The notes under the pieces were generated by a model that was not told the DNA's origin, ran no database searches, and saw nothing but the letters and a program-made list of their open reading frames with translations. This document shows positions 1-37,684 of a stretch of DNA of 37,684 nt, piece after piece; positions within the stretch are counted from its first letter, which is position 1, and each line of letters begins with the position of its first letter. The translations under genes were made by a program, and so were the position numbers. The stretch comes from Singulisphaera sp. GP187. Lineage in GTDB: Bacteria; Planctomycetota; Planctomycetia; Gemmatales; Gemmataceae. Location of the stretch: assembly GCA_945905925.1 (NCBI GenBank), contig CAMDQN010000064.1:1-37684 (forward strand). The letters run 5' to 3'.

Positions 1-88
1 TCTGTGAGGAACCCTTGAGCTTCTTGATCACCTCGGACAGCGTGGCTCGCTCCGCATCCGTGAGCCGAACGATATACTTCTTCTGCAT
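1..88 (-). CDS. IS630-type transposase, N-terminal fragment (cut by window edge)
   Basis: Reading the minus strand from the ATG at 88 gives 29 residues beginning MQKKYIVRLTDAER and running off the window without a stop. The basic start followed by LTDAER..L..VIKKLKGS resembles the first helix-turn-helix of IS630/Tc1-like transposases, which bind the element's terminal inverted repeats. A strong ribosome site (GGAGG, 7 nt upstream) supports the start. Only the N-terminus is visible, so neither the DDE catalytic residues nor an intact element can be confirmed. The element's outer end should lie between about 90 and 200, but without the other end the terminal repeat cannot be identified. Confidence 0.72.
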   Translation of the reverse strand, partial: MQKKYIVRLTDAERATLSEVIKKLKGSSQ

Positions 89-589
89 GGCCGAACCTCC
101 AGGGTACGACCATCATCCCGAAAACATGAGATCACGAACACCCTAATTCGTTAACATGACGTTGCACTAGTGGGTCATTTGCCTCTCCTGTCGCCATAAC
201 TCTCGCTGTGCCTACTCTGGGTAGCCACGGGCCTGCGATCACCCCACCAAATAGGATCGCAGGTCGCCTGGTTGCCGAAGGGACTGGCGGTGCAAACCTG
301 TCCATCCCTGTGGGGCGTGTCGGGGTTACACCCGGCACGCTTCTAGCGTCGCGGGACACGGCTCAACACCGGCGTCGCCGGCGCACCCCGCTATTTCCTT
401 GATCCGCAGTGCTGCACACCCCAAGACAGCAGCAAATCCAGAGAAAAAGCAGCAACACCGTTCGACTCGCGCATCTCACCCCGTCCGACAAACTGTTAAG
501 ATAATCCACGGGCGTTGGTTCAGCGGCGCGAGCCTCTGGCCGTGACGCCGAGCCAACATTTCCACTCCAACCGAGCGATCCTGCCCGCC
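89..589. other. Gene-free stretch between IS fragment and HAD gene
   Basis: No convincing gene is seen in these 501 nt; short open frames on both strands lack ribosome sites and protein-like composition. The left part presumably contains the end of the IS630-type element. A 9-bp inverted repeat (CCTGCGATC at 232-240 with GATCGCAGG at 255-263, 14-nt loop) is the only clear structure. A GATAAT hexamer at 500-505 could be a -10 box for the downstream gene, but it has no good -35 partner. Confidence 0.5.
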
Positions 590-1075
590 ATGTCCGAACT
601 CGCCCGACAACTGTTCGGCGATGACGCACCACCCAAACAGCTGGCGCTCATTGTCGATCTCGACGACACCGTTTGTACCGGGTTCGCGTGCCCGCTGCGC
701 GCGGCGCTCGATGTGCTTTCGCGCCTGCACCGGCAGAAGGTCGAAGTTCACTACGTCACGGCCCGCACGGAACTCAGCCGCAAGGGAACCGATGATTTCC
801 TCGCGGAACACCGGTTGCCGGGCCACCGTAACGTCCACTACTGCCCGAACTGGCAAGGCTCGAAACGCCACAAAGCGGAAGTCCACGCGAGATTGGCGCG
901 AGAGTACCAGATCATCGCGAGCATCGGCGACACCGACGCGGAAGAGGGCGAAGCGTCGCGCCTCGCGGGCGTCGCGTTCGTGCTGGTCGATCGCGACAAA
1001 CCCGATGGCGCCTGGGCCGTTCTCGCGGAACTGATCGTCGCGGTGGAAGGGTTCCGGATCGAGGAGTTGCCGTGA
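590..1075 (+). CDS. HAD-superfamily hydrolase-like protein
   Basis: 161-residue soluble protein with the haloacid dehalogenase core. Motif I is DLDDT (residues 23-27, nucleophile Asp23 and acid Asp25), motif II is the Thr in VTART, a Lys follows in GSKRHKAE, and motif IV is GDTDAEEG. HAD proteins of this size are usually phosphatases acting on small phosphorylated compounds; the substrate cannot be told from sequence. The frame is open upstream to a TTG at 515, but ATG 590 begins just before the HAD core, so the shorter form is preferred although no strong ribosome site is seen. The stop overlaps the next gene's GTG (GTGA at 1072-1075), implying coupled translation with the hydrolase. Confidence 0.82.
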   Translation: MSELARQLFGDDAPPKQLALIVDLDDTVCTGFACPLRAALDVLSRLHRQKVEVHYVTARTELSRKGTDDFLAEHRLPGHRNVHYCPNWQGSKRHKAEVHARLAREYQIIASIGDTDAEEGEASRLAGVAFVLVDRDKPDGAWAVLAELIVAVEGFRIEELP

Positions 1076-1914
1076 GCGAACCGCCGCGTCGGTCCATCGG
1101 GCGGCGTGTATTGCGCATGGCGGTGCTGCTTTTCGTCACTTACCTGGGAATCATCGTTGTGTTTTGGTTCCTCGAACGCCGACTCGTGTTTATTCCGTCT
1201 TCGGCCGAAGAAGCGTGGCTACCAGCACAGGATCCGCGCTCGCAAGACATGTCGTTTACTTCCGGTGACGGCAACACGCTTTCCGGGCGGTGGATCCCGC
1301 CGGAGTCGCTGCAACACGGGGCGGTGTTGATCACCAACGGCAACGCCGGGAACCTCACGCACCGCGGCCGACTCGCCGCCGATTTGCGGAAAGAACTCGG
1401 CGCCGGCGTGCTGTTGTTCGATTACCCGGGCTACGGCAAGAGCACCGGTAAGCCCACTGAAGAGAGCTGTTACGCGTCCGGTGAAGCCGCGTACAAGTGG
1501 CTCACGGACGAGCAGAAGATCGCGCCGAACCGCGTCATCCTGTGTGGCGAATCGCTCGGCGGCGGAACCGCGGTTGAACTCGCGACGAAGCACGAACACC
1601 GCGCGCTCGTGCTCATTTACACGTTCACGAGTCTGCCCGCTGCGGCGAAGCACCGGTTCCCGTTCCTGCCCGTTCACACAATGATGCGGACGCGGTTCGA
1701 CAACCTGTCGAAGATCGGTCGGTGTCCGCGCCCGGTGTTCTTCATCCACGGCACCACCGACAACGTCATCCCGTTCGACCACTCAGCACAACTCTTCGCC
1801 GCGACGAACACACCGAAGCACTTCGTGAAGATCGAAGGCGTCGGGCACACCATGTTGCTCGGCGACCCGTTTACCGTGGAGTTGGCGAAGTTCCTGAACG
1901 AACACGCCCCGTGA
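1072..1914 (+). CDS. Membrane-anchored alpha/beta hydrolase (BEM46/ABHD13-like)
   Basis: 280 residues. One membrane segment (about 15-34) tethers the enzyme, followed by an alpha/beta-hydrolase domain. The nucleophile elbow is GESLGG (Ser161), the acid is probably Asp230 in TTDNVIP, and the base His259 in GVGHT. NGNAGN (89-94) fits the oxyanion loop. This arrangement matches the BEM46/ABHD13/YfhR-type serine hydrolases, which act on acyl esters or thioesters at membranes; the physiological substrate is unknown. GTG start overlapping the previous stop by 4 nt. The gene ends just before a bidirectional hairpin shared with the convergent neighbour. Confidence 0.87.
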   Translation: MSEPPRRSIGRRVLRMAVLLFVTYLGIIVVFWFLERRLVFIPSSAEEAWLPAQDPRSQDMSFTSGDGNTLSGRWIPPESLQHGAVLITNGNAGNLTHRGRLAADLRKELGAGVLLFDYPGYGKSTGKPTEESCYASGEAAYKWLTDEQKIAPNRVILCGESLGGGTAVELATKHEHRALVLIYTFTSLPAAAKHRFPFLPVHTMMRTRFDNLSKIGRCPRPVFFIHGTTDNVIPFDHSAQLFAATNTPKHFVKIEGVGHTMLLGDPFTVELAKFLNEHAP

Positions 1915-1923
1915 TTGTCTCCC

Positions 1924-1948
1924 AAGTAGGCGCGCCGTGTGCCTACTT
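1924..1948. terminator. Hairpin between convergent genes, candidate bidirectional terminator
   Basis: AAGTAGGC (1924-1931) and GCCTACTT (1941-1948) form a perfect 8-bp stem with a 9-nt loop. It lies 10 nt after the hydrolase stop and 7 nt past the stop of the oppositely oriented proline-rich gene. The A/T ends of the stem give only short U runs, so termination is inferred mainly from position. Confidence 0.55.
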
Positions 1949-1954
1949 TGAAGT

Positions 1955-2671
1955 TCACTTGGGCCAGGGGAGCGTGGTGGGCAGCGTGAACCATCCCTGC
2001 ACCTGCGCCACGTGCAAGGCCGTGTACACGACTAACCCCAACCCGGCGAAGCCGTAGAGGTACTTGAAGAACCCAGATCGGAAGAGGCGCCCCAGCGGGC
2101 CGAACATTCCGCAGATGTTGTCGAACAGACCTTCGAGCGCGACGAACGGGAGGAACAGGAGCGGCACCGGCGGCATCGGTGGCGCGGGCGTGACGGTCAC
2201 CGGAACCGCTTTCGGTGCCGGAACCGGCTTGGGCGCGGGCGTGACCTTCGTCACAGGCGCCGCGGCTTTCGGTACCGGGACGGGTGGCGGGACCGGCTTC
2301 GGTGCGGGCGCCGGGGCCGGCGCCGAAACCGGCTTCGCGGCCTTTGGAACCGGTGCGGGTGCCGGCGGCTCGAACTTCAGCGACGCGGGCAGATCGTCGA
2401 GCGAGATTTCCGCGAACGACACGGCCCGCGAGGGCGGCGCCGCGGGTGGGGGCTGCGGCGTCGAACGCGGCGTGCCGCCGAACCCGTCTGGGATCTGCGG
2501 CGGGTCAATGCGCCAACTCGGGGGCAGTGGCGGTTGGGCCATTGGGGGTAACGACGCAGCCGGTGGTGGCGCATCGACCGCCAGCGGCACCGTCAGCATC
2601 TTCTGGAGCAACGCGTCCAGTTCGTCGAGTTGTTGACGGGTCAGGTCGTTCGGGCTGGGTGCGGTGGCCAT
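1955..2671 (-). CDS. Proline/alanine-rich protein with C-terminal membrane anchor
   Basis: 238 residues. A short helical N-terminus (NDLTRQQLDELDALLQKML) is followed by about 140 residues of Pro/Ala/Lys repeats (APAPAPAPKPVPPPVPVPK type), then a hydrophobic C-terminal part (FLPFVALEGLFDNICGMFG ... YLYGFAGLGLVVYTALHVAQ) with one or two membrane segments. No enzymatic domain is seen. Such tail-anchored proline-rich proteins are common in planctomycetes and may act as spacers or docking proteins, but this is inference. ATG at 2671 is chosen over an adjacent TTG; there is no clear ribosome site. It converges on the alpha/beta hydrolase gene. Confidence 0.7.
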   Translation of the reverse strand: MATAPSPNDLTRQQLDELDALLQKMLTVPLAVDAPPPAASLPPMAQPPLPPSWRIDPPQIPDGFGGTPRSTPQPPPAAPPSRAVSFAEISLDDLPASLKFEPPAPAPVPKAAKPVSAPAPAPAPKPVPPPVPVPKAAAPVTKVTPAPKPVPAPKAVPVTVTPAPPMPPVPLLFLPFVALEGLFDNICGMFGPLGRLFRSGFFKYLYGFAGLGLVVYTALHVAQVQGWFTLPTTLPWPK

Positions 2672-2857
2672 CAAGCATCCTTCCGCAGTCGCAAATGATT
2701 TGGCGAAGTCTAGCCCCGTCGGGAATGGGAAAAAAGGGCAAGTCGGGGCCCAAAGGCGCGACGGTTCGTCTTTTCCTCAATTGCCGATCTTGCTACAAGC
2801 ACTTGCGACCGTGTTCACTCGCACACAGTCCGCGCACTCGGTCGGGGAAGGACTCCC

Positions 2858-4465
2858 GTGTACAAGTTGCTCCTCTGCGTTCGGTACCTTCGTACCCGTT
2901 ACCTCGCGTTCATCTGCATCATCAGCGTCATGCTCGGCGTCGCGACGCTGATCGTGGTGAACGCGGTCATGAGCGGGTTCAGCACCAAACTCAAGGACCG
3001 GCTCCACGGTGTGTTGTCCGATGTCATCGTCGATACCGACCGCCCCGACGGGTTCGAGGTCGTGCGTGAGGAGAAACGCGATCTGACTCCCGAGGAGGTC
3101 GCGAAGTACGCGCCCGAACTGAAGATGCGCCCGCCGGGCACGACGCTTCATGTGTCGCGCACGCAGACCGTTCACGCGATGGTGATTGAAACCACCGACG
3201 GCAAGTCGATGTTCACGCGTCGGCACCTCACGCCGGAGGGGATCGCACACGAGATCCGCACCGGGCCGGTGGGCGACAAGATCGAAGCAATCACGCCAGC
3301 CATCGAAACGTTCGCCGTCCTCCAGTTCCGCGACAACTACGGCCGCGTCGTCGCCAAGCCGGTACGCCTCATCGGCGTCGACCCGGAGGGCCGCACCGCC
3401 GTGGGCGGCTTCTCCGAATACCTCGACCGCCAGAAGGGTTCGCAGCACCCGAACTTTGACCTCACGCCCGAGGCGCTCCAGCGTGCCGAGTGGAACCAGC
3501 AGCAGAACGCCCGCCTGAACGGTCCGGTCGTGCAACCGAAGGCGGATCAACCGCTCGTGCCGCTGCCCGGCGCGATTCCCCCGCCGAAGATGGACATCGA
3601 AGTCGGTATGCCGAAGGCGCAGATGCATGGCGTGATCGTGGGTCACAGCATCGCGCACTTCCGCTACCGCAAGAACGGCGAGATGATCGAAGAGGTCGCG
3701 CTGGCGCCCGGCGACAACGTGGTCATCACGACCGCCGGCGGCGAAGACCTGAAGCCGGTGTGGGGCAGTTTCTACGTCGCGGACTACTTGAAAACGGAGA
3801 TGAGCGAGTACGACCAGAGTTTCGTGTACGTGTCGCTCGAACAGTTGCAGCGCATCCGCGGCATGTCGGACCGGGCGACCGCGTTTCAGATCAAACTCAA
3901 GCGCTACGACCGCGACAAGAAGGTGGTGTGTGAGGAGTTGCAGAAGTACTTCCCGCACCGCGACGCGAAGGTCGCCACGTGGGAGGAACTCCAGGGTCCG
4001 CTGCTCGACGCGATCGAGGTCGAACGCCGCATTTTGAACATCCTTCTGTTCATGATTATCGGCGTGGCCGGGTTCAGCATCCTGGCCATCTTCACCATGA
4101 TCGTGAGTGAGAAGTACCGCGACATCGGCATCCTGAAGTCGCTCGGCGCGAGCAGTTGGGGCGTGATGACCATCTTCGTCGGTTACGGGCTGTTGCTCGG
4201 CACGGTGGGCTGCTTGCTGGGCACCGCGTTGGGGCTGACCATCACGCACTACATCAACGAGATCGAAGCGTTCATGACGCGCCTGACGGGCGCGGCGCTG
4301 TTCCCGAAAGACGTGTACTACTTCAAGGAAATCCCGACCAACATCGAGTGGCTGACGGTGCTCGTGGTGAACCTCGGTGCGGTGGTGATCGCGACAACGT
4401 TCAGCCTTCTCCCGGCGTGGCGCGCCGCCATGCTGCACCCGGTGCGGGCCTTACGATCTGAATAA
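2858..4465 (+). CDS. ABC transporter permease, FtsX/LolC type
   Basis: 535 residues with LolC/E-MacB topology: a membrane helix near the N-terminus (about 17-40), a large periplasmic domain (about 41-390), then three C-terminal helices (about 396-418, 437-462, 499-519). The loop after helix 2 reads SEKYRDIGILKSLGAS, the FtsX-family coupling segment that contacts the ATPase. The family extracts lipoproteins or exports peptides using ATP. It is followed by its ATPase gene at 4592, so the two almost certainly form one complex. GTG start with GGGGAAGGA just upstream. The periplasmic domain has a proline-rich insert around residues 225-250. The substrate cannot be assigned. Confidence 0.88.
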   Translation: MYKLLLCVRYLRTRYLAFICIISVMLGVATLIVVNAVMSGFSTKLKDRLHGVLSDVIVDTDRPDGFEVVREEKRDLTPEEVAKYAPELKMRPPGTTLHVSRTQTVHAMVIETTDGKSMFTRRHLTPEGIAHEIRTGPVGDKIEAITPAIETFAVLQFRDNYGRVVAKPVRLIGVDPEGRTAVGGFSEYLDRQKGSQHPNFDLTPEALQRAEWNQQQNARLNGPVVQPKADQPLVPLPGAIPPPKMDIEVGMPKAQMHGVIVGHSIAHFRYRKNGEMIEEVALAPGDNVVITTAGGEDLKPVWGSFYVADYLKTEMSEYDQSFVYVSLEQLQRIRGMSDRATAFQIKLKRYDRDKKVVCEELQKYFPHRDAKVATWEELQGPLLDAIEVERRILNILLFMIIGVAGFSILAIFTMIVSEKYRDIGILKSLGASSWGVMTIFVGYGLLLGTVGCLLGTALGLTITHYINEIEAFMTRLTGAALFPKDVYYFKEIPTNIEWLTVLVVNLGAVVIATTFSLLPAWRAAMLHPVRALRSE

Positions 4466-4470
4466 CGCTT

Positions 4471-4597
4471 CGCGTTGTCATTGGTCATTCGTCATTGGTC
4501 CTTCGCTGGTATCCGCGGGTGCAACCGCAGCGATCTGAGCGACTGGATCGTGACAGAGGGCCCATGACAAAGGACCCATGACAAAGGACCAATGACG
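4471..4597. repeat. Inverted repeat plus 14-bp tandem repeat before the ATPase gene
   Basis: GTCATTGGTCCTT (4491-4503) is exactly complementary to AAGGACCAATGAC (4584-4596); a related GTCATTGGTC also begins at 4477. The right arm sits in a 14-bp tandem repeat (CCATGACAAAGGAC at 4562-4575 and 4576-4589). The inverted repeat includes the first possible start codon (4592) of the ATPase gene and could hide it in a hairpin. Confidence 0.85.
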
Positions 4598-4600
4598 ATG
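4564..4600 (+). promoter_or_regulatory. Chain of overlapping start/stop codons leading into the ATPase start
   Basis: ATG at 4564 opens MTKDP and stops at TGA 4579-4581, which overlaps the next ATG at 4578. That opens MTKDQ and stops at TGA 4593-4595, overlapping the ATG at 4592 of the ATPase frame. Each unit also carries AAAGGA, a ribosome-binding-like sequence. From the last AAAGGA (4583-4588) the spacing suits the ATG at 4598 (9 nt) better than the one at 4592 (3 nt). A role in translational coupling is inference. Confidence 0.4.
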
Positions 4601-5329
4601 CTGATCGCCGAGAAACTCGAAAAGACGTACCGCCGGCACGCCGTTCAGGTGCGGGTGCTGAACGGCTTGGATCTCGAAGTCAAAACCGGCGAGTTTCTGA
4701 GCATCGTGGGCGCGTCTGGCTCCGGGAAGAGCACGCTGCTGCATCTGCTCGGAACGCTCGACGCGCCGGACGGCGGGCGTGTTGTGTTCGACGGCAAGCG
4801 CATCGACAACCTACCGGCCCGTGAGCGTGACGCGTTGCGGAACCGCACGTTCGCTTACATCTTCCAGTTCTACCACCTGCTCCCCGAACTCAACGCGCTC
4901 GACAACGTGTTGATGCCCGCGTACATCGCGCACTCGACGTTCAACTGGTGGCAGTCGCGTGCGCAGTGGCGCCAGCGCGCCGAAGACCTGCTCAAGAAGG
5001 TGGGTCTGGGGCACCGACTCCAGCACCGGCCCCGCGAGTTGTCCGGTGGCGAACTGCAACGCGTCGCCATCGCGCGTGCCCTCCTGATGAACCCTCGCGT
5101 GCTGCTCGCCGATGAGCCGACCGGGAATCTGGACGCGGAGTCCGGTGGCGAGATCGTGCGATTGTTGCGAGACATCAACCGCGAAGAGGGCGTGACGATC
5201 GTGATGGTTACGCACAACCTGGAGATCGTGTCCGCGACGGATCGCGTCGTGCGTATGGTCGACGGCGTCATAACGGAGGACACGCCGGCCCCGCGCCTGC
5301 CCTTTCACGCGCGGTTAGCGGCCGTATGA
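4592..5329 (+). CDS. ABC transporter ATP-binding protein, LolD/MacB type
   Basis: 245 residues with every ABC ATPase motif: Walker A GASGSGKST (40-48), Q-loop Gln92, signature LSGGE (150-154), Walker B LLADEP (171-176), D-loop NLD and switch His208. The sequence around YIFQFYHLLPELNALDNV is typical of the LolD/MacB/FtsE branch that pairs with FtsX-type permeases, agreeing with the permease gene immediately upstream. Together they should power extraction or export of a cell-envelope substrate. Start at ATG 4592, with ATG 4598 an equally good candidate in the same frame because it is better spaced from AAAGGA. Confidence 0.92.
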   Translation: MTMLIAEKLEKTYRRHAVQVRVLNGLDLEVKTGEFLSIVGASGSGKSTLLHLLGTLDAPDGGRVVFDGKRIDNLPARERDALRNRTFAYIFQFYHLLPELNALDNVLMPAYIAHSTFNWWQSRAQWRQRAEDLLKKVGLGHRLQHRPRELSGGELQRVAIARALLMNPRVLLADEPTGNLDAESGGEIVRLLRDINREEGVTIVMVTHNLEIVSATDRVVRMVDGVITEDTPAPRLPFHARLAAV

Positions 5330-5330
5330 T

Positions 5331-5418
5331 TCAAAGGCGGAAGGCGGAAGGTGGAATAAGATCCAAGCATTAAGGCTGCTTGGTTTGTCCGCCTTCCCCT
5401 TCCGCCTTCCCCCTTCTG
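5331..5418. repeat. GGCGGAAGG-type palindromic element, intergenic copy
   Basis: Purine-rich left part (AAAGGCGGAAGGCGGAAGG from 5333) and pyrimidine-rich right part (GTCCGCCTTCCCCTTCCGCC from 5387) form a long imperfect palindrome. A perfect inner hairpin, CCAAGCA (5363-5369) with TGCTTGG (5377-5383), sits at its centre. The 14-nt core TTTGTCCGCCTTCC (5384-5397) recurs in inverse orientation at 31383-31396 inside the pseudokinase gene. The element ends 4 nt before the aminotransferase start. Confidence 0.8.
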
Positions 5419-5421
5419 AAA

Positions 5422-6288
5422 ATGTCTCTCCTCTGGCTCAACGGTACGCTCACCGACAAGGCCGACGCTCGCGTCAGCCCGTTCGATCACGGGTTCCTGT
5501 ATGGCGACGGCGTCTGGGAACCTCTTCGCGTCTTCGGTGGCAAACTCTTTCGCGCAGACGATCACCTCCGCATTCTCTTCGCCGCGGCGCAAGCCGTGGG
5601 TATTGACATCTCGTTGTCACAAGCCGAACTGCTCGCGGCAATCGAAGCCACGGTGAAGGCGAACAACCGCACCGAAGGGTACGTGCGCGTGATCGTGACG
5701 CGCGGTCCGGGGACGCTCGGCCCGGACCCGCGGAAGATCGAACCGCAAGTCATCGTGATTGCGGAGGAGTATCAGCCGTTCCCGCAGGAACTGTACGGCC
5801 ACGGATTGCACGCGGCAATTGTTCACCTTCCAATCAACATGAACCACCCGCTCCACCGCGCGAGAACTCTCGGTCGTGGGTATTGGGTCGTCACCAGCAA
5901 GCGCGTCGCGCATCGCGAGGGGTGCCTCGAAGCGATCATGATGACCTACTGCAGCGGTGAAAACGCCTGCGGGGGTTGTTGCACTGAGGGGACACTGTTC
6001 GTGGTGTCGCGCGATGAGATTCGTTGGCTGATGACCGATGCTCCCCCGGAAGTGGCGGCCGACGTCGCGGCTCAAGTCGCGAAGGCCGCTGGTTACCGGG
6101 TGGTTTGGGGGGCCGTCGATTCGCGCGACATCCTGTCGGCGAACGAGTTGTTCATCGCCGGGACCGCGTGCGGCGTCATCGGCATCGTTCGCGTCGATGG
6201 AAGAGACATCGGCACCGGAACCGAAGGGCCGGTCACGCGTGACATTCGCGAAGCGTATCAGCGACTCACGCGCGGCGAATCAACGTAG
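5422..6288 (+). CDS. Class-IV aminotransferase-like protein, divergent active site
   Basis: 288 residues with the fold-type IV PLP family signature (BCAT, D-amino-acid transaminase, aminodeoxychorismate lyase): start LWLNGTLTDKADARVSPFDHGFLYGD, Arg50 in DDHLR, and the C-terminal SANELFIAGTACGVIGIVRVDG segment. Two usual features look altered. The segment that normally reads K-S-L-N (PLP-binding Lys) appears as RTLGRGY with Arg148, and the EGS..N phosphate-binding stretch is replaced by a Cys-rich CSGENACGGCCTEGT (177-191). It may use another lysine (Lys160) or have changed function. ATG 5422 matches the family N-terminus; no ribosome site is visible because a palindromic repeat fills the upstream region. 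Confidence 0.8.
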   Translation: MSLLWLNGTLTDKADARVSPFDHGFLYGDGVWEPLRVFGGKLFRADDHLRILFAAAQAVGIDISLSQAELLAAIEATVKANNRTEGYVRVIVTRGPGTLGPDPRKIEPQVIVIAEEYQPFPQELYGHGLHAAIVHLPINMNHPLHRARTLGRGYWVVTSKRVAHREGCLEAIMMTYCSGENACGGCCTEGTLFVVSRDEIRWLMTDAPPEVAADVAAQVAKAAGYRVVWGAVDSRDILSANELFIAGTACGVIGIVRVDGRDIGTGTEGPVTRDIREAYQRLTRGEST

Positions 6289-6322
6289 AATACCGTGCCG
6301 CCACTCTCATGGAGTCGCACCG

Positions 6323-6775
6323 ATGATCAGGATCCGCCGCATCCTCGCGCCGACCGACTTCAGCGACCACACGATGCCCGCCGTGCGGTACGCGGCCGAA
6401 CTTGCTGATAAATTCGGTGCCGAACTCATTCTGTTACACGTCGTTCCTGATACCGTTCTCGCGCTGCCGGACGCGGTGATGCCCACGCCCGCACCGATGG
6501 CCGATCTCAATGCGCTCATCGAAGCCGGGCGCACCGGTCTGGCGAACCTCGTCGCCGCGCTGAAACTGGAACGCCACAAGCCGCGCACGGAAGTGCGCCT
6601 CGGTTCGCCGGAACGGGAGATCGTGGCCGCCGCGAAGGATCTTCACGCGGACCTGGTGTGCATCACAACGCACGGTCGCGGCGGGATTGCGCGTGTGCTG
6701 CTCGGGAGCGTAGCGGAAATGATAGTGCGCCACGCGCCTTGCCCGGTGCTGACCGTGCGGCCGGGGGCGTGTTGA
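6323..6775 (+). CDS. Universal stress protein (UspA family)
   Basis: 150 residues, a single Usp domain. The N-terminus IRRILAPTDFSDHTMPAVRYA is the family's first strand and helix, and the C-terminal TTHGRGGIARVLLGSVAEMIVRHAPCPVLTVR contains the nucleotide-loop motif G-x9-G-S, with the first Gly of the G-x2-G part replaced by Thr. Members bind ATP or act as dimeric stress-response chaperone-like proteins. GGAG lies about 9 nt before ATG 6323. The gene converges on infC; only 43 nt separate the two stop codons. Confidence 0.9.
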   Translation: MIRIRRILAPTDFSDHTMPAVRYAAELADKFGAELILLHVVPDTVLALPDAVMPTPAPMADLNALIEAGRTGLANLVAALKLERHKPRTEVRLGSPEREIVAAAKDLHADLVCITTHGRGGIARVLLGSVAEMIVRHAPCPVLTVRPGAC

Positions 6776-6818
6776 ATTGTTCTCAGACCCTCGCAGTGTG
6801 GAGGGGAGGAAGCAAGGC

Positions 6819-7436
6819 TTATGCTTTCGGCGGGGCGGGCGGCTTCGGGGCCGGTGGCGGCGCCGGTGCGACGGCCGTGGCAGGCGCGGGGGGCTTCGGC
6901 GCGGGCTTGGGTTTGGGCTTCTGTTGGTTCTGATTCCCACCTTTTTCCGGGCTGCTGGACTTCGGCGCCAGCAGCGCGACCATGCGCTTGCCTTCCATCT
7001 TCGCCGGCATTTCGAGCTTGCAGTCGTTCACCAGCGCTTCGAGCACCTGGTTCATGACGCGCTGGCCTTCCTCGATGTGCTGCATCTCGCGTCCGCGGAA
7101 CAGCACGTTCACCTGCACCTTGTCGTTGTGCTCGAGGAACTGGCGGGCCTGGTTAATTTTCGTCTGCACGTCGTGGTCGCCGGTCTTCGGGCGGACGCGG
7201 ATCTCTTTGAGCTTCTGCTGGTGCGTCTTCTGGTGGCTCTTCTTGGACTGGGCGTATTTGAATTTGCCGTAGTCCATGATCTTGCAGACCGGAGGCTTTT
7301 CCCGGTCGGCCACCTCGACGAGGTCGAGGCCGGCCTCGCGCGCCATTTCCAGTGCCTGCGCGGTGGCGACGATGCCGAGCGGTTCGCCCTCGGCGCCAAT
7401 CAGTCGGATCTGAGGAACCCGGATGCGCTCGTTCAT
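6819..7436 (-). CDS. infC: Translation initiation factor IF-3 with long Pro/Ala/Lys tail
   Basis: 205 residues. The N-terminal domain (MNERIRVPQIRLIGAEGEPLG) and linker (CKIMDYGKFKYAQSKKSHQK) lead into the C-terminal domain (RFLEHNDKVQVNVLFRGREM ... MEGKRMVALLAPK), all standard IF-3. IF-3 binds the 30S subunit, blocks premature 50S joining and checks the start codon. Residues 160-205 form an extra Pro/Ala/Lys tail absent from typical IF-3. ATG 7436 is chosen because GGAAGG lies 7 nt upstream; the frame stays open to a TTG at 7508. The usual partners rpmI and rplT are not adjacent. Confidence 0.95.
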   Translation of the reverse strand: MNERIRVPQIRLIGAEGEPLGIVATAQALEMAREAGLDLVEVADREKPPVCKIMDYGKFKYAQSKKSHQKTHQQKLKEIRVRPKTGDHDVQTKINQARQFLEHNDKVQVNVLFRGREMQHIEEGQRVMNQVLEALVNDCKLEMPAKMEGKRMVALLAPKSSSPEKGGNQNQQKPKPKPAPKPPAPATAVAPAPPPAPKPPAPPKA

Positions 7437-7803
7437 CCGTGGACCTTCCGGCCCGCGGGGCGCGTTACTGCGATCGAATGGTGGGATTGCCGTGACTCCT
7501 GTGACCAAAGGGAAGGTTCCGCGAACGGACGCACCCGCGCCCCGTTCCGCGCAACCCTTAACACATAACTCTTAACTCGCCGTCCTAACGTCGTCAACGG
7601 GGAATGTGGTCAGTGTTCAGTTTTCAGTTTTCAGTCAGAAATGCCCGACGCGCGTTCTTGTTGTGTGGCTGCGTTTCAGACTGAAAACTGAACACTGCAA
7701 ACTGAACGCGAAAACGGCCCTTGCCGTGCGCCGCGCCCGTGTCGAGAATGGCGCGTAGTCCCGCCGAACGTCTCTTCTCTCGTTCCGACTCCCTGGAGGC
7801 ACC
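7437..7803. other. Divergent intergenic region upstream of infC and the peroxiredoxin gene
   Basis: 367 nt between divergent starts. No gene is seen. It should hold promoters for both neighbours, but none stands out. Its centre is occupied by the 18-bp inverted repeat at 7611-7697. Confidence 0.5.
7611..7697. repeat. 18-bp perfect inverted repeat with 51-nt loop
   Basis: CAGTGTTCAGTTTTCAGT (7611-7628) is exactly complementary to 7680-7697. Extra CAGTTTTCAG-type units around both arms give internal direct repeats. It lies between divergent genes, so it cannot be a transcription terminator for either. Confidence 0.88.
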
Positions 7804-8361
7804 ATGTTCCGTTTCGCTGCCAAGGCCGCCGCTGTCGCGGTCGCCTGTATGTTGACCGCGCACGTCCGCGCCGAAGACACCAAACTGAACGTGAAGGTAG
7901 GGGACAAGTTCCCCGATGTCGCGCTGGCCGCGGCCCAGATCGACAAGGTCAAGAAGGACGCCAAGACCGTCTCCATTGCCGACCTGAAGGGCAAGACTGT
8001 CGTCGTGTTCTTCTACCCGAAGGCGCTCACTGGCGGCTGCACCGTCGAGTCGTGCGGGTTCCGCGACTTGATGAAGGACAAGGACTTCCCGAAGGATGTC
8101 GTGATCCTTGGCGCCAGCGGCGACGACCAGAAACTGCAACAGCAGTTCATCGACAAGAACGAACTGCCGATGGCGTTGCTGTGCGACACCGATTTGAAGC
8201 TCATCAAGGAACTCGGCATCCTCGGCGCAGCCAATGGCAAGACCCCGAAGCGGGTCACGTTCGTGATGGACAAGGAAGGGAAGATCGCCAAGATTTACGA
8301 CAAGGTGACCCCGGCGAGTCACCCGAAGGAAGTGCTGGAGTTCGTCAAGACGCTGAAGTGA
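7804..8361 (+). CDS. Exported peroxiredoxin (PrxQ/BCP-like)
   Basis: 185 residues: signal peptide with predicted cleavage after HVRA (23), then an AhpC/TSA-type thioredoxin fold. The active site YPKALTGGCTVESCGFRD fits the P-x3-T-x2-C motif, with peroxidatic Cys79 and Cys84 five residues later, the spacing of the resolving Cys in PrxQ/BCP enzymes. It should reduce peroxides outside the cytoplasm with electrons from an exported thioredoxin-like partner. GGAGG lies 4 nt before the ATG. An exported PrxQ is less common than the cytoplasmic form. Confidence 0.9.
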   Translation: MFRFAAKAAAVAVACMLTAHVRAEDTKLNVKVGDKFPDVALAAAQIDKVKKDAKTVSIADLKGKTVVVFFYPKALTGGCTVESCGFRDLMKDKDFPKDVVILGASGDDQKLQQQFIDKNELPMALLCDTDLKLIKELGILGAANGKTPKRVTFVMDKEGKIAKIYDKVTPASHPKEVLEFVKTLK

Positions 8362-8378
8362 GCGCGGTTGTTGGTCGT

Positions 8379-8426
8379 CCGCGATTCAACGACCAAGGTT
8401 TTGAGACCATGGTCGTTGAATCGCGG
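8379..8426. repeat. 17-bp perfect inverted repeat after the peroxiredoxin gene
   Basis: CCGCGATTCAACGACCA (8379-8395) and TGGTCGTTGAATCGCGG (8410-8426) form a perfect 17-bp stem with a 14-nt loop, 17 nt past the peroxiredoxin stop. It could stop transcription, but no U run follows. Confidence 0.85.
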
Positions 8427-8505
8427 TTTCGCGTTTCCCCTCCTTGTGCCGCCTGCTGCGTGCACACTAAAGTGGTGGTGGGTCTGCGTGTGAGAGGGTT
8501 GTGCT

Positions 8506-9174
8506 GTGTCCGCTGCGCTGTTGGTGGAGTTGTTCGAGAAACTGCCGGAGTTTCGGCCGGGCGACGACGAAGATCTGTGGACCGCGGGCGCTCGCGGTCC
8601 CACACGCGCGTTCCGCGCCGCCGTGCGCGAACACTACACCGAAGGCACGCTCCAGCGTCTCCTCGTCACCGGTGCGGTCAAGGCGCGCCGGGCCGCGGCG
8701 CTCGCCGTCGGGCTGACCGGGACGCCAGCGTCCGTCCCGGCCGCCGCCGCGGCGCTCCGCGACGATGACCCGCTCGTGCGCCACTTCGCCACCGACGCGA
8801 TTTGGGAATTGTGGTTCCGCGCCGGCACCGACGAGCAGAACCGGCGTCTGCAAGAAGCCGCCGGAGAACCGAACCCGAACAAGGCCCGCACCGAGTTGGA
8901 CGAACTGTTGCGCGAAGCGCCCGACTACGCCGAAGTTCACAACCAGCGCGCGATCTGGTTCTTCAAGCGTGGTGAGTTCACCCGCGCCGTCGAGGACTGC
9001 GAGACCGTGCTACGGCTGAACCCGCACCACTTTGGCGCTGCCGCCGGGATGGGTCAGTGCCTGCTCAAACTCAATCGCCCGCGTGCCGCGCTTCGCGCCT
9101 TCCGTCAGGCGCTTGAGATTAACCCCAACCTCGATTTACACGAAACCGTTCGCGCGCTCGAAGCACTTGAGTAG
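8506..9174 (+). CDS. HEAT-repeat/TPR protein
   Basis: 222 residues. The N-terminal half resembles HEAT-like helices (VKARRAAALAVGLTGTPASV and DDDPLVRHFATDAIWELWFR, about 58-105). The C-terminal half contains TPR units (AEVHNQRAIWFFKRGEFTRA, then HHFGAAAGMGQCLLKLNRPR and a final partial repeat, about 140-215). There is no signal peptide and no enzymatic motif, so a cytoplasmic protein-interaction scaffold is the likely role; partners are unknown. GTG start at 8506; no strong ribosome site. Confidence 0.8.
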   Translation: MSAALLVELFEKLPEFRPGDDEDLWTAGARGPTRAFRAAVREHYTEGTLQRLLVTGAVKARRAAALAVGLTGTPASVPAAAAALRDDDPLVRHFATDAIWELWFRAGTDEQNRRLQEAAGEPNPNKARTELDELLREAPDYAEVHNQRAIWFFKRGEFTRAVEDCETVLRLNPHHFGAAAGMGQCLLKLNRPRAALRAFRQALEINPNLDLHETVRALEALE

Positions 9175-9403
9175 CGCCATCGGTCACGCTCCCCTTCGGG
9201 TTGCAGCTAAACGAACACACCAAGCACGAAATGGTCGAGTTTTGCGGAGTGCTGACGCAGCAACTCCTCGGCGACCGCACCGACCCAGGTGTAGGTGCGA
9301 GCGGGCGCAACCTCGGCTTCGGACCGGTGTGACCGTTGCCGGCGCGAGCGGTTCGTGGGTACACTTCGATGAACCCGCGACGAACCGAGTGCGGAGGCAG
9401 TAC
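9175..9403. other. Intergenic region, possible coding relic
   Basis: 229 nt. A protein-like minus-strand reading near 9207-9310 (ARTYTWVGAVAEELLRQHS) has no plausible start, and a 33-codon plus-strand frame beginning at an ATG near 9232 has no ribosome site. Nothing can be called with confidence. Confidence 0.35.
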
Positions 9404-10402
9404 GTGGCCGACGAAATTGTCTGCCGTGAGTGCGACGAGCGTATCTCGGTGCGCGCGGACGACCGTGCCCGAGGGATGACGTGCCCCGCGTGCGCGGCGC
9501 TGGTCCTCGCCCCAGAACCGGGGGCGAAGCCAAAGCCGAAGCCCAAGCGAAAACCGCAAGACGAGGACGAAGACGAGGACCGCCCCACGCCGACGAAGGT
9601 TCAACCGGGGTCAAAACCGCAACCGCGGGACGAACAGTTCCCCTACGACGAAGACCCGCCCGAGCCGCCGAAAGGCCCACCGCCGCACCCGCTCCTCGTG
9701 CTCGGCTGTCTCGCCTTCTTCGTGGGGTTCCTTGTCTTGTGCGTGTTTGCGTACGGAGGGGTGAAAGAGAATGGTCGGGCGGCACAGAAGGCGAAAGCCG
9801 AAGCGGAGGCGGCACGCCGAAAGCCCCGCGCTCCGCTCGGGGAACTGAACCCCGCACCAGCACCGAACAACCCGCCGGAGCCGAAGACGCTCGCGGTCGA
9901 ACCCGGCACCGGGTTGCCGGGGTTCACGCCCCCGTTCGACATCGATCCGCTTCTCGAAAAACCGGACCGCCCGGTGTACCTCGCGGACATGCAAGCGTTC
10001 GGCGTCGAACTCGGGCCGTGGAAGTTCGGGAAGGGCGAACTCGGCAACGGTGACCTCACGTCGATCAAGGTGCGCGAGCGGCTCGCGCCGAAGGGGCTGA
10101 GCGTCCACCCGCAGAACCGGCAGACGACGCGGGTCGCCTACGCTCTTGGTGGCAAGGCGAACACGCTGACCGGGGCCGCGGGGTTGAACGACGGAACCCA
10201 CCCGGCCTTCGACTCGGTCGTGTTCACAGTCGTGGGCGACGGCCAAGAACTGTGGCGCTCGCCGCGGGTGACACGCGAAAGCGGACCGACCGCGTTCCGC
10301 ATCGACGTTAGCGGCGTGCAGGTGTTGGAACTGCGCGCAACCGCGCAAGGCTCGCACTGGGGCATGCACGCGGTTTGGATCGACCCCGTCATCGAGAAGT
10401 AA
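9404..10402 (+). CDS. Zinc-ribbon, single-pass membrane protein with extracytoplasmic NPCBM-like domain
   Basis: 332 residues in four parts. First, a zinc ribbon (Cys7, Cys10, Cys27, Cys30). Second, a charged linker with KPKPKPK and DEDEDED runs. Third, one membrane helix (about 96-117). Fourth, a C-terminal domain (about 190-332) resembling NPCBM carbohydrate-binding modules, with GLSVHPQN, LNDGTHP, VVFTVVGDGQELWRS, IDVSGVQVLELRA and HAVWIDP. NPCBM domains bind glycans and are very frequent in planctomycetes. The topology suggests a cytoplasmic zinc finger linked to an outside glycan sensor or anchor (inference). GTG 9404 is chosen because GGAGG lies 6 nt upstream; the open frame further left is poor. 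Confidence 0.78.
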   Translation: MADEIVCRECDERISVRADDRARGMTCPACAALVLAPEPGAKPKPKPKRKPQDEDEDEDRPTPTKVQPGSKPQPRDEQFPYDEDPPEPPKGPPPHPLLVLGCLAFFVGFLVLCVFAYGGVKENGRAAQKAKAEAEAARRKPRAPLGELNPAPAPNNPPEPKTLAVEPGTGLPGFTPPFDIDPLLEKPDRPVYLADMQAFGVELGPWKFGKGELGNGDLTSIKVRERLAPKGLSVHPQNRQTTRVAYALGGKANTLTGAAGLNDGTHPAFDSVVFTVVGDGQELWRSPRVTRESGPTAFRIDVSGVQVLELRATAQGSHWGMHAVWIDPVIEK

Positions 10403-10424
10403 TCGCCGCCGAGATGATTCCCAA

Positions 10425-10790
10425 GTGGCACACGAGTGCTACCACCTTGTTTCTACCATCTCGCTATCGATACAGTGTCGACGTATTTTTTACGAGGAGA
10501 CCCCAATTGGGGCTGTCGAAGAACATCGCGTACCGACCGCAAACCCTGCGCGCGGCGTCGGGCTGTCGCAACAGGAGGTCGCGGAGAAGGCCGATCTGAG
10601 TTTGTCGCTGGTCGCAAAGATGGAGCAAGGGCGGAATGCCGACCCGCGAGCGAGTACGCTGATCGCGCTGTCGGGCGCGCTGGGCGTGCGCCCGGGGCAA
10701 CCCATCGAAGACCTGACGCCGCCGCCGGAGGGCACGTTCCCAGCGAAAGGAAAGAAGAAGAAAAAGAAGAAGGTGCCGGTGCCAGTCTGA
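10425..10790 (+). CDS. XRE-family helix-turn-helix protein, 5' end probably damaged
   Basis: The second half is a clear Cro/C1-type DNA-binding domain: GLSQQEVAEKADLSLSLVAK followed by MEQGRNADPRASTLIALSGA and LGVRPGQP, then a Lys-rich tail (KGKKKKKKKVPVPV). The first helix, normally x-LRxxxGLSQ, is missing in this frame. It appears in the other frame as TLRAASG (about 10545-10565), so restoring one base near 10564 would rebuild LRAASGLSQQ. The first 45 residues of the annotated frame look non-protein-like. Either a frameshifted pseudogene or a domain with an unrecognised start. GTG 10425 is the nominal start. Confidence 0.5.
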   Translation: MAHECYHLVSTISLSIQCRRIFYEETPIGAVEEHRVPTANPARGVGLSQQEVAEKADLSLSLVAKMEQGRNADPRASTLIALSGALGVRPGQPIEDLTPPPEGTFPAKGKKKKKKKVPVPV

Positions 10791-10932
10791 GTCCGTCCCT
10801 GCGCGGATTGCGGGCCTGCGGGGGGGCGTTATAATCGACGAAAGTAGCGCCGAGATTGCGCACCCACGGGCGAAGAGAACGTGCCCGACCGCGCGACGCA
10901 CTCAACCTCTCGCCCACCCCTGGAGACCTGAC

Positions 10933-11361
10933 GTGTCCTCCGACGACATCAAGAAGCGGATCGTCACCGAGATCAAGGCCCGCGCCTACGACGACAAGTA
11001 CATCGACCGGACCGAGGAGCGGGAGATTGTCCGCATCGCCATCGAACTCGGCGTCACTGTCGAGAGTGCGCTGACCGCGCTCAACCAGGTGTGCGACGAG
11101 TTCAGTTACGTTTTGGAGTCGCGAGTCGTCAAGCAGATCGAGGATCAGGTCGCGACTGCCGCGGGCAACGACGGGAAGATCGACCATACCGAATTCGACC
11201 TCATCTTCGGCAACACCAAGCGGGCCATGAACGGCAAGAAGAACGACCGCGAGGTGAAGAAGATGATCGTGCAGGTGATGGAGAATAGTGGCAACAACAA
11301 GGTGAAAACCGGCTGGTTCAGCGACTGGTACGCCGCGCTGAAGAAGGACTTGGGCGTGTAG
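10933..11361 (+). CDS. Small helical EF-hand-like/TerB-like protein of unknown function
   Basis: 142 residues, predicted all-helical. Two segments look like half EF-hand or TerB-type acidic loops: DDKYIDRTEEREIVRIAIEL (about 16-35) and GNDGKIDHTEFDLIFGNTK (about 78-96). The second fits the D-x-DGxIDxxEF pattern well. This suggests metal binding and a TerB-like or calcium-sensing role, but no family is recognised with confidence. GTG start with GGAGA 8 nt upstream. It ends in WFSDWYAALKKDLGV. A long inverted repeat follows 8 nt after the stop. Confidence 0.75.
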   Translation: MSSDDIKKRIVTEIKARAYDDKYIDRTEEREIVRIAIELGVTVESALTALNQVCDEFSYVLESRVVKQIEDQVATAAGNDGKIDHTEFDLIFGNTKRAMNGKKNDREVKKMIVQVMENSGNNKVKTGWFSDWYAALKKDLGV

Positions 11362-11368
11362 TTTTCCC

Positions 11369-11502
11369 AAGAGAAGGGGCAGCGGTAAGAGAAGGGGTGA
11401 AGGGGAGAAAGGGAGACAAGACATCAGCATTGCCGGGCTGTCTTTGGCACCCTTTCTCCTCTTCACCCTTTCGCCCCTTCTCTTACCGCTGCCCCTTCTC
11501 TT
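11369..11502. repeat. 29-bp perfect inverted repeat with 76-nt loop
   Basis: Positions 11369-11397 (AAGAGAAGGGGCAGCGGTAA...) are exactly complementary to 11474-11502, and further partial pairing (GAGAAAGGG with CCCTTTCTC) extends inward. The purine-rich left arm faces the pyrimidine-rich right arm. It lies between the EF-hand-like gene and rpsR. Confidence 0.9.
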
Positions 11503-11513
11503 CCCGTGGCCCG

Positions 11514-11542
11514 TTGACGCTTCCCGCTCCACCATCTACCTT
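11514..11542 (+). promoter_or_regulatory. Possible promoter for rpsR
   Basis: TTGACG (11514-11519), a near-consensus -35, is followed after 17 nt by TACCTT (11537-11542), a weak -10. It lies about 60 nt before the rpsR start, just past the inverted repeat. Planctomycete promoter rules are poorly known, so this is tentative. Confidence 0.3.
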
Positions 11543-11601
11543 AACTCTTTCCGAAATACCGGAATTGTTGTCGCAGTTTCACACGGGTCAGGTGGAGTGA
11601 C

Positions 11602-11844
11602 ATGAATCGGAAGAAGCTCGGTAAGTCGCGCAAGGGCCGGTGCCGGTTCTGCACCAAGGAGGGGTGCCCGCGCCCCGCGTTCGTGGACTACAAGGACGTG
11701 AGCAACCTCAAGAAGATGGTCACCAGTCAGGGCAAACTGTTCAGCCGCAAGCGGAGCGGGCTGTGCGCTGCGTTCCAACGCGAGGTTGGCACCGCCGTGA
11801 AGCGCGCGCGGTTCATGGGCCTGCTGCCCTACGTCGGCGAATAG
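11602..11844 (+). CDS. rpsR: 30S ribosomal protein bS18, zinc-binding (C+) form
   Basis: 80 residues. CRFCTKEGCPRPAFVDYKDV and FSRKRSGLCAAFQREVGTAV match bS18, which binds bS6 and 16S rRNA on the platform of the small subunit. Cys14, Cys17, Cys22 and Cys55 are consistent with the zinc-binding paralogue type. GGTGGAG lies just before the ATG. In most bacteria rpsR is in an operon with rpsF, ssb or rplI; here it stands alone between inverted repeats, as planctomycete ribosomal genes often do. Confidence 0.95.
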   Translation: MNRKKLGKSRKGRCRFCTKEGCPRPAFVDYKDVSNLKKMVTSQGKLFSRKRSGLCAAFQREVGTAVKRARFMGLLPYVGE

Positions 11845-11869
11845 TGCCGAAGCGGGAAAAGTAAAAGGT

Positions 11870-11918
11870 AAAAGAGGAAGAGAAGACGGAACACCTTCCG
11901 GTCTTCTCTTCCTCTTTT
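11870..11918 (+). terminator. 18-bp hairpin after rpsR, candidate terminator/repeat
   Basis: AAAAGAGGAAGAGAAGAC (11870-11887) pairs perfectly with 11901-11918, loop 13 nt. The right arm ends in TTTTT, so the RNA would form a stable stem followed by a U run 26 nt after the rpsR stop. It also belongs to the purine/pyrimidine palindromes seen at other junctions. Confidence 0.6.
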
Positions 11919-11995
11919 TACTTGTACTTGTCTTCAAACCTGTGTTCATCTGCGTCATCTGCGGATCAAACTCTTCCCCTTCTTCCGAGGTACCG

Positions 11996-13057
11996 ATGCG
12001 ACTCCTTCTCCCCGTCGCGCTCCTCGCCGCATGTGCCGTCACGCTCGCGCAGGAGCCGAAGAAACCCATCGTGACCGGCGATCCGGCCCGCGTCGAGCGC
12101 ATCCGCAAAGCAACCATGCCGAAGATCGACAAGCCGGTTTCCTTCGACACGCCGGAAGCCGACGCGATCCTCGCGGCGCTCGAAGTGTTCCCCGAAGACA
12201 ACCCGTGGAACCTCGTCGTCAGCGACTGGCCGCTGCACGCGAAGTCGAAGGAGATCGTCGCGTCGATCGGCGTGAACAAGCCACTGCGGTATAACCCGGA
12301 TATGGGCTTCGTGCTGGTGCCGCCCGATCAGAAGAAGATCGACGTGAAACTCGTGGGCTACCCCGACGAGTCCGACAAGGGGCCGTACATGCTGCCGGAC
12401 AGCGTGCCCATCGAAGGCTGGCCCGCGAACTACAAGCGGAACGCGAAGCTGAAGGACATCACGCTCGACGACGTACAGCGCGACAAACTGAAGGAGAACG
12501 GCGACCGGCACGCGATCGTCGTGGACCCGACCAACCGGATGCTGTACGAGTTCTACCAACTGAAGAAGACCGACGCGGGTTGGCAGGCCGCGTGCGCCGC
12601 GCAGTTCGACCTCAAGAGCAACAAACTCCGCCCCGACGGGTGGACCAGTTCCGACGCGGCCGGGTTGCCGATCTTCCCCGCCGTCATCCGCTACGACGAA
12701 CTCAAGCGCGGCGCGGTCGAGCACGCGATGCGCGTGACCGTCGTGAACACCCGTCGCGCCTACGTTTACCCCGCGACGCACTTCGCAAGCCGCAAGACCG
12801 ACGAGAACCTACCGCGCATGGGCGAGCGCATCCGGTTGCGGAAGGACTTCGACACGTCGAAGTTTACGCCCGAAGTGAAGGCCATTCTGGAAGGACTGAA
12901 GAAGTACGGGATGCTCGTCGCGGACAACGGCATCGACTGGGCGCTGTCGTGCGCACCGGATGCGCGCATCCCGGTGCTTCATGACGAACTGCGCAAGGTG
13001 AAGGGGTCGGACTTCGAGGTGGTCGTCCCGCCTGCGGGCTACAAGCCGGAGAAGTGA
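11996..13057 (+). CDS. Conserved secreted protein of unknown function
   Basis: 353 residues with an N-terminal signal (MRLLLPVALLAACAVTLAQE); LAAC could be a lipobox, or signal peptidase I may cut after TLA. The mature part resembles a widespread bacterial secreted family I recognise by its order of motifs: FPEDNPWN, LVGYPDESDKGPYMLP, PIEGWP, GDRHAIVVDPTNRMLYEFYQ, FDLKSNKLRPDGWTSSDAAG, LPIFPAVIRYDEL, RRAYVYPATHFAS, LEGLKKYGMLVADNG and VKGSDFEVV. The family has no established activity; it often occurs in polysaccharide-degrading bacteria (from memory). ATG 11996 has GAGG 6 nt upstream and removes an unlikely 18-residue extension. Confidence 0.8.
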   Translation: MRLLLPVALLAACAVTLAQEPKKPIVTGDPARVERIRKATMPKIDKPVSFDTPEADAILAALEVFPEDNPWNLVVSDWPLHAKSKEIVASIGVNKPLRYNPDMGFVLVPPDQKKIDVKLVGYPDESDKGPYMLPDSVPIEGWPANYKRNAKLKDITLDDVQRDKLKENGDRHAIVVDPTNRMLYEFYQLKKTDAGWQAACAAQFDLKSNKLRPDGWTSSDAAGLPIFPAVIRYDELKRGAVEHAMRVTVVNTRRAYVYPATHFASRKTDENLPRMGERIRLRKDFDTSKFTPEVKAILEGLKKYGMLVADNGIDWALSCAPDARIPVLHDELRKVKGSDFEVVVPPAGYKPEK

Positions 13058-13063
13058 TCTTCC

Positions 13064-14485
13064 ATGCCGTACGACGCCGTGGTGATCGGGTCCGGGCCGA
13101 ACGGGCTGGCCGCGGCCGTGGCGCTTGCCCGCGCCGGTCACTCCGTCCTTCTCGTGGAAGGAGCCGACACCGTCGGCGGCGGAACGCGATCGGCCGCGCT
13201 CACGCTGCCGGGGTTCGTTCACGACGTCTGCTCGGCCGTTCACCCGATGGCGGTCGCGTCGCCGTTCTTTCAAACGCTTCCCCTTGCCGAACACGGTCTG
13301 GAATGGGTTCAGCCCGAAGTCGCAGTCGCGCATCCCCTCGACGATGGAACCGCCGCGGCGCTCTTTTGCTCCGTGGATGCGACCGCCGACTCGCTCGGTG
13401 AAGACGCTCGTGCGTACCGCAAGTTAATGGGTCCGCTCGTCGCCGGCGCGACCGGGCTGTTCGGTGATCTTCTCGGTCCGCCCCGTTTGCGCTTCCCCAA
13501 TTCGCCACTGACCGCGATGCGATTCGGCCTTCGCGCGATTCGCTCGGGCAGCGGGCTGGCGAACGCGTGGTTCCGCACGGAGCGCGCGAAGGCGCTCATC
13601 GCGGGCCTGGCGGCGCATGCGGTCATTCCGCTCGAACAATCCCCGAGCGCGGCAATCGCGATAATGTTGGGGCTTGCTGGGCACGCGGTCGGGTGGCCGT
13701 TCCCGAAAGGCGGCGCGCAGAAGATCGCCGACGCGCTCGCGTCGTACTTCCGCTCGCTCGGCGGTCGCATCGAAACCGGGCGGGTGGTGAAGTCGGTCGA
13801 TGAGTTTCCGAACGCGCGCGCGCTGCTCCTTGACGTGACGCCGCGACAGGTTCTCACGCTGGCCGGTCACCGATTGCACGCACGCTACCAGCGGGCGCTC
13901 GGGCGCTACCGCTACGGGCCGGGCGTGTTCAAGGTGGACTGGGCGCTGTCCGGGCCGATCCCCTGGCGCGCGTCGGAGTGCCGCCGGGCCGGAACGGTTC
14001 ACGTTGGCGGAACGCTGGAAGAAGTAGCTGCGGCCGAACGCGCACCCTGGCGCGGCGAACACTCCGAACACCCCTTCGTATTGCTCGCACAGCCAAGCGT
14101 GTTTGACCCGACGCGTGCCCCGGAGGGGAAGCACACCGCGTGGGGCTATTGCCACGTGCCGCACGGTTCGACCGTGGACATGACTTCGCGCATCGAATCG
14201 CAGGTCGAGCGATTCGCGCCCGGCTTCCGCGACTTGATTCTAATGCGACACACCATGAACACGGTCGAGATGGAGTCGCACAATCCGAACTACGTTGGCG
14301 GCGACATCGCGGGCGGCGTGACGGACTGGTGGCAACTCTTCACTCGCCCGGTAGCCCGACTGAACCCGTATTCGACGCCGGACCGAAGCGTGTTCATCTG
14401 CTCGTCCTCGACTCCGCCGGGCGGCGGGGTGCATGGCATGTGCGGGTACTTCGCAGCGATCTCCGCGGCGCGCCGGCTGAAGTGA
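13064..14485 (+). CDS. FAD-dependent oxidoreductase, phytoene-desaturase/PYROXD2-like
   Basis: 473 residues. The N-terminal Rossmann motif is VVIGSGPNGLAAAVALARAG (GxGxxG at 9-14) with the acidic VEGADTVGGGTRS after it. The C-terminus STPDRSVFICSSSTPPGGGV plus HGMCGYFAAISAARR is the second FAD-binding segment of CrtI/PYROXD2-type flavoproteins. These enzymes desaturate, isomerise or oxidise long hydrophobic chains such as carotenoids. It starts 6 nt after the preceding stop and leads into a desaturase and two ketosynthases, so its substrate may be an acyl chain made by those enzymes rather than phytoene (inference). Confidence 0.88.
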   Translation: MPYDAVVIGSGPNGLAAAVALARAGHSVLLVEGADTVGGGTRSAALTLPGFVHDVCSAVHPMAVASPFFQTLPLAEHGLEWVQPEVAVAHPLDDGTAAALFCSVDATADSLGEDARAYRKLMGPLVAGATGLFGDLLGPPRLRFPNSPLTAMRFGLRAIRSGSGLANAWFRTERAKALIAGLAAHAVIPLEQSPSAAIAIMLGLAGHAVGWPFPKGGAQKIADALASYFRSLGGRIETGRVVKSVDEFPNARALLLDVTPRQVLTLAGHRLHARYQRALGRYRYGPGVFKVDWALSGPIPWRASECRRAGTVHVGGTLEEVAAAERAPWRGEHSEHPFVLLAQPSVFDPTRAPEGKHTAWGYCHVPHGSTVDMTSRIESQVERFAPGFRDLILMRHTMNTVEMESHNPNYVGGDIAGGVTDWWQLFTRPVARLNPYSTPDRSVFICSSSTPPGGGVHGMCGYFAAISAARRLK

Positions 14486-14558
14486 TCCGGTCCCGGCGAA
14501 CGGCCGAACACCGGTCCGAATGCCCGTTGTCCCGCGACCGCGCAGCGATAAAGTAATC

Positions 14559-14647
14559 GCACACCCTTTCGCTCCAAATTCCGACCCGTTGCGTGAGCGG
14601 GTCGGCGATGTCGGCACGCTGGCCGCGTCGCGGAACTGAGGGTGTGC
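14559..14647. repeat. Nested inverted repeats upstream of the desaturase gene
   Basis: GCACACCCT (14559-14567) pairs with AGGGTGTGC (14639-14647). Inside it, CCGACCCG (14581-14588) pairs with CGGGTCGG (14598-14605), loop 9 nt. The outer stem ends 20 nt before the desaturase ATG. It could be a structured leader or another palindromic element; nothing identifies a known riboswitch. Confidence 0.6.
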
Positions 14648-14667
14648 GCCCCCGAGATCGACACACT

Positions 14668-15492
14668 ATGTCCGCGACCGTGCCCGACGGCCCCGTCCTC
14701 AACGCCGGCATCTGGAAGATCTACCGCGAGTTCTTCGACCTCGCCGAGCGCCGCCGTCGGTGGTCGCTCGAAGCTGACATCCCGTGGGACCAGTGCAACC
14801 CGAACACGCCGCCGGAGATCGCGGACGTCGTCGAGTCGTTCTGCGCGGTCGAGTTGTTCCTGCCGGACTTCGTCGGCAAGGCGCTCCCGATGGCGCGCAC
14901 GGTTCGCGGGCGGGCGTGGTTCCTCGCGAACTGGGGCTACGAAGAATCGAAACACTCGCTCGTGCTTCAAGAGTGGCTGTTGCGCTCGAAAGCCCGAACC
15001 GAAACGCAACTCGAAGAGGTCGCGAACTGGGCCGTGATCGGCGAGTGGGATCTGCCACAAGACAACGTTCGCGGGATGACGTGCTACACGATGTGCCAGG
15101 AACTCGCGACGTGGTTGCACTACCGCAACCTGCGCAATCTGCTGGGTAACACGGACCCGGCACTCAACAAGATTCTGTCGCTCATCAGCATCGACGAGCG
15201 GGCGCACTACGACTTCTACGTGAAGGTGATGAAACTGCACCTTGAGGACGACCGCGCCGGCACGCTCGAACAACTCAAGCGCGTGCTGAACGGGTTCGCG
15301 ATGCCGGTCACGCACCTGCTCGCGGAGAGCGCCCGCCGCACCACGGCCGTTCGGAGCATGAACATCTTCAACGAAGCGCTGTTCTACTCGGACGTGTTGA
15401 TGCCGATTCTGCAAACGCTCGGCATCGACAAAGCGGAACTGCGCAACCGGGCGCTCCAGAAGAAGAGCCTGCCCACGACGACCGCCCCATGA
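14668..15492 (+). CDS. Di-iron acyl-ACP desaturase family protein (FA_desaturase_2)
   Basis: 274 residues with the ferritin-like di-iron ligands of soluble acyl-ACP desaturases: Glu62 in AVELFLPD, Glu93-x-x-His96 in YEESKH, Glu145 in CQELATWLHY, and Glu177-x-x-His180 in SIDERAH. These enzymes use O2 to place a cis double bond in an acyl chain carried on acyl carrier protein. Typical members run about 270-330 residues, so it looks complete. ATG 14668 starts the recognisable family sequence; the frame is open for 25 more poor codons. The stop overlaps the next gene (ATGA at 15489-15492), tying it to the ketosynthases. Confidence 0.88.
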   Translation: MSATVPDGPVLNAGIWKIYREFFDLAERRRRWSLEADIPWDQCNPNTPPEIADVVESFCAVELFLPDFVGKALPMARTVRGRAWFLANWGYEESKHSLVLQEWLLRSKARTETQLEEVANWAVIGEWDLPQDNVRGMTCYTMCQELATWLHYRNLRNLLGNTDPALNKILSLISIDERAHYDFYVKVMKLHLEDDRAGTLEQLKRVLNGFAMPVTHLLAESARRTTAVRSMNIFNEALFYSDVLMPILQTLGIDKAELRNRALQKKSLPTTTAP

Positions 15493-16769
15493 CAACGCGC
15501 TCTCACCGGGCCGTCATCACCGGTCTCGGCGTTCTCAGTCCGATTGGCTCAACCCCCGCCGCTTTCTGGGAAGCGCTCAGAGTTGGCACGTCCGGGGTGC
15601 GCTCGATTCAGGGGTTCGACGCATCCGGCCTCGCCTGCCAGATCGCGGGCGAGATTCCCGACTTCGATCCCAAATCGCTCATCGAGAAGAACTACCGCAA
15701 GTCGCTCAACGCGATGTCGCGGATGGTTCAACTCGGGGTTGTCGCGGCGCAGTTGGCTGTCCGGGATGCCGGGTTGGCGAAAGGCACAATCCCGCCGGAG
15801 CGCTTCGGCGTGTCGTTCGCGTCGGTGATGGCCGAGAGCGAAATCGACGACCTTACCGGACTCGGCGCCGCGTGTTCGTCGGGTCCGGGGCAGTCGGTCG
15901 ACATGGACGCGTGGGGCCGCGCCGGGGTGCCGCAGATGCCCCCGATGTGGATGCTCAAGTACCTGCCGAACATGCCCGCGTGTCACGTGACGATCATGCA
16001 CGACGCGCAGGGGCCGAGCAACTCGCTCACGACGGGCGACCTTGCGGGCGTCGCGGCACTGGGTGAAGCGCTTCGCGCGATTCAGCGCGGCGCCGCGGAC
16101 TTCATGCTGGTCGGCGGGTGCGAGTCGAAACTCAACCCGCTCACGCTCGCCAGGATGGACACGTTTGCGCCGTTCACGCGTCACAACGACCGACCCGAGA
16201 GCGCGATTCGACCATTCGACCGCGACGCGACCGGTACGTGCGTGGGCGAAGCCGCCGCCGCGTTCGGGCTGGAAGAACTCGAACACGCCCAGCGCCGCGG
16301 CGCTTCGATGCTTGGCGAAGTCGTCGGGTTCGCGTCGGGCGTGGATCGCGGGCTGACGGGGGCGGGACTCGCGCGCGTGATCCGCAATGCGATGGCCGAT
16401 GCCGGCGTGACGCCGAGTGACATCGACCACGTGAACGCGCACGGTGTCGGCGTTGCCGAACTGGACCGGTTCGAGGCTCGTGGTATCGCGGAAGTGTTCG
16501 GCCGCGATACGCCGGTGTTCGCGCCGCTCAGTCGCTTCGGGAACACCGGGTCCGCGTCCGGGATCGTGGAACTCGCGTGCAGCCTTCTCGCGCTCAGATA
16601 TGGCGAACTTCCGGGCACGCTGAACCACGACAACGCGGACGCGGGCTGCCCGATCGCAGTTCGCACGGACGCGGGACGCCCCGTCACGAGGCCTTACGTT
16701 GTCAAGGTGAGCGCGACGGATTTAGGGCAGTGCGGTGCGGTCGTGGTGAGGAAGTGGAACGATGCGTAG
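15489..16769 (+). CDS. Ketosynthase-like protein without catalytic Cys (KSbeta/chain-length-factor-like)
   Basis: 426 residues with the full FabF/KAS-II fold (AVITGLGVLSPIGS at the start, VNAHGVGVAELDRFEA, NTGSASGIVELAC). The nucleophile position that reads T-A-C in active enzymes is T-G-D here (GPSNSLTTGDLAG, Asp184). The Lys and second His of KSMLGH are replaced (LSRFGN, Leu347 and Asn352); only His319 remains. It therefore cannot condense by the usual mechanism. In type II polyketide and aryl polyene systems such a subunit pairs with an active KSalpha and sets chain length; the active partner overlaps it by 8 nt, supporting a heterodimer. Confidence 0.88.
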   Translation: MTTRSHRAVITGLGVLSPIGSTPAAFWEALRVGTSGVRSIQGFDASGLACQIAGEIPDFDPKSLIEKNYRKSLNAMSRMVQLGVVAAQLAVRDAGLAKGTIPPERFGVSFASVMAESEIDDLTGLGAACSSGPGQSVDMDAWGRAGVPQMPPMWMLKYLPNMPACHVTIMHDAQGPSNSLTTGDLAGVAALGEALRAIQRGAADFMLVGGCESKLNPLTLARMDTFAPFTRHNDRPESAIRPFDRDATGTCVGEAAAAFGLEELEHAQRRGASMLGEVVGFASGVDRGLTGAGLARVIRNAMADAGVTPSDIDHVNAHGVGVAELDRFEARGIAEVFGRDTPVFAPLSRFGNTGSASGIVELACSLLALRYGELPGTLNHDNADAGCPIAVRTDAGRPVTRPYVVKVSATDLGQCGAVVVRKWNDA

Positions 16770-18051
16770 GCGCGTGGTCATCACCGGGATGGGCGTCGTG
16801 ACCCCGCTGGGGCACACGGTCGCGGAGCTGTTCGCGGCGCAAGCGGAAGGGCGTACTGCGGCCGGGCCGATCACGCGGTTCGACGCCCGCGGCCTTTCTA
16901 CGACCTTCGCTTCGGAAGTGAAGAACTTCGACCTCCACCGCTATCTGAAGGACGCGGACCGGTTCGCGCACAGCGGACTCAACACGAAATTCGCCATCGG
17001 TGCCGCGAAGCAGGCGATCGAAGACGCCGGGTTGCTCGACGCGGGCCGCGGCGACCGGTCGCGGTTCGGCGTTTATTTCGGTGTGGGCGAAGGACAGGAC
17101 AACTTCCCGGCGCTTGTCAATAGCGCCGCCGCCGCTGCCGTCACCGGCGACCGCGCTGATTCCGCGCGATTCATCACCGCGATTGGACCGGTGCTCGATT
17201 CGCGGGCCGAAACCGAAGTCGAGATGCACACGACCGTCGGGCACCTCGCGAACCTGTTCGCGCTCGACGGCCCGAACGCGTCGTGTTTGACCGCGTGCGC
17301 GGCTGGGTCGCAAGCGGTCGGTGAAGCGCTCGAACTGATTCGCGCCGGCGACGCGGACGCGATGCTTGCGGGCGGGTCGCAGAGCATGTTGCACCCGCTC
17401 GGCGTGGCCGGGTTCACGCGGCTCGGCGCGCTGTCGCACCGCAACGCCAGCCCCGCGACCGCGAGTCGGCCGTTCGACCTCACCCGCGACGGTTTCGTCA
17501 TCGGCGAAGGCGCCGGCGTCGTGATTTTGGAGGAACTCGAACACGCGAAGGCGCGCGGCGCGACGATCTACGCCGAACTCACGGGTTACGGTTCGACGGC
17601 CGACGCGTATCGGATGACCGACCCGCACCCGTCCGGGAAAGGCGCGATCCGCTGCATGGCGAATGCGCTGACCGACGCGAACTTGAACCCCACCGACATC
17701 GGTTACATCAACGCGCACGGCACCAGTACCGCCGCGAATGACGCAATGGAAACGAACGCGATCAAATCGCTGTTCGGCGAGTCCGCGCGTAAGGTTCCGG
17801 TTTCGAGCACCAAGAGTATGCTCGGGCACCTGATCGCCGCTGCCGGCGTGGTCGAACTCGTGACCGCGGTGATGGCGATTCGGAACGGCGTACTGCCGCC
17901 CACCACCAACTACGCGACACCGGACCCCGCGTGCGACCTCGACTACATCCCCAACGTCGCGCGCGAGGTTCGCGTCGATCACGTGCTCTCGAACAGTTTC
18001 GGCTTTGGTGGGCAGAACGTCGCACTGGCCGTGAGCCGGTTTCGCGGGTGA
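16762..18051 (+). CDS. Beta-ketoacyl-ACP synthase, active KSalpha/FabF type
   Basis: 429 residues with the complete Cys-His-His triad and Lys: Cys179 in GPNASCLTACAAG, His319 in NAHGTSTAANDAME, Lys351 and His356 in KSMLGHLIAAAG. SFGFGGQNVALAV near the C-terminus is the gatekeeper loop. It catalyses decarboxylative condensation of malonyl-ACP with an acyl chain. ATG 16762 overlaps the preceding gene by 8 nt, so the two proteins are probably made in equal amounts and pair. It could be a second FabF of primary metabolism, but the inactive twin and desaturase beside it argue for a specialised product. No ACP, ketoreductase or acyltransferase is adjacent. Confidence 0.9.
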   Translation: MRRRVVITGMGVVTPLGHTVAELFAAQAEGRTAAGPITRFDARGLSTTFASEVKNFDLHRYLKDADRFAHSGLNTKFAIGAAKQAIEDAGLLDAGRGDRSRFGVYFGVGEGQDNFPALVNSAAAAAVTGDRADSARFITAIGPVLDSRAETEVEMHTTVGHLANLFALDGPNASCLTACAAGSQAVGEALELIRAGDADAMLAGGSQSMLHPLGVAGFTRLGALSHRNASPATASRPFDLTRDGFVIGEGAGVVILEELEHAKARGATIYAELTGYGSTADAYRMTDPHPSGKGAIRCMANALTDANLNPTDIGYINAHGTSTAANDAMETNAIKSLFGESARKVPVSSTKSMLGHLIAAAGVVELVTAVMAIRNGVLPPTTNYATPDPACDLDYIPNVAREVRVDHVLSNSFGFGGQNVALAVSRFRG

Positions 18052-18060
18052 CCGGTGCCA

Positions 18061-18116
18061 GGTCTTGCCCTCTCCCCTTGCGGGAGAGGGCAAGACCCGG
18101 GATTGATGAGAATCCC
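18061..18116. terminator. 16-bp hairpin plus small second hairpin after the ketosynthase gene
   Basis: GGTCTTGCCCTCTCCC (18061-18076) pairs perfectly with 18082-18097, loop 5 nt. GGGATT (18099-18104) pairs with AATCCC (18111-18116) straight after. The first stem begins 10 nt past the stop and is long enough to end transcription of the 13-18 kb operon, though no U run follows. Its CTCTCCCCTTGCGGGAGAGG core looks like a dispersed repeat. Confidence 0.6.
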
Positions 18117-18196
18117 GACTCGGCCCTTTCGCGATGTTCACAGGACCGGTAAACTTTCTTCTACTCGGTCCTTCCGCCTTATCGAGCGAACCCGCC

Positions 18197-19927
18197 ATGC
18201 CGCGCACGTTAGGCTGTCTGCTCCTCGTCGCCGCACTCCTCCTCATCCCACAAACCGCAACTCCCGCGGACGAAGCGCCCACGCCGCGCGAGAAGGTTCA
18301 ACCGCCGGTCGCGAAGACCCCCGTCACGCCAAGTACCGGCCCGAAGATGCCGCTGTCCGGCCTCGCGCCCGCGAAGCCGATGTTCGACGCGTGCATCTAC
18401 AAGTACGGCATGAGTACCACGAACCCGCTGTGTCAAGCGTTCGTGAACCAGGGGCTTGGGCAATACTACTCCTATGTGTGGATCGAATCGGTTCGCGCGT
18501 TCGAGACCGCGTTGCAACACGACCCCGAGTGCGCCTACGCGTGGCTACTACTGTCGCGGGCGCTGGAGAAATGGGGCCGGCCCGGGGTGATTCCGCCCGC
18601 GACTCCCTACGTCGCGGCGATCGGCGGCTTCGTGTACGGGAAACTGCCGGACCGCGTTGGCAAGAACGCGCCCGACTTCGCGCTCGATAGCGCCCGTCGG
18701 CTGATGCCGAAGGCCAACCCTAGAGAACAACTGCTCATTCAGTCGCGACTGCAGGAGAAAGGGATGTGGCCGGCGGTCGGCCCCGACGAGCGCCGCAAGA
18801 AGGCGGCGCAGTCGCTCGACGAACTGCTGATGCTGTACGACGACGACACCGAGGGCTGGTTCTGGCGCGCGCAACTCGCGTCGGATGGCGGCCCGAACGC
18901 GACCGCGGTGTTCTACAAGGCGTTGCTCCGCGTGGACCCGCTGCACCCGGGCGCGAATCACGAGTTTGTTCACTTCTTCGAGAACGTCCGGCGTCCGGCG
19001 CTCGGCTGGCCCTACGCGGAGAACTACATCAAGTCGTCGCCCGGCATCCCGCACGCGCACCACATGCAGGCCCACCTCGGCACGCGCATCGGGAAGTGGG
19101 GCGAAACAACCGACTGGTCCGCGAAAGCGATCGAATTGCAGGTCGCGTACCACAAACTTCAAGGCGTCACGCCGGGCGAGGATCACCAGTTCAACCACCA
19201 CATGGACGTACTCTCGCGGAGCCTGATTCACGACGGGCGATTCAACGACGCGAAGGAACTTCGCAAACTGGCGGAGAGCTACAAGTACAACTTCCGCGCC
19301 GACTGGTTGCGGATGGCGATCGGCCAGCGTGACTGGAGCGAGGCGCAAAGCCTGATCGAGCAGTTCCGCAAGACAGACAAGGCGACCGGGGCGTACTACG
19401 CGGCGCTCGTGTCGCTCGAAAAAGGCGACACCGAGCAGGCCGGGCGCGAGGTGGACACGCTCCGCCAGCTTCAGCAGGCGCGCAAGACCGACAAGATCCT
19501 CGAACGCCGCTTGTGGGAAGTTCAGGGGCGGCACCTGTGTCAGAAAGGTGACGGCGAAGCGGGCTTGAAGTTACTCAAGAAGATCGTGGACGCGACCAAG
19601 AACGACTTCTCGCACCACACTTGGGGCAACGGCGCGGTGTACATGGAATCGTGGGGCATCGGCGCTCTCGAAGCGGGCGTTGTCATCGACGCGGAGGAAG
19701 CGTTCCAGGAATCGCTCGCGCACGACGCCGGGAGCGCTCGCGGCGCGCTGGGCTTGTGGGCGCTGTGCGACCGGCTGGGACGCACCGAGGAGGCCGCGCG
19801 TTACCTGAAGCTCGCGCAGCGAGTGTGGGGGAAGGCCGATCCGAAGGACTTCGCCGCGCTGCAAGGCGCGATGGCCAAGCGCGCGACGAAGATCACGAAA
19901 CCCACAACGACCGCGATGGGCGAGTGA
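18197..19927 (+). CDS. Exported TPR-repeat protein
   Basis: 576 residues: signal peptide MPRTLGCLLLVAALLLIPQT with likely cleavage near TPA-DE, a proline-rich spacer, then helical repeats across the rest, for example LCQAFVNQGLGQYYSYVWIE, SVRAFETALQHDPECAYAWL and a C-terminal DAEEAFQESLAHDAGSARGA. The layout is that of large exported TPR proteins in which an initial region repeats 'taken in, large pool, processed' TPR pairs; no catalytic motif is recognised. A scaffold or binding role outside the cytoplasm is inferred. ATG 18197 begins the signal peptide; the frame extends left with poor sequence. The ribosome site is weak. Confidence 0.82.
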   Translation: MPRTLGCLLLVAALLLIPQTATPADEAPTPREKVQPPVAKTPVTPSTGPKMPLSGLAPAKPMFDACIYKYGMSTTNPLCQAFVNQGLGQYYSYVWIESVRAFETALQHDPECAYAWLLLSRALEKWGRPGVIPPATPYVAAIGGFVYGKLPDRVGKNAPDFALDSARRLMPKANPREQLLIQSRLQEKGMWPAVGPDERRKKAAQSLDELLMLYDDDTEGWFWRAQLASDGGPNATAVFYKALLRVDPLHPGANHEFVHFFENVRRPALGWPYAENYIKSSPGIPHAHHMQAHLGTRIGKWGETTDWSAKAIELQVAYHKLQGVTPGEDHQFNHHMDVLSRSLIHDGRFNDAKELRKLAESYKYNFRADWLRMAIGQRDWSEAQSLIEQFRKTDKATGAYYAALVSLEKGDTEQAGREVDTLRQLQQARKTDKILERRLWEVQGRHLCQKGDGEAGLKLLKKIVDATKNDFSHHTWGNGAVYMESWGIGALEAGVVIDAEEAFQESLAHDAGSARGALGLWALCDRLGRTEEAARYLKLAQRVWGKADPKDFAALQGAMAKRATKITKPTTTAMGE

Positions 19928-19959
19928 GGTCGTCTCAAACAAGCATCTCAAACCATCAG

Positions 19960-19975
19960 GGGGGCTTACGCCCCC
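19960..19975 (+). terminator. Small GC hairpin after TPR gene
   Basis: GGGGGC (19960-19965) pairs with GCCCCC (19970-19975), loop TTAC, 33 nt past the TPR gene stop and about 30 nt before the next start. Short stem and no U run, so terminator function is uncertain. Confidence 0.35.
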
Positions 19976-20005
19976 GCTCGCCTAAATCCCAAACACCAAA
20001 CACCA

Positions 20006-20563
20006 ATGACCCGCTTTCTCCTCGGCCTTTCACTCACACTCACACTCACACTCACACTCGGCGCAGCCGATCCGTGCGTGTCGGGAACGCCGGTCGGCAA
20101 GCGACCGGGGCCGTACAGCTTCCTCGTCGCGACCGGGCCGCAGCGCGGACAACAGACGTGCTACGTCTGCGAACAGCACGACGGAAACAAACCCGCCGTG
20201 ATCGTGTTCGCGCGCACCACCTCCGACCCGCTCGGCAAGTTGGTCGCGAAACTCGACTCGGAGGTGATCGCAAAGAAAGACACTGGCGTGAAGGTGTGGA
20301 TGACGCTGCTCGCGGACAAGGCCGATCTCAATTCGCTCGCGAAGTGGTCGCAGAAGCAAGGCCTGAAGAGCGCGCCGGTTGGCGTGTTCGAGGACGCGGA
20401 CGGCCCGCCGGCGTACAAGCTCCACAAGGACGCCGACGTGACCGTGCTACTCTTCGTGAAGCAGAAGGTGGTCGCGAACTTTGCGTTCCGCGGCGGCGAA
20501 CTCGACGACAAGGCCATTGATGGCGTGATGAAGGCCGTGCCGCAACTGTTCGAGGCGAAGTAA
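20006..20563 (+). CDS. Exported thioredoxin-fold protein with CxxC
   Basis: 185 residues. The signal peptide MTRFLLGLSLTLTLTLTLGA is unusual in having its hydrophobic core coded by a hexamer repeat. The mature protein has a Cys-x-x-Cys (Cys52 and Cys55 in TCYVCEQHDG) and thioredoxin-like strands (KPAVIVFARTTSDPLGKLVA, KVWMTLLADKAD, APVGVFEDADGPPAYKLHKD, VTVLLFVKQKVVANFAFRGG). It could supply electrons to an exported peroxiredoxin such as the one at 7804, or bind metal; neither is shown. The next gene starts 2 nt after its stop. Confidence 0.82.
   Translation: MTRFLLGLSLTLTLTLTLGAADPCVSGTPVGKRPGPYSFLVATGPQRGQQTCYVCEQHDGNKPAVIVFARTTSDPLGKLVAKLDSEVIAKKDTGVKVWMTLLADKADLNSLAKWSQKQGLKSAPVGVFEDADGPPAYKLHKDADVTVLLFVKQKVVANFAFRGGELDDKAIDGVMKAVPQLFEAK
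20032..20059 (+). repeat. ACTCAC hexamer repeat inside a signal peptide
   Basis: ACTCAC is repeated 4.7 times without interruption (20032-20059), coding the alternating Leu-Thr core of the signal peptide. Each unit is two codons, so gain or loss of units keeps the reading frame. A further AAACACC direct repeat precedes the start codon. Confidence 0.95.
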
Positions 20564-20564
20564 G

Positions 20565-20879
20565 GTGTTCACCCTGTTCGCGAACGGCGCACCGTCCCCG
20601 TACCCGCGTCCAGACGCCCCCGCAATTGAGTGGGTTATCTGGGGCGGGTGCATGGGCGCTGCGGCGCTTCTGGGCGGGTGGAGCCTGCTCAACCGGGACC
20701 GTCCCCAACGGGACGCGCTCGTTGGCATGGCACTCTTGGGCGCCATCGTTCTCATCGCGTCCGCCACAGTGTTCGTGATGCAACGGGAGTGGGACCGAGA
20801 GCAGGAGCGCAGCCGCCAGGAATGGCAAGACAAACTCAACGAGTTGGAGCGAGAAACCCGGGAGCGGTCGCACCCGTGA
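20565..20879 (+). CDS. Small two-helix membrane protein of unknown function
   Basis: 104 residues. Two hydrophobic helices (about 22-42, WVIWGGCMGAAALLGGWSLL, and 52-71, LVGMALLGAIVLIASATVFV) are followed by a strongly charged tail (REWDREQERSRQEWQDKLNE) that should form a helix or short coiled coil. No family is recognised. GTG start 2 nt after the preceding stop suggests joint transcription and coupling with the thioredoxin-fold gene. Confidence 0.65.
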   Translation: MFTLFANGAPSPYPRPDAPAIEWVIWGGCMGAAALLGGWSLLNRDRPQRDALVGMALLGAIVLIASATVFVMQREWDREQERSRQEWQDKLNELERETRERSHP

Positions 20880-20901
20880 GTCGCACCCGTATCATGCCGG
20901 A

Positions 20902-23409
20902 ATGAGCTTCTCTCGTCTCTTACTCCGGCTCGCGCTCGGCCGCCGGCTTCCCATTACGTCCGGTGAGTTGCGCGTGCGCGGAGTGTCTGCACCCGTCACC
21001 GTGCGGCGCGACAAGTGGGGCGTCCCGCACATCGACGCGGAGACCGATGCGGACGCGCACTTCGCGCTCGGGTTCTGTCAGGGACAGGACCGGGCCGGGC
21101 AACTCGAAGTGATGTTGCGGCTCGGACGCGGCACGCTGGCCGAGTGGGTCGGCGCGGACGCACTGCCAGCGGACCGCATGAGCCGGCACGTCGGGTTCCG
21201 GCGCGCCGCGGAGGCACAGCACAAGGTACTCGACGCCGAGGCGCGGTCCGCGTTCGAGGCGTTCGCTGCGGGGTTAAACGCGGGTGCCATTCAAGGATTA
21301 CCGCAGAAGCCGCACGAGTTCGCCATCGTGGGCGGTGTGCCGTCGGCGTGGGACGCGGCCGACGTTCTCGGCATGCTCAAGATGATGTCGTTCCTGCTGC
21401 CGTCGAACTGGGACGTGGAACTCGCGCGACTGCGGATTCTGCTGGCCGACGGGCCAGACGCGCTGACGGCGCTGGATCCGGTTCAAGAACCTCTCCCCCA
21501 AACCCCCTCCCCCAAGAAGGGAGGGGGAGTTGGAGTTGAAAGCCCCTCCCTTTTTAGGGGAGGGGTTGGGGAGGGGTCGCTTCTCGATCAACTCCTCTCA
21601 GATCTCAGCGCGCTTCAAGCGTTCCTTCCGCCCGGTGGTGGGTCGAACAACTGGGCAATTTCAGGCTCGCGCACCGCGTCCGGGAAGCCGCTTCTCGCGA
21701 GCGACCCACACCTCAGCCCAACGTGCCCGCCGCCGTGGTATCTGGCGCACGTCCGCACGCCGCGGTGGGAAGTCGCGGGCGCGACGCTGGCCGGCACGCC
21801 GGGTTTCCCCATCGGACACAACGGGTTCGCCGCGTGGGGCGTCACCGCGGGACTCACCGACAACTCGGACCTCTTTCTCGAAACGCTTGGCTCCGACGGC
21901 CGCTCTGTGCGCCAGGCGGATGGTACGTTCGTCCCGTGCGAAGTGTTGAAGGAAGTCATTCGCGTAAAGGGCGCGCCCGACGTGACGGACGACGTGCTGA
22001 TCACGCCGCGCGGACCGCTTCTCACGCCGCTGGTTCCCGATGTGAAATTCGCCATCTCGCTCTCCGCGACGTGGCTCGAACCCAGGCCGATTGTCGGGTT
22101 CCTTCACGCTCCGACCGCGCGCTCTTTTGAAGAGTTCCGTGCGCCGTTCGCTTCCTGGCCCGCCCTCCCGCTGAACGTGCTCTACGCGGACGCGGGCGGC
22201 ACCATCGGCTGGCAACTGGTGGGCGAAGTGCCGACGCGCCGCGGCGGTCGCGGTCTGTTGCCACAACCCGCCGACGCGCCCGATTCCGGCTGGACCGGCA
22301 CAGTGCCGTTCGAGCAGATGCCGTTCCTGGCGAACCCAGAGTGTGGGTACATCGCGACCGCGAATGATGACCCGTGTTGGTCGCAAGAAAGACCTACCCC
22401 CCCGGCCCCCCTCCCTGAAGGGAAGGGGGAGAAAGAGTTGGGCGCACCGTCAAGCACGAGCGAATCGCGAGTGTCTGACTCCCCCTTCCCTTCAGGGAGG
22501 GGGGCCGGGGGGGTAGGTCCAGCGCCCTGGCTCGGTGCCGACTACATCGACCCGTACCGGGCGCGGCGCATCCGCGAGTTGCTCGCCGCACGCGACAACG
22601 GCTGGACACTCGCCGAGTGCGCCGCGCTCGCGCTCGACGTGCAATCAACCCCGTGGGCCGAAGTCCGCGACATCGTCTTGGCTCTCACGCCCGCCGATAG
22701 CGACGCGCGCATCGCGCTGGAGTTGCTCCGCGAGTGGGACGGCCGCGTGGAAACCGAGTCGCCGGCCGCCGCGGTGTTCGAGTTGTTCGTCGCGGAGATG
22801 TGTGTTCGTGTCGCGAAGGTAAAAGCGCCGAAGTCGTGGGATACCGCGATCGGCGAAGGCGCGCTCGGCATCATGCCGTACAACCTGTTCTCCGACCGGC
22901 GCGTCTCGCATCTCATCCGCCTTCTGCGCGAGCAGTCTGCGGGCTGGTTCGCTTCATGGCCGCTTGAGATGGAAGCGGTGTTAGCGTTCGTCGTGAAGAA
23001 GTTGCGACGCGAGTCGGGACCGGGACCGGGCTTCTGGGCGTGGGGGCACCTACGGCGCCTGCTGCTGGAACACTCGCTGTTGGGTAAGCACCGGTGGCTC
23101 GGCCCGGTGTTCAACCTTGGGCCGGTTCCGTGGGGCGGTGACGGCAACACCGTGAGTCAGGCCGGGGCGCGCCCGGCCGACCCGACCGCGTTCACGCACA
23201 ACATGGCGAACATGCGCACCGCGTTCGACCTCGCCGATCTGTCGAAAAGCACGTTCGTGATGTGCGGCGGGCAGAGTGGCAACCCACTCTCGCCGCACCA
23301 CGCGGACCAACTCCCGCTGTGGCTTCGCGGCGAATCGTTCGTGATGCCGTGGGACCAGGCCGACGTGATCCGCGCCGCGGTGGACACGCTGCGACTGCTG
23401 TCGGGGTAG
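20902..23409 (+). CDS. Penicillin-acylase-family Ntn hydrolase with two in-frame repeat insertions
   Basis: 835 residues. Family hallmarks: start VTVRRDKWGVPHIDAETDAD, the self-cleavage site GGG/SNNW with N-terminal nucleophile Ser248, then SGKPLLASDPHL and the late NMRTAFDLADLSKSTFVMCG plus GGQSGNPLSPHHADQ. Members cleave amides such as N-acyl homoserine lactones, beta-lactam side chains or cyclic imides; the substrate is not predictable. Two stretches unlike the family (residues 196-226 and about 497-540, EPLPQTPSPKKGGG and ERPTPPAPLPEGKGEK types) are coded by palindromic repeats, in frame. The first falls just before the cleavage site. No clear N-terminal export signal. The stop codon lies in the foot of a REP-like element. 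Confidence 0.88.
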   Translation: MSFSRLLLRLALGRRLPITSGELRVRGVSAPVTVRRDKWGVPHIDAETDADAHFALGFCQGQDRAGQLEVMLRLGRGTLAEWVGADALPADRMSRHVGFRRAAEAQHKVLDAEARSAFEAFAAGLNAGAIQGLPQKPHEFAIVGGVPSAWDAADVLGMLKMMSFLLPSNWDVELARLRILLADGPDALTALDPVQEPLPQTPSPKKGGGVGVESPSLFRGGVGEGSLLDQLLSDLSALQAFLPPGGGSNNWAISGSRTASGKPLLASDPHLSPTCPPPWYLAHVRTPRWEVAGATLAGTPGFPIGHNGFAAWGVTAGLTDNSDLFLETLGSDGRSVRQADGTFVPCEVLKEVIRVKGAPDVTDDVLITPRGPLLTPLVPDVKFAISLSATWLEPRPIVGFLHAPTARSFEEFRAPFASWPALPLNVLYADAGGTIGWQLVGEVPTRRGGRGLLPQPADAPDSGWTGTVPFEQMPFLANPECGYIATANDDPCWSQERPTPPAPLPEGKGEKELGAPSSTSESRVSDSPFPSGRGAGGVGPAPWLGADYIDPYRARRIRELLAARDNGWTLAECAALALDVQSTPWAEVRDIVLALTPADSDARIALELLREWDGRVETESPAAAVFELFVAEMCVRVAKVKAPKSWDTAIGEGALGIMPYNLFSDRRVSHLIRLLREQSAGWFASWPLEMEAVLAFVVKKLRRESGPGPGFWAWGHLRRLLLEHSLLGKHRWLGPVFNLGPVPWGGDGNTVSQAGARPADPTAFTHNMANMRTAFDLADLSKSTFVMCGGQSGNPLSPHHADQLPLWLRGESFVMPWDQADVIRAAVDTLRLLSG
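21487..21578. repeat. Palindromic repeat inserted in the penicillin-acylase gene (first)
   Basis: The left arm (CTCTCCCCCAAACCCCCTCC from 21491) and right arm (ending GGGGTTGGGGAGGGG at 21576) are imperfect inverted copies of about 37-40 nt each, meeting around GAAGGGAGGGGGAG and CCCCTCCCTTTTTAGG. All of it is translated without a stop as a Pro/Gly/Ser-rich stretch. The exact borders are uncertain by a few bases. Confidence 0.85.
22391..22519. repeat. Perfect 41-bp inverted repeat inserted in the penicillin-acylase gene (second)
   Basis: 22391-22431 (begins GACCTACCCCCCCGG) is the exact reverse complement of 22479-22519 (ends CCGGGGGGGTAGGTC), with 47 nt between. The whole unit is 129 nt, exactly 43 codons, and is translated as TPPAPLPEGKGE ... 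SDSPFPSGRGAGGVG. Each arm also contains a smaller palindrome (TCCCTGAAGGGA). Confidence 0.97.
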
Positions 23410-23513
23410 GTGCCACTTGCCGAGCGGCACGGCCCCTCAACTGCGATCACCTCAGGGCCGCCCGTCTCGCGCCACGCGTTGTGTAGCCGTGTCGCTCAGC
23501 AAGCGACACCTAC
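23406..23513. repeat. Inverted pair of REP-like hairpins (BIME-like)
   Basis: The plus-strand unit at 23406-23429 reads GTAGG, stem TGCCAC, loop TTGCCGA, stem GCGGCA (one mismatch). The minus-strand unit at 23513-23490 reads GTAGG, stem TGTCGC, loop TTGCTGA, stem GCGACA (perfect). The GTAGG feet point outward. The pair fills the space between two convergent genes, and the left foot contains the TAG stop codon of the penicillin-acylase gene. REP elements with a GTAG foot are mobilised by RAYT transposases; none is in the window. Confidence 0.82.
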
Positions 23514-23519
23514 CAAGAA

Positions 23520-24269
23520 TCACAACTTCTCAAACAACTTCGGGTCCAACTTCTCGGCTTCCTTCGCGTCGGACAGGGTACTCTCGATCAGCGTCTTGCC
23601 GTCGCGGACGATTTTCAGTTTCGTGAAGTGCTTCTTACCGTCGGACTCCTTGTAATCGGAGAAGTACGCCTCGTCGAGCACCTCTTTCCACTTCTGAAAC
23701 TCATCCTTCACGATCAGTTCCCGCTTCACCAACAGCCCGCTCTCCTTGTCGAAGTAGAGCGTGATCGGTGGCTTCTTGTCGTGCGTCACTTTCACGGCAA
23801 CGGTCGGCTTCTTGTCAACGTCTTTGCCCTTCGCGGTTGCGAGCGTGAAGTCTTTGTCCGTTAAGAGCGGCGTGAGCGCCGAAACCCGGAACTGGTACGC
23901 CTCGTTTCGCGTTTGCTCCAGTTTCTCGCCCGTGATCTCGCGCGACTTGTCGCCTTCGGCTTCCCACGCCTTCTCGCCGTTGACGACGACGGTCATGTTG
24001 ATCTTGGCATCACCGACCGTGCCGGTGAACACGAACCGGTACTTATCCGGCGACTGGAACGCCCACTCCGCAGTGTACGGCAGCTCGAACCCGCCGCCGG
24101 TGAACTTGCCCTTGTCCTTCCACGTCATCGCGCTGAACTTCGCGTCTGGCTTGTCGCCGCGCGCCTTGACCGCCTTCTCGACGATCGCCTTCGCGTCGGC
24201 TGCGTCGTCGGCCTGGGCAATTGGGGTAAGGAGAAACAGTCCCGCGAGTGGGAAGAGCGTGTGACGCAT
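23520..24269 (-). CDS. Exported LolA-like protein
   Basis: 249 residues: signal peptide MRHTLFPLAGLFLLTPIAQA, then AKAIVEKAVKARGDKPDAKF and a long series of beta strands (YTAEWAFQSPDKYRFVFTGT, INMTVVVNGEKAWEAEGDKS, ITLYFDKESGLLVKRELIVK) typical of the LolA/LppX half-barrel fold that carries lipoproteins or lipids across the periplasm. Sequence identity to true LolA is low by eye, so the function is inferred from fold-like pattern. ATG 24269 is chosen for the signal peptide and for GAGG 6 nt upstream; the frame continues 50 poor codons further. The LolC/LolD-type exporter at 2858-5329 is a possible functional partner but is far away. Confidence 0.75.
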   Translation of the reverse strand: MRHTLFPLAGLFLLTPIAQADDAADAKAIVEKAVKARGDKPDAKFSAMTWKDKGKFTGGGFELPYTAEWAFQSPDKYRFVFTGTVGDAKINMTVVVNGEKAWEAEGDKSREITGEKLEQTRNEAYQFRVSALTPLLTDKDFTLATAKGKDVDKKPTVAVKVTHDKKPPITLYFDKESGLLVKRELIVKDEFQKWKEVLDEAYFSDYKESDGKKHFTKLKIVRDGKTLIESTLSDAKEAEKLDPKLFEKL

Positions 24270-24707
24270 TGTGGACCTCGGTGGGGAGAATGCCCCGGCA
24301 CGAAGACGCCGGAACGCTGAAGATGATGTTAGTGACGGGCAGCGGGGCGAAGGTCGGTTGGCGCGTTCCGTCGTGAGGGGAAGAATTTCGTCGCAATTTC
24401 GCGGCGCTGTAAGTGTCACGCCCAGAACGGTTTACCAGGTCCGGGGCGAAAGCGTTACAGCCGTCGCCGTCTGCCGGGCCGAATTTCCTTACGAAGAGTC
24501 GGCGGGATTCTTCACAAAACCGAGAAATCCAGACGAATATTTCTCTTGCCACGAGACGAAAGACACGCGAGACTTTGTTGGAGATAGTTGGTTAGATACG
24601 TACCCGCTCCGCGCACCCGCCGCACACGCACGACGATCCTGCTACACCCGCCGAAGTCTCACCGGGGCGCAAGCCCTACTCAGGACGATACCCGCCGAGA
24701 CGCTATC
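24270..24707. other. Divergent intergenic region
   Basis: 438 nt between divergent starts. No gene, clear promoter or strong palindrome is seen. An ATTTCGTCGC/ATTTCGCGGC direct repeat around 24387-24407 and an AT-richer stretch at 24510-24600 are the only notable features; the latter may contain the promoter for the DUF1549 gene. Confidence 0.45.
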
Positions 24708-27098
24708 ATGCTTTCCCGCCGCTTCTTCTACACACTCGCCGCTTGCCTCCTCGTCAACGGCGTTTCGCGCGCCGATGTGGACCTGCCGACCGGCGGAAAG
24801 GTGAAGAACGTTGACTTCGAGCGGCACATCATGGGTCTCGTCTCGAAGGTGGGTTGTAACGCGGGGAGTTGCCACGGCTCGTTCCAGGGCAAGAACGGTT
24901 TCCGCCTCTCGCTGTTCGGCTACGAACCGGCGATGGATTTCGCCAATCTGACGCGCGAAGCCCTCGGTCGACGCGTCAACGTGGTCAAGCCCGAAGAGAG
25001 CCTGTTGCTTTTGAAGGCGACCGGGCAGACGTACCACGACGGCGGGATGCGGTTCGGGAAGGACGGGTGGGTGTACAACGTGTTCCGCGAGTGGATCCGC
25101 CTCGGGGCGACGTGGGAACGCGGCAGTGGCGACATCAAGGAACTGAGCGTCAACCCGTCCGACTTCGCGCTCCTCTCCGACGCCAAGCCGAAGCAGTTGG
25201 TTGTGACCGCGACCTTCGCCGACGGCACCAAAGAAGACATCACGCCGTTCTGCGACTTCAAGATCACCGACGACGCGATCGCCGCCGTTTCGCCGCTGGG
25301 GTTACTCACGCCGCGTCAGCCGGGCGACGCGGGCTTGACAGTTCTCTATCGCGGGAGTGTGAAGGCGATCCGCGTTCTGGTTCCGTCGCCGGTGGGCAAG
25401 ACTGCTTACCCGAAGGTGCCCGAAGTGAACGGCATCGACAAGGAAGTGTTCGCCAAACTCAAGATGATGAACGTGATTCCGTCCGACCTCTCCCCGGACG
25501 AGATGTTCCTCCGCCGCATCTACATCGACACGCTCGCGACACTCCCGCCGACGGACGTGATCCGCGCCTTCCTCGCGGACAAAGACCCGAAGAAGCGCGA
25601 GAAGATGATCGACAAGTTGCTCACCGATCCGCTGCACGCGGCGGTGTGGGCGACCAAACTCTCGGACATCACCGGCAACAACACGACCGCGCTGGAGAAC
25701 CCGCAACAGACGCAACCGAAGCGGTCGCAGATGTGGCACGACTGGCTCCGCAAGCGAGTCGCGGACAACGTCCCTTACGACGAGATCGTTCGCAACATCC
25801 TCACCGCCAACAGCACCGACGGGATGAAGCCGGAAGACTGGATCGCGTTCACCAAGAAGATCGACGAGCAGTCCGCGAAGAACTTCAAAACCGACTACCC
25901 CGACAAGAAATCGCTCGACCTGTTCTGGCGTCGCCAGCAGCAGGTTCCCACGGAAGTGTGGGGCGAAAAGGTTGCTGCGGCGTTCCTCGGCGTTCGCCTT
26001 GAGTGCGCGCAGTGCCACAAACACCCGACCGACCGCTGGACGCAGGACGAGTACTGGGCGTTCGCCAACGTGTTCGCGTCGGTGTCGTTCCAGCAGAATC
26101 AGTTCAGCAGCCCAGACGTAAAGAAAGCGGCCGACGCGGAGAACGCGGCCCGGCGCGAGGGCGCGCCGAAGGGCAACAACCAAATCCTCCTCGTCCGCGA
26201 GGTGTTCGGCGGGGGCAACGCTCGCCTGCGCCCGAACCCCGCGACCAACAAAGTACCGCTGCCGAAGACCCTCGGTGGCGACGTCATCAGCGTGAAGTCC
26301 GGCGAAGACCCGCGAGCGAAGTTGGCCGACTGGCTCACCGCCGCGGACAATCCGTTCTTCGCGAAGAGTTTCGTGAACCGCGTGTGGTCGCACTATTTCG
26401 GCGTCGGAATCGTGAACCCCGTGGACGACTTCTCGCTCGCCAACCCGCCGATCAATGCCCGGTTGCTGGACACGCTCGCGAAGGACTTCGTCGAGAGCAA
26501 GTACGACATCCGTAAACTCGAACGCGCCATCCTGATGAGCCGGACGTACCAACTGAGCTATGTGCCGAACGAGAGCAACAAGTTCGATAAGAATAACTTC
26601 TCGCACTCCTTCGTTCGCGCGATGATGGCGGAACAAGTGGTGGACGTGCTGAACGCGGCACTCGGAGTGGAAGAACGCTTCACCGGTCAGGAAGAGGCTC
26701 CGCTCGGCACGAAGATGGTCGAACTCGGTTCGAGCCGGCTGAACGGGAGCGTGGCTTACGCGCTCCGCATCTTCGGACGCCCGCCGCGCACGACCGCATG
26801 TGACTGCGAACGCGCCACGGAACCGGCCCTGCCGCAAACGCTGTTCCGCATGACTGACGCCGCCGTGCTCGCGAAGTTCACCGCCGCGGACGGTCGCACA
26901 CTGAAGCTCGCGAAGACCAAGTTAACCGACGAGGAACTCGCCCAAGAAGTGTTCCTCGCGACCCTCTCGCGTCTGCCGCGGACGCAGGAGAAGACCGATG
27001 CGGTCGAACATCTGAAGTCCGCCAAGACCCGTACCGAGGGCGTCACCGACCTGCTGTGGGCGCTCGTGAATACCCGCGAGTTCATCCTGAATCACTGA
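24708..27098 (+). CDS. DUF1549/DUF1553 planctomycete surface protein with Big-like domain
   Basis: 796 residues: signal peptide (MLSRRFFYTLAACLLVNGVS), an N-terminal haem-like segment GCNAGSCHG (Cys50, Cys55, His56), an Ig/Big-like segment (TFADGTKEDITPFCDFKITD, about 165-225), then DUF1549 (FLRRIYIDTLATLPPTDVIR and ECAQCHKHPTDRW, Cys433-x2-Cys436-His437) and C-terminal DUF1553 (ANPPINARLLDTLAKDF, FGRPPRTTACDCERATEPAL). The CxxCH could bind haem c, but the family's biochemical role is not established. The gene is almost always followed by a DUF1501 gene, as here. ATG 24708 begins the signal peptide; a 40-codon open extension upstream is rejected. Confidence 0.92.
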   Translation: MLSRRFFYTLAACLLVNGVSRADVDLPTGGKVKNVDFERHIMGLVSKVGCNAGSCHGSFQGKNGFRLSLFGYEPAMDFANLTREALGRRVNVVKPEESLLLLKATGQTYHDGGMRFGKDGWVYNVFREWIRLGATWERGSGDIKELSVNPSDFALLSDAKPKQLVVTATFADGTKEDITPFCDFKITDDAIAAVSPLGLLTPRQPGDAGLTVLYRGSVKAIRVLVPSPVGKTAYPKVPEVNGIDKEVFAKLKMMNVIPSDLSPDEMFLRRIYIDTLATLPPTDVIRAFLADKDPKKREKMIDKLLTDPLHAAVWATKLSDITGNNTTALENPQQTQPKRSQMWHDWLRKRVADNVPYDEIVRNILTANSTDGMKPEDWIAFTKKIDEQSAKNFKTDYPDKKSLDLFWRRQQQVPTEVWGEKVAAAFLGVRLECAQCHKHPTDRWTQDEYWAFANVFASVSFQQNQFSSPDVKKAADAENAARREGAPKGNNQILLVREVFGGGNARLRPNPATNKVPLPKTLGGDVISVKSGEDPRAKLADWLTAADNPFFAKSFVNRVWSHYFGVGIVNPVDDFSLANPPINARLLDTLAKDFVESKYDIRKLERAILMSRTYQLSYVPNESNKFDKNNFSHSFVRAMMAEQVVDVLNAALGVEERFTGQEEAPLGTKMVELGSSRLNGSVAYALRIFGRPPRTTACDCERATEPALPQTLFRMTDAAVLAKFTAADGRTLKLAKTKLTDEELAQEVFLATLSRLPRTQEKTDAVEHLKSAKTRTEGVTDLLWALVNTREFILNH

Positions 27099-27102
27099 TT
27101 TG

Positions 27103-27190
27103 GTAGGCCCGCCTTGCCGAGGCGGGCTGCGTTCGAGTTCGTGAAGCGATACGAGATGGGTAACTGTGCCGCTCGGCAAGCGGCACCTAC
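27103..27190. repeat. Inverted pair of REP-like hairpins (BIME-like)
   Basis: The plus-strand unit at 27103-27126 reads GTAGG, stem CCCGCC, loop TTGCCGA, stem GGCGGG. The minus-strand unit at 27190-27167 reads GTAGG, stem TGCCGC, loop TTGCCGA, stem GCGGCA. Both stems are perfect although their sequences differ. The pair begins 5 nt after the DUF1549 gene stop and ends before the DUF1501 gene, with 40 nt between hairpins. Confidence 0.85.
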
Positions 27191-27243
27191 CCAAGAAAAA
27201 TTACCTGCCCTGTTTCCCCACCCTCCGAATGGAGACCGCTGCC

Positions 27244-28593
27244 ATGGCGAACGTGAACGTGACCTGCGACGGCGTCAGCCGCCGAGACGTGCTAACCATC
27301 GGGTCGGCCGGCATTCTCGGCCTCACCCTCCCCGGTATCCTCGCGTCTGAGGCAAAAGCCGCTGCCAAGAAGGAACTCGGGAGCGGCCAAGCGAAAGCCA
27401 AGAGCGTCATCCTGCTGTGGCTCGCCGGCGGCCCGGCGACCATCGACATGTGGGATAATAAGCCGGACGCGCCCGAAGGCATCCGCGGCGAGTTCAAGAG
27501 CATCGATACCGCCGCGAAGGGCGTGCAGGTCGCGGAAACCTTCCCGAAGTTCGCCGCGGTCGCGGACAAGGCCACCATCGTTCGCTCGCTGTACCACACG
27601 ATCCCGAGCCACGGCCCAGCCGCCGTGTTCATGACCACCGGTAACAAGCCGACCGCCGCGCTGCAGTACCCGTCGATGGGTTCGGTCGCGTCGAAGCTCC
27701 TGAAGACCGAAGTCGGCGTGCCGCCTTACGTCACGTTCGGCGAACTCCGCAACGGGCTGGCCGGGCAAGCCGGCTACCTCGGCACCGGGTACAACCCGTT
27801 CATCATCGAGGGCAACGCGGCCGGCGGCGACAAGGCCGGGGCGAAGGGCGGCGGCTTCAGCGTTCGCGGCCTGACCCTGAAGGGTTCGTTCACGCTCGAA
27901 GAACTGGAAAAGCGGGACGCGCTGCTTCGCAAGTTCGACGGTGGGTTCGCCGGTCTCGATAAGTCGAATGACCTCGTGGACGGTCTCGACACCTTCCACC
28001 AACAAGCCCTGGAAATCCTCAAGAGCGACAAGACCCGCAAGGCGCTGGACCTGAGCGCCGAGAAGCAGGTTACCCGCGACATGTACGGCAACACGCCGTT
28101 CGGCCAGGGCGCGCTGGCGGCCCGCCGCTTGGTTGAAGCCGGCGTCCGGTTCTCGACCGTGAGCTTCGGCGGCTGGGACACCCACAGCCAGACGTTCAAC
28201 GCGCACAAGACCCGCCTCGCCCCGACGACGGACCAGGTGCTCGCGGCTTTGATCCGCGACCTCGACGAGCGCGGCCTGCTGGACAGCACGATCGTGATGT
28301 GCGCCGGTGAGTTTGGCCGCACCCCGAAGGTGAACAAGAACAGCGGGCGCGACCACTGGGCGCGTTCGATGGCGTGCGTGCTGGCCGGTGGTGGCTTCAA
28401 GCGCGGCTACGGCCACGGCACCACCGACGCGAGCGGCATGGCCCCGGCGACCGAGCCGGTCACGCCGGACGACGTCGCGGGCACGATCTTCCACAACCTC
28501 GGCATCGCGCCGAACACGGAGATCCAGAGCGCGACCGGTCGCCCGATCCAGCTCTACCGCGAAGGCAAGGTGATCGAGAAGGTTCTCGCGTAA
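27244..28593 (+). CDS. DUF1501 protein, Tat-exported
   Basis: 449 residues. A twin-arginine signal (VSRRDVLTIGSAGILGLTLP) is followed by the DUF1501 domain: SVILLWLAGGPATIDMWDNK, FPKFAAVADKATIVRSLYHT, SHGPAAVFMTTGN, FGGWDTHSQTFNAHK, ALIRDLDERGLLDSTIVMCA and GEFGRTPKVNKNSGRDHW. The domain is related to the alkaline phosphatase/sulfatase fold, and Tat export implies folding, perhaps with metal, before export. Partner of the DUF1549 protein upstream; the substrate is unknown. ATG 27244 has GGAG 9 nt upstream; ATG 27229 in frame is an alternative. A strong terminator follows. Confidence 0.93.
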   Translation: MANVNVTCDGVSRRDVLTIGSAGILGLTLPGILASEAKAAAKKELGSGQAKAKSVILLWLAGGPATIDMWDNKPDAPEGIRGEFKSIDTAAKGVQVAETFPKFAAVADKATIVRSLYHTIPSHGPAAVFMTTGNKPTAALQYPSMGSVASKLLKTEVGVPPYVTFGELRNGLAGQAGYLGTGYNPFIIEGNAAGGDKAGAKGGGFSVRGLTLKGSFTLEELEKRDALLRKFDGGFAGLDKSNDLVDGLDTFHQQALEILKSDKTRKALDLSAEKQVTRDMYGNTPFGQGALAARRLVEAGVRFSTVSFGGWDTHSQTFNAHKTRLAPTTDQVLAALIRDLDERGLLDSTIVMCAGEFGRTPKVNKNSGRDHWARSMACVLAGGGFKRGYGHGTTDASGMAPATEPVTPDDVAGTIFHNLGIAPNTEIQSATGRPIQLYREGKVIEKVLA

Positions 28594-28618
28594 GCGTGAA
28601 ACAACTGACGTAACGCGA

Positions 28619-28650
28619 GAGGGGAGGCGAAAGCCTCCCCTCGTTTCATT
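28619..28650 (+). terminator. Intrinsic terminator after the DUF1501 gene
   Basis: GAGGGGAGGC (28619-28628) and GCCTCCCCTC (28633-28642) form a perfect 10-bp stem capped by a GAAA tetraloop, followed by GTTTCATTT. It lies 25 nt past the stop codon. Confidence 0.88.
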
Positions 28651-28661
28651 TGGGACACCAG

Positions 28662-28724
28662 CAACGAGCCGCGACCGCCAGGGAGCGGTTTGCGTGGCCA
28701 CTCCCTGGCGGTCGCGGCTCGTTG
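28662..28724. repeat. 24-bp perfect inverted repeat between convergent genes
   Basis: 28662-28685 (CAACGAGCCGCGACCGCCAG...) is the exact reverse complement of 28701-28724, loop 15 nt. It lies between the terminator of the DUF1501 gene and the stop of the minus-strand flavoenzyme (28755), and could terminate the latter. The GAGCCGCGACCG core looks like a planctomycete dispersed repeat (from memory). Confidence 0.92.
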
Positions 28725-28754
28725 GCCGAACGCTACAACATTCCTGAAAACGCT

Positions 28755-30011
28755 TTAGCCCGCGGTCACCGTGTCTGGCTTCTGCCCGTTGATCTCGCGC
28801 TGCACTTCGTATAGCGGCTCCCACACCTCGTCGAGCGAGTCCTTGAACACGTTGCCGATGAGCAGATCGGTGACGTGCCGCTTCATGTGTGGATACCGGC
28901 GGATGAACAGCCCGAAGTTGAACCCGTCGTAGTAGATGTAAACGAACTTCTTCAGACGCTCCATGCCCTTGAGGAACTCAGGACCCCAGCCGCCCAGTTG
29001 CTGTTCGCCGAGATCGCCGCTCGCTAGCCCGTCACAAACGGCGTCGGCCGCGAACGTGCCCGACGAGAACGCGAGTTGCAACCCTGACGAGTAGATGGGA
29101 TCGAGGAACCCGAACGCGTCACCCACGAGAACCCACCCTTCGCCCGCGAACCGCGTACTGCGGTACGAGAAGTCTTTCGTCGTGCGCCAGATGTCCACGC
29201 GCTCCGAGCCTTCGATGCGCCTCTTCACGGCGGCGCAGTTGTCCACTTCGCGCCAGAAGATTTCTTCGAGCGATGCGTTCTTGTCCGCGAAGATGTAATC
29301 GAGGCCGGCGACCACGCCCACGCTGATGGTGTCGTTGTGCTGCGGGATGTACCAGAACCAGCCCTTCTTTTCCTTCAGTTGAAGCACGAGGGTCGCACCT
29401 TCGTCGAGCTTATCGGGTTCGCGTTTCGCGCCTTTGAAGTACGACCACACGGTGGCCTTCTTCAGTTTCGCATCCGGTACGCGGAGCTTCTTCTTGTTGC
29501 TGATAAGCGAACTTTGACCACTTGCGTCCACGATCACGCGTGGGTGCAACACCTCCTCGGATCCGTCCGCGTAACTGACGCGAATGCCGGTCTGCTTGTC
29601 GCCGTCGAACAACACGTCCAGTACGCGAGCTTCTTCGCGCGCGTCAACGCCGTGTTCGCGTGCGTTGATGAGCATCATGTGGTCGAACTCGCTGCGGAGC
29701 ACTTGCCACGTTTGCGTGCATTCGTGCGGGTTGTTCTCGAAGAAGTAGAACGGCTGCGACTCCTTGCCCTGGTCGTTAGCGAACTGCACCGAGTACTTCT
29801 TGACGAAGTGCGACGACTTCATCTTGTCGAGCATCCCGAGCCTGCGGAGCGCGAAGTAGGTATCCGGCATGAACGATTCGCCGATGTGGAAGCGGGGGAA
29901 CTTCTCCCGCTCCAACAACCTGACCGAGTGGCCTTTTTGTGCGATGAGAGTAGCGGCGGTGCAGCCGGCCGGACCGCCACCGATGACGACTACTTCGGGT
30001 GATGCGCTCAT
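28755..30011 (-). CDS. Flavin-dependent halogenase-like FAD monooxygenase
   Basis: 418 residues. FAD site VVVIGGGPAGCTAATLIAQK (GGGPAG 11-16) and GDAFGFLDP (297-305). Two flavin-dependent-halogenase signatures are present: W-x-W-x-I-P as WFWYIP (218-223), which blocks monooxygenation, and F-x-x-P-x-x-S-x-G as FLDPIYSSG (302-310). Lys71 or Lys72 (SHFVKKYSVQF) falls where halogenases carry the catalytic lysine that activates hypohalous acid. It may halogenate a phenol, pyrrole or carrier-bound substrate; geranylgeranyl-reductase-like relatives share part of this pattern, so activity is not certain. No cognate flavin reductase is adjacent. Confidence 0.82.
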   Translation of the reverse strand: MSASPEVVVIGGGPAGCTAATLIAQKGHSVRLLEREKFPRFHIGESFMPDTYFALRRLGMLDKMKSSHFVKKYSVQFANDQGKESQPFYFFENNPHECTQTWQVLRSEFDHMMLINAREHGVDAREEARVLDVLFDGDKQTGIRVSYADGSEEVLHPRVIVDASGQSSLISNKKKLRVPDAKLKKATVWSYFKGAKREPDKLDEGATLVLQLKEKKGWFWYIPQHNDTISVGVVAGLDYIFADKNASLEEIFWREVDNCAAVKRRIEGSERVDIWRTTKDFSYRSTRFAGEGWVLVGDAFGFLDPIYSSGLQLAFSSGTFAADAVCDGLASGDLGEQQLGGWGPEFLKGMERLKKFVYIYYDGFNFGLFIRRYPHMKRHVTDLLIGNVFKDSLDEVWEPLYEVQREINGQKPDTVTAG

Positions 30012-30333
30012 GCGGTCTGTTCTCGTTCAGCGACAGGTTGAAAAGGAGTGCTGAAGATATTATAGGCGCGGGGTGGGGGTAAGGAAACCGATACCGCCAC
30101 GGGCGAAGGCTCTTACAGGGAACAATCGCGCCAGCGAACCCGGAACGTCAGCGAGAACCTCCGGCTAATTGCGCCGACGGTGTTTGCTGCGATCGGCGCG
30201 ATTGGCCCGTCAGCCGCGGGAGGCGTCAGCCAACGGGAAAGGAACGGCGAAGAGAGATGCGATCAAGGCGCCGCACAGAACCGTCCGGGGATCGGTCTTT
30301 TCGTATCGCTGACTTTTCATCTCCCGCTTTCAC
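30012..30333. other. Intergenic region upstream of the halogenase-like gene
   Basis: 322 nt between the stop of the pseudokinase gene and the start of the halogenase-like gene, both on the minus strand. No gene is recognised. It contains the TATAAT described separately; no strong terminator is visible after the pseudokinase gene. Confidence 0.45.
30059..30064 (-). promoter_or_regulatory. Possible -10 box for the halogenase-like gene
   Basis: TATAAT is present on the minus strand 47 nt before the ATG at 30011, striking in a GC-rich region. The matching -35 (TTTCCT, 17 nt further) is poor, so the promoter call is tentative. Confidence 0.35.
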
Positions 30334-33300
30334 TTACCCCGCCTTCTTCAGCCCGGCGGGCGCGTCGGGCGCGTTGTCCGCGACGTGCTTCAGCAACTTC
30401 TCCCACGCGTCGTCGCTGAATGGCGTGTCGCGGGCGATGCGCTGCAAGTCGCTGAGCAGTTCCGCTGCGGACTGGTACGGCTGCGCCATCGCGACCGTGT
30501 CCGCCATTGGCGGTTCCGCGTCAGCCTCCAACCGGCGGATGACGGCCCACAGCGATTCGGGGAATCCCTTCGTCCTCGCGACCCGCTTCTTACCGGCCAA
30601 CTGCGACCACCCGAACACCACCTGCCCGAACGCCCGCAAATCCGCCGCGACCGAGGTTTCGACGCTCGACGTGTGCGCCAGAGACGCCAGCCAGGCGGGT
30701 TCGCCGAAGTCGGCCACCTTCAACGTGCCTTCGGACGTTAGCACGAACGAATCCGACGTGAGCCGGCCGTGAACCAAGCCCACGCGATGCGCCGCGTCGA
30801 TCGCGCCGGCGGCCATCGTCGCGAGCCGCACCCAACACCCCGGATGCGCCGCGAACGCGGGCCAGTCGGCGCTGAACAGCCCCGTCAGCCATTCCTGAAT
30901 CACCGCGGGGCGCCCGTTGATTTCCAGCACTTCGACAATGTCCGCGAGGTTCGCGTGGGCCGCGTCGCGCGCCGCGGAGAACCGCTGCCGGAACTCGTCC
31001 GGGTGAACTGCGTCCTGCATCTCCGAGTCGGAGAGGTGACGCAGAAGATACAGCCCGCCGGACTTCTCCGCCGTGCGATTGGGATCATAAACGCGATAGA
31101 TCAGTTCCTTCGGCGTGACGCGAAGTCGGTCGATGACGCGTAACCGGCCGAGCATCAGCGAATCGAGGTTGCCCGCTTCGATGAGGGCAAGTTGATAGAG
31201 CGTGATGGCGCCGCTCGCGAGCAACACCTGACGCAACGTGCGGCGCTGTCGCGTGGCTTCTTCCCAGAGTGTGGCGAGCGTGTCGGTATCGACCAGTCCC
31301 AGCGAGCGAAGCAGTTCGCCGAGTTGCCGGTCGCCGGGTTCCAACTCTTCAGGCAAGGCGTCGAGTAAGGAAGGCGGAAGGCGGAAGGCGGACAAAGAAG
31401 ACGACGAACTAGGATCGTGGAGTCGCGGCAATGTCGGCTCTGGATTTAGTTCTTCGTCTGCCGTCCGCCGTCCGCCCTCCGCCTTGCCGGAGCGGGCCAA
31501 CTCGCGGAGTTTCTTGCGATACCACTCGCGCATGTCGGACAGGTGGCGCTCCATCTCCGTGCGTCGTGCGGTGAACTCCTCGCGTTCGCGTCGCAGGCGG
31601 TCGGTTTCCTCCGCGAGCTTCTGAGCTGCGTCGGTCGCGGCGGTCGCGGCTTCCGTCGCGGCGGCTTGCTTCGCGTCCAGACGGTTCTCGCTGGAAGAAA
31701 GCAGCCGGCGCATCTCGCCGACGGTGCCCTGCCACTCGATCAACTGCTGCCGGAACGCGGCGACCGCGAGCCGGTGTTCGTCCTTCGCGCGGTCGAGCGC
31801 GTCGTTCTTCTCGCGCAGTCGCTCCGCCTCTTCGCGAATCTGCGCGCGAGCGGCTTCGAGATCGGTACGGCTCGTTCGCGCGAACTCGTTCAGTTCATTG
31901 AGGTGCCCGCGAAGCATGTCGCGCGCGGCCGAAAGCCGTTCGAGCGCGAGCTTCGCCTGATCGTCGAGTTCCGGGGCTTGCGCGCGGAGAGCGTCGAGAT
32001 CGGCTGCGGCGCGCGAGCGGAACGCTTCGAGGTGTTCGCGTGCGGTGCGGTCGGCTTCTTGGGCCGCGGCGCGGTCGGCTTCCCACGTCGCGCGGGCTGT
32101 CGCAAGACTCTTGCGCTCCGCTGCGACCGCGGTGCCCACGTCCTTCAATCGACCAACTTGCCGTGCGAGAGTTTGTTCCTTGTCGGTGAAGTCAATCGAT
32201 TGGCGATCCACAGTCGCGCTGCGCGATTCCAGTTCCAGGCGGCGCGACGCGAGTTCGTCTTCCGCCGTGTGGCGCGCACTTTCGATTGCTGCACGGGTCT
32301 CGTTCACTGACGCGCGTTCGGCCACCAACTGACGCGCAATCTCGTCGAGCGTCTTGCCGCGAGCGCCCAGCTCCTCCGCGCGCTTGCGAAGTTGTTCTTG
32401 AAGCGTCTGCCGCGCTTCTTCTGATTGCGACAGGGCGGCTTCGCGCTCGCGCACCGCGACGCGATCCGCTTCGAGCCGGCTTTGCAGATCAATTGCCTGT
32501 GTCATCCGGCCTTTGAGCATTCCGGCCTGCTCCGCGAACTCTGCCGAACGCACGTCCAACTCAGATTCACGCTCCTGAATGCGTTTCGCTTCGGTCGCGA
32601 GCGATTCCTTCTGATTACGAATCTCTTCCAGACCCGCAGTTAAGAGGGAATCGCGTTCGTCGAGCCGGTGGCGCTCCTGATCGGTGTTCTCTTGCACCGC
32701 GTTGAGCTGGGCGCGAACCTCTTCGGCCTCCTGAATGCGGCGTCGGAGTTCGGCGAGCGATTCGTCTTCGCGGATGCGTGCCGCGGCGAGTTGCCACGCT
32801 TCGCGCTCCATGTCCTGCCGGCTGCGATCGAGCTTCGCGCGGAACACCGCGACCACGGCTTGTTGCGATTCGAGTTGTCCGGCCCGCTCCGCGAGTGTCG
32901 CGGACTGCGAATCGAGTTCCGCTTTCTGCCGGTCGAGTCGCTCGGCTTCGGCGCGGAGACGCTCTTGCTCGCTGGTCGCGAGCCTGACGGTTTCTTCCCA
33001 CTCGGTCGCGTCGCGCTTCAAGTGTTCGAGCCGAACGTCCACTTCCTGCGTGCGTGTGCGCAGCTCGCGTTCGGCCTCTTCGATCGCCGCGCTGCGCCGC
33101 TCGAACCGTGCGAGATCGTCCAGAAACCGCAACCGCTCGGTCTCGAATTCGTCACGTGCGGTGCGAACCAGACCTTCGCGGTGCGAAACCACCTGTTCGC
33201 GTGTGGTGAGGTCGGCTTCCCACGAAGTGAGCCGGTCGGTTTCCGCGGCGCGGCTGGCCTCGAAGGTGCCCGCGGCCTTCTCAAAGATGTCGCGATCAGC

Positions 33301-34215
33301 GGCGAACAGTTCCCGCTGGCGCGACAGTTCTTGCCACTGCGCCGCGACTCGCGTTTGTTCGTCGCGAAGTGTTTGGCGCTTCGGCTCGTGTTCGACTCGC
33401 TCGGTCTCGAACGCTTCGCGTTGGGTCTGAAGACTTGTGCCCTGGCTGACCAGCTCTTCGCGGTGCTTGTTGCACTCGTCGAGCCACTGCTGCCGCAGGC
33501 CGGCGAGTTCGTTGCGCGTGCGTGCGAGTTCAGTTTCCTTCGCGCGGGCTTCTTCGGCGCGGCGGTCGGCGAGTTCTTGCTCGATCGCGCGGTGCCGGTC
33601 GTGCCACAGCGCACGGTCCGCTTCGAGTTCTTCCGCGTCCTGGTCGAGGTCTCGGCGACGACGGATGAACTCCGCGTCGCGGGTCTCCCACTGATCGCGG
33701 CGGTCGGCTTCCTCGGCGTCGATCGCGCGCTTGCGTTCTTCGAGCCGCTCGTATTCCGCGGTGAAGTCGGGCTGTGGTTCCTCTTCAACCGGTTGTGCAA
33801 ACGGCACGTCGTCGAGTGAAACGAGCTTCGGGGAAAGGTACGCGAGCGGCGGTTCGGTTGCGGTCAAACCTTGAATGTGAACCGCGATCACCAGACCCGC
33901 GACGTGAACCGCGTCCGCGTGTTGAAGCCGTTGCGTGACACCGGCCGGAAGCGGCGCGGCGTTGAGCAGCACTGGCATCGCGGCGGTGACGCGCCGAATC
34001 CCGACGCCGTTGGGTTTGCGCGTGAGTTGCACCGCGACCGCAGGCGCGCCGGGGATCGAGAGGCGTAGGTCGCAGCCTGGAGCGCCGCCGATGAGGAACT
34101 CGTCGTTGGCGAGTTCGTAACTGATTGCGCGCCCCGCCCCGGTGCGCACGTCGAGCCGGACCTTTGGAAGGTCGGGCCGGTCGCCGGGTGTGGGGTTCGG
34201 CAGCGGGGCCATCAT
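30334..34215 (-). CDS. FHA-like, long coiled-coil, C-terminal pseudokinase protein
   Basis: 1,293 residues. The N-terminus (about 15-125) is FHA-like (NDEFLIGGAPGCDLRLSIPG). Residues about 150-905 are an almost unbroken Glu/Arg/Ala-rich coiled coil. After an inserted repeat (about 909-949) comes a short helical module (DRQLGELLRSLGLVDTDTLA) and a kinase-like domain. That domain has lost key residues: HRD is HGR (about 1149), the following Lys and Asn are changed (HGRLTSDSF), and the beta-3 Lys is Arg (YLLRHL); DFG is kept (about 1169). It is probably an inactive kinase serving as a scaffold or phospho-reader. Two adjacent ATGs (34215, 34212) fit; the frame is open 38 codons further. Confidence 0.85.
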   Translation of the reverse strand: MMAPLPNPTPGDRPDLPKVRLDVRTGAGRAISYELANDEFLIGGAPGCDLRLSIPGAPAVAVQLTRKPNGVGIRRVTAAMPVLLNAAPLPAGVTQRLQHADAVHVAGLVIAVHIQGLTATEPPLAYLSPKLVSLDDVPFAQPVEEEPQPDFTAEYERLEERKRAIDAEEADRRDQWETRDAEFIRRRRDLDQDAEELEADRALWHDRHRAIEQELADRRAEEARAKETELARTRNELAGLRQQWLDECNKHREELVSQGTSLQTQREAFETERVEHEPKRQTLRDEQTRVAAQWQELSRQRELFAADRDIFEKAAGTFEASRAAETDRLTSWEADLTTREQVVSHREGLVRTARDEFETERLRFLDDLARFERRSAAIEEAERELRTRTQEVDVRLEHLKRDATEWEETVRLATSEQERLRAEAERLDRQKAELDSQSATLAERAGQLESQQAVVAVFRAKLDRSRQDMEREAWQLAAARIREDESLAELRRRIQEAEEVRAQLNAVQENTDQERHRLDERDSLLTAGLEEIRNQKESLATEAKRIQERESELDVRSAEFAEQAGMLKGRMTQAIDLQSRLEADRVAVREREAALSQSEEARQTLQEQLRKRAEELGARGKTLDEIARQLVAERASVNETRAAIESARHTAEDELASRRLELESRSATVDRQSIDFTDKEQTLARQVGRLKDVGTAVAAERKSLATARATWEADRAAAQEADRTAREHLEAFRSRAAADLDALRAQAPELDDQAKLALERLSAARDMLRGHLNELNEFARTSRTDLEAARAQIREEAERLREKNDALDRAKDEHRLAVAAFRQQLIEWQGTVGEMRRLLSSSENRLDAKQAAATEAATAATDAAQKLAEETDRLRREREEFTARRTEMERHLSDMREWYRKKLRELARSGKAEGGRRTADEELNPEPTLPRLHDPSSSSSLSAFRLPPSLLDALPEELEPGDRQLGELLRSLGLVDTDTLATLWEEATRQRRTLRQVLLASGAITLYQLALIEAGNLDSLMLGRLRVIDRLRVTPKELIYRVYDPNRTAEKSGGLYLLRHLSDSEMQDAVHPDEFRQRFSAARDAAHANLADIVEVLEINGRPAVIQEWLTGLFSADWPAFAAHPGCWVRLATMAAGAIDAAHRVGLVHGRLTSDSFVLTSEGTLKVADFGEPAWLASLAHTSSVETSVAADLRAFGQVVFGWSQLAGKKRVARTKGFPESLWAVIRRLEADAEPPMADTVAMAQPYQSAAELLSDLQRIARDTPFSDDAWEKLLKHVADNAPDAPAGLKKAG
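31369..31488. repeat. Palindromic repeat inserted in the pseudokinase gene
   Basis: The left arm 31369-31410 (GGAAGGCGGAAGGCGGAAGG...) and right arm 31448-31488 are inverted copies with about 80% match and a 37-nt loop. The total is about 120 nt (40 codons), translated on the minus strand as AEGGRRTADEE ... SSSSSLSAFRLPPSLL. It shares GGAAGGCGGACAAA (31383-31396) with the intergenic element at 5331-5418. Confidence 0.87.
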
Positions 34216-34393
34216 GGCGAAGGTTCCGTCCGCCCGGAGTCGTTCCGGCGCGATTCCTTGCGTGTGCAGAATCAGAGATTGTGGAGATTGGAACGCATTC
34301 CGCCGCGCTTGACAAGCCGAACTGCGCACGCGCCCGGGTCGGGGTTGCGATTCACTTCTTCGACCTGATAGAGTCTCCGGCTGGGGGACTCAC

Positions 34394-35326
34394 ATGCGTT
34401 GCATCGTAACCGGCGCAGCCGGGTTCATCGGCTCACACCTGTGCGAGCGGTTGCTCGCGGACGGTCACGCCGTCACGGGTATCGATTGCTTCACCGACTA
34501 CTACCCGCGATCCATCAAGGAGCGGAACCTCGTGAACCTTCGCGGGCATCCGCAGTTCATGTTCCGCGAACTCGATCTGTCGCAAGGCGTGCCGGCGGAA
34601 GTCGCGAGCGGTGCGGAGTTAGTGTTTCACCTCGCCGCAATGGCGGGCTTAACGCGAAGCTGGCTCGACTTCGACACTTACAACCGCCATAACCTCACGG
34701 CCACGCACCGACTGCTCGAATCGCTGAAGGGTTCGCCCACTCTGAAACGCGTGATCTACGCGAGCACATCGAGCGTGTACGGCAAGTACGCGAGCGGTGA
34801 CGAGTCTTTGCCCACTCGCCCGAGTTCGCCTTACGGCATCACGAAACTCGCGGCGGAGCAACTGTGTCGCGTGTACTGCGACGAGTGGAGTGTACCGGCC
34901 GTGGTGCTTCGCTATTTCAGCGTGTACGGCCCGCGACAGCGCCCGGAGATGGGTTATCACCTGTTCATCAACGCGATCCTGCAAGGCAAACCGATCAAGC
35001 TCACCGGCGACGGGTTGCAGGTTCGCGGCAACACGTACATCGCGGACTGCGTGGAAGCGACGATTCGCGCGACGCAGGCAACGCCGGGCGAAACCTTCAA
35101 TCTCGGCGGCGGCGAGTTAGTGACGGTGCTGGAAGTATTCAAGAAGCTGGAACGCATCATCGGGAAGCCAGCGATCATCGAGCGTCACCCGCCGCGGACG
35201 GGCGACCAACTCGCGACCGGCGCCGACGTAACGAAACTCTTCCGGCATCTGGGATGGAAGCCAACGACGAGCATCGACGACGGTTTAGCGAAGCAGGTGG
35301 AATGGCAGAAGACATTTCTTGGTTAG
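34394..35326 (+). CDS. NAD-dependent nucleotide-sugar epimerase/dehydratase (extended SDR)
   Basis: 310 residues. NAD-binding GxxGxxG as TGAAGFIGSH (Gly7, Gly10, Gly13), active-site Ser/Thr in ASTSSVYG (123-130) and Tyr147-x3-Lys151 in SPYGITK. FHLAAMAG, RYFSVYGPRQRPEMGYHLFI and FNLGGGELVTVLEVF match UDP-glucose/UDP-glucuronate 4-epimerase relatives. It should interconvert nucleotide sugars for surface polysaccharide. GGGGGA precedes the ATG. The two following genes point the same way, so the three probably form an operon. It is divergent from the pseudokinase gene. Confidence 0.9.
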   Translation: MRCIVTGAAGFIGSHLCERLLADGHAVTGIDCFTDYYPRSIKERNLVNLRGHPQFMFRELDLSQGVPAEVASGAELVFHLAAMAGLTRSWLDFDTYNRHNLTATHRLLESLKGSPTLKRVIYASTSSVYGKYASGDESLPTRPSSPYGITKLAAEQLCRVYCDEWSVPAVVLRYFSVYGPRQRPEMGYHLFINAILQGKPIKLTGDGLQVRGNTYIADCVEATIRATQATPGETFNLGGGELVTVLEVFKKLERIIGKPAIIERHPPRTGDQLATGADVTKLFRHLGWKPTTSIDDGLAKQVEWQKTFLG

Positions 35327-35361
35327 CCGCGACCCAGAGGGGAGCGCGACGGAGGGCACGG

Positions 35362-36723
35362 ATGCTCGACACCCTGAATCGGCACCTGATGCACCCGCTC
35401 ATGGCGTGGCGGGAAGGCAGCACACACCTTCGACATCTCCGTACGCTGCGCAAAACGCAGTTCGACGCGCCAGAAGTTGTCCGCGAGCGGCAGCTTCACG
35501 CGCTTCAATCGCAACTCCGGCACGCGTGGGATACCGTGCCATACTACCGAGACGCGTGGACGAAAGCCGGCGTGCATCCTTCCGACGTGCGAGAACTTAG
35601 CGATCTCGAAGCGTTCCCCATCGTCACGAAAGCCGACATTCGGCGGCACAATCGGGCGCTCGTGTCGTCGGCCTACGACATCACGAAATGCCGCGTGAAG
35701 ACCACGTCTGGTTCGACCGGAGTGCCGCTCACAATCTACTGCGACGAAGCCGCGATGCAGTGGAAGACCGCTTGTACCATCCGCTCGGACGAGTGGTCGG
35801 GCTATCGCTTGGGGCAGCGCGTCGCGAAGGTATGGGGCAACCCCGAATACCAGCATTTCGGGCTGAAGGGCCGGTTACGCAACCGCTTCTTCGACCGCGC
35901 CGTATACCTCGACACGCTCGACTTGAATGAGGCGCGCATCGCGGAGTTCACGAAGCGGATCCGCGCGCACAGACCCGGGCTGATCTTCGGGCACGCGCAC
36001 TCGCTTTACTTGCTCGCTTGCGCGTTGAAGAAGAAAACCCTTGCTGACGCTGCGGGCTTGTTAGACATTCGGCCGAATGGCATCATCTCCACCGCGATGA
36101 TCCTCCACGACTGGCAGCGCACCGTCATCGAAGAGGTATTCGGCTGCAAGGTCACGAATCGCTACGGCTGCGAAGAAGTGAGCCTCATCGCGAGCGAGTG
36201 CGAAGCCCACAACGGGCTACACGTCAACGCCGACAGCATCTACCACGAAGCGCAAGCCGACGGGAAGTTACTTGTCACCGACTTGAGTAACCGGGCGATG
36301 CCGCTCGTTCGCTATCAGGTCGGTGATGTGGTCGTGCGCTCGAACCGCGTGTGCAAGTGCGGTCGCGGCTTGCCCCTGATCGAGCGCGTCGAGGGCCGCG
36401 ACGCGGACTATGTTCTCACGCCCGCCGGGAACCTCGTCTCCGGTATTTCGCTCACGGAGAATTTCGCGGTGCTGATTCCCGGCACGGCGCAAGTGCAAAT
36501 CGTGCAGGAGTCGATCACACAGTTGCGTATCAGGCTCGTCGCGGACGCGGCGTTTGGTCCAGCAAGCCGCACGAAGATCGCGGAGTTGGTGCGCGCCACG
36601 TTCGGCGACACCGTCACGCACGACGTGGAACTTGTGGACGCGATCCCGCAGGAGCCGAGCGGCAAGTACCGGTTCTGCATCTCGAAGGTCGCCCGGGAGC
36701 GCATGGAAGCAATGAGTGTATGA
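35362..36723 (+). CDS. Adenylate-forming enzyme, CapK/phenylacetate-CoA-ligase-like
   Basis: 453 residues. The ATP-binding loop KTTSGSTGVPLTIY (SGSTG at 116-120) and NRYGCEEVSLIASEC, TDLSNRAMPLVRYQVGD and CKCGRGLPLIERVEGRDADY are those of the PaaK/CapK branch of the ANL superfamily. CapK-type members occur in capsule and exopolysaccharide clusters and are thought to activate an acid for attachment to a sugar or lipid. The sugar epimerase before it and glycosyltransferase after it support that setting. ATG 35362 has GGAGG about 6 nt upstream; an in-frame ATG at 35302 would overlap the epimerase gene and is less likely. Confidence 0.88.
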   Translation: MLDTLNRHLMHPLMAWREGSTHLRHLRTLRKTQFDAPEVVRERQLHALQSQLRHAWDTVPYYRDAWTKAGVHPSDVRELSDLEAFPIVTKADIRRHNRALVSSAYDITKCRVKTTSGSTGVPLTIYCDEAAMQWKTACTIRSDEWSGYRLGQRVAKVWGNPEYQHFGLKGRLRNRFFDRAVYLDTLDLNEARIAEFTKRIRAHRPGLIFGHAHSLYLLACALKKKTLADAAGLLDIRPNGIISTAMILHDWQRTVIEEVFGCKVTNRYGCEEVSLIASECEAHNGLHVNADSIYHEAQADGKLLVTDLSNRAMPLVRYQVGDVVVRSNRVCKCGRGLPLIERVEGRDADYVLTPAGNLVSGISLTENFAVLIPGTAQVQIVQESITQLRIRLVADAAFGPASRTKIAELVRATFGDTVTHDVELVDAIPQEPSGKYRFCISKVARERMEAMSV

Positions 36724-37652
36724 TGCTCCGCGTCTCGATTGTCATGGCCGCGAAGAACTATGCCCGATTCCTGCCCGAAGCGGTCGAATCTGTCTTCGCG
36801 CAGACGTTCGCCGACTGGGAACTGCTCGTCATCGACGACGGCTCTTCCGATGACACGCCACAGGCGTGTCGGCCGTACCTCGCGGATCGTCGCGTGCGAT
36901 ACTTCCGCTCCGACACGCTCGGCCAGCCAAAGGCGAAGAACCTGGGCATCGCATTAAGTCGCGGCGCGTTCATCGCGTTCTTGGATGCGGACGACGCGTG
37001 GGAACCGACCAAGCTCGAAAAGCAAGTCCGGGTGTTTGACACGAAGCCCGCTGTCGGCGTGGTGTTCTGCAAGCGGTCGCTGATGGACGAACAGGGAAGG
37101 GCACTGCCCGCGAAGCCGGCGAGCGGCTTCCCAACAGGTTCCGTCCTCCCGCAGATGTTCACCCAGAACTTCGTGTGCTTCTCGTCGGCGGTGGTGAAGC
37201 GAGAGGTGTTCGCGCACGTCGGCCGGTTCGACCCATTATGGGATCTCGCCATCGACTACGACCTCTGGTTGCGCGTGGCGAAGTTCCACACGTTTGATTT
37301 CGTGGACGAAGAGTTGGTTTGCTACCGCACCGGGCACGGGAACCTCTCGAAGAAGCTCCGCGACCGCGTGGACACCGCGATATCCATCATGCACCGCGCC
37401 GAATCGCGCTATGGTGTCGCGGAACAGGTGCCAAGGGAAGTGATCGCGGATGGTTACGCTTCGACGTGCCAGACTCTCGGCTACGTGATGCGCGCGAGCG
37501 AACCATTTGCGTCGCTGCGCTGGTACTTGCGGGCGATCCAGTGGCCGGCACGGAGATTCGTTTCGCTCAAGGGGTTGGCTGCGGGCGCGCTCGTGGCGGC
37601 ACGCGGGCAGCGAACGAAGGCGTCGCCGGAGAACGCGGGGGTGAATTTGTAG
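36720..37652 (+). CDS. Family 2 glycosyltransferase
   Basis: 310 residues, GT-A fold. VSIVMAAKNYARFLPEAVES at the start, VIDDGSSDDT (37-46), and the metal-binding DxD as LDADDAW (88-94). FDPLWDLAIDYDLWLRVAKF provides the ED/DYD acceptor-side motif. It should transfer a sugar from a nucleotide donor to a growing glycan or lipid carrier on the cytoplasmic side. ATG 36720 overlaps the previous stop (ATGA); the adjacent ATG 36723 is equally possible. Sugar specificity cannot be inferred. Confidence 0.9.
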   Translation: MMLRVSIVMAAKNYARFLPEAVESVFAQTFADWELLVIDDGSSDDTPQACRPYLADRRVRYFRSDTLGQPKAKNLGIALSRGAFIAFLDADDAWEPTKLEKQVRVFDTKPAVGVVFCKRSLMDEQGRALPAKPASGFPTGSVLPQMFTQNFVCFSSAVVKREVFAHVGRFDPLWDLAIDYDLWLRVAKFHTFDFVDEELVCYRTGHGNLSKKLRDRVDTAISIMHRAESRYGVAEQVPREVIADGYASTCQTLGYVMRASEPFASLRWYLRAIQWPARRFVSLKGLAAGALVAARGQRTKASPENAGVNL

Positions 37653-37684
37653 GGTGGGTCGAGCCGGCTTTGCGGCGAAGGCCC

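Follow-up and report, generated by a model that had tools for sequence, protein, structure and literature searches.

MITEs are short, non-autonomous, multi-copy elements with inverted repeats, and the tag of REP sequences lies at the 5' foot of the hairpin. In the accessible part of PMC3733652 this tag is named as GTAG or CGTC, and REPINs are portrayed, in the accessible part of PMC3116915, as doublets with spacers that collapse to single hairpins. Rickettsia palindromic elements (RPEs) are palindromes of ~150 bp that fall into several families, of which about half lie in ORFs, with a conserved peptide, according to the available text of PMC10969869. Coding palindromes are also described from the mitochondria of Nematomorpha, where the available portion of PMC6649704 discusses gene conversion or template switching. 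Among the papers listed in our literature searches, from which most subscription journals were absent, none describes in-frame palindromes in Gemmata.

The locus described here lies in a window of 37,684 nucleotides (contig CAMDQN010000064.1, positions 1 to 37,684), in which the following features were recognised:

20902-23409, plus strand: host gene, encoding a penicillin-amidase-family enzyme of 835 aa with no internal stop (ORF list, Pfam).
About 21487-21585, no strand assigned: second inverted-repeat cassette, of another family, in frame, residues ~196-228 (repeat finder, copies, low model confidence).
21643-21645, plus strand: codon of Ser248 (GGG/SNNW), aligned to solved acylases.
22391-22519, no strand assigned: family-1 palindromic cassette, 129 nt, in frame, residues 497-540 (inverted-repeat finder, genome copies, folding, low model confidence).
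22391-22431, plus strand: left arm, 41 nt, of the long-arm type (sequence, inverted-repeat finder).
About 22408-22428, plus strand: imperfect hairpin CCCCTCCCTGAAGGGAAGGGG within the left arm (sequence).
22432-22478, plus strand: loop, 47 nt, of the GAAAGAGTTGGGCGC type found in other own-genome copies (loop comparison).
22479-22519, minus strand: right arm, 41 nt, exact reverse complement of the left arm (sequence, inverted-repeat finder).

The earlier note had described two exact 41-nt arms, 47 nt apart, in a stop-free unit of 129 nt, and both the sequence and the open reading frame at 20902-23409 confirm this description. It had also placed the unit as an in-frame insert at residues 497-540 of an otherwise intact penicillin-acylase-family enzyme, in agreement with a Pfam search in which the ORF matched PF01804 (Penicil_amidase) with 588 bits and over nearly its full length (profile positions 1-673 of 675); in the alignment, Ser248 occupies the position at which the beta chain starts in solved penicillin and glutaryl acylases. 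The arms pair at 41/41 positions and are stretched by the repeat finder to 46 nt at 96%, ranking 1st of the 28 inverted repeats in the window; one other inverted pair in the window is longer by 2 nt, but at 90%. Folded as single-stranded DNA, the 129 nt reach -64.5 kcal/mol, whereas 200 dinucleotide shuffles average -26.7 (sd 3.0), giving z = -12.7. The alternative frames of this copy encounter either a TGA in the first arm or a TAG in the final GGTAGG and, because the arms are identical, these stops apply in either orientation. A search of Rfam across 20800-23600 gave 0 matches.

The second cassette of the host gene has arms at 21495-21526 and 21543-21574 that are 81% complementary, recurs in its own genome with at least 81 matches (scoring covered 40 of 213 candidates), and sits shortly ahead of the alpha/beta processing point of the enzyme. 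The peptides read from the two families are both Pro/Gly-rich (PTPPAPLPEGKG... and SPSLFRGGVGEG...). The AlphaFold model of the host enzyme, computed with 42 sequences as input, has a mean pLDDT of 87.3, and its only long segments below 50 are residues 196-225 and 497-538, that is, both palindromes; the two other segments below 50 are 3 and 5 residues long. None of the inverted repeats at 4472-4601, 11369-11502, 11856-11932 and 8379-8426 in the window falls within a long open frame, and a further inverted repeat of the window occupies 7610-7707.

Searches with the 129-mer returned at least 86 matches in its own genome (a 6.47-Mb draft of 251 contigs; 40 of 112 candidates scored). Matches were also obtained in 14 of the 19 genomes searched in its genus, taken to be Gemmata, in 28 of 95 genomes of the family and, with 2 candidates scored per genome, in 2 of 392 genomes of the phylum, one of them being the own genome. 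Copies in the own genome follow a common design, AACCTACCCCCC-NN-CCCCCTCCCTGAAGGGAAGGGGGAG, then a variable loop and the inverse, with a recurrent peptide PTPPAPLPEGKGE...SPFPSGRGAGGVG; collapsed single hairpins of about 50 nt also occur among them. Two arm types can be told apart, a long arm with five G after GGGAA and a short arm with four G or a GCAGGG centre. Counting 71 of 75 rows (four outer pairings of compound elements in G012 omitted), doublets that are genic and stop-free make up 36/53 of the long-arm and 3/16 of the short-arm type, besides two mixed doublets (Fisher P = 0.0005, computed without the two mixed rows and one row at a contig edge). Genic copies thus belong mostly to the long-arm subfamily, with one open frame, and short-arm copies are mostly non-genic.

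To place copies relative to coding sequence, we assigned frames by a simple codon score of the flanks in 81 clusters from four genomes, omitting L064 (an inverted duplicate of L063) and the AGAAGGGG repeat matches in L063/L064. In 32 clusters both flanks are coding and the element continues their frame without a stop, and in 2 it is in frame but contains stops; a further 7 have same-strand flanks in different frames, 6 have flanks on opposite strands, only one flank is coding in 25 and neither in 6, and 3 are at edges. A Pfam match was found in 27 of the 30 host ORFs scanned, and the hosts are functionally unrelated. The element lies between two Pfam matches in eight hosts (L041, L043, L052, L054, L129, L136, L139 and L140) and interrupts one Pfam match in others (e.g. 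L059, L061, L077 and L130). In G007, assembled as one contig, 96 sites match a strict arm pattern, against 0 for a reversed control, and these form 31 pairs, of which 28 have start-to-start spacings of 72, 75, 78, 81 or 135, all multiples of 3 (the remaining spacings are 40, 76 and 79). The spacing is 75 in 14 of the 31 pairs; since much of the G007 spacing is one inherited length, it is changed lengths that carry the weight.

The genus orthologues that reach the site of residues 497-540 comprise eight of 16 with an insert and eight of 16 with a short loop, L018 and L030 being some ten residues longer there. By eye, family 1 occupies the site in G000 (the own genome), G012, G007 (collapsed) and G009 (broken up); G015 has the same ends with another palindrome inside, G016 and G008 hold other repeat families, and G001 carries a short imperfect insert. 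In the gene tree, the insert-free G003 copy (L014) adjoins the own gene with support of 0.984. Among the loops compared, those closest to the loop of 22391-22519 are other own-genome copies and not the orthologous-site copy of G012, whose own nearest loops are those of G007 and G012. The earlier note had likened the unit to RPEs. Because the arm is not unique and the closest gene relative lacks the insert, this likeness is upheld, and 22391-22519 is, to judge from its sequence, an RPE-like palindromic element read through in frame. The same residues on non-palindromic codons were found in none of the 31 aligned homologues. The note's view of an insertion into the enzyme gene is also upheld, with the amendment that the site is not virgin, other Gemmata species having, by eye, other palindromes in the same loop.

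To compare the contents of such sites between species, markers beside 35 G007 doublets, taken as a sample of the G007 copies from 40 fetched regions, were used to find the corresponding sites in G012 (three contigs). A counterpart was found for 35/35 sites, with both flanks aligning at 77-97% identity. The contents have a median identity of 0.52, versus 0.89 in the control flank, and their mean folding z is -10.7 in G007 and -5.7 in G012 (control, 0.0). Perfect inverted arms of at least 12 nt are present in 13/35 G012 segments versus 0/35 control flanks; many G012 contents are therefore composites of two different hairpins and not one long palindrome. The family-1 arm is absent from G012 at 24/35 sites. 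After omission of two segments under 40 nt, 32 of the 33 remaining G012 segments resemble at least one other G012 site. Some other G007 cassette scores above the segment's own counterpart in 28/33 and below it in 2, neither being matched in 3, a comparison that is suggestive only, because the best of 34 is set against one. Two G012 sites, L257 and L258, are near-empty (14-15 nt) and may be deletions. Nested palindromes were seen by eye in L077 (own genome), L263 and L275 (G007), and L331 (G012).

The difference in length between the G007 and G012 contents is 0 mod 3 at 29 of the 35 sites (P = 2.3e-9 with one third expected); this holds for 16 of the 18 sites where both flanks give third-position evidence. 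Three of the six exceptions (L259, L260 and L265) belong to the short-arm type; of the others, L121 was assigned to the intergenic class and L125 to edge-of-gene, and L266 is a genic site off the length rule, without explanation. For the 21 of 35 sites classed as gene or probable gene (the latter queried), the host frame is open in 20 cassettes, in G007 and G012 alike, the closed case being L259, and the +1 and +2 frames are open in 3 and 1 cassettes in G007 and in 3 and 2 in G012. With length differences that are mostly multiples of 3, the sites therefore resemble ports in which one content succeeds another without loss of frame.

The same comparison with G009, the closest genome compared with G007, gave a different outcome. 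At 31 of the 35 sites compared, 24 were measurable, and the length difference was 0 mod 3 in 7/24, which is chance level with no frame keeping; at sites labelled genic the count was 4/14. N runs occur in 6 of these 14 genic sites, some G009 palindromes contain linker-like sequence, which we take to be of Cre-lox type, and in cassettes that otherwise match, single bases are missing from G or C runs (L292, L300 and L303). We judge G009 to be a poor draft at hairpins. It was set aside, and the test repeated with G012, because of these N runs, linker-like stretches and shortened G or C runs, and its broken penicillin-amidase copy (L015) was kept out of the evidence for the same reason of draft quality.

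Taken together, these results argue that family 1 is a set of high-copy, non-autonomous palindromes tolerated in genes, and that their sites are ports in which contents are replaced and the frame is kept by selection; we put the probability of this reading at about 0.7. In each element a variable loop separates two inverted arms, each of which forms a small imperfect hairpin, and the long-arm subfamily has arms of such lengths that one frame stays open across both, in either orientation since the element is palindromic. Genic copies would survive where they are seated in an open frame, in a disordered loop or linker, and a resident element would later give way to other hairpin repeats, with purifying selection holding these in frame too. 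Turnover may consist of a new palindrome landing in, or recombining with, a resident hairpin, followed by loss of the old one; we infer such entry or recombination because nested forms are seen. SbcCD-type breakage with ectopic repair is a possible turnover route. More tentatively, and with greater doubt than conviction, we consider that the ports could be fixed within genes and their palindromic cassettes actively exchanged between sites and families, leaving the reading frame as the sole lasting constraint. Exchange of this kind might proceed by hairpin breakage and then ectopic copying from another palindrome, or by palindromes homing into palindromes. If true, it would amount to frame-locked cassette shuffling and a continual rewriting of disordered loops across the proteome.

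Independent, repeated insertions in tolerant loops, combined with deletions, could by selection alone produce the appearance of ports with no exchange or attraction between palindromes. The seating of inserts in linkers and low-confidence loops agrees with this explanation, as does the affinity of the own loop for own-genome copies and of the G012 loop for G007/G012 copies, which separate insertions would give. We regard it as unlikely all the same: the 35 G007 sites were picked for family 1 alone, yet nearly all G012 contents resemble other G012 sites; with two near-empty sites only, re-hits at the same few bases would require near saturation of the tolerated loops; and the nested forms seen by eye show entry into resident palindromes. 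Less probable still is an ordinary REPIN system, in which REP doublets are spread by RAYT (REP-associated tyrosine transposase) and some fall by chance in genes. Such a system would supply two inverted hairpin arms, a spacer of near-fixed length, collapsed single hairpins and the GTAG string within the GGTAGG ends, and the accessible part of PMC3733652 reports REPs in Planctomycetes and inside genes. A search with the Y1_Tnp profile in 19 genomes and around two own genes, however, gave no support to RAYT as the mover. G007 has no Y1_Tnp match at E <= 0.001 despite its 96 arm matches, and G008, G013 and G014 present the reverse, with Y1_Tnp and no element match; of the three Y1_Tnp loci in the own genome, L079 and L080 have no family-1 core around them, one of the two being close to a contig end. 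Moreover, the GTAG stands at the outgoing 3' end of the hairpin, and REPINs are described as extragenic in the available text of PMC3116915, against the 36 genic of 53 long-arm doublets here.

The arms themselves bear on a single old insertion followed by vertical descent, with gene conversion or template switching preserving the identity of the arms. Arm identity is higher within than between elements in all four genomes tested, as this explanation would have it (G000, 0.853 vs 0.715, 0 of 10,000 permutations as high; G007, 0.937 vs 0.913, 64 of 10,000; G012, 0.895 vs 0.880, 320 of 10,000; G003, 0.947 vs 0.735 with n = 4, 406 of 10,000), and both arms carry the change in 12 of 73 private variants; G015 also retains the same outer ends at the own site. 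Against descent from one insertion, which we consider very improbable, stand the 61 of 73 private variants confined to one arm, the unlike contents of shared sites, a closest gene relative (G003) without the palindrome, and an own loop that does not group with that of G012. The likeness within elements and the one-armed changes together indicate, therefore, that arms start symmetric and then decay, with at most occasional correction, and the perfect arms of 22391-22519 suggest a young or recently renewed copy. Of the two causes that the earlier note had offered for perfect arms, recent insertion or ongoing correction, continuous correction is favoured by the similarity within elements but weakened by the one-armed changes. 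Equally hard to credit is an adaptive role for the Pro/Gly/Glu-rich peptide as a flexible linker or through a protease or mRNA-hairpin function, for which the cassettes would be kept. Both families are Pro/Gly-rich and seated in linkers, one shortly ahead of the processing site, but half of the orthologues (8/16) do without the insert, the hosts are unrelated and the contents vary freely between species; the peptide itself most likely has no useful role. Least plausible of all is an assembly artefact in which hairpin repeats are misplaced in drafts. The own genome is indeed a draft of 251 contigs, and G009 has N runs and linker-like sequence inside palindromes, but the pattern is strongest in G007 and G012, of one and three contigs, and misassembly would not give frame keeping at 29/35 sites.

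An autonomous parent flanked by arms close in sequence to those of family 1 was sought in G007, and none was found. Two outward arm combinations 0.2-5 kb apart are present in this genome, each joining neighbouring complete doublets, and in nine ORFs from the fetched parts between those arms the domains recognised were MoeA and RNase H, with no transposase among them. Across the 35 G007/G012 site pairs we saw neither a target-site duplication nor a precise empty site.

Gemmata genes hence seem to tolerate interchangeable hairpin inserts. In-frame palindromes were known already in Rickettsia; here they occur in a planctomycete genus, at dozens of copies per genome, with coding-compatible and mostly non-coding subfamilies side by side, and with contents that vary between sister species at shared sites, the frame being mostly kept. 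Two questions thereby become open to test: by what route a palindrome gets into genes when no transposase is visible, and whether disordered protein segments are supplied by selfish DNA. It is also a warning for annotation, as protein loops in Gemmata can be repeat-derived.

Like MITEs, as the accessible part of PMC10969869 presents them, the Gemmata elements are short, non-autonomous and multi-copy, with inverted repeats; of two further MITE traits, a target-site duplication was not resolved in the 35 G007/G012 site pairs and an autonomous parent was not found in G007. They share with the REPIN/REP system, so far as the available text on it extends, the inverted hairpin doublet with a spacer, the collapsed singlets and the high copy number, and differ from it in being largely intragenic and frame-bound, with no RAYT linkage found. 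Their GGTAGG contains the GTAG string, but at the outgoing 3' end of each hairpin, where the REP tag would lie at the 5' foot. As in the coding palindromes of Nematomorpha, perfect inverted repeats lie in translated genes and are gained or lost between species, but the accessible portion of PMC6649704 has the nematomorph arms encode conserved protein sequence, whereas in Gemmata they are inserted sequence, absent from relatives and part of a dispersed family. The resemblance to RPEs that the earlier note had drawn is, by analogy, a good one at the level of behaviour: in both, as the available description of RPEs has it, short palindromes of several families, about half of them within ORFs, are present in many copies and are read in frame, with a conserved peptide, in genes of unrelated function. 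The Gemmata family is GC-rich and inhabits a large planctomycete genome. Unlike in RPEs, the single open frame in Gemmata is set by arm length, and the corresponding sites of sister species hold different repeats.

Two of the sites at which Gemmata genome G007 carries a copy of family 1, the high-copy palindromic element family, hold a palindrome of a different family, GGCGAACGGCCGGCGTGAGCCGGCTGGTG, in the congeneric genome G012 (L308 and L310), with unrelated ends. At one of these two G012 sites (L310, the counterpart of L119 in G007), the GGCGAACGGCCGGCGTGAGCCGGCTGGTG palindrome lies within a gene, in frame.

Further inverted repeats are present in the window:

21487-21585, second inverted repeat in the acylase gene that carries the family-1 copy, in frame; other high-copy family
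4472-4601, repeat-rich inverted repeat
7610-7707, repeat-rich inverted repeat
11369-11502, repeat-rich inverted repeat
11856-11932, repeat-rich inverted repeat
28662-28724, near-perfect inverted repeat, 27 nt arms, short loop
8379-8426, near-perfect inverted repeat, 21 nt arms, short loop

The repeat at 21487-21585 is located just ahead of the enzyme's alpha/beta processing point. Types among the repeat-rich group include ATTGGTC, TCAGTTTTCAGT, AGAAGGGG and AAAAGTAAAAGG, and no long open frames were seen across 4472-4601, 11369-11502 and 11856-11932. The insert at the acylase site of G016 (L011) looks like the TCAGTTTTCAGT-type repeat of the window. The two near-perfect repeats may be either terminator-like or members of another family.

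On contig C81 of the window's own genome, one and the same element, together with its flanks, is present in two copies that face opposite ways and are separated by about 10 kb (L063 at 9424, L064 at 19887), representing either a true inverted duplication or an assembly artefact. The public assembly of Gemmata sp. IIL30 (G009) looks unreliable at palindromic hairpins L291 and L288, because these palindromes contain N runs and linker-like sequence, which we take to be of Cre-lox type.

Across species, palindromes occur at about equal positions in proteins sharing a Pfam match in four locus pairs (L077/L130, L129/L140, L056/L148 and L057/L152), the matches listed being AIRS type, PNKP ligase, DUF2344 and acyltransferase.
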